DNA of 64,000 nucleotides from Hyphomicrobiales bacterium. GTDB lineage: Bacteria; Pseudomonadota; Alphaproteobacteria; Rhizobiales; Rhizobiaceae. How positions within the stretch are numbered: the stretch's first letter is position 1; the number at the start of each line of letters is the position of its first letter. Positions 1 to 64,000 of this stretch are shown here, one piece after another. Made by a program: the position numbers and the translations under genes. The notes under the pieces are model-generated. The model did no database searches, was not told where the DNA came from, and was given only the letters and a program-made list of their open reading frames with translations. The stretch covers positions 1 through 64,000 of the forward strand of contig UCKM01000008.1 of NCBI GenBank assembly GCA_900473175.1, read 5' to 3'.

Positions 1-6
1 GGCACT

Positions 7-1326
7 ATGGCGAGCAATGTTGCATTGACGGGACTGGCGCGGGACTGCCAGGCGCGGGCGGATACGGGCCGTCCGATCCGCATCGGGCTGATCGGTTCGG
101 GCGAGATGGGCACCGACATCGTGACGCGGGTGGCGCATATGCCCGGCATCGAGATCGGCGCCATTTCCGAACTGAAGCTGCCGAATGCGGTGAAGGCGGT
201 GGATATCGCCTATCAGGAGCCGGGCCATGCCCGGGAGGTTGCGAATGCCGGCGCGTTGAGCGCGGCGATGGAGGCCGGCAAGATCGCCGTCACCGACGAT
301 GCCGATCTCATTCTCGAAAACGGCCTGGTCGACGTCGTCATCGATGCAACCGGCGTGCCGGCGGTCGGGGCCGAGATCGGCCTCCGGGCCATGGAGCACG
401 GCAAGCACCTGGTCATGATGAATGTCGAGGCGGATGTGACCATCGGCGCCTACCTGAAGAGCGAGGCCGACCGGCTCGGCGTCACCTATTCGCTCGGCGC
501 CGGCGACGAGCCGTCGTCGTGCATGGAGCTGATCGAATTCGTCTCGGCCATGGGCCATCCGATCGTTGCCGCCGGCAAGGGCAAGAACAACCCGCTCAAC
601 ATCGATGCCATTCCCGACGACTATGAGGACGAGGCCGCCCGCCGCCACATGAACGTGCGCATGCTGGTCGAGTTCGTCGATGGCTCGAAGACCATGGTCG
701 AGATGGCGGCGATCGCCAATGCCACCGGCCTCGTGCCGGACAGGCCGGGCATGCATGGCCCGGCGGCAACGCTGGATCAACTGTCGAAGGTGCTGGTGCC
801 GGAAAAGGATGGCGGGGTGCTGTCCAGGGTCGGCGTCGTCGACTATTCGATCGGCAAGGGCGTGGCGCCCGGCGTCTTCGTCGTCGCCGACATGTCGCAT
901 CCGCGCATTTCCGAGCGCATGGAAGACTTGAAGATGGGCAAGGGTCCGTATTTCACCTTCCACCGCCCCTATCATTTGACCTCGCTCGAGGTGCCGCTGA
1001 CCTGCGCCCGCGTCGTGCTTTACGGCAAGGCCGACATGGTGCCGCTGGCAAGGCCCGTGGCCGAGGTCTGTGCCGTCGCCAAGAAGGACCTGCAGCCGGG
1101 CGACCGGCTCGATGCGATCGGCGAATATTGCTACCGCGCCTGGATCATGACGGCGGGCGAAGCGCGCAGCGCCGGCGCCATTCCCTGCGGCCTGTTGCAG
1201 GGCGGCAGCGTCACCGCGCCGATCAAAAAGGGCGAACTCATCACCAGCGCCAATGCCGCGCCTGCCCCCGGCTCCAGGATCGTCGAACTGCGCGCCCGCC
1301 AGGACAGGCTCGTCTACGGCGGTTGA
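7..1326 (+). CDS. SAF-domain NAD(P)-dependent oxidoreductase (homoserine dehydrogenase-like)
   Basis: The 439-residue protein has an N-terminal Rossmann fold with the dinucleotide motif GLIGSGEMG near residue 30 and a C-terminal SAF-type domain (about residues 350-425, with KKDLQPGDRLD and IKKGELIT). This pairing is known in a family of homoserine-dehydrogenase-like oxidoreductases often mis-annotated as FlgA-related and commonly found beside sugar-acid or polyol catabolic genes. The substrate cannot be told from the sequence. The ATG at position 7 lies at the window edge, so an upstream start is possible. Downstream lies a 10-bp-stem palindrome, and the next gene is unrelated, so its pathway partners are probably upstream of the window. 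It is not a flagellar protein: there is no signal peptide and the Rossmann motif is intact. Confidence 0.8.
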   Translation: MASNVALTGLARDCQARADTGRPIRIGLIGSGEMGTDIVTRVAHMPGIEIGAISELKLPNAVKAVDIAYQEPGHAREVANAGALSAAMEAGKIAVTDDADLILENGLVDVVIDATGVPAVGAEIGLRAMEHGKHLVMMNVEADVTIGAYLKSEADRLGVTYSLGAGDEPSSCMELIEFVSAMGHPIVAAGKGKNNPLNIDAIPDDYEDEAARRHMNVRMLVEFVDGSKTMVEMAAIANATGLVPDRPGMHGPAATLDQLSKVLVPEKDGGVLSRVGVVDYSIGKGVAPGVFVVADMSHPRISERMEDLKMGKGPYFTFHRPYHLTSLEVPLTCARVVLYGKADMVPLARPVAEVCAVAKKDLQPGDRLDAIGEYCYRAWIMTAGEARSAGAIPCGLLQGGSVTAPIKKGELITSANAAPAPGSRIVELRARQDRLVYGG

Positions 1327-1372
1327 GTGGCGGGCCCAACCGCCTAAGTGGCTGGCCTATGATCTCCTCCCC

Positions 1373-1396
1373 GTTTGTTTCGTGTTCGAAACAAAC
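1373..1396. promoter_or_regulatory. 24-bp palindrome downstream of the SAF oxidoreductase
   Basis: GTTTGTTTCG, four bases, then CGAAACAAAC: a perfect 10-bp inverted repeat with a TGTT loop, 46 bases after the stop codon. There is no following T run, so it is a weak candidate for an intrinsic terminator; the TTTCG/CGAAA halves also resemble operators of DeoR- or LacI-type sugar regulators. Which role applies is undecided. Confidence 0.4.
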
Positions 1397-1555
1397 ATAG
1401 ATTCCAATGTTAAAACAGATGCTTAGCAAAGCGTTGATCGAGGCATTGGCACGCAAATTATTCTGTGTAAAACCGACCGCTCCTTGAAAAAGACTGCTTC
1501 GCCAACAATATTAACGATTGGTTAACGCGTTGAGTCTTTGATTGAGGAGCAGGTC

Positions 1556-1915
1556 TTGCCAGCATATCAAGTCAAGTTCGCTTATCTGACCAAATATAAA
1601 CAGACACGTCATCTGTTCCACCAGCTTGTGATCGCCGATGACGAGGCGAGCGCGCTCAAACAGGGGCGACAGACGATGGCGAAACGGTCTCCGAATGCGC
1701 GTATCGTTCATGAATCCTGCGTGCTGCGTCCGGACAGTGCCGATGTCGAAAGTGCAACGGCCCAAGGCTGGACACTCAATGACAATTGGTGGTCACGGCC
1801 CATCAAGGCCGACGATGATTTGGCGGCCATCGCCAAGCATGGCTTTGCCCATAGCAACCATATCCATGCGAAATCAGCGATGGATTGCGTGGCGATTGAC
1901 AATCGCGCGGCCTAG
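1556..1915 (+). CDS. Conserved-looking hypothetical protein, 119 residues
   Basis: No family is recognised. The protein is soluble, begins with a beta-strand-like PAYQVKFAYLTKYKQTRH and ends with a His-rich HSNHIHAKS stretch; it resembles small rhizobial hypothetical proteins. The TTG at 1556 is preferred over the TTG at 1538 because GAGGAG (1544-1549) lies six bases before it. The TAG stop (1913-1915) is formed by the first bases of the inverted-repeat element that follows, so the original C-terminus may have been different before insertion. Function unknown. Confidence 0.5.
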   Translation: MPAYQVKFAYLTKYKQTRHLFHQLVIADDEASALKQGRQTMAKRSPNARIVHESCVLRPDSADVESATAQGWTLNDNWWSRPIKADDDLAAIAKHGFAHSNHIHAKSAMDCVAIDNRAA

Positions 1916-2186
1916 AGCAAATTTTGTTTGTATCGAGCCAGTTCTGTTTCTCGGATGGCGCGACAGTCCACGAGGAAGGTGGCGAGGCCGATGTTTGCCC
2001 ATTGGACGACGCCGCCTGACAACGTGGGTGGCCGCCAGCCGGAAACCTTACAGGCCGGGTGAATTTGGCCCAAATCCATCGGGCTTCGGCTTGGTCCGAT
2101 GGAAAGACATCGGCCTCGCCAAACCCCTTGACCTTGAACCAAATTCCCTCCGGCAGAACGACTCGATATATACAAAATTTGCTCTA
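1913..2186. mobile_element. MITE-like 274-bp inverted-repeat element
   Basis: The left end TAGAGCAAATTTTGT and the reverse complement of the right end are the same, and the match continues for about 34 bases with roughly 31 identities (through ATCGAG and TTCTG). A second internal inverted pair (TGGCGAGGCCGATGT, left near 1983; right near 2115) and a central GGCCGCCAGCCGG/GGCCGGG zone make the whole element foldable into one long hairpin. It has no transposase. If the outer TA is a target duplication the terminal repeat starts GAGCAAAT, as expected for a non-autonomous relative of an IS630/Tc1-type element. It sits exactly between two convergent genes and supplies both of their TAG stops. Family assignment is an inference. 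Confidence 0.7.
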
Positions 2187-3023
2187 AAGGTCCGTCCTTA
2201 CGTTCCATAATTCCGGAAACAGCACCACTTCGAGCATCTTCCGCAGATAGTTGACGCCGGACGTACCCCCGGTGCCGGTCTTGAAGCCGATTATGCGCTC
2301 AACCGTGGTGACATGGTTGAAACGCCAGCGCCGGAAATAGTCCTCGAAATCCACCAGCTTTTCCGCCAGTTCGTAAAGCGGCCAATGGGCTTCCGGATCG
2401 CGATAGATCTGAAGCCAGGCCTCGCGCACGCTGTCGTTTGCCTCATAGTGAAGCGAACAGTCGCGTTCTAATACAGACTTGTCGATGGCAAAGCCCTTGC
2501 GCGCCAGCAGCCGAATGGACTGATCGTAGATGCTTGGTGCATGCAGGATTTGCTTTAGCCAGGTGTGTATGTCCGGCTTGTGCTCGTGCGGACGCATCAT
2601 GGCGGCATTCTTGTTGCCAGCGAGGAATTCGATCGCCCTGTACTGGAAAGATTGAAAGCCGGAGGACATGCCGAGCGCTTCGCGGAATGTCGTATATTCA
2701 CTCGGCGTCATTGTTCTCAGCACGTCCCATGCCGAATTCAGCTGGTCGAGAATGCGCGAGACCCGCGCCAGCATCTTGAAGGAAGGGGCCAGATCATCCC
2801 TCGCAATATGCTCGCAGACCGATGTCAGTTCATGAATGACCAGTCGCATCCAGATTTCCGACGCCTGATGCTGGACGATGAACAGCATCTCGTCATGCGC
2901 ATCGGAAATCGGCGTCTGAGCCGTGAGTATCTTGTCGAGACGCAGATAATCGCCATAGGACATGCGCCCGTCGAACGACATCTGCGCGCCTTCGTTTTCT
3001 GGATTATAGGGCGTACGGGTCAC
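2184..3023 (-). CDS. kynA: Tryptophan 2,3-dioxygenase
   Basis: Haem enzyme that opens the indole ring of L-tryptophan to N-formylkynurenine, the first step of the kynurenine pathway; cytosolic. The 279-residue protein carries the family signatures [15 protein letters not shown] near residue 48, [17 protein letters not shown] near 122, and [23 protein letters not shown] near 235, where the His of FNHVTT is the expected haem axial ligand. Length matches bacterial homologues (about 280-300). The start is GTG at 3023, overlapping the kynU stop in a GTGA joint, so translation is probably coupled. The TAG stop lies on the outermost bases of the inverted-repeat element, yet the C-terminus (ELWNVRTDL) looks normal, so the insertion seems harmless. 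Confidence 0.96.
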
Positions 3024-4267
3024 GTGACGGCTCCCCTGACATGGTATTCGGGGGCATCCCAGGCGCGTGTCGCAAGGATGTCCCTGAGGACCCCTGCTGC
3101 CTGCCCCACCTCGGTAAAGCTCAGGTAAAGCGGTGTCATGCCGAAGCGGATAATATCCGGCGCGCGAAAATCGCCAATGACGCCGCGCGCAATCAGCGCC
3201 TGCATGATGGCATAGCCATTTTCACAGGAATAGGAGACCTGGCTGCCGCGCAAGTCGGGATTTCGCGGCGTCACAAGTTTCAAGCCAAACTCGTCAGCGA
3301 ACGTACCCACCTCCTGAATGAAGAAATCACAAAGTGCGATGGACTTGGCGCGCAGTGCTGCCATGTCGACCTCATCCCAGAGCGACATCGCCTCGTCCAT
3401 GGCCACCATCGCAAGCACAGGTGGGGTGCCACATAGATACTGCTCTATCCTGTTCGATGGCGAATAGGACGGCGTGAAATCAAATGGGGCGCGATGACCG
3501 AACCAGCCCGAAAGCGGCTGGCGGAACCCGCCTTGATGGCGGGGGCTGACATAAAGGAATGCGGGGGCGCCCGGGCCGCCGTTCAGGTATTTATAGCCGC
3601 AGCCAATGGCAAAATCCGCGTTCGCGCCCGTCAGATCAACGGGCATTGCACCTGCCGTATGTGCCAGATCCCAAATGACGAGGACACCCTTCTCGTGTGC
3701 GGCCTTGGTAAGCGCCGCCATATCGTGGCGATAGCCATTGCGGTAATTGACATGGGTCAGCATCAGCACTGCAACATCATCATCGAGCATGGCCGGGATA
3801 TCCGCGGGCGCATCCGCAAGAACCAGCCGATGACCCTTGTTGATCTGTTTGGCGACGCCTTCGGCTATATAGAGGTCGGTCGGAAAATTATCCAGCTCGG
3901 AGATGATCTTGCTGCGGCCGGGATTGAGGTCGAGCGCAGCTGACAGGACCTTGAACAGGTTGATCGACGTGCTGTCCGCCGCAACGACGGTGCCTTCTGC
4001 AGCGCCGATGATCCGGCCAATCTTCGCACCGACGCGTTGCGGTAGATGTACCCAGTCGGCCGTGTTCCAGCTGCGAATGAGTTGTACGCCCCACTCCTCG
4101 TCGATCGTCGTTGCCACGCGTTGCCGCACCGATTTCGGCAATGCACCAAGCGAATTGCCGTCGAGATAAATCACGCCATCCGGCAACGCGAATCGCTCGC
4201 GGAAGCTGCGCAGAGGATCGTTGAGGTCGGCCTGTTTTGCGTCGATCTTTTTTGGCGAGCTGTCCAT
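3020..4267 (-). CDS. kynU: Kynureninase
   Basis: PLP enzyme that cleaves L-kynurenine to anthranilate and alanine. The 415-residue protein shows [13 protein letters not shown] near residue 35, [13 protein letters not shown] near 175, [15 protein letters not shown] near 205 and the PLP-lysine segment [15 protein letters not shown] near 230. The start at 4267 (MDSSPKK) is preceded by AAGGAAAGAC; an in-frame upstream start at 4294 would overlap the GntR gene. It lies 13 bases after the GntR gene and overlaps kynA by four bases, so the three form one operon read leftwards. With KynA and the formamidase-like hydrolase at 7940 it completes conversion of tryptophan to anthranilate. No anthranilate-degrading genes are in the window. 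Confidence 0.96.
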
Positions 4268-4280
4268 GTCTTTCCTTCTA

Positions 4281-5024
4281 TCAGGCGGCCGCATCCATGC
4301 CCGCGATTCCGCTGGCCTTGGCGAGTTTCAAAAATGCTTCTTTGGCGAGCCGCACGTGGTCGAGCATCAGAGCCTCCGCTCTGGCCATGTCCCGATCGAG
4401 AGCGGCCTCCATCAACGCGGTGTGTGCGTCTATGCCGAGTGCTTCCCGCGAAAGAACACCCAGCGCGCCATTGCCATTTTCTTCGGCCGCGCGATTGAGA
4501 TGATCAATGCGCAGGATGATATGACGTCGATATCGCTGCAATTGTGCATTGACCTGGCCGGCGAAGTTCATCAGCCATATCGAGGAGGCGCCCGCAATCA
4601 GCGCAAAATGGAACCCAGTATGGGCTGCGTCCCACAAGTCAATTGCTTCTGATTGCGAAAACGAGTTGGGGACCTGGCATTTTGACAGGCGGTAATGGGC
4701 GCTGACGAGCTTTGCTTCCCATTCGCGGTCGCCCTTTTCAATCGAGCGCAGCAGAAGTTGCGTTTCTATCGCGGATCGTGCCGATTCGAGATCTTCGAGT
4801 TCTTCCAGGGTAACGGTTGCGACGCGAAATCCCTTGTTGGCTTCGGTAGTGACGAAATTTTCGGCGTGGAGACGGTTCAAGGCTTCGCGGACCGGCGTCG
4901 CGCTACTGCCAAGCTCCTGCGCCAGCGCGCGCAAGCGCAGCGATTGGCCGGGCCGTAGGCCGCCATTGAGGATGCGGGATCGTAGCGCCGCATAGAGGCT
5001 GTCCGATTTGACGTTCTCCGCCAT
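4281..5024 (-). CDS. GntR-family (FCD) transcriptional regulator of the kyn locus
   Basis: N-terminal winged helix (residues 10-75, with GQSLRLRALAQELGSSATPVREALNRL) and a C-terminal FCD-type all-alpha ligand domain, total 247 residues, typical of the FadR subgroup. The start at 5024 (MAENVKSDS) follows AGAGGGAAAA; the longer frame to 5066 lacks a binding site. It is the first gene of the kynU-kynA operon and divergent from the transporter genes at 5132, so the 107-bp gap between them is the likely control region. The ligand is probably tryptophan, kynurenine or anthranilate; this is inference from context only. Confidence 0.9.
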   Translation of the reverse strand: MAENVKSDSLYAALRSRILNGGLRPGQSLRLRALAQELGSSATPVREALNRLHAENFVTTEANKGFRVATVTLEELEDLESARSAIETQLLLRSIEKGDREWEAKLVSAHYRLSKCQVPNSFSQSEAIDLWDAAHTGFHFALIAGASSIWLMNFAGQVNAQLQRYRRHIILRIDHLNRAAEENGNGALGVLSREALGIDAHTALMEAALDRDMARAEALMLDHVRLAKEAFLKLAKASGIAGMDAAA

Positions 5025-5131
5025 TTTTCCCTCTGTGGGTTTGTCCCATTTTGTATTGTATATCATTTCACGTTTGTTATATTATTTTCAAGTCTCAGTC
5101 AGCGGAACACACAAAAAAGGGAGAACAGTTG
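5025..5131. promoter_or_regulatory. Divergent control region, kyn operon / TrpX-like transporter
   Basis: An AT-rich 107-bp gap (for example TTGTATTGTATATCAT followed by TTTGTTATATTATTTTC) separates two divergent operons, one starting with a GntR gene. It must hold both promoters and very likely the GntR operator. I could not define a convincing symmetric operator by eye. A ribosome site AAGGGAGAAC precedes the ATG at 5132. Confidence 0.55.
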
Positions 5132-6106
5132 ATGATCGGCGCAAAATATGTGGTGCGGACAGCACTAGCGGCGATGCTTGGTTTGGGCCTTGGGCTCGGA
5201 GCGGCCTCTGCGGAAACCAAGATCGGGATTGCCCAGTTCGGCAAGCATCCACAGCTGGATGAAACCGTAACGGCGTTCAAGGCCGAATTGGCCAAGCTTG
5301 GCGTGGCAGACGCCGTCTATGACGAGTTGCAGGTCAATTTCGATGCGACGCTTATCCCGCAAATGGTCACCAAGCTCGTTTCCGGTAGCCCGAAGCTCAT
5401 TCTTGCTGTGACGACACCAGTCGCACAGGGAGCGCGGCAGATCGTCGGCAACTCCGGAACGCCTGTGGTGTTCGCAGCCGTCACCGATCCCGTCGCTGCC
5501 AAGCTGACGCCATCGTGGGAAGCTGGCGATACCGGGATGACCGGCGCATCCGATCTGCAGGACGTGAGCTCCGTCGTCAAGTTCATCAGGAAGCTGCTGC
5601 CGGACGCCAAGCGCCTTGCCTATCTCTATAATCCCGGCGAAGACAACGACGTTGCCGTCCTCAAGTTGATCAAGGCAGCGGCCGCAGCCGAGGGCATGGA
5701 ACTGGTCGAAGTCGGCATCGACAATACCAACGATATCCCGATCCGCGTCAGTTCCCTCGCCGGCAAGGCAGATGTGATCTACGTGCCGGGTTCGAATTTG
5801 GTGCAGCCAGCTGTCCCCGCCGTTGCCGCAGCCGCGCTCAACGTCAATATTCCGATCGTCAATGCGTCGGCGCAGGCCGTACGCGACGGTCTTGTCGCCG
5901 CTGCGTTCGAGGTATCCTATACCAAGGTTGGCCAGAATGCGGCCAAGCTCGCATCCGAGATCATTGCAGGCAAGTCACCGGCGAGCCTTGCCCCGATCAA
6001 GCCGACTTATGAGGACCATACGGCTTTGATCAATGAGGCGGTGCTGGCGAAAACCGGTCAGAAAGTCCCGGACAGCCTCAAAGATTGCGAGTGCTTCGTC
6101 AAATAG
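5132..6106 (+). CDS. ABC transporter substrate-binding protein, TrpX-like (PF04392 type)
   Basis: A secreted binding protein of 324 residues. Residues 1-26 form a signal peptide (ALAAMLGLGLGLGAASA then ETKIG). The mature part begins IGIAQFGKHPQLDE and has the two-lobed ABC_sub_bind pattern (VTKLVSGSPKLILAVTTPVA, PVVFAAVTDPVAAKL, LAYLYNPGEDND). This family includes TrpX-type binding proteins for tryptophan. The ATG at 5132 has AAGGGAGAAC just upstream. The gene diverges from the kynurenine operon and is followed by its ATPase, its permease and an alpha/beta-hydrolase, so uptake of tryptophan, kynurenine or a relative is likely. Substrate is inferred from neighbours. Confidence 0.88.
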   Translation: MIGAKYVVRTALAAMLGLGLGLGAASAETKIGIAQFGKHPQLDETVTAFKAELAKLGVADAVYDELQVNFDATLIPQMVTKLVSGSPKLILAVTTPVAQGARQIVGNSGTPVVFAAVTDPVAAKLTPSWEAGDTGMTGASDLQDVSSVVKFIRKLLPDAKRLAYLYNPGEDNDVAVLKLIKAAAAAEGMELVEVGIDNTNDIPIRVSSLAGKADVIYVPGSNLVQPAVPAVAAAALNVNIPIVNASAQAVRDGLVAAAFEVSYTKVGQNAAKLASEIIAGKSPASLAPIKPTYEDHTALINEAVLAKTGQKVPDSLKDCECFVK

Positions 6107-6131
6107 GCCTTCTCGTTTAGTCTCCAAACAT

Positions 6132-6165
6132 ATAGTTCCTGCGTCATCCATGACGCAGGAACTAT
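6132..6165. terminator. 16-bp hairpin between binding-protein and ATPase genes
   Basis: ATAGTTCCTGCGTCAT and its exact reverse complement are separated by only CC; the innermost pairs must open to form the loop. It lies 25 bases after the stop of the binding-protein gene and 42 before the ATPase gene, with no T run. A stabilising or attenuating hairpin that leaves the abundant binding-protein message more stable than the rest of the operon is a reasonable reading. Confidence 0.6.
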
Positions 6166-6207
6166 TGCCATAGGGCGGTTGCGCATCGCTCGATTCGAGG
6201 GCTCACA

Positions 6208-7002
6208 ATGACGAAAGATATGCTTTCCGTAGCGGGCGGCACCAAAATCTTCTATCGCGGCACGCAGGACGAGCGCCGGGCGCTTGATGGGCTCAATATC
6301 GCTTTGAAACCAGCCGATTTCTGCATTGTCATCGGCAGTAACGGAGCGGGCAAGTCGAGCTTTCTCAATGCGGTGTCCGGAAAACTGCCGCTTGATTCCG
6401 GCCGTATTTCCATTGATGGCCAGGACGTCACCAAACTCAATGCCCACCGCCGCGCCCAATTCATCGCCCGGGTGTTCCAAGACCCGATGATCGGCACGGC
6501 GCCAACCATGACGATCGGCGAGAACATGCTGCTCGCCGAATTGCGCGGCCAGCCGCGGGGCTTCAGATACGGTCTCACCGCAGCACGGCGCGCCAAATAC
6601 AGCGATCAATTGGCTGAACTGAACCTCGGGCTTGAAAAGCGGCTGGACATGCCGGTCGGGCTTCTTTCCGGCGGCCAGCGGCAATCACTGTCGCTGGTGA
6701 TGGCCGTATCGACGCGGCCGAAACTTCTGCTGCTGGACGAGCACACGGCGGCGCTCGACCCGCGCACCGCAAAGCTTGTCATGGATACGACAGTGCGGGC
6801 GGTGGAAGCATTGCAGCTGACGACGTTGATGGTTACGCACAACATGGAACATGCGATCAAGTACGGCAACAAGATCGTCATGATGGATGCCGGAAAGGTA
6901 CTCGTTGAGATTGGCCAGGAGGAGAAGCGCGGCATTACCGTTTCGGACCTCATCGACCGCTTCCACACCAAATCCGACGCTATCGCATTGCAGGGGAGCT
7001 GA
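6208..7002 (+). CDS. ABC transporter ATP-binding protein (TrpZ-like)
   Basis: Cytoplasmic ATPase of 264 residues with Walker A GSNGAGKSS near residue 46, Q-loop FQDPMIG, signature LLSGGQRQSLSL near 150, Walker B LLLLDEHTAALDP near 173 and switch His in MVTHNMEHAI. It is preceded by GAGG and the hairpin at 6132, and followed four bases later by the permease gene. With the binding protein and permease it forms a three-component importer of the single-permease type (one PF02653-like permease that would dimerise). Confidence 0.9.
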   Translation: MTKDMLSVAGGTKIFYRGTQDERRALDGLNIALKPADFCIVIGSNGAGKSSFLNAVSGKLPLDSGRISIDGQDVTKLNAHRRAQFIARVFQDPMIGTAPTMTIGENMLLAELRGQPRGFRYGLTAARRAKYSDQLAELNLGLEKRLDMPVGLLSGGQRQSLSLVMAVSTRPKLLLLDEHTAALDPRTAKLVMDTTVRAVEALQLTTLMVTHNMEHAIKYGNKIVMMDAGKVLVEIGQEEKRGITVSDLIDRFHTKSDAIALQGS

Positions 7003-7006
7003 GCGC

Positions 7007-7921
7007 ATGATGGACGTCTTCAATAGCTTTTACGGCCTCATCCCTGTCACCATAGCGCAGAGCCTCATCGTTTCCTTTGTTGTCCTTGGTGTCATGCTGC
7101 CGTTCCGTATCCTCAATTTTCCGGATCTGACGTCCGAGGGCGCGTTTCCGCTCGGCGGCTGTGTGTGCGGCACATTGATCGCAGCAGGTGTCAATCCGTT
7201 CCTTGCCTGCCTCGTCGCGCTCGTCTGCGGGTTTGCCGCCGGCTGTACGACGGCGTTCATCCATCTGCGCTTCAAGATCAACACCCTGCTCGCAGGTATC
7301 CTGGTCATGACGATGCTCTACAGCATCAATCTGCGCATCATGGGTCGCACCAATATCCCGCTCTTCACCTACGATACGATCTTTACCCTCCTCGCCGGAA
7401 GCGCGGCTAACCAGGCATCCGTCAAGATCATCATTGTCGGCTTTCTCATTCTGCTGGTGGTTGCGGCAATGCTCTATTTCTTCATGTCCGAGAAAGGCAC
7501 GTCGATGCGCGCGGTGGGCGCCAGCCCAGACATGGCCGAAGCGCAGGGCATCAATGTCGGCACGGCCACAATCCTCGGCGTCGGCGCAGCCAGCGCCCTC
7601 TCGGCGACCGGCGGCAGCATCATGGTGCAGACGCAAGGTTTCGCCGACGTCAATATGGGTTTCGGCATTCTGATCAACGGGCTGGCCGCACTGATCATCG
7701 GCGAGGCGATCACCGGCCGCCAGACCATTCTGAGGCAGGTTCTGGCCCCGGTTGTCGGTTCGCTCGTCTATTATCAGCTGATTTCATTCTGCCTGACGCT
7801 TGGCCTTGCGCCCGCCGATCTGAAGTTCGCCACCGGTGCTTTCGTGTTGCTCATGCTCGCCTTGCCCAATTTGCGCAGTGCCGGCGGCGGTGTGCAGATT
7901 CGCGAGAAGGTCAGGGAGTAG
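7007..7921 (+). CDS. ABC transporter permease (TrpY-like, PF02653 type)
   Basis: Inner-membrane permease of 304 residues with about eight hydrophobic segments (for example PVTIAQSLIVSFVVLGVML, VKIIIVGFLILLVVAAMLYF) and the cytoplasmic coupling region KGTSMRAVGASPDMAEAQGIN typical of the branched-chain/monosaccharide permease superfamily. The start ATGATG at 7007 follows GGGGAGCTGAGCGC; the frame is open further upstream (6887) but that would overlap the ATPase gene. It ends 18 bases before the hydrolase gene. Confidence 0.88.
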   Translation: MMDVFNSFYGLIPVTIAQSLIVSFVVLGVMLPFRILNFPDLTSEGAFPLGGCVCGTLIAAGVNPFLACLVALVCGFAAGCTTAFIHLRFKINTLLAGILVMTMLYSINLRIMGRTNIPLFTYDTIFTLLAGSAANQASVKIIIVGFLILLVVAAMLYFFMSEKGTSMRAVGASPDMAEAQGINVGTATILGVGAASALSATGGSIMVQTQGFADVNMGFGILINGLAALIIGEAITGRQTILRQVLAPVVGSLVYYQLISFCLTLGLAPADLKFATGAFVLLMLALPNLRSAGGGVQIREKVRE

Positions 7922-7939
7922 GATACACTGGGAGGCCGC

Positions 7940-8773
7940 ATGAGCACGATAGAACCCATTGACTGGGACGACGCCTACTCGAACTTTGCCTATATTCCCG
8001 AGGGTTATAAGTATCCGGCGAAATGGGTGGCCCTCGCTGCGCAATTCCGCGAGGAAATGAGCGAGAAAGGTCTGTTCAAGGCAGATCTCACTTATGGCGA
8101 TCACGACCGCAACCGGCTTGATCTGTTCATGCCTTGGGGCGATTTGAACGGGCTCGCGGTCTTCGTCCACGGCGGCTACTGGATGGAGGATTTTGACAAG
8201 TCGGTCTGGTCGCATCTGGCAAAGGGCGCCCTCGCGCATGGGTTTGCAGTCGCCATACCTTCCTATGCGCTTTGTCCGGATGTTCGCGTCAGCGACATCA
8301 CGGTTCAGGTCGGCCTCGCCATCAGCCGGGCAGCAAGTGAAATCGCAGGTCCCATCCATCTGACCGGCCATTCAGCCGGGGGCCATCTCGTCGCCCGAAT
8401 GGCAACATCCACCTCACCGCTGACGCACGAGATCCGCCAACGCATCCGGAAGGCCGTGCCGATATCCGCGCTTGCCGACCTGCGTCCGCTGATGAAGACG
8501 CAAATGAATGAAACCCTGCGTCTCGACCCTGTAGAAGCCCGGCTAGAGAGTCCGGCTCTGCTTGAGCCGCAGGAGGGCATTGACGTAACCGCGTGGGTGG
8601 GTTCGGCAGAACGGCCCGAATTCGTACGTCAGAGCGCCCTGCTCGCCAATATATGGTCGGGATTTGATTGCCGCGTCGATGTCGTCGAAGAGCCGCACAA
8701 GCATCACGCCGATATCATCGAAGGATTGATGGAGCCCGAACATCCGCTGACGCGCAATCTGCTGTGTCTGTAG
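7940..8773 (+). CDS. Alpha/beta-hydrolase, probable N-formylkynurenine formamidase
   Basis: A 277-residue serine hydrolase with the oxyanion motif VFVHGGYWMEDF near residue 75, nucleophile GHSAGGHL near 144 and a C-terminal His-rich HKHHADIIEGL, the expected catalytic His. The HGGYW type is that of eukaryotic-like arylformamidases; the usual bacterial KynB is an unrelated metal-dependent fold. It is the last gene of the transporter operon facing kynU-kynA, which otherwise lack a formamidase, so hydrolysis of N-formylkynurenine to kynurenine plus formate is the natural role. GGGAGGCCGC precedes the ATG. A general carboxylesterase is the main alternative. Confidence 0.82.
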   Translation: MSTIEPIDWDDAYSNFAYIPEGYKYPAKWVALAAQFREEMSEKGLFKADLTYGDHDRNRLDLFMPWGDLNGLAVFVHGGYWMEDFDKSVWSHLAKGALAHGFAVAIPSYALCPDVRVSDITVQVGLAISRAASEIAGPIHLTGHSAGGHLVARMATSTSPLTHEIRQRIRKAVPISALADLRPLMKTQMNETLRLDPVEARLESPALLEPQEGIDVTAWVGSAERPEFVRQSALLANIWSGFDCRVDVVEEPHKHHADIIEGLMEPEHPLTRNLLCL

Positions 8774-8792
8774 TAGAGGGCTCTAAACAAAC

Positions 8793-8833
8793 AAAAAGCT
8801 GCCAGAGTTGGGATATCACCCTGGCAGCTTTTT
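8793..8833. terminator. Bidirectional intrinsic terminator
   Basis: AAAAAGCTGCCAG and CTGGCAGCTTTTT form a perfect 13-bp stem with a 15-base loop. The A and T tracts lie at the outside, so it can end transcription from both sides. It sits between the convergent hydrolase gene (ends 8773) and the small XRE gene (ends 8861). Confidence 0.88.
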
Positions 8834-8860
8834 GGATTCCGATTTATTAAGTTAAAGATT

Positions 8861-9121
8861 TCAGGCGCTTAGGCGCTTAGTCTCTTCGAGTATCATTGCA
8901 TTGTTTGGTAAGCCCAACGCGTGGGCAATACGTTCCAGCTTGCTTGGGTCAGAATTCTGACCACTTTCGATGGTTTCGATTTCCAGGGTGGTCAGACCGC
9001 ATGCAACGGCCAGATCCTCGACGGAATATCCGAATTGTTCGCGAAATGCCCTGACAATATTTGTACCATTGGCTAGCGCCGTGGAAATTGCTTCTGGCAA
9101 CGTATAGTCGCTATTGTTCAT
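8861..9121 (-). CDS. Small XRE-family helix-turn-helix protein
   Basis: An 86-residue protein with a lambda-repressor-like HTH at residues 28-80 (SVEDLAVACGLTTLEIETIESGQNSDPSKLERIAHALGL broken by the usual turn). The start at 9121 (MNNSDYT) is preceded by TAGGAGC. A single HTH domain with a short N-terminal extension suggests a small DNA-binding regulator. It stands alone, convergent with the kyn transporter operon, so its target is unknown. Confidence 0.75.
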   Translation of the reverse strand: MNNSDYTLPEAISTALANGTNIVRAFREQFGYSVEDLAVACGLTTLEIETIESGQNSDPSKLERIAHALGLPNNAMILEETKRLSA

Positions 9122-9384
9122 CGCTTTGCTCCTAACGTGAAAGGTTTGGTTAACAAATCGGAAGGCTGAACTTATACGTCCATCGCGCTCGATCAAGCCT
9201 TTTATGGCGCATCACAGAAAACGTGAACGCAACCCAAACGGGTATCTGCCTTATTGTAGCGCAAGATTTCGTTAAAAGTATCAAAGCCGCCGACGGTTGA
9301 TTCGGTCAATTGCTGAAGAATATCAGTGGATTGTTACGCCGCTGTGTCACTCTCAACGGGCTATGTAGGAATGAGACCGAGAAA

Positions 9385-9567
9385 ATGCATCGTCACAGCA
9401 GGAAATATTTCACAGCCACTTTTCTGGTGATTGTAACATTTGCTCCGATTCTGTCCGGTTGCGCGCGCGTCTATTATGGCACCTTTCGCTATGAAGCCGC
9501 CTGTGTGGACCGTGATCCTCATTACCCCGGCAAGAGTCCCGTCTGCGTTGTCGAGAAGACCCAGTAG
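9385..9567 (+). CDS. Small predicted lipoprotein
   Basis: A 60-residue protein with a basic N-terminus (MHRHSRK), a hydrophobic segment and a lipobox LSGC near residue 26, followed by a short mature part with two further Cys (AACVDRD and SPVCVVE). It would be exported and lipid-anchored. The frame is open upstream to 9310, but the ATG at 9385 gives the signal peptide its normal length. No family recognised; no partner genes nearby. Confidence 0.55.
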   Translation: MHRHSRKYFTATFLVIVTFAPILSGCARVYYGTFRYEAACVDRDPHYPGKSPVCVVEKTQ

Positions 9568-9606
9568 AAGGCAGGCGGGACTTCAGCCCGCCGGCCTTGC
9601 TTGGCT

Positions 9607-10251
9607 CTAGGCCACTGCCACGTCGAATGATGCTTGCGTCTTTGACTTGATCTCGTCGAGGGAAACGCCGGGCGCGATTTCGATCAGGGTCATTTTCGGC
9701 TCGCCGCGCCGCTCGATGGTGAAAACGCCAAGATCGGTGATGACAAGGTCGGTGACGCGCTGGCCAGTCAGCGGCAGCGTACACTGCTCCAGAAGCTTGG
9801 CCTCGCCCTTGGCTTCGTGCTCCATGACGACCACCACCCGCTTGACCCCCGCAACAAGGTCCATGGCGCCGCCCATGCCCTTGACCATCTTGCCAGGCAC
9901 CATCCAGTTGGCGAGATCGCCATTCCGCGCCACCTGCATTGCACCGAGGATCGAAAGGTCGATGTGGCCGCCGCGGATCATGCCGAAGCTATCGGCGCCG
10001 GAGAAATAGCTCGTCGTCGGCAATTCGGTGATCGTCTGCTTGCCGGCATTGATAAGATCGGCATCTTCCTCTCCCTCATAGGGGAAAGGTCCCATGCCAA
10101 GCATACCGTTCTCGCTCTGCAACTGAACGCTCATGCCCGTGGGAATGTAGTTGGCGACCAGCGTCGGGATACCAATGCCAAGATTGACATAGAAACCATC
10201 GCGCAATTCCTTCGCGGCCCGCTCGGCCATTTGATCACGTGTCCAGGCCAT
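9607..10251 (-). CDS. scoB: Succinyl-CoA:3-ketoacid CoA-transferase subunit B
   Basis: Beta subunit (214 residues) of the enzyme that moves CoA from succinyl-CoA to acetoacetate or a related 3-oxoacid. Family signatures: [20 protein letters not shown] near residue 18, [20 protein letters not shown] near 46 with the catalytic Glu of SENG, and [19 protein letters not shown] near 125. It begins one base after scoA, so the two are one operon. The sequence fits SCOT better than the 3-oxoadipate-specific PcaJ. Confidence 0.93.
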
Positions 10252-10252
10252 C

Positions 10253-10972
10253 TTAGTTCACCTCACTTGCAATGATACGCGGGCGGGTCGTCCGTTGTTC
10301 GATATGTTTGGCGGGATTGGGCACATGCACGATACGCTTGACGAAAATGCCGGGCGTGTGGACCTGATCGGGATCGATCTTGCCTGCATCCACCAGATGC
10401 TCGACCTCGGCAACGGTGACCTTGGCTGCCGTCGCCATGATCGGATTAAAGTTGCGCGCCGTCTTGCGATAGACGAGATTGCCTTCCGTATCGCCCTTGA
10501 AAGCGTGGACGATCGACAAGTCCGCAAACAGGCCACGCTCCATCACATAGGATTCGCCATCGAACTCGCGCACATCCTTGCCGTCTGCAATGATCGTGCC
10601 GACCCCGGTCTTGGTATAGAAGGCCGGGATGCCGGCGCCTCCGGCGCGGATGCGCTCGGCAAGCGTGCCCTGCGGATTGAATTCAAGTTCCAGTTCGCCC
10701 GACAGATATTGCTGGGCAAACAGCTTGTTCTCGCCGACATAGGACGAGACCATCTTGCGGATCTGCCGCGTCTCCAGCAAGACGCCGAGACCGATGCCGT
10801 CGACGCCCGCATTGTTGGAGATGACGGTCAGATCCTTCACACCTGAATCGCGGATCGCATAGATCAGCGCTTCGGGAATGCCGCATAGTCCAAAGCCGCC
10901 AGCCATGATGGTCATGCCGTCGAACAGCAGACCATCGAGTGCAGCGCTCACATTCGAATGAACTTTTTTCAA
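10253..10972 (-). CDS. scoA: Succinyl-CoA:3-ketoacid CoA-transferase subunit A
   Basis: Alpha subunit, 239 residues, with [20 protein letters not shown] near residue 12 and [14 protein letters not shown] near 50, typical of the SCOT alpha family. The start is inferred to be TTG at 10972 (reads [11 protein letters not shown]), because the family starts here and GGGAG lies nine bases upstream; the open frame extends to 11104 without a better site. It diverges from a PAS-LuxR regulator 80 bases away, a likely controller. Role: ketone-body or acetoacetate use, or tail reactions of amino-acid or aromatic breakdown. Confidence 0.9.
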
Positions 10973-11052
10973 GAACAATCTCCCATTTCTCCATCCTCTG
11001 CATTCAACGGTATGGCTTGTCGAGGCGGTAGAGGTAGTCGTATAAATACTGC

Positions 11053-11640
11053 ATGGCAGCAGCAGCATTATCCAGTTCCGACATCGCAAATCCTGAAAGC
11101 GCAAAGCGCTTCTGGCTGGCCGACCTGCCGGTACCCATGGTCTATGCCACGCACCGTATCATACGCGATTGCAATACCGAATTCGCGGGCGAATTCGGCT
11201 ATGAGCGCTATGAATTGATCGATCAGAGCTTTTCGAAGCTTTATCCCAAGATCAGGGATTTCGTGCGCACCGGCGAGATGTGGCGAACAAACTTTGCAGG
11301 AGGCAAGGTCTATTACGACGAGCGCCTGATGCGCCGGCGCGATGGCACGAGCTTCTGGTGCCGGGTGCGGGGGCGCAGCCGCAATCAGGCCGATCCCTTT
11401 GCCGAGGCGCTCTATTGCTTCGAGCCAATGAACAGGGCCGTGACCGGCAATGCGAGCCTTATATCCGACAGGCAAAAGCAGGTGCTGACGCTTGTCTCCC
11501 AAGGCAAGACAAACGCGCAGATTGCCCAGGAGATCGGCCTCTCGAAGCGAACGATAGAAGCACATCGCGCCAGGCTGATGCGGGCATACGGCCTGCACAA
11601 CAGCGCCGAACTGATCGCCTGGTTTGCCTCTTTGCGGTGA
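11053..11640 (+). CDS. PAS-LuxR transcriptional regulator
   Basis: A 195-residue protein with an N-terminal PAS-like sensor (residues 20-120; DLPVPMVYATHRIIRDCN, RRRDGTSFWCRVRGR) and a C-terminal LuxR helix-turn-helix (residues 135-190; LISDRQKQVLTLVSQGKTN, then IGLSKRTIEAHRARLM). There is no receiver domain, so the PAS part probably binds a small ligand. It is divergent from scoAB by 80 bases and is the best candidate for their regulator. It ends six bases before the convergent XRE-cupin gene. Confidence 0.85.
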   Translation: MAAAALSSSDIANPESAKRFWLADLPVPMVYATHRIIRDCNTEFAGEFGYERYELIDQSFSKLYPKIRDFVRTGEMWRTNFAGGKVYYDERLMRRRDGTSFWCRVRGRSRNQADPFAEALYCFEPMNRAVTGNASLISDRQKQVLTLVSQGKTNAQIAQEIGLSKRTIEAHRARLMRAYGLHNSAELIAWFASLR

Positions 11641-11646
11641 GTATTA

Positions 11647-12195
11647 TCAGAACGTCGGGGGTGTACAGGCGCTCACAACCTCGCACGGGTTTGGGCCAAT
11701 GCAGCGAAAGCGATGCGGCCTGCGGCTTTCGAAATAATAGGCGTCGCCCGGACCCAGAATGCGCCGCTCGTCATCGACCGTCACCTCAATACGCCCGCTG
11801 ATCACGACACCCCCCTCCTCTCCATCGTGCACGAGCGGGATTTTGCCTGTGTCACCGCCCGGTTCATAGCGCTCCTTCAGTATTTGCAGGGAACGCCCAA
11901 ACAGGTTTTCGCCGATTTGCCGGTAGGAAATATTGCCTTTGCCGATTTCAACAAGCTCCTCTGCTTCGTAGAACATCTTTTGGCGTCGATCCGGTTCAAG
12001 CGCGAAAAACTCGGCAAGGCCTATCGGAATGCCGTCGAGGATGCGTTTGAGTGCGCCAACCGACGGGTTCGTCTGGTTCGATTCGATCAAGGAGATGGTG
12101 GAATTGGTCACGCCGGCGCGCTTCGCCAGTTCGCGCTGCGAAAGGCCCTGCCGTTCACGCAGGAAGCGCAATCGCCCGCCGAGATCGATGCTCAT
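11647..12195 (-). CDS. XRE-cupin transcriptional regulator (PuuR-like)
   Basis: A 182-residue regulator: lambda-like HTH at residues 8-62 (LRFLRERQGLSQRELAKRAG, STISLIESNQTNPSVGAL) and a C-terminal cupin barrel (VHDGEEGGVVISGRIEVTVD, LGPGDAYYFESRRPHRF). This layout is shared with PuuR and other repressors of polyamine or amino-acid catabolism. The ATG at 12195 is preferred; the frame stays open to 12357 but that would run into the start of the divergent aminotransferase gene. It probably controls that gene. Confidence 0.88.
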   Translation of the reverse strand: MSIDLGGRLRFLRERQGLSQRELAKRAGVTNSTISLIESNQTNPSVGALKRILDGIPIGLAEFFALEPDRRQKMFYEAEELVEIGKGNISYRQIGENLFGRSLQILKERYEPGGDTGKIPLVHDGEEGGVVISGRIEVTVDDERRILGPGDAYYFESRRPHRFRCIGPNPCEVVSACTPPTF

Positions 12196-12239
12196 GGTCC
12201 GTCTCACGTCTGTTGTAACTGTTCTGTATACCGTAAATA

Positions 12240-12272
12240 TCAAACTTGCATGTAGCAATATCAATAGTTTGA
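12240..12272. promoter_or_regulatory. Candidate operator between XRE-cupin regulator and aminotransferase
   Basis: TCAAACT (12240-12246) and AGTTTGA (12266-12272) form a 7-bp inverted repeat in the 148-bp divergent gap. The sites lie 26 bases apart start to start, a spacing that could fit a dimeric repressor pair. The assignment to the neighbouring regulator is inference. Confidence 0.35.
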
Positions 12273-12343
12273 CAGAAACCAGAAAAGGACTTGTTGGCCA
12301 ATGCAAAGCATGGCTCTGTGATTCAAGAAGAGGAGCCTCCCGA

Positions 12344-13672
12344 ATGTTGATGTCCAATACCCCATCGCTCGAAAATTACTGGATGCCGTTCACGGCCAAC
12401 AGGCAGTTCAAGGCAGCGCCGCGCCTTCTCGCCGCCGCCAAGGGCATGTACTACACCGATGTCGATGGCGGACAGGTGCTTGATGGCACAGCCGGCCTTT
12501 GGTGTGTCAATGCCGGCCATGGCCGCGAAAAGATCGCCGATGCCGTGGCACGGCAGCTAATGACGATGGACTATGCGCCGTCGTTCCAGATGGGCCATCC
12601 CCTCGTGTTCGATTTCGCCGAGAAGCTGGCGGCGCGTGCGCCCGGCGGCAAGGATGCGGGCCTTACCAAGGTGTTCTTCACCGGCTCGGGTTCCGAATCG
12701 GTCGATACCGCGCTGAAGATCGCCATCGCCTATCAGCGCTCCATCGGTCAGGGCACACGCACCCGCGTAATCGGCCGCGAGCGCGGCTATCATGGTGTCG
12801 GCTTCGGCGGCATCTCCGTTGGCGGTCTCGTCAACAATCGCCGCGTATTCCCTATGCTTCCGGGTGTCGATCACCTGCGCCATACCCATGACCCGGTGAA
12901 GAATGCCTTCGTCAAGGGATTGCCGGAGCATGGCGCCGATCTTGCCGACGATCTGGAGCGTCTCGTTGGACTGCATGGCGCTGAAACGATCGCGGCCGTG
13001 ATCGTCGAGCCCGTGGCCGGTTCCACCGGCGTGCTGCTCCCGCCGAAGGGCTATCTCGAGAAATTGCGCGCCATCAGCAAGAAACATGGCATCCTACTGA
13101 TATTCGACGAAGTCATCACCGGCTTTGGCCGGCTCGGAACGCCCTTTGCCGTCGATTATTTCGGCGTTGTCCCTGATCTCGTCACGACGGCCAAGGGCTT
13201 GACCAATGGCGCCCTGCCGATGGGCGCGGTCTTTGCCAGCGAAGCCATCTACGATGCTCTGATGCACGGCCCCGAAAGTCAGATCGAACTCTTCCACGGC
13301 TATACCTATTCGGGCCATCCGGCCGCCTGTGCCGCCGGCCTCGCGACACTGGAGATCTACCAGGAGGAAGGGCTCTTGACCCGCGCCGCCGAGCTTGCGG
13401 ATCACTGGCAGGATGCCATGCACAGCCTGAAGGGGCTGTCCAACGTCGTCGACATTCGGACTATCGGCCTCGTTGCCGGCATCGAGCTGTCTTCGCGTGC
13501 CGATGCTGCCGGCACGCGCGGCTACGACATCTTCGTCGACTGCTTCAACAAGGGTCTCCTGGTCCGGGTCACGGGCGATACGATTGCCCTCTCACCCCCC
13601 TTGATCGTCGAGAAGGAACAGATCGATACGATGGTCTCCATGCTCGGCGATGCGATCAAGCGGGCGGCCTAA
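12344..13672 (+). CDS. Class III omega-aminotransferase (beta-alanine:pyruvate type)
   Basis: PLP aminotransferase of 442 residues. The N-terminus (LENYWMPFTANRQFKAAPRL) and DGTAGLWCVNAGHGRE near residue 45 are those of omega-amino acid:pyruvate transaminases. Other signs: FFTGSGSESVDTALKIA near 112, IFDEVITGFGRLG near 252 and the PLP lysine in TTAKGLTNGALPMGAV near 282. It would transfer amino groups from beta-alanine or related omega-amines to pyruvate. AAGAGGAGCC precedes the ATG. It faces a PuuR-like regulator, which supports a role in amine or omega-amino-acid catabolism. It overlaps the end of the convergent ROK gene by four bases. Confidence 0.9.
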   Translation: MLMSNTPSLENYWMPFTANRQFKAAPRLLAAAKGMYYTDVDGGQVLDGTAGLWCVNAGHGREKIADAVARQLMTMDYAPSFQMGHPLVFDFAEKLAARAPGGKDAGLTKVFFTGSGSESVDTALKIAIAYQRSIGQGTRTRVIGRERGYHGVGFGGISVGGLVNNRRVFPMLPGVDHLRHTHDPVKNAFVKGLPEHGADLADDLERLVGLHGAETIAAVIVEPVAGSTGVLLPPKGYLEKLRAISKKHGILLIFDEVITGFGRLGTPFAVDYFGVVPDLVTTAKGLTNGALPMGAVFASEAIYDALMHGPESQIELFHGYTYSGHPAACAAGLATLEIYQEEGLLTRAAELADHWQDAMHSLKGLSNVVDIRTIGLVAGIELSSRADAAGTRGYDIFVDCFNKGLLVRVTGDTIALSPPLIVEKEQIDTMVSMLGDAIKRAA

Positions 13673-14883
13673 GCCGTCTTGAGAATGGCCGAAAAGCGCG
13701 GATCAAAAGTCCGCGCGATCGGTTCGGCGGCCGCCCCAAGGGCGACGGACCAGGGATCAGCAAGGCCAGCCTGGAGCCGTGCGTCGGGATAGCGGCTAGC
13801 ACGGTCGGCAATGGAAGGTAGCAATGGCTGGATTTCCGCGACGAGGCGATCGATGAGCGCGCGGGGGGCGCCGCCGCAAAGTATGATCGTCTGGGGATCG
13901 AAGATTGATTCGAGCGTTTGAACCGTCCGGCGCAGTCGCCGTGCGACGTCCGCAATCCACTGGTCGACCCTTGGACCGCCCAGCGCCAGAGCCTCGCTGA
14001 CCATCGCAAAAAGTTCGGGCTCCGAGGGATCAAAGTCAAGCAGTTTGCACAGGGACGCCATCGAGGCGTAGTGCTCCAGCGGTTCGACGTCCGCGTTGTC
14101 GCCCGGCGCCAGCGCAAGGATCATGCCGATTTCGCCGGCGTTGGAATGTGCCCCGCCGTAAAGCTCGCCATTGAGGATTAGACCCGCTCCGAGGCCATAG
14201 CCGAAGTAGATGCAGATCGCGTGGTCGAGCCCATGGGCCGCGCCAAGCAGGCGTTCGGCAGTCGCTGCAGCCGCGGCGTCATTCTGTAGCGCGACTTCAA
14301 GCCCCGTACCTTCGGCGATCCTGTCGATGAGCGGGAAGTTCTGCCACGCCGTCATCATCCACGGATCGTCATAGAGCGTATTGATGCCGAAAGGCCCGGG
14401 CATTGCGACACCGAGACCCACCAGCCTGTTAGCTGCTTCGGGGATACGGTCCGCCAATATGGTGCGGGCTTTCCCTATGAGATCGAGGATAACCACGACG
14501 CCTTCGCTTGGTCCTCCGGGCGGAAGCTTCGCTTCCAATTGTACAAGCACGTCGCCAACCAGATTGACGATGACAGTGCGCGTGACGTGGCGGTCGATCT
14601 GGAGGCCAATGGCGAAAGCGCCCTCGGGCACCAATTGGTAGGGCGTCGCGGGCTGGCCGCGCCCTTTGCGTACGCTCGCCTGCGAGCGCACCAGTCCGTC
14701 ATTTGCCAGTTCCTCGATGATGTTGGACACAGTTTGCGGGGTGAGGCCCGTGGCACGGGCAAGGTCCGCTCGAGACAATGCACCGTTCACGCGCAACGCA
14801 TCGATCATGATGCGGCGATTGTGCGCGCTCGCACCTCCGAGATTGGTTCCGCTCTTGGCCCGTATCGATCTTTTGCTATCCAT
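13669..14883 (-). CDS. ROK-family transcriptional regulator of the adjacent sugar operon
   Basis: A 404-residue ROK repressor: N-terminal MarR-like winged helix (residues 20-75; RVNGALSRADLARATGLTPQ, VSNIIEELANDGLV) and an actin-like sugar-binding part (GVAMPGPFG, YFGYGLGAGLILNGELYGG, HSNAGEIGMIL). The zinc-binding CxCGxxGC motif of ROK kinases is absent in the expected place (PLEHYASMASLCKLL), as in some ROK repressors. Start taken at 14883 (MDSKRS), seven bases after GGGG. It is divergent from the ABC-SIS-PfkB operon (first gene at 15107), hence its likely regulator, with a sugar or sugar phosphate as inducer. Confidence 0.9.
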   Translation of the reverse strand: MDSKRSIRAKSGTNLGGASAHNRRIMIDALRVNGALSRADLARATGLTPQTVSNIIEELANDGLVRSQASVRKGRGQPATPYQLVPEGAFAIGLQIDRHVTRTVIVNLVGDVLVQLEAKLPPGGPSEGVVVILDLIGKARTILADRIPEAANRLVGLGVAMPGPFGINTLYDDPWMMTAWQNFPLIDRIAEGTGLEVALQNDAAAAATAERLLGAAHGLDHAICIYFGYGLGAGLILNGELYGGAHSNAGEIGMILALAPGDNADVEPLEHYASMASLCKLLDFDPSEPELFAMVSEALALGGPRVDQWIADVARRLRRTVQTLESIFDPQTIILCGGAPRALIDRLVAEIQPLLPSIADRASRYPDARLQAGLADPWSVALGAAAEPIARTFDPRFSAILKTA

Positions 14884-15106
14884 CCACAACCCCACTTGAC
14901 TCTAGAAGAATATTCAACAACAAATAAGTCAAGACAATTGATTTAATAAAAAAGACCGCAAGAGTCTTCGGGGAATATGAGCACTGGCCGGACGTGAAAA
15001 GCGTCTTGGACAGATCTTGGTTGAAGCTCTCGGACTGTAACAATGAACCGGTGTCTGCCGATGATGGACGGCTCCGTAAACTGCCAAGGCCAAATAGGAG
15101 GTAATA
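14884..15106. promoter_or_regulatory. Divergent promoter region, ROK gene / carbohydrate operon
   Basis: A 223-bp AT-rich gap between divergent starts, with TTGACT near 14896, a segment GAATATTCAACAACAAATAA and TTGATTTAATAAAAAAG. It should hold both promoters and the ROK operator; no clear symmetric operator was recognised. GGAGG lies just before the ATG at 15107. Confidence 0.5.
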
Positions 15107-16345
15107 ATGTTGAAAACCGTGCAGACAGCGCTCCTCGGCGCGACACTTTTGGGAGCGGCGCTTTTTTCGCCAGCCCATGCAGAGACAAAGATTAACGCGC
15201 TGTTCATGGCGCAGGCCGCCTATAGCGAGGCCGATGTCCGGGCAATGACGGATGCTTTCACCAAGGCCAATCCGGATGTGTCGGTCAATCTGGAATTCGT
15301 TCCCTATGAAGGTTTGCACGACAAGACGGTTCTCGCCCAGGGCTCCGGCGGCGGCTATGACGTCGTCCTGTTCGACGTGATCTGGCCGGCCGAATATGCA
15401 ACCAATAAGGTCCTTACGGATGTAACCGACAAGATCACCGGCGACATGAAGTCTGGTGTTCTTCCAGGCGCATGGACCACCGTCGAATATGACGGTAAGC
15501 GCTATGGCATGCCCTGGATCCTCGACACAAAATACCTCTTCTACAACAAGGAAATCCTGGAAAAGGCCGGCATCAAGGCGCCGCCGAAGACCTGGGCCGA
15601 GCTCAGCGAACAGGCGAAGATCATCAAGGACAAGGGCTTGCTCGCAACGCCCATCGCCTGGAGCTGGTCGCAAGCGGAAGCTGCGATTTGCGATTACACG
15701 ACGCTGGTCAGCGCCTATGGCGGCAGCTTCATCAAGGACGGCAAGCCGGCCTTCCAGACCGGCGGTGGTCTCGATGCGCTGAACTACATGGTCGACAGCT
15801 ACAAGTCCGGTTTGACCAATCCGAACTCCAAGGAATTCCTCGAAGAGGATGTACGCCGCGTGTTCCAGAATGGCGAAGCTGCATTCGCCCTCAACTGGAC
15901 CTATATGTACAACATGGCCAACGACCCCAAGGACAGCAAGGTTGCCGGCAAGGTCGGCGTTGTGCCGGCCCCAGGTGTTGAAGGCAAGAGCACCGTATCG
16001 GCCGTCAACGGTTCGATGGGGCTTGGCATCACATCGACCAGCAAGCATCCGGATGAAGCGTGGAAATACATCACCTTCATGACCTCGCAAGCGACGCAGA
16101 ACCAGTATGCCAAGCTCAGCCTGCCGATCTGGACGTCCTCCTACGACGATCCCGCTGTTTCGAAGGGTCAGGAAGAACTGATCGCTGCGGCCAAGATTGG
16201 TCTTGCAGCAATGTATCCGCGCCCGACGACGCCGAAATACCAGGAACTGTCGACAGCCTTGCAGCAGGCGGTTCAGGAATCGTTGCTCGGGCAAGAAAAG
16301 CCTGAGGAGGCTCTCAAGACGGCAGCCGAAAACAGCGGCCTCTGA
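15107..16345 (+). CDS. Carbohydrate ABC transporter substrate-binding protein (family 1)
   Basis: Periplasmic binding protein of 412 residues with a clear signal peptide (residues 1-26, LLGAALFSPAHA then ETKIN). The mature protein has the SBP family 1 pattern (VSVNLEFVPYEGLHDKTVL, GYDVVLFDVIWPAEYA, YGMPWILDTKYLFYNKEILE, FMTSQATQNQYAK). GGAGG lies just before the ATG. It starts the operon with two MalFG-like permeases, an SIS enzyme, a PfkB kinase and an ATPase. Substrate is probably a sugar or sugar adduct; see the SIS and kinase entries. Confidence 0.93.
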   Translation: MLKTVQTALLGATLLGAALFSPAHAETKINALFMAQAAYSEADVRAMTDAFTKANPDVSVNLEFVPYEGLHDKTVLAQGSGGGYDVVLFDVIWPAEYATNKVLTDVTDKITGDMKSGVLPGAWTTVEYDGKRYGMPWILDTKYLFYNKEILEKAGIKAPPKTWAELSEQAKIIKDKGLLATPIAWSWSQAEAAICDYTTLVSAYGGSFIKDGKPAFQTGGGLDALNYMVDSYKSGLTNPNSKEFLEEDVRRVFQNGEAAFALNWTYMYNMANDPKDSKVAGKVGVVPAPGVEGKSTVSAVNGSMGLGITSTSKHPDEAWKYITFMTSQATQNQYAKLSLPIWTSSYDDPAVSKGQEELIAAAKIGLAAMYPRPTTPKYQELSTALQQAVQESLLGQEKPEEALKTAAENSGL

Positions 16346-16433
16346 TGCGATCATGCAGGCGCGAGGCCCGGCCTTTCGCCTGCATATTTCTCAATGATTG
16401 ATATTGGATCGATAGCGTGGCAGGCACCTTTTC

Positions 16434-17315
16434 ATGACGAGCAACTGGATCACAACCCGCGCCTGGTTTTTGATGCTGCCGCTGCTGATCGTCATGATCG
16501 CGGTCATCGGCTGGCCGCTCGTGGACACGGTACGCCTCTCCTTCACCGACGCCAAGCTGGTGGGAACTGAAGGCAGCTTCGTCGGTCTCGACAATTACGC
16601 GAAGATTTTGTCCGGCTCGAATTTCCAGCGCACGCTCATAACTACCTTCTGGTTCGCTGTGCTTTCGGTAGCGGCAGAAATGGTCATCGGCGTTCTGGCA
16701 GCGCTCCTTCTCAACCAGCAGTTCTATGGCCGGTCGGTGCTGCGCGCCTTGATGATCCTGCCTTGGGCGCTGCCCACCGTGGTGAATGCCACCCTGTGGC
16801 GGTTGATCTACAATCCCGAATACGGAGCGCTCAACGCTGCGCTGATGCAGATGGGTCTCATTGACGCTTATCGTTCCTGGCTGGGTGAACCAGGTACCGC
16901 GCTCGCATCGCTGATCGTTGCTGACTGCTGGAAGAATTTCCCGCTTGTGGCGCTGATTGCACTGGCCGCGTTGCAGGCGGTGCCACGTGATATTACGGCT
17001 GCATCGATGGTGGACGGCGCCGGCGCCTGGTCCCGTTTTCGCTTCGTCATCATGCCCTATCTCGCCGGGCCGCTGATGGTGGCCCTGGTCCTGCGTACCA
17101 TCGAAGCTTTCAAGGTTTTCGACATTATCTGGGTGATGACTCGGGGCGGGCCGGCCAACAGCACGCGGACCCTTTCGATCCTCGTATATCAGGAAGCATT
17201 CTCCTTCCAGCGGGCCGGATCGGGTGCGTCGCTGGCGTTGATTGTGACGTTACTCGTCACGGTGCTTGCCGTGGCCTATGCCGCCCTTATTCGCAAAAGC
17301 GCGGGAGCGTCGTGA
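16434..17315 (+). CDS. Carbohydrate ABC transporter permease (MalF-like)
   Basis: Inner-membrane permease of 293 residues with six predicted helices, beginning ARAWFLMLPLLIVMIAVIGW and including the EAA loop IPRD-type segment (AVPRDITAASMVDGAGAWSR, FRFVIMPYLAGPLM), which docks on the ATPase. The start at 16434 lies 88 bases after the binding-protein gene; the gap may carry a hairpin that lowers read-through. It overlaps the next permease gene by one base (TGATG). Confidence 0.92.
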   Translation: MTSNWITTRAWFLMLPLLIVMIAVIGWPLVDTVRLSFTDAKLVGTEGSFVGLDNYAKILSGSNFQRTLITTFWFAVLSVAAEMVIGVLAALLLNQQFYGRSVLRALMILPWALPTVVNATLWRLIYNPEYGALNAALMQMGLIDAYRSWLGEPGTALASLIVADCWKNFPLVALIALAALQAVPRDITAASMVDGAGAWSRFRFVIMPYLAGPLMVALVLRTIEAFKVFDIIWVMTRGGPANSTRTLSILVYQEAFSFQRAGSGASLALIVTLLVTVLAVAYAALIRKSAGAS

Positions 17316-18160
17316 TGGAACGGCGTAGCCTCACCGCAGCAATATTGGTTCATCTCGCAGCATTGCTGCTGCTGGTGGTTATTCTGGCGCCGGTGGTCTG
17401 GCTCTTCGTCATGAGCATTTCCTCGACGCCCGACCTTATCGCCAAGCCGCTGCATTGGTGGCCTGAGACCGTTGATCTGTCGCGCTATGGCGTCCTCCTT
17501 TCTTCGGCCGTCAACAGCGCCGGTCAGGCCTTCGTCGCCTCGCTGTTCAACAGCCTGAAAGTCGCTGGCATGGCGACCGTAGCGGCGCTCATCGTCGCCA
17601 TACCCTCGGCCTGGGCGGTTTCGCGCACGCCCGCCGTCGGCTGGTCGCTCTATGCAGTGATCGCGACCTACATGCTGCCGCCGGTGGCACTGGCCGTACC
17701 ACTCTACATGGCGCTATCGTGGATCGGCCTTCTCAACAATGTCTTTGGTCTTGCCCTCGTCTACCTGACAATCCTGGCGCCTTTCACCACCTGGCTCATG
17801 AAGTCCGGTTTTGACTCGATTCCGCGGGAAATCGAGAGCGCGGCGACGATGGATGGAGCGCGACTTGATCAGGTCTTGCGCCTCATCACCCTGCCGCTGG
17901 CCGCGCCAGTGATGGCGACAGCTGCACTCTTTGCATTCCTCCTCGCCTGGGATGAATTCTTCTATGCCCTGCTCTTCACCTCCGATCAGCGGGCCAAAAC
18001 CCTGACCGTGGCGATCGCCGATCTCGCTGGCGGCCGCGTCTCGGATTACGGACTGATTGCGACGGCGGGTGTTCTGGCCGCCCTGCCCCCGCTGGTCATC
18101 GGTCTTTTCATGCAGCGCGCCCTTATTTCGGGCCTGACGAGTGGCGGCGTCAAAGGATGA
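17315..18160 (+). CDS. Carbohydrate ABC transporter permease (MalG-like)
   Basis: Second permease, 281 residues, six helices, with the EAA loop SIPREIESAATMDGARLDQV followed by LRLITLPLAAPVM and the C-terminal sequence typical of MalG-like proteins. The ATG at 17315 is chosen because GGGAG lies seven bases before it; a GTG three bases upstream is in frame. It overlaps the next gene by four bases (ATGA). Confidence 0.92.
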   Translation: MERRSLTAAILVHLAALLLLVVILAPVVWLFVMSISSTPDLIAKPLHWWPETVDLSRYGVLLSSAVNSAGQAFVASLFNSLKVAGMATVAALIVAIPSAWAVSRTPAVGWSLYAVIATYMLPPVALAVPLYMALSWIGLLNNVFGLALVYLTILAPFTTWLMKSGFDSIPREIESAATMDGARLDQVLRLITLPLAAPVMATAALFAFLLAWDEFFYALLFTSDQRAKTLTVAIADLAGGRVSDYGLIATAGVLAALPPLVIGLFMQRALISGLTSGGVKG

Positions 18161-19179
18161 GCACGATTATGAATACCACCCGACCTGCCGGTCTTGTCGC
18201 AATCGAGAAGGAAATGGCTAGGCAGAATGCCGATGCAATCGCGTCGTTCGAGGCCGCAGCACCGCTCGCTGTGACAATCGCGCAGTCGCTGCGCAAGACC
18301 GGACGCCTGCTGCTTCTAGGCATGGGCGGATCTCATGCGGTCGGTCGCGCTGTAGAGCCACTCTATCGCGAACTCGGCATCGATGCGATCGCCTTGCCGC
18401 TGTCTGAACAGCTTGGCCAGCCACTCCCTTTAGTCGGCAAGACTATTCTCCTCACCTCACAATCGGGCGAGAGCGCTGAAGTGCTGCGCTGGTTCTCGGA
18501 GGTGGGCATGCCCGCCGATACCTATGGCCTGACGCTGGAGAGCGGATCGACCCTCGCCCGCACGGTGCCGTCGCTGGTCGGTGCTGGCGGGACCGAAAAA
18601 GCCTTCGCCGCAACCCGCAGCCTGACATTGAGTTTTGCCCTGCACCTTGCCGTGCTGAGTGCGCTTGGTGGTGAGCCCGCCGAAGCTCTCACTCTGCTTC
18701 ATTCCGAACGCAAGCCAGATGTGGATGCGGCGGTCGCGGCCCTCGCCGGCGTATCGGCCGTGGTGACCTCCGGCAGGCGCATGCAGGGCGTCGCCGAGGC
18801 CATCGCCCTTGGCCTAACCGAACTCTCTCGCATACCCTGTTTTTCGCTCGAAGGCGGGCAATTGCGTCACGGGCCCATGGAAATGCTCGGACCGAAGGTC
18901 GGCGTCGTTCTTTTCCGCGCCAACGATGCCACCTCGGAACTCGTCGCCCGCATGGCCGTCTCGGCCTGCGAAGCAGGGTCGCCGGTCGTCGTCTTCGATG
19001 CTTCCGGTGAGACACCGATAGAAGGCGTTTTAACGATCGGTGTCGGCAAGGCAAGTGGAATTGCTGCGGTCTTCGGGCTCCTGCCAGCAGGCCAACGCTT
19101 CATGCTCGGATTTGCCGGTGCTCGTGTCGCAGATGTTGGAACACCTGTGCGCACGACCAAGATCACGCGGAGCGAGTGA
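18157..19179 (+). CDS. Double-SIS-domain sugar isomerase/deglycase (GlmS/FrlB-like)
   Basis: A 340-residue protein built of two SIS domains (residues 35-165 and 195-330), like the isomerase half of GlmS and like FrlB-type deglycases. Visible are LLLLGMGGSHAVGRAVEPLY, the phosphosugar-binding TSQSGESAEVLRW near residue 105, and LEGGQLRHGPMEML near 228, which matches the conserved HGP motif. There is no glutaminase domain. Such enzymes act on phosphorylated amino sugars or on 6-phosphorylated Amadori adducts. Placed between the permeases and a PfkB kinase with overlaps on both sides, it should act on the kinase product of the imported sugar. Confidence 0.85.
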   Translation: MSTIMNTTRPAGLVAIEKEMARQNADAIASFEAAAPLAVTIAQSLRKTGRLLLLGMGGSHAVGRAVEPLYRELGIDAIALPLSEQLGQPLPLVGKTILLTSQSGESAEVLRWFSEVGMPADTYGLTLESGSTLARTVPSLVGAGGTEKAFAATRSLTLSFALHLAVLSALGGEPAEALTLLHSERKPDVDAAVAALAGVSAVVTSGRRMQGVAEAIALGLTELSRIPCFSLEGGQLRHGPMEMLGPKVGVVLFRANDATSELVARMAVSACEAGSPVVVFDASGETPIEGVLTIGVGKASGIAAVFGLLPAGQRFMLGFAGARVADVGTPVRTTKITRSE

Positions 19180-20114
19180 TGCGTCCGCTTGCCGTCATCG
19201 GAAATGTCAATGTCGACCTGATCCTCGGCCCTGCCGACCCGTGGCCAACGCCCGGCACCGAGATCATGGTCGATTACGACGAGCTGCGTGTCGGCGGATC
19301 GGCCGGCAATGCCGCGCTCACCTGGCAAGCGCTCGGCGTGGATTTCCAGATCGCCGCCAATATCGGCAACGACCAGTTCGGTGAATGGCTGCGGCAAGGC
19401 TTCAGTGCATACGCACAAAGCTGGCCCGTTGCTCCCATGGGCACAACGCTCTCTGTCGGCATTACCCATCCGAACGGCGAGCGGACGTTCTTTACGACGC
19501 GCGGTCATATTGGAGCATTGGACTGGCCCGAGGTCACTGCCATGCTTGATGTCGAGCGGTTGAAGGGCGGCGTCGCGATACTGTGCGGGTCCTTCCTCAC
19601 CGATGCCCTTGTCCTGCATTACGACGAATTGTTTGATTGGGCCGATGCCAATGATATTCAGATCGCTCTTGATACCGGCTGGCCGATTGATGGCTGGACC
19701 GAGGCCAACCGCGAGAAGGCCCGCAAATGGCTGTCGCGTTGTCATCTTGCCTTGTTCAACGAGGTGGAAACCACGCGCCTGGCGGACAGTACTGACCCCC
19801 ACGAAGCGGCGCAGCGTCTGAAAGCGCTGATGCCGGCCGGGGCCATCGTCGTTGTCAAACGCGGCCCAGAGGGCGCTTTGGCGGTGGGGCCGGACGATCG
19901 GTTGTTCTCTGTGAAGGCTCCCCTCGTCCCGGTTGCCGACACGATTGGCGCTGGAGATGTGTTCAACGCAGCTTTCCTCGCCGCGATGGCCAAGGGGCAG
20001 ACGCTGATAGCGAGCCTGGGAGCCGGCGTGCGCGTTGCCTCAATGGCCATATCCACCGTTCCGCGCCGCTATGATGCCGAAGACCTTCAATCAGCACCGC
20101 AGGAGACGCCATGA
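19179..20114 (+). CDS. PfkB-family carbohydrate kinase
   Basis: Ribokinase-like kinase of 311 residues: N-terminal ELRVGGSAGNAALTWQALG near residue 40 and the C-terminal catalytic PfkB signature DTIGAGDVFNAAFLAAM near 255, whose Asp is the base that activates the sugar hydroxyl. The ATG at 19179 overlaps the SIS stop by one base. Kinase plus SIS enzyme within one ABC operon matches the logic of fructoselysine-type pathways (kinase then deglycase), but other sugars are possible. Confidence 0.9.
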   Translation: MRPLAVIGNVNVDLILGPADPWPTPGTEIMVDYDELRVGGSAGNAALTWQALGVDFQIAANIGNDQFGEWLRQGFSAYAQSWPVAPMGTTLSVGITHPNGERTFFTTRGHIGALDWPEVTAMLDVERLKGGVAILCGSFLTDALVLHYDELFDWADANDIQIALDTGWPIDGWTEANREKARKWLSRCHLALFNEVETTRLADSTDPHEAAQRLKALMPAGAIVVVKRGPEGALAVGPDDRLFSVKAPLVPVADTIGAGDVFNAAFLAAMAKGQTLIASLGAGVRVASMAISTVPRRYDAEDLQSAPQETP

Positions 20115-21187
20115 GCGCCCTTGAGCTTGTCAATATCCGCAAACGCTACGGCAATGTCGAAACGCTGAAGGGCATCGATCTGTCGCTCGCCAGCGGCGAG
20201 TTTCTGGTTCTGCTCGGTTCTTCCGGCTGCGGCAAGTCGACTCTTCTCAACATCATTGCGGGTCTTGCGGAGGCGACGGAGGGCGACGTGCGCATTGGCG
20301 ACCGCTCGGTGACGGGTGTTCATCCCAAAAATCGTGATATCGCCATGGTGTTCCAGTCGTATGCGCTTTATCCGAACATGTCGGTCGCCCGCAACATCGG
20401 GTTTGGCCTCGAGATGCGCCATGTGCCAGCGGCGGAGCGCACGCAGGCGGTCGAGAAGACCGCGAAGATGCTGCAGATCGAGAATCTGCTTGCCCGCAAG
20501 CCCTCCGAGCTTTCGGGCGGTCAACGCCAGCGCGTCGCGATCGGCCGCGCCCTGGTGCGCGATCCGCAAATCTTCCTGTTTGACGAGCCCTTGTCCAATC
20601 TCGATGCGAAACTGCGCATGGAGACGCGGACCGAGTTGAAGCGCCTGCACCAGATGCTTGGCACCACGATTGTCTATGTCACCCACGACCAGATCGAGGC
20701 GATGACGCTTGCCACCCGAATCGCCGTCATGCGCGACGGGCAAATCGAACAGCTGGCGACACCGGACGAGATCTACAACCGTCCGGCAACGCGCTATGTG
20801 GCGTCATTTGTCGGTTCGCCGCCGATGAACATGCTCGATGCTACCGTCGGCGATGGCACGGCCCATATTGCCGGTTCGTTGAGCGGCGTTCCCCTCCCCT
20901 CCCCCTTGCAAGATAGTGCCGGGCGGGTCCGCGAGATCATTGTTGGCATTCGTCCCGAAAGTCTTGCGCTTGCCGCGGCGGGCGATTCCGGTCTTACAAT
21001 CGAAGCCAAGGTCGAGGTGGTGGAACTGACCGGCCCTGAGCTGGTCGTTACGTCAATGATTGGCGGTCAGCGCCTGACTGCTAGCCTGCCGCCCAGGTCG
21101 CAGGTAGCGGTGGGTAGTACTCAACACTTCAGTTTTGATGCAACCGCACTGCATATCTTCGATAAGGCGACAGGCAAGCGAATTTAG
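20111..21187 (+). CDS. ABC transporter ATP-binding protein (UgpC/MsmK-like)
   Basis: A 358-residue ATPase of the sugar-importer class: Walker A GSSGCGKST near residue 37, signature ELSGGQRQRVAIGRALVR near 135, Walker B FLFDEPLSNLDAKLR near 155, switch His in VYVTHDQIEAM, and a C-terminal TOBE/MalK-like regulatory part (residues 240-350; GIRPESL). It overlaps the kinase gene by four bases and ends the operon. It energises the MalFG-like permease pair encoded upstream. Confidence 0.93.
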   Translation: MSALELVNIRKRYGNVETLKGIDLSLASGEFLVLLGSSGCGKSTLLNIIAGLAEATEGDVRIGDRSVTGVHPKNRDIAMVFQSYALYPNMSVARNIGFGLEMRHVPAAERTQAVEKTAKMLQIENLLARKPSELSGGQRQRVAIGRALVRDPQIFLFDEPLSNLDAKLRMETRTELKRLHQMLGTTIVYVTHDQIEAMTLATRIAVMRDGQIEQLATPDEIYNRPATRYVASFVGSPPMNMLDATVGDGTAHIAGSLSGVPLPSPLQDSAGRVREIIVGIRPESLALAAAGDSGLTIEAKVEVVELTGPELVVTSMIGGQRLTASLPPRSQVAVGSTQHFSFDATALHIFDKATGKRI

Positions 21188-21205
21188 CAGGCGCCAGCGG
21201 CCATC

Positions 21206-21580
21206 TCACGCGGCAAGACTCGGACGGGTCACGACGTAGGCGCCACAGGCAATGAAGAAAAGTGCTACTCCGACGCCGAGAACTGGCGACGGTCTGGCAA
21301 AATAACAAAACATGGCAAATCCGAACGCCATGCCGCTGCACGCTATCCATTTGACGCGTTTTGGCACCGCCCCGTGCTTGCGCCACTGAACGAGCGTCGG
21401 CCCAAAGACGCGATGTTCCAAAAGCCATTGTTCGAATCGCGGCGAAGAGCGGCTGAAACACCAGGCAGCGATGATCAGGAAGATGGTGGTCGGCATGACT
21501 GGCAAGAGCGCTCCGATGAAGCCGAGCGCTACCATCACCCATCCCAGCACGAAATAGAATGTTCGCTTTGTACCGTTCAT
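21206..21580 (-). CDS. YbaN-like inner-membrane protein (DUF454)
   Basis: A 124-residue membrane protein with about four hydrophobic segments. The sequence LGWVMVALGFIGALLPVMPT followed by TIFLIIAAWCFSRSSPRFEQ and HRVFGP is the DUF454/YbaN signature. The function of the family is unknown. GAGCAGG lies before the ATG. It is convergent with the sugar operon and separate from its neighbours. Confidence 0.88.
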   Translation of the reverse strand: MNGTKRTFYFVLGWVMVALGFIGALLPVMPTTIFLIIAAWCFSRSSPRFEQWLLEHRVFGPTLVQWRKHGAVPKRVKWIACSGMAFGFAMFCYFARPSPVLGVGVALFFIACGAYVVTRPSLAA

Positions 21581-21658
21581 CCTGCTCGTTCCCGTGGCGA
21601 TGCGAACGGTTTATCGTTTTCAAGCGTGAATGTCAGCCCGCCAAAATTGGCAGTTGCT

Positions 21659-22084
21659 TCAAAGGCCGAAATGGCCCCTCAATCCCGGAACCGAATCCAG
21701 GATTTGATCGACAAGTTTCGGATCCGCTGATTCCTTCGCATGCGCAAGAACAGCAGCGCCCGCCTCCCTGATCTGATCCACGGTCAGGCCGCTTTCCCGA
21801 AGCGCGTTGACGCCATTAATCAGTGCCCCCACCTTTTCGCCGGCAGCGCCGCCAAGCATATTGGAAACACTTGACAGGAAGCCGCCGGACTGGGCGCCAC
21901 TCGCCATGACGTCAAAGCTTTGCGCGAGTTCCGTTGCGCCGGGAATCTTGCCGAACAGCATCGCTGCCTGCTCCGGCGCTTCATGCTGGAGTAGCGAGAG
22001 GACCGTACCGGCAGCTTTCTCCGCTACCTGCGGATCGAGGTTGGCTTGGGTGGCGATCGTATCGACAAGATCCTGTATTGGCAT
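21659..22084 (-). CDS. DUF2267/DUF2780-like helical protein
   Basis: A 141-residue, all-alpha, soluble protein. The start (LVDTIATQANLDPQVAEKAA) and the C-terminal ADPKLVDQILDSVPGL recall DUF2267 or DUF2780 proteins, whose function is unknown; a glycine-rich middle (GAQSGGFLSSVSNMLGGAAG) is typical of the latter. GAGGAGCC precedes the ATG at 22084. Nothing in the surroundings suggests a role. Confidence 0.65.
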   Translation of the reverse strand: MPIQDLVDTIATQANLDPQVAEKAAGTVLSLLQHEAPEQAAMLFGKIPGATELAQSFDVMASGAQSGGFLSSVSNMLGGAAGEKVGALINGVNALRESGLTVDQIREAGAAVLAHAKESADPKLVDQILDSVPGLRGHFGL

Positions 22085-22173
22085 GATGGCTCCTCATGGC
22101 GTGGCACTTACGCCAGCTTTAGATGGCTAGTATGATGGCCGGATGACGGGAACAGCAGAGCCTTCAGAAAGTT

Positions 22174-22204
22174 ACGCCCGAATCAATAAGCTCGATCCGG
22201 GCGT
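22174..22204. terminator. Weak hairpin downstream of the repeat protein gene
   Basis: ACGCCCG and CGGGCGT form a 7-bp stem, extended by ATC/GAT after one mismatch, around a nine-base loop. It lies 28 bases past the end of the minus-strand gene that stops at 22232. A T6 run (22214-22219) is present only on the plus-strand side, so function as terminator for that gene is uncertain. Confidence 0.35.
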
Positions 22205-22231
22205 ATAGGGGATGTTTTTTCAGGTGCCGTT

Positions 22232-22942
22232 TTATTCAGCCTTCAGGCGCGTATTGCAGGCGCTCCAATATTGCGGCCATGTCTTGCCACCTGTCTTGTT
22301 GGTGGCCTTGGCCTTCTGCCACTGGTCGCCGCACTCGCTGATGCGCTGGCGGAATGCGATCTCGCCTGGCGATAGCGGCTTGCCGTCGGCCGTTGTGGCT
22401 GCAGCTGCCTTGGTTGTGGTCTTGCTTGCCGTGGTCTTCGTTGCGGCCGGGGTTGGCTCGGGCGGAGTTACTGCGTCCGATTTGTCGGACTTCAGACTGT
22501 CGCTGCAAGCCGAGAGGAACTGCGGCCACTTCTGGCCATTGAGCGTACCGGCTTCTTTCGCGGCCTGATACTGCGTGCTGCATTCCTTGGTCACTGCCTT
22601 GGCTGACATGCCACTGCTGGGTGCCGCGGCTGCAGTCTCGGTCTTTGCCGGCTTGGTTGGTGTATCCTTTGCCTGCTTTTTCGCTGGCGCGGTTGCTGCG
22701 GGCGCTGCGGCTGCCGGCGCCGCGGCGCCTGTATCTTTCAGCTTGGCACTGCATTCTGAAAGAAACTGCGGCCATTTCTGGCCATTGAGTGTGCCTGCCT
22801 CCTTGGCCGCATTATACTGGGTGCTGCATTGCTTTGTTACGGATTGCGCCGCCGTTGCAGCAGATGCCGGGAGCGTAAGAAAGACCATGCCCACGCCGGC
22901 AATCACCGTCGCGGCGAGTGTGTTGAAACGAAACTGGTTCAT
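22232..22942 (-). CDS. Secreted three-repeat cysteine protein
   Basis: A 236-residue exported protein: signal peptide at residues 1-31 (GMVFLTLPASAATA), then three copies of a ~35-residue module. Modules 1 and 2 are almost identical (CSTQYNAAKEAGTLNGQKWP and CSTQYQAAKEAGTLNGQKWP, each followed by QFLSxCSxxLK); module 3 is diverged (CGDQWQKAKATNKTGGKTWP). Each module has two Cys and a WP pair. The linkers are rich in Ala, Pro, Thr and Lys, as in cell-wall or envelope-spanning segments. The start at 22942 (MNQFRF) gives a proper signal peptide. Rhizobial proteins with this module are usually annotated as hypothetical; the function is unknown. Confidence 0.75.
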   Translation of the reverse strand: MNQFRFNTLAATVIAGVGMVFLTLPASAATAAQSVTKQCSTQYNAAKEAGTLNGQKWPQFLSECSAKLKDTGAAAPAAAAPAATAPAKKQAKDTPTKPAKTETAAAAPSSGMSAKAVTKECSTQYQAAKEAGTLNGQKWPQFLSACSDSLKSDKSDAVTPPEPTPAATKTTASKTTTKAAAATTADGKPLSPGEIAFRQRISECGDQWQKAKATNKTGGKTWPQYWSACNTRLKAE

Positions 22943-23836
22943 CGTTGTGTGTTCCTTGCGATAGGGTTCGCGTTTCCCCCGGGAGCGCACCATGCGTTCC
23001 GGTTTAACAATGCCACGATGGCAGCCGTCCCTTTGAATGAAATGCGCAGGTCACGCCATCCATTCGAAGCCATCGCTTGAAAATTGCGCTCTGATTGTGG
23101 CTGAATATGTTTCAAGTTCAGGAATTTTGCGGGTGAATGACGCATGATTTGAAAGGTCGGGAACCAGTGTCAACGATCGGTGGCATTGCACCGCCAGCAT
23201 GACCTTTACACCTGTTGAATGCAAGTGTGGATGCATCCGATCCCGCCGCCCAGCTTAATTCGGTATTATGGCCGAACGCTTGGCCAAAATGGGTATCCTC
23301 GCATTGGTAGGGTTGCACCATTAGGGCAGTATTGCTGGCGGGAACTTTGGCGTAGCATTCGGTCGGGGTAATACGGATGCCGGAACGTGAAGGGGCATAC
23401 CGGTGGCATTTCGGCGTTACTGCTTACTTTATGAACAGCTTTTTCGTTCATTTTTGGGATGCAACAGGGTGGAAAAATTGGGGCTTCTCGCGGTCTCTAC
23501 GCCTGGGCCAAGTTGGGTGGATGTAACGTAGGGAGCGCGAGAGTACGGCGTTGATAATGCGTTAACTATAATCATAAACGGAAGCGAAACTGGAGCTCAC
23601 TTCCGTTCGGCAGGCTCTGAAGGGGAACGGAGTCTGGAGGCCTAGTAGCCCGGGAACACCGGGCTACTACGGCGCCTGGTGATTTGCCAACGATGTCATG
23701 ACGATCGCAGGGCGTCAACGCCTTGTTGGAATTTCGTGCGGACTGCCTCATTGAAGAGCGTCCCTCCCCCGGTCATGCAGCCTTTCATGTTTCGAAAACT
23801 CTCTCCCAAGTCCCGGCGTCTCGGTTCGATCTAACC
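22943..23836. other. Non-coding stretch
   Basis: About 0.9 kb without a convincing gene. The open frames are short, overlap on both strands and lack ribosome sites. The only clear structure is the hairpin near 23643-23669, described separately. Confidence 0.6.
23560..23675 (+). ncRNA. Candidate structured RNA ending in a strong hairpin
   Basis: A TATAAT hexamer (23568-23573) is followed by three successive potential stem-loops: GGAAG/CTTCC, CGTTC/GAACG and finally TAGTAGCCCGG, GAACA loop, CCGGGCTACTA (23643-23669; perfect 11-bp stem). No open frame fits. There is no T run after the last hairpin, so a Rho-independent end is doubtful, and the strand could be reversed. The call rests only on structure seen by eye. 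Confidence 0.3.
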
Positions 23837-23846
23837 AATGATCGTA

Positions 23847-23980
23847 AAGTTCTCAGTTGAGAACTTTTCACATCGCGCCAGTTTGATCTATGACAATGGT
23901 CCGCCCGTGCCACAATGTTCTCAGCTGAGAACTTCTAATCGCAGAGTCGGGGCGCAATGCAAGAGTTCTCAGCTGAGAAC
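23847..23980. repeat. Cluster of three palindromes, core GTTCTCAGCTGAGAAC
   Basis: Copies at 23847-23866 (AAGTTCTCAGTTGAGAACTT, central two bases asymmetric), 23917-23932 and 23965-23980 (both exact GTTCTCAGCTGAGAAC). Centres are 68 and 48 bases apart. Each is an ideal site for a symmetric DNA-binding dimer. Spacing is irregular and the sequence between is not conserved, so this is not a CRISPR. Confidence 0.75.
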
Positions 23981-24304
23981 TTCTCGCTGTCCATCCGCGG
24001 ACGGGCCCAGTCAGGCAAGGCCAGTGCTATTTGCACGATGAAGCGACAAATCAGGGCGCGATCGCGCATCGGCGTTCTGCCCGATTTCTTCATTAACGCG
24101 CAGGCAGCCGTAAGCCAACTGACCCTGCTCACTCGCGACGTTGGTCGATATCGAACATATTTTCCATCGCTAGCGCTGATCTCGGCCCCTACTTGACGCT
24201 TGTCCATGCTAACTGACCACGAGGGAGTGCGGAATTCATTCTGGATTCGACTTTCCACAACGGCCCTACAATTATCCTATCACGAACGCTGCAACGGCCA
24301 TTGT
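23981..24304. other. Non-coding stretch next to the recombinase remnant
   Basis: About 320 bases between the palindrome cluster and the recombinase pseudogene. Only short opposing frames are present, none with a recognisable product. Confidence 0.5.
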
Positions 24305-25005
24305 GGTGCCAAGCCAAGCTTTCTGGCTCGGTTGAGCGGATTCTTAACCGACGAGGCCGACCCAACGGAAGAGCCGCGAGGCGTGCGTTCTGCATCGCTT
24401 TGAGCTGGTGGGCTATATCGCGCAAACTCAGTTGGGGGGTGGCGTTGGCCATGCCGGTGATCAGCATCACCAATCGGTCGTCAGGCGAGCGGCGCGGGGA
24501 GGGGATAATCAGCAGAGGATTGAGAGCCCTTCACGCACAAGCCGCTTGAGCGGGCGGCGCAAGCGGTCGACGCTCCAATTCTGCCTAGTTAGGTCGCGGC
24601 TGCGCGTCACGGCTTTCCAGGGATGATCTGGCCGCATGCTCGGCACGATTGGCAGCCAAGCGATGGTCGTCAGTCAGATCGGTAGATGGTTGCGGCTACG
24701 CACGTGCGATGCCTTGGCGATGGCTTCAGGGCCTCGGGTCCGAAATTCGGGATTACCTGGCAATCTGCCTCTGGCCGGCCGCCCGGATCCCCGCCTGGGC
24801 GTTTGGAGATGAGCGCCAGCTTCAGTTGCGCGACCACGCCCAGTACCAGCAGCGAAAACATGCCCTGCGGTGTCGACCTGTCAATCGGATCGTGCAGATA
24901 GCGGAGACGTGCGCCCTTGTCTTCCAGTTGCTCGATGACCAGAACCAGATGACCGTAGCGTGCCAGCAGACGGAGCCGTACAACGACAGAACACGCGAAG
25001 ATCAA
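24305..25005 (-). pseudogene. Serine recombinase (resolvase-type) remnant, frameshifted
   Basis: Reading the minus strand and changing frame recovers, in order, pieces of one large serine-recombinase: EQLEDKGARLRYLHDPIDRS then TPQGMFSLLVLGVVAQLKLA (near 24930-24820), LPGNPEFRTRGPEAIAKASH in a second frame (near 24760), NWSVDRLRRPLKRLVREGL (near 24580), PRRSPDDRLVMLITGMANAT then LSLRDIAHQLKAM (near 24490-24390) and ERTPRGSSVGSASSVKNPLN (near 24350). The order matches the family: end of the catalytic domain, linker, then a C-terminal repeat ending SSVKNLL. The N-terminal part with the catalytic Ser is missing and at least three frame changes are needed, so the gene is dead. It marks an old integrated element. 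Confidence 0.75.
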
Positions 25006-25395
25006 CCAAAAAAGGCGTCAGGATGGTCAGAGATTGCGCGCTGCAAATCTATCGCCTTATTGCCGGCAACACCTAGCAGATCTGCATGTGAATTTTCTGA
25101 ATGTCGGTCTGTTAAGAAGAAGCTATCCACAAGTTAACTACTGTGATGCAAAAAATCTTAACCTAAACAATGCATTAATGGAGCGCGCACTGTCCGAGGC
25201 GCCGCCAAACCCAACGTACCCTGTTCTGATGGAAGAGCCTGCGGGCTGTTTGAGCATTCTAAGTGGGGCCCATCAGCCGCAGTTTAATTCTCGACTCTCC
25301 GTACGATTTGCATAGAATGGGCGACCGCCGGAGGAGCCAAGGCAAACTGATGCTTTGGACGGCTATTGAGTTCGCATTACGTGGAGGGGCGCGCC
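25006..25395. other. Non-coding stretch upstream of the zinc-ribbon-like gene
   Basis: About 390 bases with no supported gene. The missing N-terminal part of the recombinase would be expected here on the minus strand but was not recognised. Confidence 0.45.
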
Positions 25396-25611
25396 ATGCC
25401 GCAAAGACTCAACTTCAAATCAGATTGCCCAACGTGCGGGGTGACGTACCTCAACATTCCAACCGGTGTGACCAATTCCACCGTGATCCATTGCAGTTCA
25501 TGCAAGACCCCGCTCGGAATGTGGTACCAGCTTGAAACGTCCTTCGTTGAGCAGGGTAGGCCAGACGGCATACCCGGGATGGACGACGAGCAGATCGTCC
25601 GGAAAGCGTAA
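25396..25611 (+). CDS. Small CxxC-CxxC (zinc-ribbon-like) protein
   Basis: A 71-residue protein with CPTCG near residue 11 and CSSCKTPLG near 33, the spacing of a zinc ribbon, followed by a Trp/Tyr pair and an acidic C-terminus. GGAGGGG lies just before the ATG at 25396. It resembles small conserved proteins of rhizobia of unknown function, perhaps nucleic-acid binding. It lies in decayed surroundings but is intact. Confidence 0.65.
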   Translation: MPQRLNFKSDCPTCGVTYLNIPTGVTNSTVIHCSSCKTPLGMWYQLETSFVEQGRPDGIPGMDDEQIVRKA

Positions 25612-25830
25612 CTCCCCGCAACTCACATGAGTAAGTGGTGCCACCGGCGGCCGTTATCTTTGTCGAGACAATGCAGCGGCCCGTGTCGACGGGGAAGCTG
25701 GAGCAGTGGCATAGGGTGGAGGCAAGGCGGAGATCGTTGCGCTCAAGCACTGGCGGAAGGATCGCGAAACGTTGAATACCTGGACTTCAACGAAATGCTA
25801 TTATGCGTGCCCCTTTTTACGGAGGCACTC

Positions 25831-25971
25831 ATGCTAAAGTTTAGTCAAGGTCTTCATCACAACCACATCCCGCACTTGGACCGGGCGGAGTTCGTTCTAC
25901 TCGTATTTTTGGTCGCTTCAATTGCCGTCGCGGTGAGCTTCGACTGGATTTACCGCGCGCTCATGATCTAG
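25831..25971 (+). CDS. Small single-pass membrane protein, 46 residues
   Basis: A 46-residue frame with a His-rich start (LHHNHIPHLDRAEF) and one hydrophobic helix (VLLVFLVASIAVAVSF). A strong site, ACGGAGG, lies eight bases before the ATG at 25831, which is the main support. Small membrane proteins of this size are common in rhizobia; function unknown. Confidence 0.5.
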   Translation: MLKFSQGLHHNHIPHLDRAEFVLLVFLVASIAVAVSFDWIYRALMI

Positions 25972-26503
25972 ATTCCTTATACGCGCCAGACCTCAATTGT
26001 GGAGGCGGTACGCCCTATGGACGAATTGATCTGGCGGCCGATAGCGCGCCTAATCATATCGTCAACGATGTTCGTTGGCCGGGGGCCGGACCGCGGCTGC
26101 CATCCAATCCACAGTTGTCGTTCGGCCCTTTGTCCCGATACCTAAATACCAGGCTTCATCATTTGTTAACCATGCGGGCGCAACGTTTAGCACGCTGGCG
26201 GCCCCACCCGTAACCCCATCGTCAGCTCCCGGCCGCTACCCCATCGGCGGTCGGGATGATCCACTCGTACCCGTCTTGAGCGACGCGGGCACTGCTCCCA
26301 AAGGCGCCCTCATTGTTTGTTAACCATACGGGTTCACGCTTATGGCGCTGGCAGCCAACGTCAGCGAACCCGGCCTGCTTCGGTATTGCGTAATTGGCGG
26401 GTCGGGTTCCTTCACCGCTCGTGGTGGTACGCGCGAATGACAGTCTTCCTGCAAGGTTGCATCCGCGGCGAATGCAACGGAGGCTCGGGGCCCGCAGGGC
26501 GGA
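25972..26503. other. Non-coding stretch holding two direct repeats
   Basis: About 530 bases without a supported gene. It holds the two degenerate direct repeats at 26161 and 26314. Confidence 0.5.
26161..26356. repeat. Two degenerate 43-bp direct repeats
   Basis: Copy 1 at 26161-26203 and copy 2 at 26314-26356 share TTTGTTAACCAT, CGGG and CGCTGGC-GCC at the same relative positions, separated by 153 bases start to start. The shared TTGTTAACCAT is preceded in both by a TCAT. Origin unknown; an old tandem duplication or a dispersed intergenic repeat. Confidence 0.5.
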
Positions 26504-26860
26504 TTAATCCGACATGGGGGGAACATAGAGACAGATAGAGCGCCCTTGATTTGGGTCACCGCCCGCAGTACAGCGATGGAAGAATTGGTCCTTGGACTGT
26601 TTGATGCGCACGTCTCGATAGGCGATTATTTCGCCAGTCAGAACCACACGATAGCCGTTGGGGGTTGTTTTGATCGCCCCGTCTTTTTCCTGCCAGCAAT
26701 CGATCATGCTGCAGCAGTCAAAACCGTATGTCCATCCGAGTGGGGCGTTGTGCGCAGACGCAGGAAATGAACAGATCAGAGCGGCGAAGAAAAGTTTGTA
26801 TCGAAGGTCCCCGGCGTAACCAGACGGCGGATCGAATTTAGGGCCTTCTAACCGAACCAT
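26504..26860 (-). CDS. Small secreted cysteine-containing protein (rhizobial conserved hypothetical)
   Basis: A 118-residue protein with a hydrophobic export segment near residues 20-35 (LFFAALICSFPASA) and a mature region with LGWTYGFDCCSMIDCWQ, VLTGEIIAYRDVRIKQSKD, FHRCTAGG and SICLYVPP. This pattern (CCS..DC, then RIK, then a C-terminal ICLxxPP) recurs in short rhizobial and phage-encoded hypothetical proteins. Function unknown; four to five Cys suggest disulfides in the periplasm. AGGTGAG precedes the ATG at 26860, but the 19 residues before the signal segment are unusually long, so a later start is possible. Confidence 0.65.
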   Translation of the reverse strand: MVRLEGPKFDPPSGYAGDLRYKLFFAALICSFPASAHNAPLGWTYGFDCCSMIDCWQEKDGAIKTTPNGYRVVLTGEIIAYRDVRIKQSKDQFFHRCTAGGDPNQGRSICLYVPPMSD

Positions 26861-27630
26861 CGCTCACCTGCATCTTCTCCGGATGGAGAGGAGAGAATGA
26901 CCGGTAAATGTGTTGGATCAAAGGACATTGCCTACAATCTGTCTGGCCGGTGACGGCGATGCTTTTCGATGACCTGATGACCGTGGTCGAGGAGCAATTG
27001 CCTCTGGGCCAAACGGTTTCCAAGGCGGACGAACTTGAATCGAGCGTCAAAGACTGGCTTGCCCAACCGGGCCGGCACTGCTGCACGTGCCCGTCAGTCC
27101 ATTGCAGCTGGTCATGCCGCCATTCATGGCTGCGGCACCAGCAGTTGGCATGGCGCTCTATTCAGCTCGCGCAGTTTTGCATGGTCGGGGAGGGGATCTG
27201 TGCGAAATGGTGAGGGAAAACGTCCTATGACCTGGCATCGTCTTGTCGGACAGGCAACCAACGCGGCTTGGGGAAGCTCGCCGGTCGCCAGTTGCCGTCG
27301 CCAGTCGGGCGGACTGCATAATTTTTCCGGTTCTCGGAGGTGAGATGTTCATCTGGATGATCGTCGTCACTGGAGATCCGAGGTGTTCAGCGCTGAACAC
27401 CTCGGATCTCCACCAGCCTGATGAAAAACGCGCACCTGCAATGTGCTTTCCGACTTCCCTGCCCAAAAATCTGGATATCGGTTCGAGCAATACACGCACC
27501 AGCGATGAGAAATCGGTCATCATGCTGGCGCGTTCCCGCAACCGTGACTGTATCGGTACATTGCATGGTGCTATCCTCAACTTGTCTTGGCGGTTGGGGT
27601 GGATTTCCGATCTAAATTCAACAGGAGAAG
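26861..27630. other. Decayed stretch with a long perfect palindrome
   Basis: About 770 bases without a supported gene. A frame at 26956-27070 (LFDDLMTVVEEQLPLGQTVS) reads like a protein but breaks off into low-quality sequence, which suggests a gene fragment. The 40-bp palindrome is listed separately. Confidence 0.45.
27372..27411. repeat. 40-bp perfect palindrome
   Basis: Half-site GGAGATCCGAGGTGTTCAGC is followed directly by its exact reverse complement, with no spacer. The centre GTTCAGCGCTGAAC resembles the GTTCTCAGCTGAGAAC palindromes at 23.9 kb. It could form a cruciform or a 19-bp hairpin. No gene starts within 200 bases, so a terminator, operator or element end are all possible. Confidence 0.8.
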
Positions 27631-27633
27631 TTG

Positions 27634-27858
27634 GTGTCGGCGTTTAAAGAGCAGATCAGGTTGTTACGCAGACGGGCAGCTGCAGAAAGCGGCGCTTTGT
27701 CTTACGAAGAGCATCGCCAGCCTAAATACCTCGAGCGGCGATCATTCCGCGGCGCGCTCCGCACGTTTACGCTCTTGTTTGCGCGCGAGTTCGGCATTCT
27801 TCGCCTTATGGCCGCGGTTTCGCGATTTCGCGGCGCCTCCAGTCGTGAACGACCCTGA
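27634..27858 (+). CDS. Hypothetical basic protein, 74 residues (doubtful)
   Basis: A 74-residue, Arg-rich frame with a helical look (FKEQIRLLRRRAAAESGAL, FTLLFAREFGILRLMAAV). The only support is AGGAG six bases before the GTG at 27634. No family is recognised and an opposing frame overlaps it. It may be the tail of a decayed gene. Confidence 0.25.
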   Translation: MSAFKEQIRLLRRRAAAESGALSYEEHRQPKYLERRSFRGALRTFTLLFAREFGILRLMAAVSRFRGASSRERP

Positions 27859-28246
27859 GTGATCGGCCGACTGAAGCGCAATACCATCGTCGTCTCCACC
27901 TTCAAGAAGGCCTTCGTCCTTACGCGCGCCGTCGAACTTTGTAATGACAGCGTTTCCGGTTTTGACGGCGCATCTGCTTATCGCGACAGTCCGCAACCAG
28001 GTTGGATTGGTATGCGTGGGCTTGTTCATTTCTGCGGTAAAGTCAGTGGAGTTGCATCGCACTCGCCGTATCGAGGGCTCTTGTTGTTGCACAGCATTGT
28101 TCACGCGTGGTTCACCGTTGCAATCCTTTTTATGTATACGTTCTTTATCGACGCATGAGATTGTTAAGGTCTTGTATTGTCTTGCAGAACGCCATTTGTT
28201 GCTTTTATCATGGCGGTACCTCGCAAAGATCGTGGTCCTGCCCGCA
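27859..28246. other. Gap upstream of the Cache-domain cyclase gene
   Basis: About 390 bases without a supported gene. It should hold the promoter of the cyclase gene; no clear promoter or operator was recognised. Confidence 0.45.
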
Positions 28247-30166
28247 ATGAAATCGACCTCTCATACGCCCTGGACACGGCCGCTTAGAGTCCACCTCGGG
28301 CTGATCATCGTACTGCTGCTTATCGGCGTCTCCGCACCGCTCATCTGGCTCGGTTTCGACCGGGCGCGACAGGCGGCACTTACCGCGATCGACGAGCAGA
28401 TGGCGTCGCTCTCCGAGCGTATCGTCGACCACTATCGCGTCCTGTTCTCCGACAAGCTCGCATTCGTTGGTCTCGTGAGCGTCCTGGACTCCTTCCAAAA
28501 GCCACCGCCGGACCAACTCGACGAAAAGGTTGAATTTCTCGCCGAAGCGGCCATTCTCGCGCCGGATCTGGATGGCCTCCTCGTCGGCTATCCCGACGGC
28601 TCATTTCTTCGAGCCTTCAGTCTTCATAACGACGACCAATCGCGGAGGTTTCTGAATGCGCCCTCGGCGGCAACAATCGCCCTCCAGATCATCGCACCGG
28701 ACACTGGTGGCCGACAGATGTCCACCTGGCGCTTTCTCGACGATAACCGCCGGATCGTCGAGATCCGCGACCCTGTTCCGGAGGACTACGACCCGCGCCT
28801 GCGTCCCTGGTACAAAGCCGCGATCGCGGGGGATGGGAATGTAGTGACCCAAGCCTATGCGATGCCGCTAATGGGCGCAAAGGTCAAGACGCTCGCGCGG
28901 CGCCACGCATCCGACCCGCGCGTCGTGGTCGCCGCCAACATCCGGCTCGACACCATTGCCCGGTTTCTCGACGGTGAACGCATTTCGCCGCGCTCGACCG
29001 CTTATGTCTTCGATACCGACGGCAGTTTGATAATTCATTCTGACGCCGGCATGATGAACGTCATTTTATCGAACATGGAAAAAGGCACGAATTCGAAGGA
29101 TCTCGAGTCCCGCGATCCACTGCTTCCAATGGTGATGCGGCTGATCGGGAGTGGAATGGCCAAGGGCGCTACCACGTTGCACAGTGGCGCCGAGACATAT
29201 GTTACGCTCTTTGTGCCGGTCGATTTCACGTCGGTGTTGAAGGGCAGTACCATCGTTGTCGCTGCACCGCAGTCGGATTTTACGACTGAGACCAATTCGC
29301 TCATGCGCCAAGGGCTCGCAACCGCGCTGGCCGTGCTCGCCATTGGCCTCGCGATTGCCATCATCGTCTCCCGGATGATTGGCGCCTCGCTGACCAAACT
29401 GACAAGCCAGGCGCTGCGCCTGAGGGATTTGGATTTCGGACCCGTAGAGCCGGTCCGCTCCCGCATCACCGAAATCGGATCGCTCGCCGCCGCACTCGCC
29501 TCGGCGCGCGCAGCGATAGGCACATTCGGCCTCTACGTTCCCAAGGAACTCGTGCGCCGCATCGTCCAGTCGGGCTTGCGCGGGGAGCGCAGTGCCGCGC
29601 GTCAAGTCGTGACGGTCATGTTCACCGACATACGCGATTTCACCACGCTCTCAGAGCACAACGAGCCCGAAACGGTGGTGGCGCTGCTCTCTGATTATTT
29701 CGATCTCATGAACCGCGGCGTGCGGGAGAGCCGCGGTACAATCGTCCAGTTCCTCGGCGATTCCGTATACGCCATGTGGAACGCACCCGTCGCCAATGAA
29801 GATCATGCCGCCGATGCCTGCCGCTGTGCCCTGCGGCTGAAAGCCGATCTCGATGCCTTCAACGCGAGCCAACGGGAAACAGGCGCACCGGAATTCGTCA
29901 CGCGCTTTGGTCTCCATACCGGGCCGGCCGTTGTCGGCAATGTCGGAGCCGAGGACCGGCTACAGTATACGGGCATGGGCGACACCGTGAACGTCGCATC
30001 GCGGCTTGAGGGGCTCAGCAAGCAATTTGGGACTTATATACTCACAAGCCAGCAGACCGTCGACGCCTGCGCCGGTCGCTTCGTCTTCCGTCCACTTGGC
30101 CCGTGTGCGGTGAAGGGGCGGAAGGAGACGCTCGAAGTGTTCGAGCTTGTGGACGTTGTGGACTGA
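28247..30166 (+). CDS. Membrane class III nucleotidyl cyclase with dCache sensor
   Basis: A 639-residue signalling protein: TM1 at residues 15-37 (LGLIIVLLLIGVSAPLIWLG), a periplasmic dCache-like domain (about 40-350; EDYDPRLRPWYKAAIAGDG is its signature), TM2 near 355-377, a HAMP-like segment and a cyclase domain (about 455-635). Both metal Asp are present (MFTDIRDF near 458; FLGDSVYAMW near 500), as is NVASRLEG. The purine-specifying Lys is replaced by Gln (IVQFLGD) and the partner Asp by Thr-type YTGMGDT, as in class IIIb enzymes. Product probably cAMP. The ATG at 28247 fits TM1; the open frame runs back to 27944. Confidence 0.85.
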   Translation: MKSTSHTPWTRPLRVHLGLIIVLLLIGVSAPLIWLGFDRARQAALTAIDEQMASLSERIVDHYRVLFSDKLAFVGLVSVLDSFQKPPPDQLDEKVEFLAEAAILAPDLDGLLVGYPDGSFLRAFSLHNDDQSRRFLNAPSAATIALQIIAPDTGGRQMSTWRFLDDNRRIVEIRDPVPEDYDPRLRPWYKAAIAGDGNVVTQAYAMPLMGAKVKTLARRHASDPRVVVAANIRLDTIARFLDGERISPRSTAYVFDTDGSLIIHSDAGMMNVILSNMEKGTNSKDLESRDPLLPMVMRLIGSGMAKGATTLHSGAETYVTLFVPVDFTSVLKGSTIVVAAPQSDFTTETNSLMRQGLATALAVLAIGLAIAIIVSRMIGASLTKLTSQALRLRDLDFGPVEPVRSRITEIGSLAAALASARAAIGTFGLYVPKELVRRIVQSGLRGERSAARQVVTVMFTDIRDFTTLSEHNEPETVVALLSDYFDLMNRGVRESRGTIVQFLGDSVYAMWNAPVANEDHAADACRCALRLKADLDAFNASQRETGAPEFVTRFGLHTGPAVVGNVGAEDRLQYTGMGDTVNVASRLEGLSKQFGTYILTSQQTVDACAGRFVFRPLGPCAVKGRKETLEVFELVDVVD

Positions 30167-30302
30167 GGGACGAAGGCTGGGCAGTAGCTTCTAAAAATCG
30201 TTGCACGGGGCGTTCGATCTGATGCGGGCCAACGGCAGCAATGAGCCAAACGCTGTTCATGGGAGTGCGATGGATGTCCGCCGGGTGTCAGTGCCCCCAA
30301 AG

Positions 30303-31073
30303 TCACGTCTGTTCAATACGCTTGAGTACAGATTCGAGAGCAAGCGTCAGAGCCTTTGTTCCACCGTTCTCGGTAAACTCCTTGAAGACCTGCTCATTTA
30401 GACCGCCCTTTGTCGAAAACCCGGAAGCCATTGCCTCAAACGATTGTTCCTTTGAGGCGTCGGTTTCGTGGGACAGGCCGCCAAACAGTTGTTTCAGAAA
30501 CAGGCTCGCCTGATCATAGGACATTCCTTCCGCTTCGAGCCAACGGGCACATGTCTCCAACAAGCCGAAATAGGTGGCCATCAACGAACTCGCTGCGCCA
30601 AAGAGATTGTATTGCCTGACGTCGTTTGCTTGAACGGCGGTGCCAAGGGAAGAAAACAGCTCAGCTAGCTGATCATTGGGTGGATAAATTGCAGTCGCTC
30701 CCCGCAGCTCAGCGACAAATGGAAGGGGAATCGCCTGGGTAATCGTTAGGGGTACGTCAATCCAACTGCCAAGCGTCTCGATCTGGACAGTAGCAACGAA
30801 ACTCACCACATGCTGGTGTTCTCGAAATCTGAGTTCTCTTACCACTTCCTCGGCGATTTGTGGTCTGATCGCAAGAAACACGACGTCGGCGCTGTCAACG
30901 ACATCCTGATTATCAACACCCACGCGCACGATCGGAAACATCTGTGTCAGTCGGGCCGCAATGTGAGCACTCCGAGGAGAAACGACAACAGAGCTGATAT
31001 CCGATCTTGATTTCATCAAGCCAGTGACAACGGCCTCGGTTATGGCGCCCGTTCCTACAAAACCTAATTTCAT
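30303..31073 (-). CDS. Pyrroline-5-carboxylate reductase-family protein
   Basis: A 256-residue NAD(P)-dependent oxidoreductase. The N-terminal Rossmann motif KLGFVGTGAITEAVVTGL, the middle VVFLAIRPQIAEEV and VSFVATVQIETL, and the C-terminal dimerisation part (LFLKQLFGGLSHETDASKEQ, STKGGLNEQVFKEF) match ProC. ProC makes proline from pyrroline-5-carboxylate. The ATITKVMPN-type substrate segment is altered here (TITQAIPLPF), so this may be a divergent paralogue rather than the housekeeping enzyme. GGGGAACG precedes the ATG. Confidence 0.82.
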   Translation of the reverse strand: MKLGFVGTGAITEAVVTGLMKSRSDISSVVVSPRSAHIAARLTQMFPIVRVGVDNQDVVDSADVVFLAIRPQIAEEVVRELRFREHQHVVSFVATVQIETLGSWIDVPLTITQAIPLPFVAELRGATAIYPPNDQLAELFSSLGTAVQANDVRQYNLFGAASSLMATYFGLLETCARWLEAEGMSYDQASLFLKQLFGGLSHETDASKEQSFEAMASGFSTKGGLNEQVFKEFTENGGTKALTLALESVLKRIEQT

Positions 31074-31439
31074 CGTTCCCCGCAGAGTTTGACGTATCCG
31101 TGTATCATAACGTAATCAAGTCGCCGAGCCATGCAAATTGCGGAGATGAAGAACTGTCACGCCCCGGATGTCCGCTTCGCGCCAAAAGGCGACATTCGAC
31201 GGCAAGACTTCCTCTCAGCCGAAACAGGCCTATTGGTAAGGTCCCGTCAGCGGCACGTTAACACCGCTATGCCGCGATTCATCAATCTTCTGAGGTTGCG
31301 CAGGCACCGAAGCCCCCTTCGATTCGTGCCGTAAGGCGGCAGGAAGGCGGTCATGTCCGTCAGTCCCCACTTCACCTGCCATGACCTCATCCTCTGTCGG
31401 AGCCCGGTACAATGCTTATGTTCCGGGAAGGGTCTATCC
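31074..31439. other. Intergenic stretch between P5C-reductase and SOD genes
   Basis: A 366-bp gap. The stretch near 31140-31210 translates to CHAPDVRFAPKGDIRRQ, a phrase that recurs in spurious frames from dispersed intergenic repeats of Rhizobiales, so a decayed repeat copy is likely. Nothing else was recognised. Confidence 0.4.
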
Positions 31440-32117
31440 TCACATCTGGAACTGCTCGCTCGCATAACGCCAGTTGACCAGCTTATCGAGAACGGCCCGC
31501 ACATGTTCCGTGCGACGGTTTTCGTAGTCGAGATAATAGGCGTGCTCCCACACATCGATGCCAATTACCGGAATCTTGCTTAGAGCTAGAGGGGTACCTG
31601 CATCCTGCAATGCCAGGATTTCCAATTTGTTGTTGTCATTCACCAGCCACACCCAGCCGGTGCCGAACACCCTGTCCGATGCCTCTATCATCTGTTTCTT
31701 CAAATCATCCATTCCGCCAAAATCACGCTCAACGACGACTTTGAAGCTGTCGGTAGGTGCCTGTGGTCCACCTTTGAATTGCGCCCAATAGAAATTATGG
31801 TTCCAGGCTTGGGCTGCCTGATTGAAAATGGATTGGTCTTTGACCAGATTTGACTTTGAGATTACTTCCTCAAGCGTAATATCGGCATAGGGGGTGTTTT
31901 GAACCAATTGATTCAATTTATTGAAGTATCCGGCATGATGCTTTCCGTAATGCAGCCCGACTGTTCGCGCGGATATCGTGGGTGAGAGCGCATCCAGGTC
32001 GTACGGCAATTTCGGCTGGGAAAAAGCTGCAGCGGCAGATGAGGATATTCCCGACACCGCGGTACCCAAGATTGCTGAGCCCGACGCTGCGATAAAATGA
32101 CGGCGACTAAAAGTCAT
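31440..32117 (-). CDS. Tat-exported iron superoxide dismutase
   Basis: A 225-residue SOD with an N-terminal twin-arginine signal (FSRRHFIAASGSAILGTAVS, cut near residue 33) that would send the folded, metal-loaded enzyme to the periplasm. The metal ligands are visible: His in LHYGKHHAGY, His in AWNHNFYW, and Asp and His in DVWEHAYYLDYENRR. The Gln of AAQAWNH is the FeSOD-type second-sphere residue, so iron is the likelier metal. AAGGAG precedes the ATG. It converts superoxide to peroxide outside the cytoplasm. No operon partner. Confidence 0.93.
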   Translation of the reverse strand: MTFSRRHFIAASGSAILGTAVSGISSSAAAAFSQPKLPYDLDALSPTISARTVGLHYGKHHAGYFNKLNQLVQNTPYADITLEEVISKSNLVKDQSIFNQAAQAWNHNFYWAQFKGGPQAPTDSFKVVVERDFGGMDDLKKQMIEASDRVFGTGWVWLVNDNNKLEILALQDAGTPLALSKIPVIGIDVWEHAYYLDYENRRTEHVRAVLDKLVNWRYASEQFQM

Positions 32118-32228
32118 CTTTCAACTCCTTTGCGATGATTAAAGTGCCTGCATGGAATCAATCCGCCTGCCAGAATATCAGGTAAATTGCGGCGGGTTGG
32201 CTTAGGATCGCATACATTTCAGCGTCCT

Positions 32229-33794
32229 CTAGTGTGAAAGCAAGTACGTGGTAAATTTCCCGATTCCCCTGATATCCATCACTTCTTGACGGGCATCTGC
32301 GACGCTCCCACCAACAGCGTCAAACGTGCTTTGCGAGATCTGAATATGTCCGGGAATGCAGCAGGACTCCATCCGGCTGGCGACATTCACCGTATGCCCC
32401 CATACATCGTAGACGAACCGCTTTCGACCGATCAGGCCGGCGATTACTGGTCCAGTGTGGATTCCAATTCGTAGACGGAGCGCCGATGCCGGATCAGTTT
32501 CCCTGGCCGTTTCCGCCAACAATGCCCTGCCAAAGGCAATTGCTGCAAAGGCATGATCCGGCCGAGGATCGGGCAAGCCGGCAGCAGCCATGTATGCATC
32601 GCCGATGGTCTTGATCTTTTCAACGCCAAATCGGTCAGCCAACTCGTCAAAACGCGTGAAAAGGTTTCCGAGCATATTCACCAGGGCAACAGCAGGAGTT
32701 CGCGCTGCAAACTCGGTGAAATTTACGATATCAGCGAAAATGATCGTAGCCATTTCGATACGATCAGCTATCACTTCCTCCCCTTCGGCAAGCCGTTTTA
32801 CCACCTGTCTGGGAAGGATGGCATGGAGCAGCTTGTCGGCACGCTGCTTCTCTACTTCGATTTGAGCCAGGTAGTGTCGTTCACGTTCGCGCCAGCGGCT
32901 GCGTTCAAGACTGGCGGCAATACGGGCTTGCAACAAAACAGGGTCGATGGGCTTTTGCAGATAGTCTTCCGCGCCGGCCTCGATGCAGCGGATGACCGCA
33001 TGGGCTTCGTTAAGTCCCGAAATCATGATCACACGGATCTCGCGCATACGATCATCGGATTTGAGCCGGCCAAGGAGTTCAATGCCATTCATGTCTGGCA
33101 TCAGAATATCGGCCAATACGATATCGCATTCCTGTGTTTCGAGAATTCGAAGCGCCTCCTTGCCTGATGCCGCGACAATGACAGCATGACCCTCGCGGCC
33201 AAGGCGTCTTGCCAAAAGGTCCCGGTTGGATGCCGTGTCGTCGACGACGAGAATGCGCCCTGTTTCTTCGGGCAATGTGGAGGTACGTGCCGCGATCGTC
33301 CGCGCGACTTCTGCCGCGATCGTGATATCGACGTCATCTTTGGGCGTTTCGTAGACATCAGCGGAAAAGAGATCATGTTTTCCGTCGATCTGTTCAAGCA
33401 GAATTCGGCTTTCCTGAACTATTTTCAAAATGTCAGTTGTGACGCGTTCAGAGAGGGTATCAGTGAAGTCTTCTATAACCATCTCGGAATATCCGAGAAT
33501 CGCATTCATCGGTGTTCGCAGATCGTGCCGCAATTTGACGTCGAGAATGGGAGAACCTTTTACATCTGCCACCCCGATGTCGAGAATTCGCTTGATCAGC
33601 AGATTCAATTGATGGGCGGCACAAAGCACGCGTTCCAGATCGGGCAACGCGTCGGTTGGGCCCGCCTCGCGAACTTCTTCTACTACCAATTCCTGGTATC
33701 CGAGGATGGCTTGTGCTGGCTCGGCGATTTTCTGGACGATTCTCGCGATATACGCACGATGACCGATGTCAGGAGGTTGAGACAAGACGATCAC
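32229..33794 (-). CDS. DHp-receiver-adenylate cyclase fusion
   Basis: A 521-residue protein. Residues 10-60 are a degenerate DHp-like helix (EPAQAILGYQELV, His lost); residues 85-135 a second DHp with the phospho-His (LRHDLRTPMNAILGYSEMVI); no ATPase domain follows. A receiver (about 180-295) has the phospho-Asp in LADILMPDMNG and Lys in YLQKPIDP. The class III cyclase (about 330-515) is intact: FADIVNFTEFA, purine Lys in VEKIKTIGDAYM, Asp in YDVWGHTVNVASRM. cAMP production controlled by phosphorylation is expected. GTG start at 33794, overlapping the upstream CheY-like gene (GTGA). Confidence 0.9.
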   Translation of the reverse strand: MIVLSQPPDIGHRAYIARIVQKIAEPAQAILGYQELVVEEVREAGPTDALPDLERVLCAAHQLNLLIKRILDIGVADVKGSPILDVKLRHDLRTPMNAILGYSEMVIEDFTDTLSERVTTDILKIVQESRILLEQIDGKHDLFSADVYETPKDDVDITIAAEVARTIAARTSTLPEETGRILVVDDTASNRDLLARRLGREGHAVIVAASGKEALRILETQECDIVLADILMPDMNGIELLGRLKSDDRMREIRVIMISGLNEAHAVIRCIEAGAEDYLQKPIDPVLLQARIAASLERSRWRERERHYLAQIEVEKQRADKLLHAILPRQVVKRLAEGEEVIADRIEMATIIFADIVNFTEFAARTPAVALVNMLGNLFTRFDELADRFGVEKIKTIGDAYMAAAGLPDPRPDHAFAAIAFGRALLAETARETDPASALRLRIGIHTGPVIAGLIGRKRFVYDVWGHTVNVASRMESCCIPGHIQISQSTFDAVGGSVADARQEVMDIRGIGKFTTYLLSH

Positions 33795-34156
33795 GCTCCA
33801 GTCAGGCGGACGATCTTGGTGATCAGCGCCGATAAGTCGATTGGCTTGGTGTCATAATCATCGCACCCGGCATCGATCGCCTTTTCCCGGTCACCAGCCA
33901 TTGCGTGCGCAGTAAGCGCGATGACAGGGATGGCGGCAGTAGCGGGATTGGCCTTGATCTGGCGGGTCGCTTCCCAGCCGTCAATCACCGGCAAGCTCAT
34001 GTCCATCAAGACGAGATCCGGCATCACGCTGAGTGCCGCCTCAACGCCGGCTAGTCCATCAGTCGCTATAATCACCTCATATCCACGCCGTTCAAGGCGG
34101 CGGGAAAGCATGTCCCGGTTCATCTCATTGTCTTCGACGAGAAGAATCTTGACCAT
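33791..34156 (-). CDS. Single-domain response regulator (CheY/DivK-like)
   Basis: A 121-residue stand-alone receiver: acidic pocket in ILLVEDNEMNRDML, phospho-Asp in LVLMDMSLPVIDGWEATRQI near residue 52, Thr in ALTAHAM and Lys in DYDTKPID. The closest look is to DivK-like receivers. GAGGAGCC lies before the ATG (MVKILLV), 13 bases after the hybrid kinase gene, and its stop overlaps the cyclase start. It probably carries phosphate between the kinase and the cyclase protein. Confidence 0.9.
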   Translation of the reverse strand: MVKILLVEDNEMNRDMLSRRLERRGYEVIIATDGLAGVEAALSVMPDLVLMDMSLPVIDGWEATRQIKANPATAAIPVIALTAHAMAGDREKAIDAGCDDYDTKPIDLSALITKIVRLTGA

Positions 34157-34169
34157 CTTTTCAGGCTCC

Positions 34170-36884
34170 TCACGCACTTTCGCTCAAGGGCACATGCCGA
34201 TTCAAGGCAGCGATGAGATCAGCACGGCCTTTCGTTCCCTTGCGGACTATTTCGGTCGCACGCACCTTCAGCCAATCCAATTCCTCGCGCGTCAAATCTT
34301 TTGACGTAACGACAACGACCGGAATATCGGCGAGTTCCTGTCGTTCCTGGATTGCCCGAAGTAGTGCGAAACCATCCATGTTGGGCATCATCAAGTCGAG
34401 CACCATCACCGTCGGCCGTCCAGCTTCCAATTCGGCAAGACCATGCCGTCCATCGGTAGCCTCCCGGACATGCCAGCCCTCGCGCGCCAGCACTCTTCGG
34501 AAGAGCTCACGCGTCGCTGGGTCGTCATCGACGATCAGGACGTCGCGCCGGCCGGGACCAGCGACAGCGTTCAACGTATCAATCAGTTGGCGAGGATCGA
34601 TTGGCTTGATCAAATGGGCCGCCGCGCCGAACGCCAAGCCCATTTCACGATCCGCCACGACCGTGGCAAGTATCACCGGAATATCGCGAAGCGCTTCATC
34701 GGACTTGATTTCACGCAACACAGACCAGCCATCCTGGCCCGGCATGATTACATCCAAGATGATCGCATCCGGCCGGGATTTTCGCATTTTTGCGATACCT
34801 TCCTCGCCACCCGCGGCCTCGATTACCGTGAAGCCGGCGCTGCGGCTCGCATCCGATATGACTTTACGCGCCCGCGCTTCATCGTCGATCACGAGAACGG
34901 TCCCACGGGACGGCGTTCCCTCCTGGACCTCCGATTGTTGCTGGATGAGCTGCGCGACCTGCGCCTTGTGGTACGCGGGAATCTTGAAATGAAATGTCGA
35001 TCCCTTGCCGAACTCGCTTTCAACGGAGATCGTTCCGCCCATCATCTTGATGAAATGCTGGGTGATGGCCAAGCCAAGTCCCGTGCCCCCGTAATTTCGT
35101 GTGGTAGAGGAATCGACCTGTACGAATGCTTGGAAAAGTTGTGCCTGCTGCTCTTTGGTCATTCCAATCCCGTGATCGGTGACGGAAAATTCAATCCAAT
35201 CCCCATCGCTGTCACGGTAGCGATCGGCTGCCAATCGGATTTCATCGTTCTCAGTGAATTTGGCAGCGTTCGAGAGGAGGTTGAACAGGTTCTGACGCAG
35301 CTTGGTCTTGTCGGTATGGATTTCGTCAGGCACGACCGAGGCGGTGACTGTTAGCCGGTTGCCGTTTTTTGCAATCAATGGCGCGACAGTGCTCTCAACA
35401 TCCTTGAGGAGTTGGGCTACGCCGACCGGCTCGATGTACAGCTCCATTTTGCCCGCTTCGATCTTCGACAGATCGAGAACATCGTTGATCAATGCCAGCA
35501 GATGGCGTCCCGATGCCATGATCTTCCCAAGATCCGCGACAAAGCTGGGTCTATCCAGCTCACTTGCGTCTTCAACAAGCATTTCGCTATAGCCAATGAT
35601 GGCGTTCAAGGGAGTGCGCAGTTCATGGCTCATGGAAGCAAGGAAGCGACTCTTCTCGTCGCTCGCGACCTCTGCTCCGCGCCTGGCCTCATCCAGTTCC
35701 GCATGACGATGTTTCAAATCAGTGATGTCCGTGTAAACCGCCACTGTACCGCCCTCAGGCGTTTTGCGCTTGGCAATGCGGAGCCACATTCCGTTGGCGA
35801 ACTGCCGTTCGATCGTCCCATGCGGCTCGCTGTGACGACGGATAGCCTCGCTTACCCAAGCCTCGACATCGGCGTTTCCAAGGTCAGCTGTGCCACGCTT
35901 CGCCTGGGCGCGAATAATATCTTCAAATCGCGTTCCCGGTTTCATGAGGTCGGCAATTTCGGGGAATATCTCAAGGTACCGTTGGTTGACCATGACCAGC
36001 CGATCCGACGCGTCAAAGAATGCGAAGCCGTCTGGTATGGTCTCAATCGCCGTCAGAACAGTATTTCGCTGGCGCTCGGCGGCCGCTTCGAGCCTTCGAC
36101 GCTCTGCTTGCCCGTCGCGCAACAAGCGTAGGGTGGTGGAGAGCCGGCCGAATTCGTCGCGACCCTCAGGGGGAAGCTCAACATCTGCCTGCCCTTGTGT
36201 CAATTGGATCATTGCCCTATCGACGCGGCCGAGCGGAACCAAGATCGACCGAAGCACCAGCCACGTCATCATTGCGCCGGCTATTGTTATGCAGCCCACC
36301 GCGATTACGGCGCGGATAAACGTATTACGGGCTGTCGCCGCGGCGGCATCGCGTGCCTGGTCTGCTTCCATCTCAAGCCGATCTTCAAGCGTCCTGAGTG
36401 CGCCATCGACTTCGTCACTAAAATTTCTGGCGGCAGCCAGCAGCGTGTTTCCCACGACGCGGTTGTCAGCCGTATAAGCGTCGACAGCCTGCATGGCATT
36501 TTTGTAGTAGGCTTCGGAACGCTGCTGGATGGTATCGGCGGCTTCCGGCGCAAAGACCTTGATGCGCGCCAAATCCTCTGCCAATGCGGCGCGGGCAGCT
36601 TCGGCGCGGCGCTCTGACAATGTCAGCAGGCTGACGGAGAGATCCGTGAGCCAATATCGCACCTCGCCAAAATGCCTGTGGGCTTTTGCAGCTTCGTCAA
36701 ACATGTGGAAGCGATCATTTGCCTCTTCGACACGTCGCTGGTTTTCAAGCAAATCTCGCGCCATGAACGCGACACTTACCGATAAAGCACCAAGCAACAC
36801 TGCCGAAAGACAGACAAGCCGGAGAGGAATTTTGCGATCCGCCAGACGAAGGACCCATGTCCGGATGGCGGCGAAAGCGCTCAT
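34170..36884 (-). CDS. Hybrid histidine kinase with two receivers
   Basis: A 904-residue membrane kinase: TM1 near residues 22-46, a periplasmic helical segment, TM2 near 190-213, HAMP to about 265, PAS (about 275-400; [20 protein letters not shown]), HisKA ([20 protein letters not shown] near 420), HATPase ([31 protein letters not shown]) and two receivers with phospho-Asp in [13 protein letters not shown] and [13 protein letters not shown]. All catalytic boxes look intact. The ATG at 36884 overlaps the stop of the DUF3365 gene (ATGA). It is the likely input kinase of the downstream receiver and cyclase. Confidence 0.92.
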
Positions 36885-37630
36885 CTGAAAAGCGTTATAC
36901 TAATTGCACCAGCGAGATCGCCCTCGGCTCCCCCCTCCTTGGGATAACCCGAAATGTCGATCTCGCCTTTAGGCTTGCCATGACAAGCCAAGCAGGACGC
37001 CGAATAGTATTCGGGAATTAGCATACGAAAGGAATTGCGGCCGTCCATCTGGACTTCCTCAACGAAGGACCGACCTTTTGTCCATTCGCCAGACAGGAAT
37101 TTGCTCTCGATTATGCGCTGCTCCCAAGCATCCGGACGGGCCTTACGATTGCGCACAAGGTCTTCCGGTGCCGTCACTTTCATCTTTGCCCGATCACCGA
37201 CTTTCTCTTCAAATCGTTCGTTGACTAGCCTGGCAAATGTAGCTGGAATAAATCCCTTGAACCCGACTCCCTTGGCGTCGATTTCCTGCTGGTGCTCGTC
37301 GACAACTTCCCGCAATGCTTCGATCTGGGCATCGAAGAGCTGCTGATCCTGGGCGCTGAGATGTTCTTCTGAAGCCGATTTTCCCTGGCGCCCAGCGTAG
37401 ATTTGAAGGGCCTCCGTCACGACCCGTTGGCCCGTGAGGTCCTTCTTTCCAATCGAGGCGTTGTTGATCAGGTCTTGATGGTTGGATATTACGCTCCGGC
37501 CAGCACGCAAAAAGGCGGCTAGCCTCTCTCCCGTAGCAATATCGTCATTGTTATCTGCTGCGACCAAGCTCGCGAGAGTACAAACACTGATCGATGCTAA
37601 AATGACTGCGCATCTCGGGCCGCGATGCAT
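36881..37630 (-). CDS. Periplasmic haem-binding DUF3365 (Tll0287-like) protein
   Basis: A 249-residue secreted protein: signal peptide at residues 1-25 ([17 protein letters not shown]), a helical region, then the DUF3365 domain with the c-type haem site CLACHGKP near residue 215, preceded by [13 protein letters not shown]. Family members bind haem and often form the sensory part of histidine kinases. Here it is a separate protein, translationally coupled (ATGA) to the hybrid kinase, so it is probably its ligand-sensing partner for redox state or a gas. The ATG at 37630 follows GGGAAAAACT; an ATG at 37642 is also possible. Confidence 0.85.
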
Positions 37631-37812
37631 AGTTTTTCCCATTTATTAGCTGATGAAACGCGATCATATCAGACATGATCCGAATCCCAAACGCACTATA
37701 TCGGGTTAACTTTTGCATCCCAGGTGAGGGGCTTGCAGGTCTCGATGTTAAGTATCCTGCCGTCTCTGGCGCCAGTAATACTGCCCGAGGCGATCTCCAA
37801 AGGGGGTGACTA

Positions 37813-39933
37813 CTATGTGGCCACACAAACCGTTCCGGCCAATTCGGGGGTTAGGTCCTGGTCTTGGGAACATTTGCTCACCAGAGCGTGGTTCAAATAC
37901 TGCGGACGAGCCAGAGTGATCTGACCGCTGGTAACGATCTGCTCAAGCGGGGCAGGGCGTCCGAGATAATAGCCTTGCGCTTCGTCGCAGCCTTCCGTGT
38001 TCAGAAGTGAAAGCTGGCCAGAGGTTTCGATACCTTCGGCCAGGACAGGGATATCCAGACTTTTGCCGAGCGCCAACACCGCCCGAATGATCGCCTTGGC
38101 TTGAGGACTGGTCTCGACTTCGCTCATAAAGAAGCGATCCAGCTTGATCTTGTCGAACGGGAAAGCCCGCAATGTTTCGAGCGAAGAATAGCCTGTCCCG
38201 AAATCATCGAGGGCGATGGTCACTCCAAGCGCCTTGATCCGTCGCAGAATGTGTAGCGAACGAGCCTTATCCGCAATGATGGTGGATTCCGTCAACTCCA
38301 GTTCCAGCCGGGTTGGAGGCAGTTTCGTTTGGAGCAGCACCTCATGAACCAGGGTCGGCAGATCAGCATGAACGAACTGGACCGGAGAGAGGTTAATTGC
38401 GACCTTGAACGGCGGCTCCCAGGAGGTTGCCTCGGTACAAGCAGTTCTCAGCACCCACTCCCCCAGTTGCAGGATGAGACCGCTCTCTTCGGCCAGCGGG
38501 ATGAACTCGGAGGGCGGGATAAAGCCAAGTTTTGGATGCTCCCAGCGGAGCAGCGCCTCATACCCACGAATCTCCCCCGTGGAGACGGACGTCTGCACCT
38601 GATAGTGGACGTCGAGCTGACCATTATCCATGGCGTCCCTGAGTTCGCTTGCCAACGCGCGGCGGGCTCTGACCGTTTCATCCATTGACGGTTCGTAAAA
38701 GCAGATCGCTGTGCTCACATCCGCCTTGGCCCGGTACATCGCGAGATCGGCATTGCTGATAAGTGTTTCCATGGAGTTGGCATTGTCGGGATAGACGGCA
38801 ACACCCATGCTGGCTCCAGTCGTGAGCTCGTAATCATCCACGTGGATGGGCTTGAAGAGCGCTGTTTCGAGCCGGGTCAGAAAATCCAGAAGGTCGGCAT
38901 GGCTCCGTGTGCGGTGAACCGCGGCGAATTCATCCCCGCCAAGCCGCCCGACGAACTCTCCATCGCGCAAAAGACTGACCATGCGGCGCGCGAGAATCCT
39001 CAGCACTTCATCCCCGGTACCATGGCCGCGAAGATCGTTGACCTCCTTAAAGCGGTCCAGATCGATGCCGATGAGAGCGACCTTATTCCCTGTCTCTTCC
39101 GCGATCGCGATCTCATGACCAAGGTGATCGTTGAAGCTTGCCCTGTTTGGTAGGCCTGTCAGGCTGTCATTGAGTGCCATATGGCGGAGTTGCTGATACG
39201 ACTCCGCCCGCACACTGTCGTCGATGAGATAGCTGGCAAGCCCCGTACCCACGACAATCAACGCCACTGCGGCGACGGCAAGCGCCAGCGCGTGCAAGGC
39301 AGCGGGGTTGGAAAAAGCCCCTTCGACCAGCATTGGTGAAACCTGGAAGGCAGTCATCCCCGTGAAATGTAAGCAGACGATCGCAAGCACCAGGACGCCC
39401 GTCGCGATGAATTTGTCGCCCCAGAAGGCGCGGCGAAGGGCGAAGTGCAGTGCCAGAGCGGTGAACGCGACCGACAATATGACCGATGCCACGAGATAGG
39501 ACATGTCCCACGCAACGATGCCCTGCACGCGGTATGCCAACATGCCGGTATAGTGCATGGCTGATATCGCCAAACCCACGATGCCACCGCCGACAACCGG
39601 GGCCAGTCGTGTAATGCCACTGGCCGCTACGATGAACCCCAATGCTGCACCCGCCATGGCAACGAGCAGGGACACAATCGTCAGGACGGGATCGAAACTA
39701 ACCGGGACACCGGGTTCATAAGCGATCACCGCTATGAAATGCGTGCACCAGATCGATGATCCGGCCGCGGCGGCGGTCAGAAAATGCCATCCGGCTTGTT
39801 GCAGACCGATTGTGCCGGTCGTCCGCTGAAACAGGCGGATGATAGCCCACGAACCCGCCACACAGACGCTTGCGGCAACAAGCACCAGCCACATATTGTG
39901 CTTAAAGGCTACGCACCCCAGTACAGTGAGCAT
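37813..39933 (-). CDS. MHYT-GGDEF-EAL c-di-GMP enzyme
   Basis: A 706-residue membrane protein with seven helices forming an MHYT sensor (motif copies in WCTHFIAV, SAMHYTGM and CLHFTGM), a GGDEF domain with intact LGGDEFAAV (about residues 275-430) and an EAL domain with YEALLRWEHP, ELTES and DDFGTGYSS (about 440-700). Both synthesis and breakdown of c-di-GMP are possible. MHYT domains are thought to bind copper and sense a gas such as O2, CO or NO. The ATG at 39933 is chosen; a TTG at 39951 is in frame, and neither has a clear ribosome site. Confidence 0.9.
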   Translation of the reverse strand: MLTVLGCVAFKHNMWLVLVAASVCVAGSWAIIRLFQRTTGTIGLQQAGWHFLTAAAAGSSIWCTHFIAVIAYEPGVPVSFDPVLTIVSLLVAMAGAALGFIVAASGITRLAPVVGGGIVGLAISAMHYTGMLAYRVQGIVAWDMSYLVASVILSVAFTALALHFALRRAFWGDKFIATGVLVLAIVCLHFTGMTAFQVSPMLVEGAFSNPAALHALALAVAAVALIVVGTGLASYLIDDSVRAESYQQLRHMALNDSLTGLPNRASFNDHLGHEIAIAEETGNKVALIGIDLDRFKEVNDLRGHGTGDEVLRILARRMVSLLRDGEFVGRLGGDEFAAVHRTRSHADLLDFLTRLETALFKPIHVDDYELTTGASMGVAVYPDNANSMETLISNADLAMYRAKADVSTAICFYEPSMDETVRARRALASELRDAMDNGQLDVHYQVQTSVSTGEIRGYEALLRWEHPKLGFIPPSEFIPLAEESGLILQLGEWVLRTACTEATSWEPPFKVAINLSPVQFVHADLPTLVHEVLLQTKLPPTRLELELTESTIIADKARSLHILRRIKALGVTIALDDFGTGYSSLETLRAFPFDKIKLDRFFMSEVETSPQAKAIIRAVLALGKSLDIPVLAEGIETSGQLSLLNTEGCDEAQGYYLGRPAPLEQIVTSGQITLARPQYLNHALVSKCSQDQDLTPELAGTVCVAT

Positions 39934-40212
39934 CGTTGGATTGGCTTTCAATTAAGACGTTTCTTCGTCTACCGTAGCGTCGGGGGCTTGATACAGGATT
40001 AACAATTTCGGTCGATGGTGATTGAAGTGTAGCAATTGCTGTTGGCGCGTAAGCGATCTTGCCGGTGTGATGTAGTCAGCGGGAATGCAGTGGAATCGGA
40101 ACTGATGGTCGCGCGGTAGGTTCAGATGCGCATTTGACTGCTTTTCGCAAATTGATTCGGTCCACGGTTCAATTCGTGGCTCCTCGGCGTCCTCAAGAAT
40201 TCTCCTCGTAGT

Positions 40213-40794
40213 CTACCTTTGATTCCATCTTCTTATGACGGGCTCGGTCAGGTCATGTTCATAACCAAGAACACTTATACTTGTCGTATCCAGGATAAAA
40301 TGTGCGCCCGCTTCAGGTGGTAAGCCGATCCAGCGTGCTGCAAGCACCCTCAAGAAATGAGAGCTCGAGAATACCAGAACCGCGCCGTCGGTTTGATGGA
40401 GCCCGTCGATGATCAGATCCGCCCGCGCGCCCACATCTGCGGCCAGCTCGCCCTGCGGACAACCGTCTCGAAAAAGATGCCATCCGGGCCGTTCGGCCAG
40501 GATCTGCTTTGTCGTCAATCCCTCATATGCGCCGTAATCCCATTCCGCCGATTCAGCCTTCGCAACCGCTCGTGAACCGAATCCGGCAAGCGTGCAAGTT
40601 TGCAAGGCCCGTTGTGAAGGACTCGACCACACAGCTGAGAAATTTAAGTCCGCCAGTCGGTCAGAGATCCGGCGAGCAGCCTCTTCGCCAGCGAAACTGA
40701 GCGGTATGTCGGTACGTCCCGTATGCCTTCCGGAAGCACTCCATTCTGTTTCTCCGTGCCTAACAAGATAGATTTCACGAAACACGTTGCTCAT
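40213..40794 (-). CDS. Histidine phosphatase superfamily protein
   Basis: A 193-residue phosphoglycerate-mutase-like phosphatase with the catalytic YLVRHGETEWS near residue 10, SSPSQRALQTC near 61 and the second His in SSSHFLRVLAARW near 150. The family dephosphorylates small metabolites or sugar phosphates; the substrate is not evident. GAGGTG lies before the ATG at 40794; the longer frame to 40935 adds residues unlike the family. Confidence 0.85.
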   Translation of the reverse strand: MSNVFREIYLVRHGETEWSASGRHTGRTDIPLSFAGEEAARRISDRLADLNFSAVWSSPSQRALQTCTLAGFGSRAVAKAESAEWDYGAYEGLTTKQILAERPGWHLFRDGCPQGELAADVGARADLIIDGLHQTDGAVLVFSSSHFLRVLAARWIGLPPEAGAHFILDTTSISVLGYEHDLTEPVIRRWNQR

Positions 40795-41342
40795 ATGGAC
40801 ACCTCTCGAACAGCTTGGCAGGTGTTTAAATGCCGCGCGATTTTCGCCGAGATGGATATCACCTTGGTAAGATCGGGTGCAATCGTCCATTCTGGAAACA
40901 GTGTCCGCGCGGCTCGATACCTCTCGCCAAATCATAGAAGCGTGACCTGACCGTCCGCGCGTGTTCAGGTGGCATTTTGGATTTTAGGTGCACACCTTCA
41001 ACTGACGGCCGATGCGGCTACAGTTGCCATTAAGACCAATTCTACTCCATCTCGAGGGCGGTCAACGACTCGCTTCCGTCGGTTCTCCACGTCTTACGAA
41101 AAGTCGCCCCGACATTTCGTAAGATTTCCCACCAGAGTGATAGCCTCGATCTCGAGTTGGCCGGCCTCCAAGAGTGCGTCATCGTCTACTCCCGGACCGA
41201 CATGGTTTTGCTCTGCCGATGACAATATTCTTGTGAAAAATCCGATACTAGGGCACAATTTGCGAACGCATCTGAAGTGCGGCGCTGTTCAAATCCGCCC
41301 GTCTCGCGCCGAGTGACAGTTCGCGTTGGAGGCTCGGCGTCG
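40795..41342. other. Gap upstream of the complex I cluster
   Basis: A 548-bp non-coding stretch between the phosphatase gene and nuoJ. It should carry the main promoter of the nuo cluster. No FNR/FixK box or clear promoter was recognised; frames here are short and lack ribosome sites. Confidence 0.5.
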
Positions 41343-41843
41343 ATGGATCAGGGGTTCTTTCTTCTGTTCGCTACGGTGTCCGTGGTCACGGCACTGACCG
41401 TGGTCCTGGCGCGGAATCCAGTTCACAGCGCATTGGCGCTGATGGCGTGTTTCCTGCAGATCTCGGCAATCTTCGTCTTGCTCGAGGCGCCGTTCCTCGC
41501 AGTCATTCAGATCTTCGTCTATGTCGGCGCGATCATGGTCCTGTTCCTGTTTGTGATCATGATGATCGATGTGCGCGAAGCAGTGTTGCAGCGGTTCTTG
41601 CCGGGCGGCAATCTGCCGGCTTTGGTGCTGGTCGGCCTACTCGGAGTCGAAATGCTTGTGCTGGTGCTCTCGAGCGACCGCTTTTCAGTCGCAGAGCCCG
41701 TCACTACGCGCGGCGGCGATGAGATCAGGCAGCTTAGCACGACACTTTTCGCCAACTACCTCCTGCCGTTTGAAGCCGCCTCCGTAATCCTGCTGGCGGC
41801 GCTGGTCGGCGCCATCGTGCTCGCGCGCAAGGAGTCGGGGTGA
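41343..41843 (+). CDS. nuoJ: NADH-quinone oxidoreductase subunit J
   Basis: Membrane subunit of complex I, 166 residues, five helices. [20 protein letters not shown] then [20 protein letters not shown] is typical, as is the helix-3 signature [19 protein letters not shown] with its pi-bulge region. It belongs to the membrane-arm core that couples the quinone site to proton channels. The ATG at 41343 follows GGAGGC. It is the first gene of the rearranged cluster and joins nuoK by a TGATG overlap. Confidence 0.95.
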
Positions 41844-42145
41844 TGGTTCCACTCTGGTGGTATATTTTGCTCGGAGTGGTCCTGTTCGTGATTGGAGCGG
41901 CGGGCGTGCTGCTCAGGCGCAATATTCTGGTCGTGCTAATGTCGCTGGAGCTGTTGCTCAATTCGGTCAACATCAATTTCATCGCTTTCGGGCGCACCTA
42001 CGGCGACTTCCGCGGGCAGATCTTCGCCATCTTCGTCATAGCAATCACCGCGGCGGAGGTTGCCGTCGCACTTGGAATCCTGGTCGCCCTTGTGAGGAAC
42101 AAATCCACCCTCAAGGTCGACGACGTGACCATGATGAAAGGATAG
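41843..42145 (+). CDS. nuoK: NADH-quinone oxidoreductase subunit K
   Basis: A 100-residue, three-helix membrane subunit. The two conserved membrane Glu are present ([15 protein letters not shown] near residue 34, [13 protein letters not shown] near 70), which are part of the proton path of complex I. The ATG at 41843 overlaps the nuoJ stop by one base. Confidence 0.96.
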
Positions 42146-42149
42146 CGGC

Positions 42150-43613
42150 TTGGACCCGGTGACATCGATCCGGCCGCTGCTTGCCGTCGCCGTCGCAGGT
42201 CTGGCGGCCCTTGCAGTTCTCCTTCTGAACAACCACCAAAAACTACGTGATGTCGTCTCGCCCTTGGCCGCGATCGCCATGTTCGCAATTGTCGCCTCGA
42301 TGGCGCCCACCGTGCTGGCGGGCGGGACAGTCGAATTGCGTCTGTTCGAAATTCTGCCGGGGATCGACTTCGCTTTCCGGGTCGATGCGCTCGGCATGGT
42401 GTTTGCCACCGTCTCATCACTGCTGTGGATCGTGGCGGCGATCTATTCCATCGGCTACATGCGGCACTTGAACGAGCATGCGCAGACCCGATTTTTCGCC
42501 TGTTTCGCCACCAGCCTCGCGGCGGCTGTCGGGGGCGCCTTCGCCGCCAACCTGTTCACGCTGGTAATATTCTACGAGGTGCTCAGTCTCGTGACCTATC
42601 CGCTTGTCTATCACCACGAGGACGAAGCGGGATGGTCGGGCAGCCGCAAGTACCTCGTCTACTTGATGGGCGCGTCGAAAAGCGTGCTGCTCGCCGCGCT
42701 GGCGTTGACCTACCATATTGCGGGATCCCTCGACTTTGTGGCGGGGGGATTGCTGGCCGGGGTCGATGCCTCGGCGCCGCTGCTGACGGTCATCTATTTC
42801 TGTTATCTCTTCGGCTTCGCCAAGGCCGCGGTGATGCCGATGCACGCCTGGCTGCCTGCCGCGATGGTGGCGCCGACGCCGGTCAGCGCACTCTTGCATG
42901 CGGTTGCTGTGGTCAAGATGGGCGTGTTCTGCGTGCTGCGGGTCGTGTTTCACATCTTTGGCGCGGGGTTGGTGGGTGGGCTGGGGCTCGGCATCGCCAC
43001 GGCCTATCTGGTCTCGTTCACGATCCTGATGGCGTCCGTCTACGCCCTGACGCGGGACGACCTGAAGGCGAGGCTCGCTTATTCGACGGTCAGCCAGCTC
43101 TCCTACATCGTGCTGGGCGCGGTTCTGCTGTCACCGGTCGCGATGGTCGGCGGGATCATCCACATTGCAGCCCATGCATTCTCCAAGATCACGCTCTTTT
43201 TTTGCGCCGGGTCGATCTACTGCGCGTCTGGCAAGCGCAATGTCAGCGACATGGCCGGGATCGGCCGCAGGCTGCCGTGGACGATGGGGGCGTTCTTTGT
43301 CGGCTCGCTTAGCATGATCGGGGTGCCGCCGACCGCGGGCTTCGTCAGCAAGTGGTATCTGGCGCGGGGCTCGGTGGAGGCGGGGGAAATTCCGTTCCTG
43401 ATCGTGCTCTTGGTGAGCTCGGTCTTGAACGCCGCCTATTTCCTGCCGGTCAGTTATGTCGCTTTTTTCGGGACGGAGGCGCAGGAGAGCCCGGTGACGG
43501 TCCGGGAAATTCCGATGATGACGATCCCACTGGTCGCAACCGCCATCCTGTCGGTGTTGATGGGCATCTTCCCCAATTATTTCCTTACCCTGGCGGAAGG
43601 AGTTGTCAGATGA
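42150..43613 (+). CDS. MrpD-like antiporter subunit of complex I
   Basis: A 487-residue, about 14-helix protein of the NuoL/M/N-MrpD family. Key charged residues are present: Glu in IFYEVLSLVTYPL, Lys in LMGASKSVLLAA, and HAWLPAAMVAPTPVSALLHA with its downstream Lys (AVVKMGV). Length and sequence look more like MrpD than canonical NuoL (about 600 or more residues), and there is no C-terminal lateral helix. It would be an additional proton- or cation-pumping module. Start taken at TTG 42150 (AAAGGA upstream); a GTG at 42159 is possible. Its stop overlaps the next small gene (ATGA). Confidence 0.85.
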   Translation: MDPVTSIRPLLAVAVAGLAALAVLLLNNHQKLRDVVSPLAAIAMFAIVASMAPTVLAGGTVELRLFEILPGIDFAFRVDALGMVFATVSSLLWIVAAIYSIGYMRHLNEHAQTRFFACFATSLAAAVGGAFAANLFTLVIFYEVLSLVTYPLVYHHEDEAGWSGSRKYLVYLMGASKSVLLAALALTYHIAGSLDFVAGGLLAGVDASAPLLTVIYFCYLFGFAKAAVMPMHAWLPAAMVAPTPVSALLHAVAVVKMGVFCVLRVVFHIFGAGLVGGLGLGIATAYLVSFTILMASVYALTRDDLKARLAYSTVSQLSYIVLGAVLLSPVAMVGGIIHIAAHAFSKITLFFCAGSIYCASGKRNVSDMAGIGRRLPWTMGAFFVGSLSMIGVPPTAGFVSKWYLARGSVEAGEIPFLIVLLVSSVLNAAYFLPVSYVAFFGTEAQESPVTVREIPMMTIPLVATAILSVLMGIFPNYFLTLAEGVVR

Positions 43614-43864
43614 TCAAACGCGTCGTCGATTTCTTTGGTGACGGAAGATACGTGAATCAGCGCCACCGGCTGTTTTATCTGGTGCTCGTTCTGATCGTCG
43701 TCGCCGACTTTCTGGTCCCCCGCGGACACGCCGAATACCTGTGGGACCGCCTGCCTGGCTGGTCCGCCGTCTACGGTTTCGGCTCCTGTGTGCTGCTGAT
43801 TTTCGTTTCCAAGTTCCTCGGCCATCAGGGTGGGCTCATGCGGCGCGAGGACTATTATGACTGA
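43610..43864 (+). CDS. Small membrane protein inside the nuo cluster
   Basis: An 84-residue protein with two hydrophobic helices (LFYLVLVLIVVADFLVP and WSAVYGFGSCVLLIFVSKFL) and charged ends (IKRVVDFFGDGRYV; RREDYYD). It overlaps the genes on both sides (4 and 8 bases), so it is co-translated with the two antiporter subunits. It matches no standard Nuo subunit; position and size suggest an accessory or assembly subunit linking them. I do not recognise a named family. Confidence 0.8.
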   Translation: MIKRVVDFFGDGRYVNQRHRLFYLVLVLIVVADFLVPRGHAEYLWDRLPGWSAVYGFGSCVLLIFVSKFLGHQGGLMRREDYYD

Positions 43865-45617
43865 CTTCGTCCATCCCGCCCTGCTTTTTATTCTCGGCGC
43901 CCTGCCGATCCCCTTCTTGAAAGGGTCAATCCGCAAGGCTTATCTGCTGCTGATCCCGGCGCTGGCGATCCTCGCCGTGCTCACGATGCAGCCGGGCACC
44001 TACGGCGCGGCACAGATCATCGGGCAGGAAATCCTGATCGCGAAGGTCGACAAGCTAAGTATCGTCTTCGCTACCGTTTTCACCATTATGGCGCTGATCG
44101 GAATAGTCTACGCGTTGCACCTGACGCGCGCCGGCCAGCATGTGGCCGCATTCATCTACGTCGGCAGCGCGCTCGGCGTGGTATTTGCCGGCGATTACCT
44201 GACCCTGTTCCTATTCTGGGAAGGTATGGCGTTTGCATCTGCCTGTCTGGTCTTCGCGCAGCCCGGCGAACAGGCGATGCGCGCCGGATTCCGGTATCTC
44301 ATGGTCCATATCACCGGTGGCGTCGTTCTGCTCGGCGGCATCATTCTCCACGGGGTCGCCACCGGTTCGCTGCTCTTCGGTCCGATTGAACGGGAAATGG
44401 GCGTGGCGTCCTACCTGATCCTTGCCGGGTTCATGCTCAATGCCGCAGTGCCGCCGCTCAACGCCTGGCTGACAGACGCCTACCCAGAGGCGACCGTCAC
44501 CGGGGCGGTGTTCATGAGCGCCTTCACCACCAAGACCGCCGTCTATGTACTGGCGCGGGCGTTTCCGGGGACCGAGCTTCTGGTTTGGCTCGGCACCGTG
44601 ATGGCGCTCTACGGTGTCATCTACGCAGTGCTGGAAAACGACTGCCGGCGGCTCCTGGCCTATCACATCGTCAGCCAGGTGGGCTACATGGTGGCGGGCG
44701 TCGGCATCGGGACCGAGATGGCGGTGAATGGAGCCGCCAGCCATGCCTTCGCGCATATCCTCTACAAGTCGCTCCTGTTCATGGGTGCGGGCGCGGTGAT
44801 CCACGTTACCGGGCGGCGCAAGCTTACCGAGCTTGGCGGGCTCTACAGGACCATGCCCCTGACTGTTGCGCTCTACATGGTTGGCGCTTTCGCGATCTCG
44901 GCATTTCCGTTCTTCTCGGGCTTCGTCACCAAGTCGATGGTGGTGGCCGCCGCCGAGCAGGATCACCGCGCGCTGGTGGTGCTGGCGCTGACGATGGCGT
45001 CGTCGGGGACGTTCCTGCACACCGGGCTCAAGCTCCCGTACTACATGTTCTTCGGCACGGACCAGGGGCTGGAGGCGCGGGAACCTCCCCGCAACATGTT
45101 GGTTGCGATGGGCATGGCGGCGGTGCTCTGCATTACGATCGGGGTGTTCCCCCAGCCGCTCTACGCATTGCTGCCCTATCCAGTCCATTTTGAACCCTAC
45201 ACCGGCGTCCATGTCACCGAGAGCCTTGGCGTGCTGATGTTCACCGCCTTGGGGTTCCTGCTGTTCCTCAAGGCGCTCGACCCCGAGAACACGATCAGCA
45301 TCGACACGGACTGGTTCTACCGCAAAGGCGCGAAACACTTCATGTGGCTCGCCGAAAAGCCGCTGGCGCGCTACGAGAAGGCGGTGAGCGATGTGTCCGA
45401 GACCGCGGCACTACCCCTTCTGCATGGGGCGGCACGGGCGGGACTGTGGATCGATCTCACCGGCGTGGACGGCGTCGTGAACAGCGTCGCCCGCTCGATC
45501 CTGCGAGGCGGCGGGGCGCTGCGGCGGCTCCAGACCGGCGTCGTGACCCATTACGCGCTGGCGATGATCGTCGGTGTGATCGCGGCAACCATCGTCTTTG
45601 CCGTGGCGTGGCGGTAG
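43857..45617 (+). CDS. NuoL-like antiporter subunit with C-terminal lateral-helix region
   Basis: A 586-residue membrane protein of the NuoL/MrpD type. Charged residues: Glu in LFLFWEGMAFASACLV, Lys in SAFTTKTAVYVLAR, Lys in HILYKSLLFMGAGAV. After the 14-helix core (to about residue 450) come a helix, an amphipathic stretch (KPLARYEKAVSDVSE, GVDGVVNSVARSILR) and a last helix led by LQTGVVTHYALAMIVG, the pattern of the NuoL tail. The whole is shorter than usual NuoL. It is therefore the best candidate for the distal pump of this complex I. ATG at 43857, eight bases inside the preceding gene. Confidence 0.85.
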   Translation: MTDFVHPALLFILGALPIPFLKGSIRKAYLLLIPALAILAVLTMQPGTYGAAQIIGQEILIAKVDKLSIVFATVFTIMALIGIVYALHLTRAGQHVAAFIYVGSALGVVFAGDYLTLFLFWEGMAFASACLVFAQPGEQAMRAGFRYLMVHITGGVVLLGGIILHGVATGSLLFGPIEREMGVASYLILAGFMLNAAVPPLNAWLTDAYPEATVTGAVFMSAFTTKTAVYVLARAFPGTELLVWLGTVMALYGVIYAVLENDCRRLLAYHIVSQVGYMVAGVGIGTEMAVNGAASHAFAHILYKSLLFMGAGAVIHVTGRRKLTELGGLYRTMPLTVALYMVGAFAISAFPFFSGFVTKSMVVAAAEQDHRALVVLALTMASSGTFLHTGLKLPYYMFFGTDQGLEAREPPRNMLVAMGMAAVLCITIGVFPQPLYALLPYPVHFEPYTGVHVTESLGVLMFTALGFLLFLKALDPENTISIDTDWFYRKGAKHFMWLAEKPLARYEKAVSDVSETAALPLLHGAARAGLWIDLTGVDGVVNSVARSILRGGGALRRLQTGVVTHYALAMIVGVIAATIVFAVAWR

Positions 45618-45625
45618 GGGGGGCG

Positions 45626-47101
45626 ATGGGATTCCCGCTACTTACCCTCATCATATTCATGCCCGCCGCCGGGGCAGCGGTTCTGATGTTTCTCCGCAGC
45701 GACGATGCGGTGCGGTGGACAGCATTGAGTGTTGCCGTCCTCGACCTCGCTCTCTGCATCGCTATGGTGGCCAACTTTGACACCACTACCCACGAGATGC
45801 AGTTCACCGAGACGCACCCCTGGGTGCCCGCGCTAGGGATCACTTATGCGCTTGGCATCGACGGGATCAGCGCGCTCTTCGTGTTCCTGACGGCGCTCTT
45901 GGCCTGTATCTGCGTACTCGCCTCGTGGGTCGCGATCGACAGCAAGGTGAAGGAGTTCATGATCAGCTTGCTGGCAATGCAGGCACTAATGCTGGGGGTG
46001 TTCTGCGCCCTCGACCTGTTCCTGTTCTACGTCTGTTGGGAGGCGATGCTGATCCCGATGTACCTGATCATCGGCGTCTGGGGCGGCGACGGCCGGATCT
46101 ACGCGGCGTTCAAGTTCTTCCTCTACACGCTGGCAGGCAGCCTCCTGTTCCTGGTCGGCGTCATCGTGCTCTATTTCCATGGCGGCGAGACGTTCGACAT
46201 CCGCGCCCTGATGGCGCAGGATTTGCCGTTCCCCGTCCAGTCCTTTCTGTTCTTCTCCTTCCTGATCGCGTTCGCCGTCAAGGTGCCGATGGTCCCGGTT
46301 CATACCTGGCTGCCGGACGCTCATGTGCAGGCACCGACGGCGGGCAGCATAATCCTCGCCGGAGTGCTTCTTAAGATGGGCGCTTACGGATTTCTGCGGT
46401 TCTCGCTGCCGATGCTGCCGGAGGCGTCGGTGCATTATTCGACGCTGATGCTGGCGCTTTCGGCGCTTGCGATCGTCTATGGCGGGTTGCTTGCGCTGGC
46501 GCAGGACGACCTGAAGAAGCTGGTGGCCTATTCCAGCATCAGCCACATGGGCTTCGTGACGCTAGGGATTTTTGCGCTGAACCTCCGTGGGCTCGAGGGC
46601 GGCATCCTGCAAATGTTCAATCATGGCGTAACGACAGGCGCCTTGTTCCTGTTCGTCGGCCTGATCTACGAGCGGACACATACGCGCAGCATAGCGGATT
46701 ATGGTGGGTTGATGAAGGCGGCGCCGGTCTACACCACGTTTCTTGCCCTGTTCACCCTGTCGTCGATGGCGCTGCCGGGAACGAATTCGTTCGTGGGCGA
46801 GTTGCTAGTGCTGTCGGGCGGGTTTGCGGCCAACCTGGCCGTCGGCGCGGCCGCCGTTTTGGGCGCATTGCTGGGCGCGGCCTATCTGCTTGGCATGTAT
46901 AGGAAAGTCGCGCTTGGTCCGGCCAGCGTCGGCGCCCGGTTCAAGATACGCGACGTGAACGCCCGCGAGATCACTGCGATCCTGCCGCTGGCCGTCTTCG
47001 TGCTTTGGGTCGGGCTCTATCCGAAACCCTTTCTCAACATCATCGACGCCTCGGTGAAGCACCTGCTGGCGCAGGTGCACGGTAAGGGGAGCGGCCAATG
47101 A
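45626..47101 (+). CDS. nuoM: NADH-quinone oxidoreductase subunit M
   Basis: A 491-residue proton-pumping subunit with the NuoM hallmarks: ALGIDGISALFVFLTALL, Glu in CWEAMLIPMYLIIGVWGG, HTWLPDAHVQAPTAGSIILA, and LAQDDLKKLVAYSSISHMG. The ATG at 45626 lies after GGGGGGG, eight bases from the preceding stop. The next gene (nuoN) overlaps by four bases. Confidence 0.96.
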   Translation: MGFPLLTLIIFMPAAGAAVLMFLRSDDAVRWTALSVAVLDLALCIAMVANFDTTTHEMQFTETHPWVPALGITYALGIDGISALFVFLTALLACICVLASWVAIDSKVKEFMISLLAMQALMLGVFCALDLFLFYVCWEAMLIPMYLIIGVWGGDGRIYAAFKFFLYTLAGSLLFLVGVIVLYFHGGETFDIRALMAQDLPFPVQSFLFFSFLIAFAVKVPMVPVHTWLPDAHVQAPTAGSIILAGVLLKMGAYGFLRFSLPMLPEASVHYSTLMLALSALAIVYGGLLALAQDDLKKLVAYSSISHMGFVTLGIFALNLRGLEGGILQMFNHGVTTGALFLFVGLIYERTHTRSIADYGGLMKAAPVYTTFLALFTLSSMALPGTNSFVGELLVLSGGFAANLAVGAAAVLGALLGAAYLLGMYRKVALGPASVGARFKIRDVNAREITAILPLAVFVLWVGLYPKPFLNIIDASVKHLLAQVHGKGSGQ

Positions 47102-48537
47102 CCGCGGCCGAGCTTTTCCAGTCGATCATAGCGAGCCTGCCCGAGATCGTGGTGGTCACCGGGGCCTGCATCCTGCTGATCCTGGGACAGTTCGTGCGGA
47201 AGGGGCAGGAACATCTCCTTGTCTGGGCTTCCGTCGCGGTCGTGCTGATTGCCGCCTTGGGGACACTCGCGCTGGCGAGCGAGGTGAGGCCGGCCTACAC
47301 GGGCATGTTCATCGCCGACCGCTTCGCGGTCTTCTTCAAGTTGGTGTTCTACTTGGCCACCGTTCTGACATTCCTCCTTTCGCAAAGATATGCCGATATC
47401 GAAGGGATCGGGAGCTGCGAATACTACGTCCTGCTGCTCTTCACGCTTTCTGGAATGATGATCATGGCTTCGGCGACCGATCTCCTGTCGATCTATGTGG
47501 GCCTCGAACTGACGGTGCTCTGCACCTATGTGCTGACCGGCTTCCTGCGGCAGCAGCGGCGCTCGAACGAAGCGGCGCTGAAATACGTGATACTTGGCGC
47601 GGTTTCGACCGGAATTTTCCTTTACGGCGTTTCGCTGATCTACGGGCTCACCGGCACGACGCAACTAGATGGGATGGCGGCGGCGGTGGCAGGCAATCCG
47701 CTCGATCCCGGATTGCTGCTGGCGGTGGTCTTCATCGTCGCGGGGCTGGTCTTCAAGGTCGGCGCGGTGCCGTTCCATATGTGGCTGCCGGACGTCTATG
47801 AAGGCGCGCCGACGACGATCACCGCCTTCATGTCGGTGGGCCCCAAGGCGGCGGGGTTCGCGGTGGTCCTGCGGGTGTTCCTCAACCCGCTGGTCGCAGC
47901 CTCGGACGTTTGGATCGTCGTTGCGGTCATCGCGGTGCTGACGATGGCGCTCGGCAGTTTCGTGGCGCTGGTGCAGGATAATTTCAAGCGCCTCTTGGCC
48001 TATTCCAGCATTTCGCATGCCGGGTTCGCCCTTTTCGGCGTGGTGGCCGGCGGTGCAGACGGGATTGCCAGCGTGATGCTCTATCTGCTGATCTACTCTT
48101 TCATGAATCTCGGCATATTCGCCACGGTCATCATGATGCGGAACGGCGATTTCTCGGGCGAGGTTATCGAAGATTACGCGGGTTTCGCCAAGTTCCATCC
48201 CGGGCTGGCGCTTCTGATGCTGCTCTATCTGTTCTCTCTGGCCGGCATTCCGCCGACGGCCGGGTTCTTCGCCAAGTTCTATGTGCTGGTCGCGCTCGTC
48301 GAGCGAGGTTTCGTCATGCTGGCGGTGATCGCAGTGCTGCTGAGCGTCGTCGCCGCCTACTTTTACATCCGCATCGTCATGGTAATTTACATGCGCGAGC
48401 CGGAGAGGGCGTTCGACCCGGCGCTGACGCCCTTGGTCCGGGCCACGCTCGCCTTCACCGCCGCCGGCACTATCGGCATCGGCCTATTTCCGGCGTGGTT
48501 TCTGAGGCTTGCTCAACATTCGGTGTTTGGCGGCTAA
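47098..48537 (+). CDS. nuoN: NADH-quinone oxidoreductase subunit N
   Basis: A 479-residue membrane subunit, the third antiporter-like core protein, next to NuoK in the complex. Signatures: YVGLELTVLCTYVLTG, VPFHMWLPDVYEGAPTTITA, VALVQDNFKRLLAYSSISHAG. It overlaps nuoM by four bases. A 154-bp gap follows before nuoA, the only sizeable break in the plus-strand cluster, so nuoA-G may have a promoter of their own. Confidence 0.96.
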   Translation: MTAAELFQSIIASLPEIVVVTGACILLILGQFVRKGQEHLLVWASVAVVLIAALGTLALASEVRPAYTGMFIADRFAVFFKLVFYLATVLTFLLSQRYADIEGIGSCEYYVLLLFTLSGMMIMASATDLLSIYVGLELTVLCTYVLTGFLRQQRRSNEAALKYVILGAVSTGIFLYGVSLIYGLTGTTQLDGMAAAVAGNPLDPGLLLAVVFIVAGLVFKVGAVPFHMWLPDVYEGAPTTITAFMSVGPKAAGFAVVLRVFLNPLVAASDVWIVVAVIAVLTMALGSFVALVQDNFKRLLAYSSISHAGFALFGVVAGGADGIASVMLYLLIYSFMNLGIFATVIMMRNGDFSGEVIEDYAGFAKFHPGLALLMLLYLFSLAGIPPTAGFFAKFYVLVALVERGFVMLAVIAVLLSVVAAYFYIRIVMVIYMREPERAFDPALTPLVRATLAFTAAGTIGIGLFPAWFLRLAQHSVFGG

Positions 48538-48691
48538 TCGATTGGATTTGCAATGATCCGCCCGACGGAATAGACTGGCAGTTGAAGAAAGGATCGCCCA
48601 AGTCGCTTCCCGGGCGACCGCATTACCGGTCCATAATGGGGTCGGTCGCGGCCTTAGGAAAGCCCTCGGTGGGTGACCAGGGCGATTTGAA

Positions 48692-49057
48692 ATGACTGCA
48701 ATGGAATTCCTGCCGGTTCTTTTCATGGTCGCCGGAATTGTTCTGGTGGCGGGGGCGACGCTTTTTGTCTCCTCGTTGCTGCGCCCGTCCAATCCCTATC
48801 CCGCGAAGAACATGCCCTATGAATGCGGGATGGACCCGGCGGGCGAAGCCGCCGGAGGCCGCTTCAGAGTGCAGTTCTTCATCCTTGCGATCCTGTTGGT
48901 GGTCTTTGATGTCGAGACGATGTTCCTCTTTCCCTGGGCCGTCGTCCTGAAAGACATCGGGCTGGTCGGTTATGTCGAGATGGTCGTCTTCATGGCGCTG
49001 CTTCTTGTGGGCTTCGCCTACGCCTGGCTGAAGGGAGCGCTGGAATGGGAGACGTAA
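48692..49057 (+). CDS. nuoA: NADH-quinone oxidoreductase subunit A
   Basis: A 121-residue, three-helix subunit. [14 protein letters not shown] with the conserved Cys loop near residue 45 and [16 protein letters not shown] near 80 are diagnostic; the loop lies near the quinone channel. It overlaps nuoB by 13 bases. Confidence 0.96.
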
Positions 49058-49548
49058 ACAATGCGATCCGCGACAGCGTGCTGTTCACCACGGCCGACAG
49101 CGTTATTAACTGGAGCCGAAAGTCGGCGCTGTGGCCGGAGACCTTCGGTATTGCCTGCTGCGCCATCGAGATGATCGCGGCGGGTTGCGCGCGCTACGAT
49201 CTCGACCGGTTCGGCGTGGTGTTCCGGCCTTCGCCGCGCCAGTCCGACGTGATGATTATCGCCGGCACCGTGACACGGAAATTCGCTCCCGTCGTGCTCC
49301 GGCTCTATGACCAGATGCCGGAGCCGCGCTGGGTCATCGCGATGGGCACCTGCGCTATCTCGGGCGGGGTCTACAACACCTACGCCGTGGTGCAGGGGGC
49401 GGAGACCTTCGTGCCGGTGGACGTGCATGTGCCCGGTTGCCCGCCGCGGCCCGAGGCGCTCATGCATGGCTTCCTTCTGCTTCAGGAGAAGATCAAAAAA
49501 TCCCGAGCGCTTGCGGGGACTCCTCTGGACCGGGTCGCGGTGCCATGA
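49045..49548 (+). CDS. nuoB: NADH-quinone oxidoreductase subunit B
   Basis: A 167-residue peripheral subunit carrying cluster N2, the last iron-sulfur centre before quinone. Its four Cys ligands are visible in [12 protein letters not shown] (two), [10 protein letters not shown] and [11 protein letters not shown] short N-terminus follows the overlap with nuoA. nuoC overlaps by four bases. Confidence 0.96.
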
Positions 49549-50081
49549 GCGTGGAGACGCCCCTCAACCGCGCCCCGATTATGGAGCGTTTCGGTGAGGC
49601 AATCGACGATCTTGGCTTCGCGCATGGTGTTCATGCCTTCGCCGCGCCGCCTGAAATGATCGTCGAGCTTTGCCGGTTTCTGAAGGAACACCCGGCGCTG
49701 CGGTTCAATTTCCTGTCCGACATCTGCGGGGTCGATCATTACCCCGATGTGCCGCGCTTCGAGGCTGTGTACCACCTCTATTCGCTGCCGAACAAATGGC
49801 GCGTTCGCATCAAGTGCCGCCTCGGCGATCCTCCGCGGATCCCGTCGGTGGTGGGGGTCTGGCGGACCGCCAACTGGCATGAGCGCGAAGCCTGGGACAT
49901 GTACGGGATAAGGTTCGAGGGCCACCCCGACTTGCGTCGGATCTACATGTGGGAGGGGTTCGAGGGCTTCCCGCAGCGCAAGGACTTTCCGCTCCGGGGC
50001 TACAAGGACAAGCTGAACCCGCTGGGTGTCGAAGGCCCTCCGCCGACGCAGCCTGACCTCGCCACCAAGAACATTCCATAA
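49545..50081 (+). CDS. nuoC: NADH-quinone oxidoreductase subunit C
   Basis: A 178-residue hydrophilic connecting subunit. [14 protein letters not shown] near residue 60 and [20 protein letters not shown] near 118, then PLRGY at the end, define the family. It is separate from NuoD here (not fused as NuoCD). ATG at 49545 overlaps the nuoB stop; a 29-bp gap precedes nuoD. Confidence 0.95.
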
Positions 50082-50110
50082 GGGAGGCCGCTCCACACCG
50101 GGAACTTGAG

Positions 50111-51325
50111 ATGACCGAAGTCACGGAACTTAGCAGGCCGGAAGGCGAGGCGCCCGACACCAGGGAGGTGCTTCTCAATCTCGGCCCGCAGCATCCCAGC
50201 ACGCATGGGGTGCTGCGGCTCGTCCTCGAACTTGAGGGCGAATATGTCGCGCGCGTGGATCCGCATATCGGCTACCTTCACCGCGGCACTGAAAAACTGG
50301 CCGAGAGCTTCACCTACACCCAGATTTTTCCGCTGACCGATCGGCTAGACTACCTCTGCCCGCCGTCGAACAACCTGGCCTTCGCACTGGCAGTGGAGAA
50401 GCTCCTTGGCATCAAGGCGCCGATCCGCGCGCAATATATCCGCGTGCTGATGGCCGAACTGGCGCGGATCTCCGGTCATCTCCTGATCACTGGCGCGCTG
50501 CCGCTGGACCTGGGCGCAATGACCGCGCTGCTTTACGCCATGCGCGAGCGCGAAATGATCATGGACCTGTTTGAGATGATCAGTGGCGCGCGGATGCACA
50601 CCTCCTTCTGCCGGGTCGGCGGTGTGCGCGAAGACCTGCCCGACGGTTTTTTCCCCAAAATCAGGGAGTTTTGCGACATCTTCCCGAACCGGATCCGTGA
50701 CTATGAACGGCTGGTCGAGAACAACCGGGTGTTTCTGAAGCGCACGCAGGGGATCGGCGTGATCTCCGCCGAGGACGGCATCGATCTCGGCCTGAGCGGC
50801 CCGAACCTGCGGGCTTCGGGCGTCGATTGGGACCTCCGCCGTGACGAGCCCTATGAGATCTACGACCGGCTCGACTTCAGCGTCATCACCCGCGACGAGG
50901 GCGATTGCTACGCGCGCTGGCGATGCCGGGTAGAGGAGATGCGCGAGAGCGTCCGGATCATCGAACAATGCCTCGACCAGATGCCCGAGGGGCCGTTCCA
51001 GATTGACATGCCGACGATCGCTTTCCCGGTGGACAAGGACAAGGTGCATTGCTCGATGGAGGCGCTGATCCAGCACTTCGACCTGTCGGCGTATGGCTTC
51101 AAGGTACCGAAGGGCGAGGTCTATTCGGCGATCGAGGCGCCAAAGGGCGAGCTCGGGTTTTACATTATCAGCGACGGGTCGGAAAAGCCGTTCCGCATGA
51201 AGGTGCGAGCGCCATCGTTCGTCAATCTTCAGGGATTGTTCGGGACAAGCAATGCCCACTTTCTGGCCGACATGATCGCCGTGCTGGGTAGCCTCGACCC
51301 GGTGATGGCCGAGGTGGACAAGTAG
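50111..51325 (+). CDS. nuoD: NADH-quinone oxidoreductase subunit D
   Basis: The 404-residue 49-kDa-type subunit that forms the quinone pocket with NuoB. NLGPQHPSTHGVLRLVLELE near residue 27 contains the conserved quinone-contact His; PHIGYLHRGTEKLAE and the C-terminal DMIAVLGSLDPVMAEVDK are typical. GGGAAC lies near the ATG; nuoE follows after 17 bases. Confidence 0.96.
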   Translation: MTEVTELSRPEGEAPDTREVLLNLGPQHPSTHGVLRLVLELEGEYVARVDPHIGYLHRGTEKLAESFTYTQIFPLTDRLDYLCPPSNNLAFALAVEKLLGIKAPIRAQYIRVLMAELARISGHLLITGALPLDLGAMTALLYAMREREMIMDLFEMISGARMHTSFCRVGGVREDLPDGFFPKIREFCDIFPNRIRDYERLVENNRVFLKRTQGIGVISAEDGIDLGLSGPNLRASGVDWDLRRDEPYEIYDRLDFSVITRDEGDCYARWRCRVEEMRESVRIIEQCLDQMPEGPFQIDMPTIAFPVDKDKVHCSMEALIQHFDLSAYGFKVPKGEVYSAIEAPKGELGFYIISDGSEKPFRMKVRAPSFVNLQGLFGTSNAHFLADMIAVLGSLDPVMAEVDK

Positions 51326-51342
51326 CAGGGGATTTGGACGCG

Positions 51343-51855
51343 ATGAACATGCGCGAAGAGATCGAAGCGGCGGCGGCGCGGTATCCGGACCAGCGCTCGG
51401 CGATCATGCCCGCACTTCTGATCGCGCAGAAGGAACATGGCCATCTGCCCGGCCCGGTGTTGGAAGAGGTCGCCGACATCCTCAATGTCGAGCGGATCTG
51501 GGTATACGAGCTGGCGACTTTCTACACTCTCTTCCATACCGAGCCGGTGGGGATGTTCCACCTGCAACTCTGCGACAATGTATCCTGCATGCTGCGTGGA
51601 TCCGAGGACCTGCTGAGGCATCTGGAGGCGGTGCTGGGAATCAAGAAGGGCGGCTCGACCCCGGATGGGCTGTTCACGCTTTCGACCGTCGAATGCCTCG
51701 GCGCTTGCGAGGTAGCCCCGGTGATGCAGGTCGGCGACGATTATCACGGCGACCTCGACATTGCCCGGATCAACGCGCTCCTGGACAGGCTGAGGGCGGC
51801 GGCGGGGCAAACAACCGGCGCCGATCTCACCGCCGCAACACCGCCCGGAGAGTAG
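51343..51855 (+). CDS. nuoE: NADH-quinone oxidoreductase subunit E
   Basis: A 170-residue subunit with the thioredoxin-like domain that binds the [2Fe-2S] cluster N1a: ligands in [10 protein letters not shown] near residue 80 and [11 protein letters not shown] near 120. [18 protein letters not shown] is a family hallmark. ATG at 51343 preferred over a TTG at 51334 because of the ribosome-site spacing. It precedes nuoF by four bases. Confidence 0.95.
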
Positions 51856-51859
51856 CGCC

Positions 51860-53164
51860 ATGTTCGAACCTGTCCTTCTGAGAAACGTGGGCGTACCGGA
51901 TGGCCATCTGCTCGCGACCTACAGGGCCGGCGGCGGCTACCAGGCACTGGCGAAGGCGCTTCACGAGCACACGCCCGACGAAATCATCGACCTTGTCAAG
52001 AACTCCAACCTTCGCGGTCGCGGCGGGGCCGGATTCCCGACCGGGATGAAATGGAGCTTTGTGCCGAAAAAGGCCGCCAAGCCAAAATATCTCTGCTGCA
52101 ACGCCGACGAGGGCGAACCGGGTACCTTCAAGGACCGGATCATCATGGAGCGTGACCCGCACCAGCTGGTCGAGGGGATGGCGATCAGCGCCTACGCGAT
52201 CGGGGCGGAAACCGCCTATGTCTACATCCGCGGCGAGTACACGCTGGCAATCCGGCGGCTGGAGCGGGCAATTGCCGAGGCCGAGGCGGAGGGATATCTG
52301 GGAAAACGGATTCTGGGCTCGGATTTCAGTTTTGTCGTCCACATACATTGCGGCGCCGGCGCCTATATTTGCGGCGAGGAGACAGCCATGCTCGACTCGC
52401 TCGAAGGCAAGCGTGCGCAGCCGCGCCTGAAACCGCCGTTTCCCGCGGTCGAAGGGCTCTATGCCAGCCCGACCGTGATCAACAACGTCGAGACGCTGGC
52501 CTGCGTGCCACACATCGTTATGCGGGGGCCGAACTGGTTCCGCGGCATCGGCCCGGACAAGAGTCCCGGCCCGAAGCTGTATTGCGTCAGCGGGCAGGTG
52601 CGGAAACCAGGTCTTTACGAGCTGCCGATGGGCATACCGCTGCGCGAACTGGTCGAGGACCACGCGGGCGGGCCACCACCGGGGCGCAAGATCAAGGCGG
52701 TGATCCCCGGTGGAGTATCGGCGCCGCTGATCCCGGCGCTTGGGCTGGACGTTGGGATGGACTTCGACTCGTTGGCCGCCGCCGGTTCGATGCTCGGCTC
52801 AGCCGGGGTAATCGTGATCGATGACTCGACCTGCATCGTCAAGGTCGCCACCCGAATCATCGAGTTCTTTCACCACGAGTCGTGCGGCAAGTGCACGCCG
52901 TGCCGCGAAGGGCTGAACTGGGTCGTGAAGGTATTGCGCCGGGTCGAGACCGGGCAGGGTGCGCCGGGCGACCTGGAACAACTGAAGGCCCTCTGCAACG
53001 GTATTTTCGGCAATACGTTTTGTGCTCTGGGCGATGGCGCGGCAATGGGGCTGCGGGCGGCATTGGCGCATTTCGAGGATGAATTTGTCGCCCATATCGA
53101 GGAGCAGAGGTGCCCATTCAATGAGAAGCACGCAGGAAGGGAATTGCTAGGAAGCTATGGTTAG
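51860..53164 (+). CDS. nuoF: NADH-quinone oxidoreductase subunit F
   Basis: The 434-residue NADH-oxidising subunit with FMN and cluster N3. Signatures: [15 protein letters not shown] near residue 52 (NADH/FMN), [14 protein letters not shown] near 82, [13 protein letters not shown] near 170 and the cluster ligands [11 protein letters not shown] near 345. Its stop lies eight bases inside nuoG, so the two are translationally coupled. Confidence 0.96.
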
Positions 53165-55730
53165 CGTCACGATCAATGGGCAAAGGCTGGACGTGGAGGC
53201 AGGCTCTACGGTGCTGCAGGCTGCCGAGCGTTTGGGCATCGAGATTCCGACCTTCTGCTATCTGAAGCGCCTGCCGGCATTGGCCTCCTGCCGCATGTGC
53301 CTCGTGGAGATCGAGGGGCAGCGGCGGCTGCAGCCTTCCTGCGCTACCGCGATCATCGATGGCATGGTTGTGCGGACAAACACTCCGCTGATCGACGAGA
53401 CGCGCTCTTCAATGCTCGACATGCTGCTTGCCAACCACCCCCTTGACTGCCCGATCTGCGACAAGGGGGGCGAGTGCGAGCTTCAGGATATGGTGATGGC
53501 ATACGGACCCCGCGAAAGCCGTTTCCGTGATGCCAAGCGTGTATTCCACTCCAAGGACATCCGCCTCAGCCCCGTCATCATCATGAACGTAAACCGATGC
53601 ATCCAGTGCCAACGCTGTGTCCGGATGTGCGAGGAGGTCGTCGGCGCGGTCGCTTTGGGCACCGTCGAAAAGGGTATGGATACAGCCGTCACCGGCTTCG
53701 AGGGCAGTCTTGCGAGCTGCGACCAGTGTGGCAATTGCGTCGAAGTCTGCCCTGTCGGCGCGCTGATGAGCTTCCCTTATCGCTACAAGGCGCGGCCCTG
53801 GGATCTGGCCGAGACAGATACGGTCTGCCCGCATTGCGGCACCGGCTGCCAGCTGACCGTCGGCGCGCGCAAGGGTGAGTTCATGCGGGTCCACTCAAAG
53901 TGGGAGCACGGCGTCAACCGTGAAACGCTCTGCGTGCGGGGGCGCTTCGGCCTCGACTTTGTCGAGAGCCGGGACCGGATCAAACGGCCGATGATCCGTC
54001 GTAATGGCGCTCTGGTTCCGGTTTCTTGGGACGAAGCGGGGAACTACCTGCGCGAGCGCCTGTCGGGCGTAGAGAGCAAGGCTATGGGCGGATTGGCCTC
54101 GCCACGCCTGCCCAACGAGATGCTCTATCAGTTCCAGAAGCTGATGCGGACGGTGTTCCGGACCAACAACATCGACTGCTCATCGCGCTGGTCTACGCCC
54201 TTCGATGCGCTCGGTCCGTTGGTGGCGGGCTTCTACACCCGCGCGCCGCTGGAGGAGTTGATCGGCAACGACTGCGTGCTTGTCGTTGGCGGCAACGTGA
54301 CCGACGAAAACCCGGTCACCGAATACCTGCTGCGGGACGGCGCGCGGCGGCGGCAGACCGGGTTGCTCATGCTCTCGGCGCGGCCATCGCGTCTGGATGC
54401 CGATGCCCGGGCCGTTCTTCGCGTTCGGCCGGGCAGTGAGGCGGCAAGCCTTGCCGCCGTCGTGGCTGGACTGGTGGCTGCGGCTGGTCAGGCTTCGCTG
54501 GCCGATGTTTTTGCGGACCTCGGCGCGGCGACCGACGGACCGGCTGTGACTCCCGAGGATGGCGGGGCGCATCGTCTGGCTGTCGCCCTGATGGAAGGCA
54601 AGAGCGTCACGGTGCTTGTCAGCGCCGACCTGCTGAGATCACCCGAAGCACGCGCGACGCTGCAGCAACTCAACAACCTGCTGCAGCTCTTGCGCGCGCT
54701 TGGTAAGGGCCCGGCGATGCAGTTCCTCTTCGACCGTGCCAACCAATTGGGCGCCTGGGATATGGGAGTTCTGCCGGCGGTGCTGCCGGGCATGCGCCCG
54801 GTGGTCGATGTGGCGGCGCGCACAACTCTCGAACGGGCCTGGGGCGCGGAAATCCCGTCTGAACCGGGCGCGGATTTCGAGGTCATGCTGGAGTTGTGTG
54901 ACAGCGGGCAAGTGGGCGCGCTCTACATCGTGGGAAGCGACCCCCTGATGGCATATCCCGACCGGGAATTTGTGAAGCGGGCGCTTGGGGCTGCCGAGCT
55001 ACTGATCGTGCAGGACTCGTTTCTCACGGATACGGCGGGCCTGGCCGATGTTGTTTTGCCCGCGGCGGGTTATGGCGAGGAATCCGGCACGCTCACCAAC
55101 AACGAGGGCCGGGCCCAGAATGTCCGCAAGTTCCGCGAACCCGCCTTCGAGGCGCGGGGCAATCTGGTGATCTTCGACTTTGTCGCGACCCTCCGCGACC
55201 AGGTGTTGCGCCCGTCGACGCAAGGCGAAATCTTCGACGAGATTGCCCGGCTGATTCCGTCCCATCAAGGGCTCTCGCAGGACCAGCTTGGCCCTGACGG
55301 AGCGTTCACCATGGCCGGACCGCCGCCACCAGCCGGCGAGTTTTTCGGTCCTCCGCCTACCCCGACAGCAGCCGACGGGCTCACGCTGATCACTGGCAAC
55401 TGCCTGTTCCACAACGGGTATATTTCCGAACGCTCGGAGATCCTGAATACGGTCGCGGACGACCCCTATGTCGAGATGAGCGCACGGGACGCCACCCAGC
55501 TTGGCCTTTCAGATGGCGATGAGGTGGTCGTGCGATCTGCCCAAGGCGAACTTACGGCCAAGCTCAAGGTCAACAGGCATTTCCCCGGGGGCCTGGTGTT
55601 CGTTCCCGAAAACTACAAAACCCTGCGTCTCAACAGCCTGATGCGGCGGCGCGAATACCCATGTCCGGTGGAAGTCGAAAGGGCGCAGGCAACCTTCGAG
55701 ATCGCCACCGCCGCCGGACCCGGGCTCTGA
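53157..55730 (+). CDS. nuoG: NADH-quinone oxidoreductase subunit G, with N7 site
   Basis: An 857-residue iron-sulfur subunit. N-terminal ferredoxin domain for N1b (ASCRMCLVE, Cys at about 34-50), His/Cys cluster N5 ([18 protein letters not shown]), N4-type pair ([25 protein letters not shown]), then [13 protein letters not shown] with a later Cys ([10 protein letters not shown]), the ligand set of the extra cluster N7. A large, catalytically degenerate molybdopterin-like domain and a dinucleotide-binding-type tail ([25 protein letters not shown]) follow. N7 is found only in some bacterial complexes, so this places the enzyme in the E. coli/Thermus-like group. It ends the plus-strand cluster. 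Confidence 0.94.
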
Positions 55731-55814
55731 GAGGGTGTGGGCCAAAACATTGCCCGGTTCATCCTGCAGCCTGCCCTAACTACTAGCTCCGCGCCTCGCC
55801 CGAGTCGGGGGGTC

Positions 55815-56255
55815 TCAGTGATAGCCGGTCCCGGCAATGTAATCGGACAGCCACTGCTCGTTGTGCAGCGATTCATCGAGCCGGTGCTTGACCACGTCGC
55901 CGATACTGACCACGCCGATAGCGGTGTCGCCCTCCATGACTACCACGTGGCGCGTGCGCCGCGTGGTCATGATCGCCATCACCAGGGGTAGCCCGTCCTC
56001 TGTTGAACAGGTCGCCACACTGCGGTTCATTATATCGGCGACCCGCATCATGGCTGCCTCGGCCCCGTATTCAGCCACCGCATTGCAACAGTCCCGTTCC
56101 GACAACGCGCCCAGGTATTCCCCTGGTCGACGGCCGACGACCACGAAGCCGATGTTGTTGTCCCGAAACAGCCGAAGGACGTCCACCATGGTCTGACCCG
56201 GAGTGACCGTGACGATCCCGGGGGTCTTGTTTTTCAAGATATGACAGATAAGCAT
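55815..56255 (-). CDS. Two-CBS-domain protein next to complex I genes
   Basis: A 146-residue protein made of two CBS domains (residues 8-60: FRDNNIGFVVVGRRPGEYLG, ALSERDCC; residues 78-135: MAIMTTRRTRHVVVMEGDTA, GVVSIGDVVKHRL). CBS pairs bind adenine nucleotides and act as energy or nucleotide sensors. It lies between convergent nuoG and nuoI, 45 bases from nuoI on the same strand, so it may share that transcript. The ATG at 56255 follows AGGAGG. Confidence 0.88.
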   Translation of the reverse strand: MLICHILKNKTPGIVTVTPGQTMVDVLRLFRDNNIGFVVVGRRPGEYLGALSERDCCNAVAEYGAEAAMMRVADIMNRSVATCSTEDGLPLVMAIMTTRRTRHVVVMEGDTAIGVVSIGDVVKHRLDESLHNEQWLSDYIAGTGYH

Positions 56256-56300
56256 CTGCACCTCCTGTCTGCACGCTCCGCCTCCACGGTTGGTGCGCGC

Positions 56301-56867
56301 TCACGTTCGTCGGATATTCCGCCACCAGTTGTATCCATGCGGCGCGCTCGTCACGACGAGCACGTCTTGTTCGGTGTTGAGGCGCGCGGCGACCACGCCG
56401 CCACCGGTCGTCGCCTTGCCCGGCTTGCCGAGCAGATTGTCACGCCCAATCACCAGATCACGCGAGGAGAAACTCGAGAATTCGTACTGCTGGCCAAGTG
56501 CGATCGCATCCGCTGGGCAGGCGTCCTCGCACAGCCCGCAGAATAGGCATCGGGCCATGTCGATCTCGAATTTCGCCGGACGCCGGTTGCCCTTGTCGTC
56601 CTCGTAGGGGACGACTTCTATGCAGTCGCAGGGACAAATCCGCGCGCAGAGTTCGCAGGCCACGCATTTGATCTCGCCCTCTTCGTCGCGCTTCAGGAAA
56701 TGATGCCCGCGGTAACGCGCGTAGGGCAACCATTTCTCCTTATCCGGATACTGCATGGTCACGGATCTGGAGAACATGTAGCCAAAGGTCAGAGTCAAAG
56801 CGGTAGCAAAATCGGCGAAGAACACCCAGCCGATCCATGTTCCAACTCTGTCCCGTGCGCGCGACAT
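56301..56867 (-). CDS. nuoI: NADH-quinone oxidoreductase subunit I
   Basis: A 188-residue subunit carrying clusters N6a and N6b: CVACELCARICPCDC near residue 68 and CLFCGLCEDACPADA near 107, with RYRGHHFLKRDEEGEIKC just before. It has a C-terminal extension (from about 135, GRDNLLGKPGKATTGGGVV) beyond the usual core. It lies ten bases after nuoH on the minus strand, apart from the rest of the cluster. Confidence 0.95.
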   Translation of the reverse strand: MSRARDRVGTWIGWVFFADFATALTLTFGYMFSRSVTMQYPDKEKWLPYARYRGHHFLKRDEEGEIKCVACELCARICPCDCIEVVPYEDDKGNRRPAKFEIDMARCLFCGLCEDACPADAIALGQQYEFSSFSSRDLVIGRDNLLGKPGKATTGGGVVAARLNTEQDVLVVTSAPHGYNWWRNIRRT

Positions 56868-56877
56868 CGCCGCCCCG

Positions 56878-57879
56878 CTACGGAGCCGTTGCGGCCCCTA
56901 ATATAACACCGGTTATGATTATGTTCGCAATAGATAGAGGAAGCAAGACTTTCCACCCGATCGCCATCAGTTGGTCGTAGCGGTAGCGGGGGAAAGTGAA
57001 GCGGAACCATATAAACAAATAGACGAAGAACGCTACCTTCAGCAGAAACCAGAGGAGCGGTGGCAAGGGGACCAGCGCGCCGTTCCAGCCGCCGAAGAAC
57101 AGGATCACCACCAGGACCGACACCAGCAACACGATGGCATATTCGCTGACCATGAAGAACGCAAAGCGGATACCGCTGTATTCGGTATGGAACCCTGCCC
57201 CCAGATCGCCTTCCGCTTCCGCGAGGTCGAACGGAATGCGCTGCGCTTCGGCGAGTCCGGCAACGAAGAATACGAAGAAGCCGACCGGTTGATAGACGAT
57301 GTTCCAGACACCGGCTTGCGCCCGCACGATCTCGAGCAGGCTCATGGATTGCGCCAACATCACCACGCCGATGACCGCGAACCCCATCGGGATCTCGTAG
57401 CTGATCATCTGCGCGCAGGTCCTGAGGCTGCCCAGGACAGCGTATTTGCTGTTAGCGGCCCAGCCGCCGAAGATGACGCCATAGACCTCGATCCCGATCA
57501 CCGCGAAGACGAAAAGGAGGGCCACATTCATGTTGGAGACGTAGAGGGTGATCTCGTGGCCGAGGACCGAGACGCTTTCGCCGAAGGGGATCGCGACGAA
57601 CACCACAAAGGGGGGGGCGAGCGCCAGGATTGGCGCCAGTTTGAACAGGAAGCGGTCGGCCTCGGCCGGTATGTGGTCCTCTTTGGTTAAGAGCTTGATT
57701 CCGTCCGCCACCGGCTGCAGTAGCCCATGCCACCCCACGCGCATCGGTCCCATCCGCTGCTGCATGTGCCCGGCGATCTTGCGTTCCAACCAGGTTAGCG
57801 GCAAGGGCAGCAGCAGCAGCATCGCAATCAGAAACGCGACCTTGAAGGCGATGAGACCAAGGGCGACGATAAGTTCCAT
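56878..57879 (-). CDS. nuoH: NADH-quinone oxidoreductase subunit H
   Basis: A 333-residue, eight-helix subunit that forms the membrane side of the quinone pocket. RKIAGHMQQRMGPMRVGWHG near residue 33, LQPVADGIKLLTKEDHIPAEAD near 54, and RIPFDLAEAEGDLGAGFHTE near 212 are diagnostic. It starts the divergent nuoH-nuoI(-CBS) transcript, convergent with nuoG. Confidence 0.95.
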   Translation of the reverse strand: MELIVALGLIAFKVAFLIAMLLLLPLPLTWLERKIAGHMQQRMGPMRVGWHGLLQPVADGIKLLTKEDHIPAEADRFLFKLAPILALAPPFVVFVAIPFGESVSVLGHEITLYVSNMNVALLFVFAVIGIEVYGVIFGGWAANSKYAVLGSLRTCAQMISYEIPMGFAVIGVVMLAQSMSLLEIVRAQAGVWNIVYQPVGFFVFFVAGLAEAQRIPFDLAEAEGDLGAGFHTEYSGIRFAFFMVSEYAIVLLVSVLVVILFFGGWNGALVPLPPLLWFLLKVAFFVYLFIWFRFTFPRYRYDQLMAIGWKVLLPLSIANIIITGVILGAATAP

Positions 57880-58262
57880 GATCCGCGGCTACTTATTCAT
57901 CGGGTTGAAACGCAACCGGACTTTGGCTCCGGCTGTACGCTGCGCACTTATCAGGTTGCAGGGTACAACGGCGGCGCACCACACGCAATGACATCACAGA
58001 TATGTCGTCGCTGGTGTCCGCACTCTCGCGCCAGCATGATGCGTTGGCTAAGGCCAACGACATAAAGGACTTGGGATGCTGTTGTCGGAAATCCGCGAAA
58101 ATGCGGATTGGCAGGACGCGCGTCGTGCGGCGCCCTAAATGGGGTTCCGTCTGGTTAATTGTGCAGAAGTGTGTAAGTCAACGCTAACATAAACAACCTT
58201 CGGCACCCCCCTGAGTGAACGCCGGTTGCATTCAAGGCAAACGGCGATCTTCGCGCAATGCG
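57880..58262. other. Gap between nuoH and the LivJ-like gene
   Basis: A 383-bp stretch without a supported gene. It should hold the nuoH promoter. One small hairpin (AATCCGC/GCGGATT, near 58090-58110) is visible; nothing else. Confidence 0.45.
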
Positions 58263-59528
58263 CTATTTTCCCGCGTCGCTTTTGATTTTTCCGACTTCGA
58301 CCGCGCTCATTTCACCAACGGTCGTAACCTCTCCACTCTTGATTCTCCACAGCCGGAACGGTCCGGTGATGTCACCATACTGGTCAAAGCTGACTGGGCC
58401 TATCACACCTTGATACTTGATCGGCTTTCCGTCTTTGATCAGTTTCAGGGCCTTTTGGAACTGTTCCTTGCCCGCCGAAATTGGCTCACCTTGATCGGCA
58501 ACAATCTTCGGAATGGCCGCCTTGATTGCCGCTGCATCCGGCTTGCCAGCCGCGGCAATCGCAAGAGCCACGATCGCACCTGCATCATAGGAGCGGTCGG
58601 CAGCGGGTGCACTTGGCGCAATGCCGCCCGAGAAGGTCTCGAAATTCGCGTTGAAATATTCAGTTGAGGCTGTCGGGCTGGTGCCGGAGGAGGTGCCGTA
58701 GGCGTTTTCCAGATATTGCGCGCCAACGCTCTCGATGAAATCCTTGGAGTTCATGCCGTCATTCAACAGGAAAGTCTGCTTGCCGCCGCCGGAAATCCAG
58801 GCACGGGCAATGGTGGCCCCGTCAACTGGGTAGCTGACCAGGTAGAGCGCATCCGGTTCTCCGGCCATGGCGGCGCTGGCTTCAGACGAATAGCTCGCCT
58901 GCTTCTCGTTGTACGGAGTCGTTGAGGTGATCGTTCCTCCGAGCGCCTTGTAGGCAGCGGAGAATTCGCGAACCATGTTGACGCCAAAATCATTGTTGAC
59001 GTGAATGATCGCGATCTTCTTCAGGCCCTGATCCAATGCGTATTTGGCAGCTGCGGTTCCCTGAAGGGCATCGGATGTGATCGTGCGAAAGAACACGCCA
59101 TTTGTCTTGCCCTGCTTGCCGAGCTCCGTCAGGGTTGGCGACGAGGAAGCAGGCGAGACTTGAACGATACCGGCAGGCGCCGTGACGGATGTTAGGATCG
59201 GGATGGAAACGGAGGAGATAATGCCACCGATGATCACCTGCACTTTCTTAATGTTGACCAGTTGGGTTGCCTGATCCACGGCCACGGTGCCCTGGCTCTG
59301 GCTGTCGCGCGTGTCAGCAATGATCTTGCATCCATTTGCGCCGCCGGCGTCATTGAAGTCCTTGAAGGCCATCTCGACGGCCTTCGCTCCGGCTTGGCCA
59401 TACTCGCCAGCAGGCCCCGTAAGTTCCATGACCAGGCCAACCGTAATGTCACAGTCGGCTGCATAGGAAGGCGCAGTCGATATGGCAATCCCGGCCAGCA
59501 ATGTTGTTAGAAGCAGCGTTTTCCGCAT
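58263..59528 (-). CDS. Branched-chain-type ABC transporter substrate-binding protein
   Basis: Periplasmic protein of 421 residues of the LivJ/PF13458 type: signal peptide (residues 1-23, LAGIAISTAPSYA), then DCDITVGLVMELTGPAGEYG, AKAVEMAFKDFNDAGGANGC and the two-lobed fold to the end. AAGGGGAATAAAA precedes the ATG. It is the last gene of an operon (GntR, TIGR04076, aldo/keto reductase), two bases after the reductase, and divergent from livG/livF/livH at 61822, which are its evident partners. Substrate unknown: the catabolic genes suggest something other than leucine. Confidence 0.92.
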   Translation of the reverse strand: MRKTLLLTTLLAGIAISTAPSYAADCDITVGLVMELTGPAGEYGQAGAKAVEMAFKDFNDAGGANGCKIIADTRDSQSQGTVAVDQATQLVNIKKVQVIIGGIISSVSIPILTSVTAPAGIVQVSPASSSPTLTELGKQGKTNGVFFRTITSDALQGTAAAKYALDQGLKKIAIIHVNNDFGVNMVREFSAAYKALGGTITSTTPYNEKQASYSSEASAAMAGEPDALYLVSYPVDGATIARAWISGGGKQTFLLNDGMNSKDFIESVGAQYLENAYGTSSGTSPTASTEYFNANFETFSGGIAPSAPAADRSYDAGAIVALAIAAAGKPDAAAIKAAIPKIVADQGEPISAGKEQFQKALKLIKDGKPIKYQGVIGPVSFDQYGDITGPFRLWRIKSGEVTTVGEMSAVEVGKIKSDAGK

Positions 59529-59530
59529 TT

Positions 59531-60583
59531 TTATTCCCCTTTGTTGAGATTGTATTTCATGATCATTCCATGGCGGCCGATGCGGTCACGCTCCAACGTG
59601 TACACATCGCCGTCAATGTCATTCGCCTGCGCAAGAACCGCGTTGATGTCCGCTTGATCTTGCACCGTCAGTCTCAGGTCAGAAATGGCCAGGTTGGCTT
59701 TTAGATGATCCCGATTGCGCGCTCCGACGATGACTGCTGCTACGCGCGGTTTTGTCAGCATGGCCGCGCTTGCGACCGTTGCAATGTCCGTCCGGTGACG
59801 ATCTGCAATTGCGCGCAAGTTGGCAAGCAGGTGCTGGAACAAGTCCCAGCCGCCGAAATCATCGATGATCAACTTGTATTTGGTCAGCGAGCGGTTTTCC
59901 AGCGGGTCGTCCGGTTCGGGCTCGCCAAGCCAGCGATCGCTGAGAAAACCTCCCGCCACGGTGCCGTAGCAGAGAAACGAGAAATCGCGATCGGCCGCAA
60001 GGGCAACCATCTGCTTTTCCGGCCGCCGGTCGAGCAGAGAATATTGCAGCTGTATCGAAGTAAGGGGCACGCCAGACTGGATAATGGCCCGAACGTGGTC
60101 CGTATCGAAATTGGTGCCGCTGACACGTGAAATCTTGCCCGCGTTTTGCAGCTCCAGCAACCACTGAGCGGTCTCGAGCCATTTTGGTGCGTCGTAATCC
60201 CACCAATGAAACTGTACAAGGTCGAGGCAATCGAGATTGAGCCGTTTCAGGGATATATCGATCGCGCGTTCGACATAAGCTTTGCTGATGCGCGGTAGCA
60301 CCTCAAGGTCAGGCACGAATTTCGTATGGACGCGCACCCGATCGAGCGCATCCTGCCCGCGAAGATCGCGGTAACGCAAACGGAACCGGCCGATCAATTC
60401 CTCGACACCGGTGTAGATGTCTGCGCAGTCGAAGGTGGTGATCCCTGCGTCCGCAAAAGCAACCATGTCGTCGATTGCATCGTTCGCACTGATCGCACCA
60501 TGTCCCCCCGCCAATTGCCAGCCGCCGCGGATCACCCGCGATATTTCGTAGTTTCCGGCAAGTTCTATGCGCTGCATGGGCAT
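59531..60583 (-). CDS. Aldo/keto reductase-family oxidoreductase
   Basis: A 350-residue AKR. VIRGGWQLAGGHGAIS, the catalytic Asp-Tyr pair in DCADIYTGVEELIGR near residue 53-58, Lys in RVHTKFVPDLEVL near 88, and His in VQFHWWDYD near 125 fit the tetrad. The C-terminus (AAVIVGARNRDHLKAN) binds NADPH. It lies three bases after the TIGR04076 gene. It probably reduces or oxidises a carbonyl of the imported substrate; its true reaction is unknown. Confidence 0.88.
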   Translation of the reverse strand: MPMQRIELAGNYEISRVIRGGWQLAGGHGAISANDAIDDMVAFADAGITTFDCADIYTGVEELIGRFRLRYRDLRGQDALDRVRVHTKFVPDLEVLPRISKAYVERAIDISLKRLNLDCLDLVQFHWWDYDAPKWLETAQWLLELQNAGKISRVSGTNFDTDHVRAIIQSGVPLTSIQLQYSLLDRRPEKQMVALAADRDFSFLCYGTVAGGFLSDRWLGEPEPDDPLENRSLTKYKLIIDDFGGWDLFQHLLANLRAIADRHRTDIATVASAAMLTKPRVAAVIVGARNRDHLKANLAISDLRLTVQDQADINAVLAQANDIDGDVYTLERDRIGRHGMIMKYNLNKGE

Positions 60584-60586
60584 TGC

Positions 60587-60943
60587 CTATTCATTTTCCA
60601 GGGGAACAGCTGTTGTTTCGGCGTGGCTGAAGCGGCGCAGGCCGAGCCGGGTAATCCGGAGTCTGCTCGAACAGTTGGGATCCGGACAGGCAATCTCGGC
60701 ATCGGTCGTCATCCAGTCGTTGCGGTGGGTCAGACGCTGCTTGGCGGCAAGCAGCGGCAGAACGGATGAAAGTGAGTAAATGGAAAAGCCCTGACCTGGC
60801 GGAAGGTGAAGCATTTCACCACGCAACTCGAAATAGTCGCCGGGCTTTGCTCCGCAATAGATGGCGCCGCCATCCGGTACGATCACTTCCACTTTGAGAT
60901 CGTATAGCTCGAACACATCGTCGAGGGATGTGGTGTCAGCCAT
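60587..60943 (-). CDS. TIGR04076-like small protein
   Basis: A 118-residue soluble protein. LKVEVIVPDGGAIYCGAKPG, then DYFELRGEMLHLPPGQGFSI and the C-terminal IACPDPNCSSRLRITRLGLR recall the TIGR04076 family, a small family of unknown function seen beside catabolic enzymes. Four Cys (CGAKPG; CPDPNC) might bind a metal. GGAGGCC precedes the ATG at 60943, which overlaps the GntR stop by eight bases, so it belongs to the same operon. Confidence 0.7.
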   Translation of the reverse strand: MADTTSLDDVFELYDLKVEVIVPDGGAIYCGAKPGDYFELRGEMLHLPPGQGFSIYSLSSVLPLLAAKQRLTHRNDWMTTDAEIACPDPNCSSRLRITRLGLRRFSHAETTAVPLENE

Positions 60944-61697
60944 ATCGGGCCTCCTCTCCTGTCTGCGCCCCATTGGCATCAAGTGTGCCGCGAATAAGGT
61001 TAAATGAGCGACTGATATCGTTGGAGAGCGCAAGGACAGCAGCCTCTTGATCTCTTCGTTCCAGCGCGTCGATCAGCGCCCAATGATAGTTGGTGGCCGC
61101 GCGACCGCCTTGCCTGTTATGGATATGGGCGGCAGCGCGGATATAGGGCCCTGATTGTAACCAAAGGCTTTCAACAATCGGAATGAGCACTTGCGAGCGA
61201 GCGGCGTGATAGATGTGAAAATGAAACTGCTGATTGAGCTCGGACGTTTGATAGCCGACGTCGGCATCGTGTTCTTCGAACGCCCTGTCGCAGTCACTGT
61301 TGATCTGACGAAGGATACGAAAATCCTTCGCCGCCAAGTGGGGAATGGCCAAGGCTACGATCTGGCCCTCGATCATGGTTCTGGCATGTGCCAGGTCGTC
61401 AAGACGTTCCCGCGTGATCAGGGGAACGCGCACCGTGCGGTTTGGCAGCGCCTCCAAAGCCTGTTCCGAGATGAGACGCCGTAATGCCTCCCGAACTGGC
61501 ATCGTGCTTGTCTGGAGTTTATCAGCAAGATCGACAATTCGCAGGAAATCACCGGCGTCAAACATGCCGTTTATCAGAGATCGGCGCAATTGGGCGTAAA
61601 CCCGATCGTGGAGCGTTTCACGTCCGACGGGGGATAACCCTTCATCCAAGGTTATGCGGCGATCCACTTCACTGCCCTCTGCAATCACGGTAGACAA
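60936..61697 (-). CDS. GntR-family (FCD) regulator of the Liv-type operons
   Basis: A 253-residue FadR-type regulator: winged helix at residues 25-95 (YAQLRRSLINGMFDAGDFLR, TSTMPVREALRRL) and an FCD domain (LNQQFHFHIYHAARSQVLIP; its His residues probably bind metal). There is no ATG at the domain start; the TTG at 61697 was chosen and a GTG at 61688 is an alternative. It heads the minus-strand operon and is divergent from livG at 61822. Confidence 0.88.
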   Translation of the reverse strand: MSTVIAEGSEVDRRITLDEGLSPVGRETLHDRVYAQLRRSLINGMFDAGDFLRIVDLADKLQTSTMPVREALRRLISEQALEALPNRTVRVPLITRERLDDLAHARTMIEGQIVALAIPHLAAKDFRILRQINSDCDRAFEEHDADVGYQTSELNQQFHFHIYHAARSQVLIPIVESLWLQSGPYIRAAAHIHNRQGGRAATNYHWALIDALERRDQEAAVLALSNDISRSFNLIRGTLDANGAQTGEEARYG

Positions 61698-61775
61698 GCA
61701 TTTCGCTCGCTTTCGGTTCGTCGGGGCAAACTTTGCCCGTGCACAATTTGTAGTTGCTTTTTCGCACAAGGTAAA

Positions 61776-61787
61776 GTTTGATCAAAC
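61776..61787. promoter_or_regulatory. Candidate GntR operator GTTTGATCAAAC
   Basis: A perfect 12-bp palindrome in the 124-bp gap between the divergent GntR and livG genes, 79 bases before the GntR start and 35 before livG. Length and symmetry suit a FadR-type dimer. A related TTGTAC half-site follows at about 61803. Assignment to the neighbouring regulator is inference. Confidence 0.5.
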
Positions 61788-61821
61788 ATCATGTATCAAA
61801 AATTTGTACAAGAAGAATTTC

Positions 61822-62631
61822 ATGCAGAGTGTCGCCGATGAAAAACATGATACGGCTTCGATAAACCGCAGCCCGGTTATTGACGCGCGCCGATTGGTCA
61901 AGCGCTTTGGTGGGATTACGGCCGTGGCAGGTATCTCGCTTGTGCTGCAACAGGGTGAAATGATCGGGTTGATCGGCCCAAATGGCGCTGGGAAAACCAC
62001 ACTTTTCAATCTGATTGCCGGAAGCCTCAAACCGTCATCAGGCGAGATATGGATATCCGGTCGGGAGGTCTCGCAAGAACGACCAGAATTGAGGATCGCT
62101 CGAGGCGTGGGGCGAACATTCCAGATTCCCCGACCATTCGCCGAAATGACGGTGCTTGAAAATGTTCTGACTGGTGCTCAAGAACAGGATGGCGAGCGCC
62201 TTTTCGCGAATTTTTTCAATCCTGGGCGAGTTGCGGGGCAGGAGAGGGCCGCGATCGACAAGGCACGGTCACTGCTTTCCTTTGTTACGCTGTCGGGACT
62301 TGAGAACGAGCCTGCACGGGTGCTGTCAGGCGGGCAGCGCAAACTTCTGGAACTTGCCCGGATTCTGATGGCCGACCCGGCCGCAATCCTGCTGGACGAA
62401 CCCGCCGCGGGCGTTAATCCTGCACTTCTTGAAACGATCATGGAGCGTGTGCTGGAACTCCACGCGCAAGGCAAATCCATTCTGCTGATCGAGCATAACA
62501 TGGACATGATATCCCGGCTCTGCAGCCGGGTTATGGCAATGGCCTCAGGCAGGCATCTTGCCGAGGGAACACCTGACGAGGTAGCGACCAATCCTGCGGT
62601 GATAGAAGCTTACCTGGGAGGTGCTGCATGA
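61822..62631 (+). CDS. livG: Branched-chain-type ABC transporter ATPase (LivG-like)
   Basis: A 269-residue ATPase with Walker A IGPNGAGKTTLFNLIAG near residue 53, the LivG-typical RGVGRTFQIPRPFAEMTVLE, signature LSGGQRKLLELARILM near 170, Walker B ILLDEPAAGVNPAL and C-terminal IEAYLGG. Start at 61822 (MQSVADE); no strong ribosome site. The next gene, livF, overlaps by four bases. Confidence 0.93.
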   Translation: MQSVADEKHDTASINRSPVIDARRLVKRFGGITAVAGISLVLQQGEMIGLIGPNGAGKTTLFNLIAGSLKPSSGEIWISGREVSQERPELRIARGVGRTFQIPRPFAEMTVLENVLTGAQEQDGERLFANFFNPGRVAGQERAAIDKARSLLSFVTLSGLENEPARVLSGGQRKLLELARILMADPAAILLDEPAAGVNPALLETIMERVLELHAQGKSILLIEHNMDMISRLCSRVMAMASGRHLAEGTPDEVATNPAVIEAYLGGAA

Positions 62632-63392
62632 CTTTGGGGGGCGGCACGAACCTGGTCCCGGCGCTGCAAACGCGATCCCTCATTGCCGGATATGAGCCGG
62701 ACATGCCGATCGTCCGCGGTGTCGACCTGTCGGTTTTGAAGGGAGAACTTGTCGTCTTGCTGGGCCCGAACGGGGCCGGGAAATCCACCTTCGTCAAGGC
62801 AATCGCTGGCCTCGTTCCGATCCACTCCGGGACCGTGCATCTGGATGGCCAGGACATCACCGCCGTACCAGTTCATAACAAGATTCGGCGCGGTCTCGCT
62901 TTCGTTCCACAGACCGAGAATATCTTTGCGACGATGTCAATATATGAGAACCTGCTTCTGGCTGCAGCGATGGCACCAAAAAGCGAGCGTGAACGACGTA
63001 TTTCAACGTTGTTTGAGCGGTTTCCCGATCTGGCAAGTCGGCCGTCCCGTCTCGCTGGCCAGCTTTCCGGTGGCCAGCGGCAAATGCTCGCGGTGGCACG
63101 GGCACTGATTGTGCATCCGTCTATTCTCATCTTGGATGAACCATCTGCAGGCCTGTCGCCGAAGATCGTCGCCGAAGTCTTCACCATGCTTCAAGACATC
63201 AACAAGAGTGGCGTGACGATCATTCTGGTCGAGCAAAACGTCCGCGCGGCGCTCGCTATTGCGGACCGCGCGATCATCCTCGTCGAGGGCAAGCTCCGTC
63301 ATGAAGGATCCGCTGCGACACTTGCTGACGACCCGATCGTGGCAAAGCTCTATCTTGGGGCGTCCGCCACCAGAAAGGCAGGTGTGTCGTGA
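62628..63392 (+). CDS. livF: Branched-chain-type ABC transporter ATPase (LivF-like)
   Basis: A 254-residue ATPase of the LivF class: Walker A LGPNGAGKSTFVKAIAG near residue 42, GLAFVPQTENIFATMSIYEN near 88, signature LSGGQRQMLAVARALI near 145 and Walker B LILDEPSAGLSPKI. It forms the heterodimer with the LivG-like protein. It overlaps livG and livH by four bases each (ATGA, GTGA). Confidence 0.93.
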   Translation: MTLGGGTNLVPALQTRSLIAGYEPDMPIVRGVDLSVLKGELVVLLGPNGAGKSTFVKAIAGLVPIHSGTVHLDGQDITAVPVHNKIRRGLAFVPQTENIFATMSIYENLLLAAAMAPKSERERRISTLFERFPDLASRPSRLAGQLSGGQRQMLAVARALIVHPSILILDEPSAGLSPKIVAEVFTMLQDINKSGVTIILVEQNVRAALAIADRAIILVEGKLRHEGSAATLADDPIVAKLYLGASATRKAGVS

Positions 63393-64000
63393 ACCCTCAG
63401 TTTCTGGTTGATGGACTCATCGCCGGATCGATGATTGGCCTTGGAGCAATCGGAATTACGCTGACCTATTCCATTTTGCGCTTTGCCAATTTTGCCCATG
63501 GCGAGTTCCTGTCCTGGGGGGCGTACATTGCTCTCGCACTGAGTGGAGCGCTCGGCTTTCTGTTTAGTGCATTGAAGACGCCGGTGGGTCCCTTTTCCTT
63601 TGGGTGGTCACTTCCCCTTGCCGGAATTCTGGCGATTTTACTGACGGGTATGCTTGCACTTCTGCTCGATGCAATTCTGTTCGGCAGATTGAGGGCACAA
63701 CGGGGTGCCGTCATTATCATGGTGATGGCGAGCTTTGGTGCGTCCCTGGCATTGCGAAGCGTGCTCGAATTCATCTTTACATCAAAGCCCGCCTACTACA
63801 CCAAAGCGCTGCAGATAGCGGTAAATATCGGCGGCGGCCTGCGGGTGACTCCGGACCAGATGCTGGCACTGGCTTTGACGGCAGTTGTCGTCTTTGCCAT
63901 CCATCTCTTGTTGACGCGGACCGGGATCGGACGCTCCATGCGGGCGGTCAGCGAAAATCCCGCTCTTGCTGGAGTTGTCGGTATCGATGTCCGCATGGTC
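63389..64000 (+). CDS. livH: Branched-chain-type ABC transporter permease (LivH-like), truncated by window end
   Basis: The first 204 residues of a permease that continues past the window. It begins with GTG at 63389, overlapping the livF stop (GTGA), and reads NPQFLVDGLIAGSMIGLGAI, LRFANFAHGEFLSWGAYIAL and TGIGRSMRAVSENPALAGVVG, the LivH coupling region. About six helices are visible so far. A livM-like gene is expected next. Confidence 0.92.
   Translation, partial: MNPQFLVDGLIAGSMIGLGAIGITLTYSILRFANFAHGEFLSWGAYIALALSGALGFLFSALKTPVGPFSFGWSLPLAGILAILLTGMLALLLDAILFGRLRAQRGAVIIMVMASFGASLALRSVLEFIFTSKPAYYTKALQIAVNIGGGLRVTPDQMLALALTAVVVFAIHLLLTRTGIGRSMRAVSENPALAGVVGIDVRMV

Follow-up and report, generated by a model that had tools for sequence, protein, structure and literature searches.

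Spo0B and ChpT, both phosphotransferases, act as homodimers and carry a degenerate ATPase domain. In the TorT/TorS and LuxP/LuxQ systems a separate periplasmic protein is paired with a hybrid kinase, and cyanobacterial CyaC carries receiver, kinase, receiver, and cyclase in one chain. According to the excerpts of PMC10463352 considered here, the CyaC of Sinorhizobium meliloti is a single membrane protein whose 6TM domain contains b-haems, and the organization of separate cAMP lines among the 28 adenylate cyclases of this species is said to be unclear. For the PF11845 (DUF3365) proteins, excerpts of PMC12889525 assign the stand-alone sCache_heme proteins to redox roles and describe a NO-binding protein, Target 2, without an axial Cys.

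Organization of the operon

In the window, the whole 64,000-nucleotide stretch that was analyzed, four ORFs at 32229-37642 encode a haem protein, a hybrid kinase, a lone receiver, and a receiver-adenylate cyclase, all on the minus strand, to which every window coordinate below refers. The haem/kinase and receiver/cyclase junctions are 4-base overlaps; the kinase and lone receiver are separated by a 13-base gap if the receiver starts at the ATG at 34156, and they overlap if it starts at 34177. A preliminary description of this DNA had proposed a haem-kinase-receiver-cyclase operon of four genes, which was borne out by the ORFs and by Pfam matches to all parts. The end that it gave for the haem ORF, 37630, falls at residue 5, an in-frame ATG, and the full ORF extends to 37642. 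The four-gene set is widespread and not unique to the window. It is a conserved signaling cassette of root-associated bacteria such as Sinorhizobium and probably acts as a haem-to-cAMP relay.

Promoter and terminator counts at the operon were at chance level. Across 45 tested loci, whose upstream flank was often only 2 kb long, nothing matched the upstream MHYT-GGDEF-EAL gene at E<=1e-20. Among the matches listed in a literature search of titles and abstract beginnings, with few subscription journals, there was no description of the operon or of a tandem-DHp phosphotransferase. The family paper PMC12889525 does not contain the word "operon," and the operon is not described in the literature passages, themselves excerpts, that matched the tags.

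Exported haem protein and its input

The first gene (36881..37642, start possibly 37630) encodes a separate protein of 253 aa, a stand-alone exported c-type-haem sensor protein that Pfam assigns to the Tll0287-like or sCache_heme family (PF11845; 1.3e-19, 71.5 bits against a curated cut-off of 24.1). A hydrophobic N-terminal segment at residues 13 to 27 forms the export segment. The structural model (pLDDT 94, pTM 0.90) found Tll0287 (5b82) as its best PDB match, a weak one at E 2.6e-3, with 3b42, also weak, among the best matches. A sequence search of the PDB with the haem protein alone gave no match, and a profile search with the haem family reached 5b82 only at E 0.024. The haem-binding motif is CLACH (CXXCH, residues 217 to 221; 36980..36994), and its C, C, and H columns were invariant in 38/38 rows of alignment A2, 29 of them operonic. 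Since the genome encodes CcmE (1.8e-33), covalent haem on this protein is possible.

The preliminary description had taken fusion to the kinase as the usual state of DUF3365, a view at odds with the excerpted PMC12889525, in which nearly half of the PF11845 proteins are stand-alone. The protein described here is stand-alone, as in sCache_heme Cluster 1, and, being encoded by a separate gene, is not fused to a signaling module as in Cluster 2, the NO type. The Cys of CXXCH are the only two in its last 223 residues, a region from which the axial Cys of Tll0287 and of Pseudomonas putida Target 1 is therefore absent. The same region holds no Cys beyond CXXCH in 34/35 operonic rows, the exception being L030, with five Cys and a differing C-terminal frame. 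As judged from these residues, the lack of the axial Cys of the redox types may slightly favor NO as the input, and Target 2 in the excerpts of PMC12889525 shares it.

A redox input to the same relay, as in the preliminary description, is a serious contender, to which we would give somewhat less than an even chance; redox partners, either respiratory or extracellular, would oxidize or reduce the haem, a role put forward for stand-alone Tll0287-type proteins. The lack of the Cys ligand of the characterized redox-type member argues against it, as does the likeness to Target 2, but the excerpts of PMC12889525 give stand-alone proteins redox roles, and behind the operon there is an SOD gene in the window and in 4/45 tested loci (three distinct genomes). 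Moreover, the axial Cys is also missing from 34/38 relatives outside the operon (L032-L069; three of them fragments), so its absence need not mean NO and is weakened as a proof of NO sensing. The two relatives fused to a kinase (L063 and L065) have extra Cys. Because most stand-alone relatives are without it, the axial Cys may not define Cluster 1. NirK was not found in this genome.

Hybrid kinase and lone receiver

The second gene (34170..36884) encodes a membrane hybrid histidine kinase of 904 aa, characterized by Pfam, hydropathy, and a 33-row alignment, with HAMP, PAS_7, HisKA, HATPase_c, and two Response_reg domains. Hydropathy places transmembrane segments at residues 23 to 41 and 193 to 211. 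The periplasmic region that they delimit (residues 42 to 192; 36309..36761) had no Pfam match at E<=0.01 and may be the docking site of the haem protein. The phospho-acceptor His420 (35625..35627) was present in 33/33 rows, and the N box, the G box, and the phospho-Asp of both receivers were intact in the same alignment, so that HisKA, HATPase_c, and receiver, each with its key residues, together identify a hybrid histidine kinase. The third gene (33791..34177, start possibly 34156) encodes a lone receiver of 128 aa (Pfam, 3.1e-25), a Spo0F/DivK-like single-domain response regulator whose phospho-Asp was kept in 34/34 rows. The first acidic residue was Glu in all 34 lone receivers and in 7/33 second kinase receivers, and Ser replaced the receiver Thr in 4/33 first kinase receivers and 1/34 lone receivers.

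Tandem DHp-receiver-cyclase protein

The last gene (32229..33794; Pfam, alignments) encodes 521 aa with matches to HisKA, Response_reg, and Guanylate_cyc (1.4e-52). The preliminary description had seen two DHp-like helices here, one with its His lost; the lost His was confirmed, but the model has two hairpins, hence four helices. The first hairpin, DHp1 (residues 9 to 73; 33576..33770; helices 9-44 and 47-73), is a pseudo-DHp with Gln21 (33732..33734) at the DHp His position, which is Gln in 22, Glu in 5, and His in 1 (L149) of 28 rows. Its H-box Pro at +5 was kept in 24/24 rows (P19 in alignment A1). The second, DHp2 (residues 82 to 137; 33384..33551; helices 82-110 and 116-137), matches HisKA at 4.6e-10, and its invariant His and Pro in 24 rows mark it as a DHp. 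His90 (33525..33527), the sole phospho-acceptor candidate of the tandem, was conserved in 28/28 rows, an alignment that takes in near-identical congeners. In a second set, which took in other sensors as well as SpoIIE outputs, 12/12 rows, 10 of them new, had Gln in DHp1 and His in DHp2. The tandem is the most unusual part of the system, and the preliminary description underrated it.

Downstream of the tandem lie the receiver, with phospho-Asp229 (33108..33110) in 30/30 rows, and the class III cyclase domain (32235..32768). All class III residues are present in the window, namely Asp355/Asp399, which we take to be the metal-binding pair, the presumably adenine-specific Lys395/Asp463, and Asn/Arg. 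The alignments thus agree with the earlier statement that phospho-sites and cyclase catalytic residues are intact, on the residue roles assumed here for the cyclase.

No HPt profile (PF01627) was among the Pfam matches at E<=0.01. No part of the cyclase protein matched HATPase in Pfam either, and with two DHps in one chain it differs from the homodimers that carry a degenerate ATPase domain. The AlphaFold2 model of the tandem shows four helices in one chain (78/166 residues at pLDDT >=90; pTM 0.69). The best 50 of 995 Foldseek matches with this model included no histidine kinase, ChpT, or HPt; they included designed and unrelated helical bundles, such as the single-chain ROP redesign 1yo7 (TMt 0.70), and were uninformative for descent. 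In L129/L130, both DHps match kinase cores. The tandem matched the operon kinase at E<=1e-5 in 15/15 genomes of the order with a full-length tandem, and with at most eight candidates scored per genome this kinase was the only other tandem match in 14/15. Such similarity fits shared receiver partners. One further tandem match, in G511 (L195), lay in an ORF of 534 aa that seems to begin MHYT-like and has a kinase core; it was set aside as a kinase.

Under plain two-component wiring, the kinase would phosphorylate the cyclase receiver directly, the tandem would serve only for dimerization or docking, with the lone receiver as a phosphate sink. Class III cyclases require dimers, and receiver-cyclases without the tandem (L030, L031, and L142) suggest that direct transfer can suffice. 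Together with four loci that have haem protein, kinase, and receiver but no cyclase in reach (L143-L146), they indicate that the tandem is dispensable in some versions. A docking element would have no need, however, of a His that is invariant in both sets of tandems while DHp1 has lost its own, and we regard this wiring as unlikely, at perhaps one chance in several.

Distribution and variants

The preliminary description had proposed a survey of operon conservation, and the four-gene set was found in 26/39 sources examined, or 25 distinct genomes, as L026 and L123, counted as two sources, come from one genome; the cyclase of L130 was unreadable. S. meliloti 1021 carries the operon on pSymB at about 363905-369371. 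It was present in 10/20 genomes of the genus and in 0/15 from other genera of the family, a patchy presence that suggests joint gain and loss of its genes. The gene order is shared with other families of the order at ~33-80% identity per part, which is more than expected by chance. Shared descent accounts for part of the conservation.

Sensors and outputs were exchanged around a common core. In L141, Peripla_BP_5 and a dCache kinase stand in place of the haem sensor and the remainder of the cassette is kept. Some relatives that keep the tandem have a SpoIIE phosphatase as output or a Peripla_BP_5 protein in place of the haem protein. The core was not always in one place: of eight class-level tandem loci without the haem protein, L186 had neither kinase nor lone receiver within 9 kb, and L187 and L194 had the receiver and no kinase in the stretch, which in L194 ends at the contig end. 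In two genomes, ORFs of 2816 and 2962 aa looked like giant cyclase fusions; they were frames through N stretches and were rejected as artifacts.

A role for the haem protein as an electron carrier, with its place in the operon due to chance, is improbable: it is an exported single-haem protein whose family members elsewhere adjoin unrelated genes (e.g., L044), but the kinase was the next gene in 20/20 genomes of the order with a strong haem match (>190 bits; in G154 and G258 contig ends cut the locus further downstream), and in the one genome of the order with the tandem but without the haem protein (L141), a Peripla_BP_5 gene lies upstream of the kinase.

Proposed relay

A sensor-to-cAMP phosphorelay cassette is the best overall explanation, with the balance tipping slightly in its favor. 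The exported haem protein would bind a small ligand, with NO slightly preferred, or shift with the periplasmic redox state, and would contact the kinase at its periplasmic region, in the manner of TorT and TorS. The kinase would autophosphorylate at His420 and pass the phosphate to its own receivers, the lone receiver, or both. A receiver, most simply the lone, Spo0F-like one, would then phosphorylate His90 of the tandem, a putative single-chain DHp pseudo-dimer with a dead site at Gln21 and a live one at His90, working like Spo0B, ChpT, or an HPt. From His90 the phosphate would move to Asp229 in the same protein, switching the cyclase dimer and thereby raising or lowering cAMP. Since the kinase itself carries two receivers, the lone-receiver route is not unique. 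Of the haem-to-cAMP path put forward in the preliminary description, the conserved gene order gives good support to a single functional unit, within which the transfer steps are putative.

Tentatively, and at a little under even odds, the tandem DHp may represent a distinct class of phosphotransfer module and the standard adaptor of a relay cassette with swappable sensors and outputs. On this view a DHp domain was duplicated within a single chain that now folds as its own dimer, with one phospho-site removed by a His-to-Gln change and the other retained. The adaptor core would comprise hybrid kinase, lone receiver, and tandem-DHp-receiver, with the c-haem Cache protein, Peripla_BP_5, and perhaps DctP as sensors and adenylate cyclase or SpoIIE phosphatase as outputs; the haem version would connect NO or redox state in the periplasm to cAMP in rhizobia. 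If the tandem works as proposed, it offers a natural route from a homodimeric kinase domain to a single-chain phosphotransfer domain, and its occurrence with SpoIIE outputs marks it as a general adaptor. The proposed relay would give one S. meliloti adenylate cyclase a complete input line. It also calls into question the split between stand-alone redox and fused NO sensors in the excerpts of PMC12889525, as a stand-alone protein here seems to form the sensory half of a kinase.

Comparison with known systems

With the sCache_heme/PF11845 Tll0287-like family (PMC12889525, excerpts), the haem protein has in common the CXXCH motif, the export segment, and the structural matches to 5b82 and 3b42. 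It combines the stand-alone form of redox Cluster 1 with the missing axial Cys of Target 2 and is bound genetically to a separate kinase. S. meliloti CyaC also represents haem-linked cAMP control in a rhizobium, but it is a single membrane protein, and the excerpts of PMC10463352 do not mention a phosphorelay. TorT/TorS and LuxP/LuxQ share the separate periplasmic partner and hybrid kinase, and L141 even has a Peripla_BP_5 protein; in the operon described here, a c-haem Cache protein takes the place of the partner. The lone receiver, a putative DHp phosphotransferase without kinase activity, and an output receiver recall Spo0F-Spo0B-Spo0A and ChpT; unlike Spo0B and ChpT, the tandem has two DHps in one chain and one presumably dead site, no ATPase domain was found, and it is fused to a receiver and cyclase. 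Cyanobacterial CyaC is likewise a class III cyclase under phosphorylation control, but the present system divides the path among four separate genes, with a separate haem sensor and with a putative DHp phosphotransferase instead of a kinase within the cyclase protein.

Operon genes and domains

The four genes run on the minus strand from 37642 to 32229. Gene 1 (36881-37642; 37630 is a possible alternative start) encodes a 253-aa haem protein with a hydrophobic export-type segment at residues 13 to 27, followed by a PF11845 domain (Pfam, 1.3e-19) that holds one CXXCH. Gene 2 (34170-36884) encodes a 904-aa kinase with membrane segments at residues 23 to 41 and 193 to 211, HAMP, PAS_7, HisKA and HATPase_c domains, and two receivers (Pfam); its region outside the membrane carries no known domain and, judged by eye, looks helical. 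Gene 3 (33791-34177) encodes a lone receiver and may start at 34156, the choice from which the 13-base gap of the preliminary description arises. In the 521-aa product of gene 4 (32229-33794), HisKA-like sequence and a receiver accompany a class III cyclase domain (1.4e-52). The genome has a single PF11845 match and 19 PF00211 matches, and it encodes CcmE.

Immediately upstream on the same strand lies a gene for an MHYT-GGDEF-EAL c-di-GMP protein (37813-39951), which had no match at E ≤ 1e-20 in 45 related loci, many with short upstream flanks. Immediately downstream is an Fe/Mn superoxide dismutase gene (31440-32117, minus strand), found in the same position in L025, L122, and L026 (the last from the same genome as L123). 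About 2 kb away, on the opposite strand (27944-30166), lies the gene of another class III cyclase, whose dCache match falls below Pfam's cut-off.

Tandem DHp region of the cyclase protein

Two successive DHp hairpins, DHp1 and DHp2, make up the N-terminal end of the cyclase protein. This end had been described as two DHp-like helices, one with its His lost; the lost His stands, and the AF2 model gives two hairpins of four helices in all. This model, built from 24 aligned rows, places helices at model positions 2-37, 40-66, 75-103, and 109-130 (protein residues 9-44, 47-73, 82-110, and 116-137), with a pLDDT of 90 or more at 78 of 166 residues and a pTM of 0.69. Among the 28 rows holding the region, which leave out the tandem-less L031 and L142, the DHp2 His was present in every one, and the corresponding DHp1 position was occupied by Gln (22), Glu (5), or His (1, L149). 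The DHp1 Pro five residues past that position was found in 24/24 rows of an alignment (A1). A second alignment of 12 proteins, 10 of them new, showed Gln in the first hairpin and His in the second throughout.

Searched against the PDB, the tandem profile matched the histidine kinase 4jas via DHp2 (1.3e-9). Foldseek with the tandem model returned no kinase among the best 50 of 995 matches, a result that was expected because a kinase chain carries just one hairpin, and that lends no support. The other tandem match in each genome was the operon's own kinase in 15/15 genomes, and in 14 it was the sole match (E ≤ 1e-5; at most eight candidates scored per genome). This suits a tandem region that derived from, or co-evolves with, that kinase and reads the same receivers.

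Distribution and conservation of the operon

Thirty-nine sources were compared (the window, L024 to L031, and L122 to L151). The operon first proposed from the sequence is real and more conserved than could then have been known, 26/39 sources having the haem protein followed by kinase, receiver, and tandem protein; these include two from one genome (L026 and L123), one with the cyclase split across two frames (L124), and two that are partly N (L129 and L130, the latter with an unreadable cyclase domain). Three sources had a receiver-cyclase without the tandem (L030, L031, and L142), and four had haem protein, kinase, and receiver with no cyclase within the stretch (L143 to L146), a convergent receiver-SpoIIE gene lying beside them in L144 and L145. 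Contig ends cut L147 and L148; L149 lies on the opposite side of a cut of this kind. The haem gene was missing in one source (L141), and two held weak haem-protein relatives without the operon (L150 and L151). The record of L031, an operon of alphaproteobacterial type, is named Mycobacterium sp. KBS0706, which looks doubtful.

The kinase His420, N box, G box, and both phospho-Asp residues were kept in 33/33 kinase rows (36 less the partial kinases L030, L147, and L148), and the lone-receiver phospho-Asp in 34/34. The two acidic residues, phospho-Asp, Ser, and Lys of the cyclase protein's receiver were kept in 30/30 rows, which are not independent, near-identical congeners being included (L125 to L128; L026 and L123). 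The six cyclase residues were kept wherever a row has a letter, barring one Lys-to-Arg and one Asp-to-Pro; gaps or N affected 2 to 4 rows each for four residues and 1 or 2 for the others. In the window itself the phospho-sites and cyclase catalytic residues are intact, as first noted.

In the order sample, the haem protein matched 27/397 genomes at E ≤ 1e-5, 20 of them at >190 bits. A match to the N-terminal region of the cyclase protein was present at the same threshold in 54/397, mostly via ordinary kinases; in 15 the match exceeded 60 bits and covered most of the tandem, and 14 of these 15 fall among the 20. The haem protein was found in 10/20 genomes of the genus and in 0/15 from other genera of the family.

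Among plasmid records, 79 matched the haem protein (E ≤ 1e-20), of which 67 came from Sinorhizobium, 10 from Rhizobium, and one each from Phyllobacterium and Aureimonas; 80 matched the cyclase protein at E ≤ 1e-60. In strain ml47 the four genes are annotated as a DUF3365 protein, two successive response regulators, and a cyclase-domain protein; Aureimonas AU20 has haem protein, kinase, and receiver with a convergent response-regulator gene. All four genes are on pSymB of S. meliloti 1021 and, by a count from the tags SMb20353/SMb20354 and SMb20362 that appear in a passage of PMC12542648, are probably SMb20355 to SMb20358. In S. meliloti the cyclase gene is followed by two more (L197, 13557-15624). 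By the same count the second would be SMb20360, described in a passage of PMC3462710 as expressed in nodules and not in free-living cells.

Other sensors and outputs

L141, the locus without the haem protein, combines the same tandem cyclase with Peripla_BP_5, a hybrid kinase of dCache-HAMP type (its dCache match falls below Pfam's cut-off), and the lone receiver. The tandem profile matched 223/385 genomes of the class sample at E ≤ 1e-8, mostly via one DHp. Among the matches listed, 12 places outside the window span both DHps; 11 were taken, G486 (a 923-aa frame) being left out, and L195 was set aside. The remaining 10 places represent nine genomes. Two hold the full haem operon (L185 and L191) and four the tandem-cyclase elsewhere (L186, L188, L189, and L190); in L188 a DctP gene separates the kinase from the cyclase. 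SpoIIE replaces the cyclase in L187, L192, and L194 (Pfam) and, judging from a near-identical N-terminus, is the predicted output of L193. Both kinase and lone receiver lie within the stretch in L188, L189, L190, L192, and L193, a receiver and no kinase in L187 and L194, and neither in L186.

L192 and L193 come from 1.2-Mb genomes, their tandem-DHp-receiver gene lying near the hybrid kinase and lone receiver; L192 also carries a DUF3047 gene. An alpha-amylase-family protein is encoded between the lone receiver and the tandem-DHp-SpoIIE gene in L187 (6674-8800) and L194 (6557-8632).

In the phylum sample, 13/398 genomes matched at E ≤ 1e-17, including two outside the class whose matches span profile positions 41-133 only. 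L204, from a genome outside the class, encodes a tandem-receiver-cyclase protein (292-1917, minus strand) with Gln and His at the expected places by eye; a helicase-like ORF adjoins the gene.

The haem protein and its ligand

The haem protein model was confident (pLDDT 94, pTM 0.90). Its best PDB matches, with weak E-values, were the solved haem-Cache proteins Tll0287 (5b82, 2.6e-3) and GSU0935 (3b42). PMC12889525 divides the PF11845 family into stand-alone redox-type and fused NO-binding proteins, the redox example having Cys/His ligation and the NO-binding example lacking that Cys. In 34/35 operonic haem proteins the CXXCH pair was the sole Cys in the last 223 residues. Relatives L032 to L069 likewise had no extra Cys in 34/38, three of these being fragments; the kinase-fused L063 and L065 do carry extra Cys. 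The lack of an extra Cys is therefore not operon-specific, leaving NO binding possible and not singled out; on these sequences NO would be slightly preferred as the ligand.

Putative receiver and kinase genes lay on the other strand in 14/38 relatives (L035 to L037, L039, L041, L045, L047, L050, L051, L053, L055, L058, L068, and L069), starting within ~0.3 kb of the haem gene in 11. They may represent a second link of haem proteins with two-component systems, or plain shared synteny.

Proposed relay and known systems

Inside the cell, phosphate would pass from the lone receiver to the tandem DHp phosphotransferase and on to the output receiver. Judging from the loci that lack the tandem, a direct route may work as well, and the relay step is therefore not certain; passage through the tandem DHp is likely. 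The new elements are chiefly the adaptor formed by the tandem DHp and the haem sensor in two pieces, each a variation on a known type. TorT/TorS exemplifies a periplasmic partner protein with its kinase, and L141 resembles it, a different kind of periplasmic protein standing in the place of the haem protein. Spo0F-Spo0B-Spo0A comprises a lone receiver, a DHp phosphotransferase, and an output receiver, and the operon resembles it in its lone receiver, predicted DHp phosphotransferase, and output receiver.
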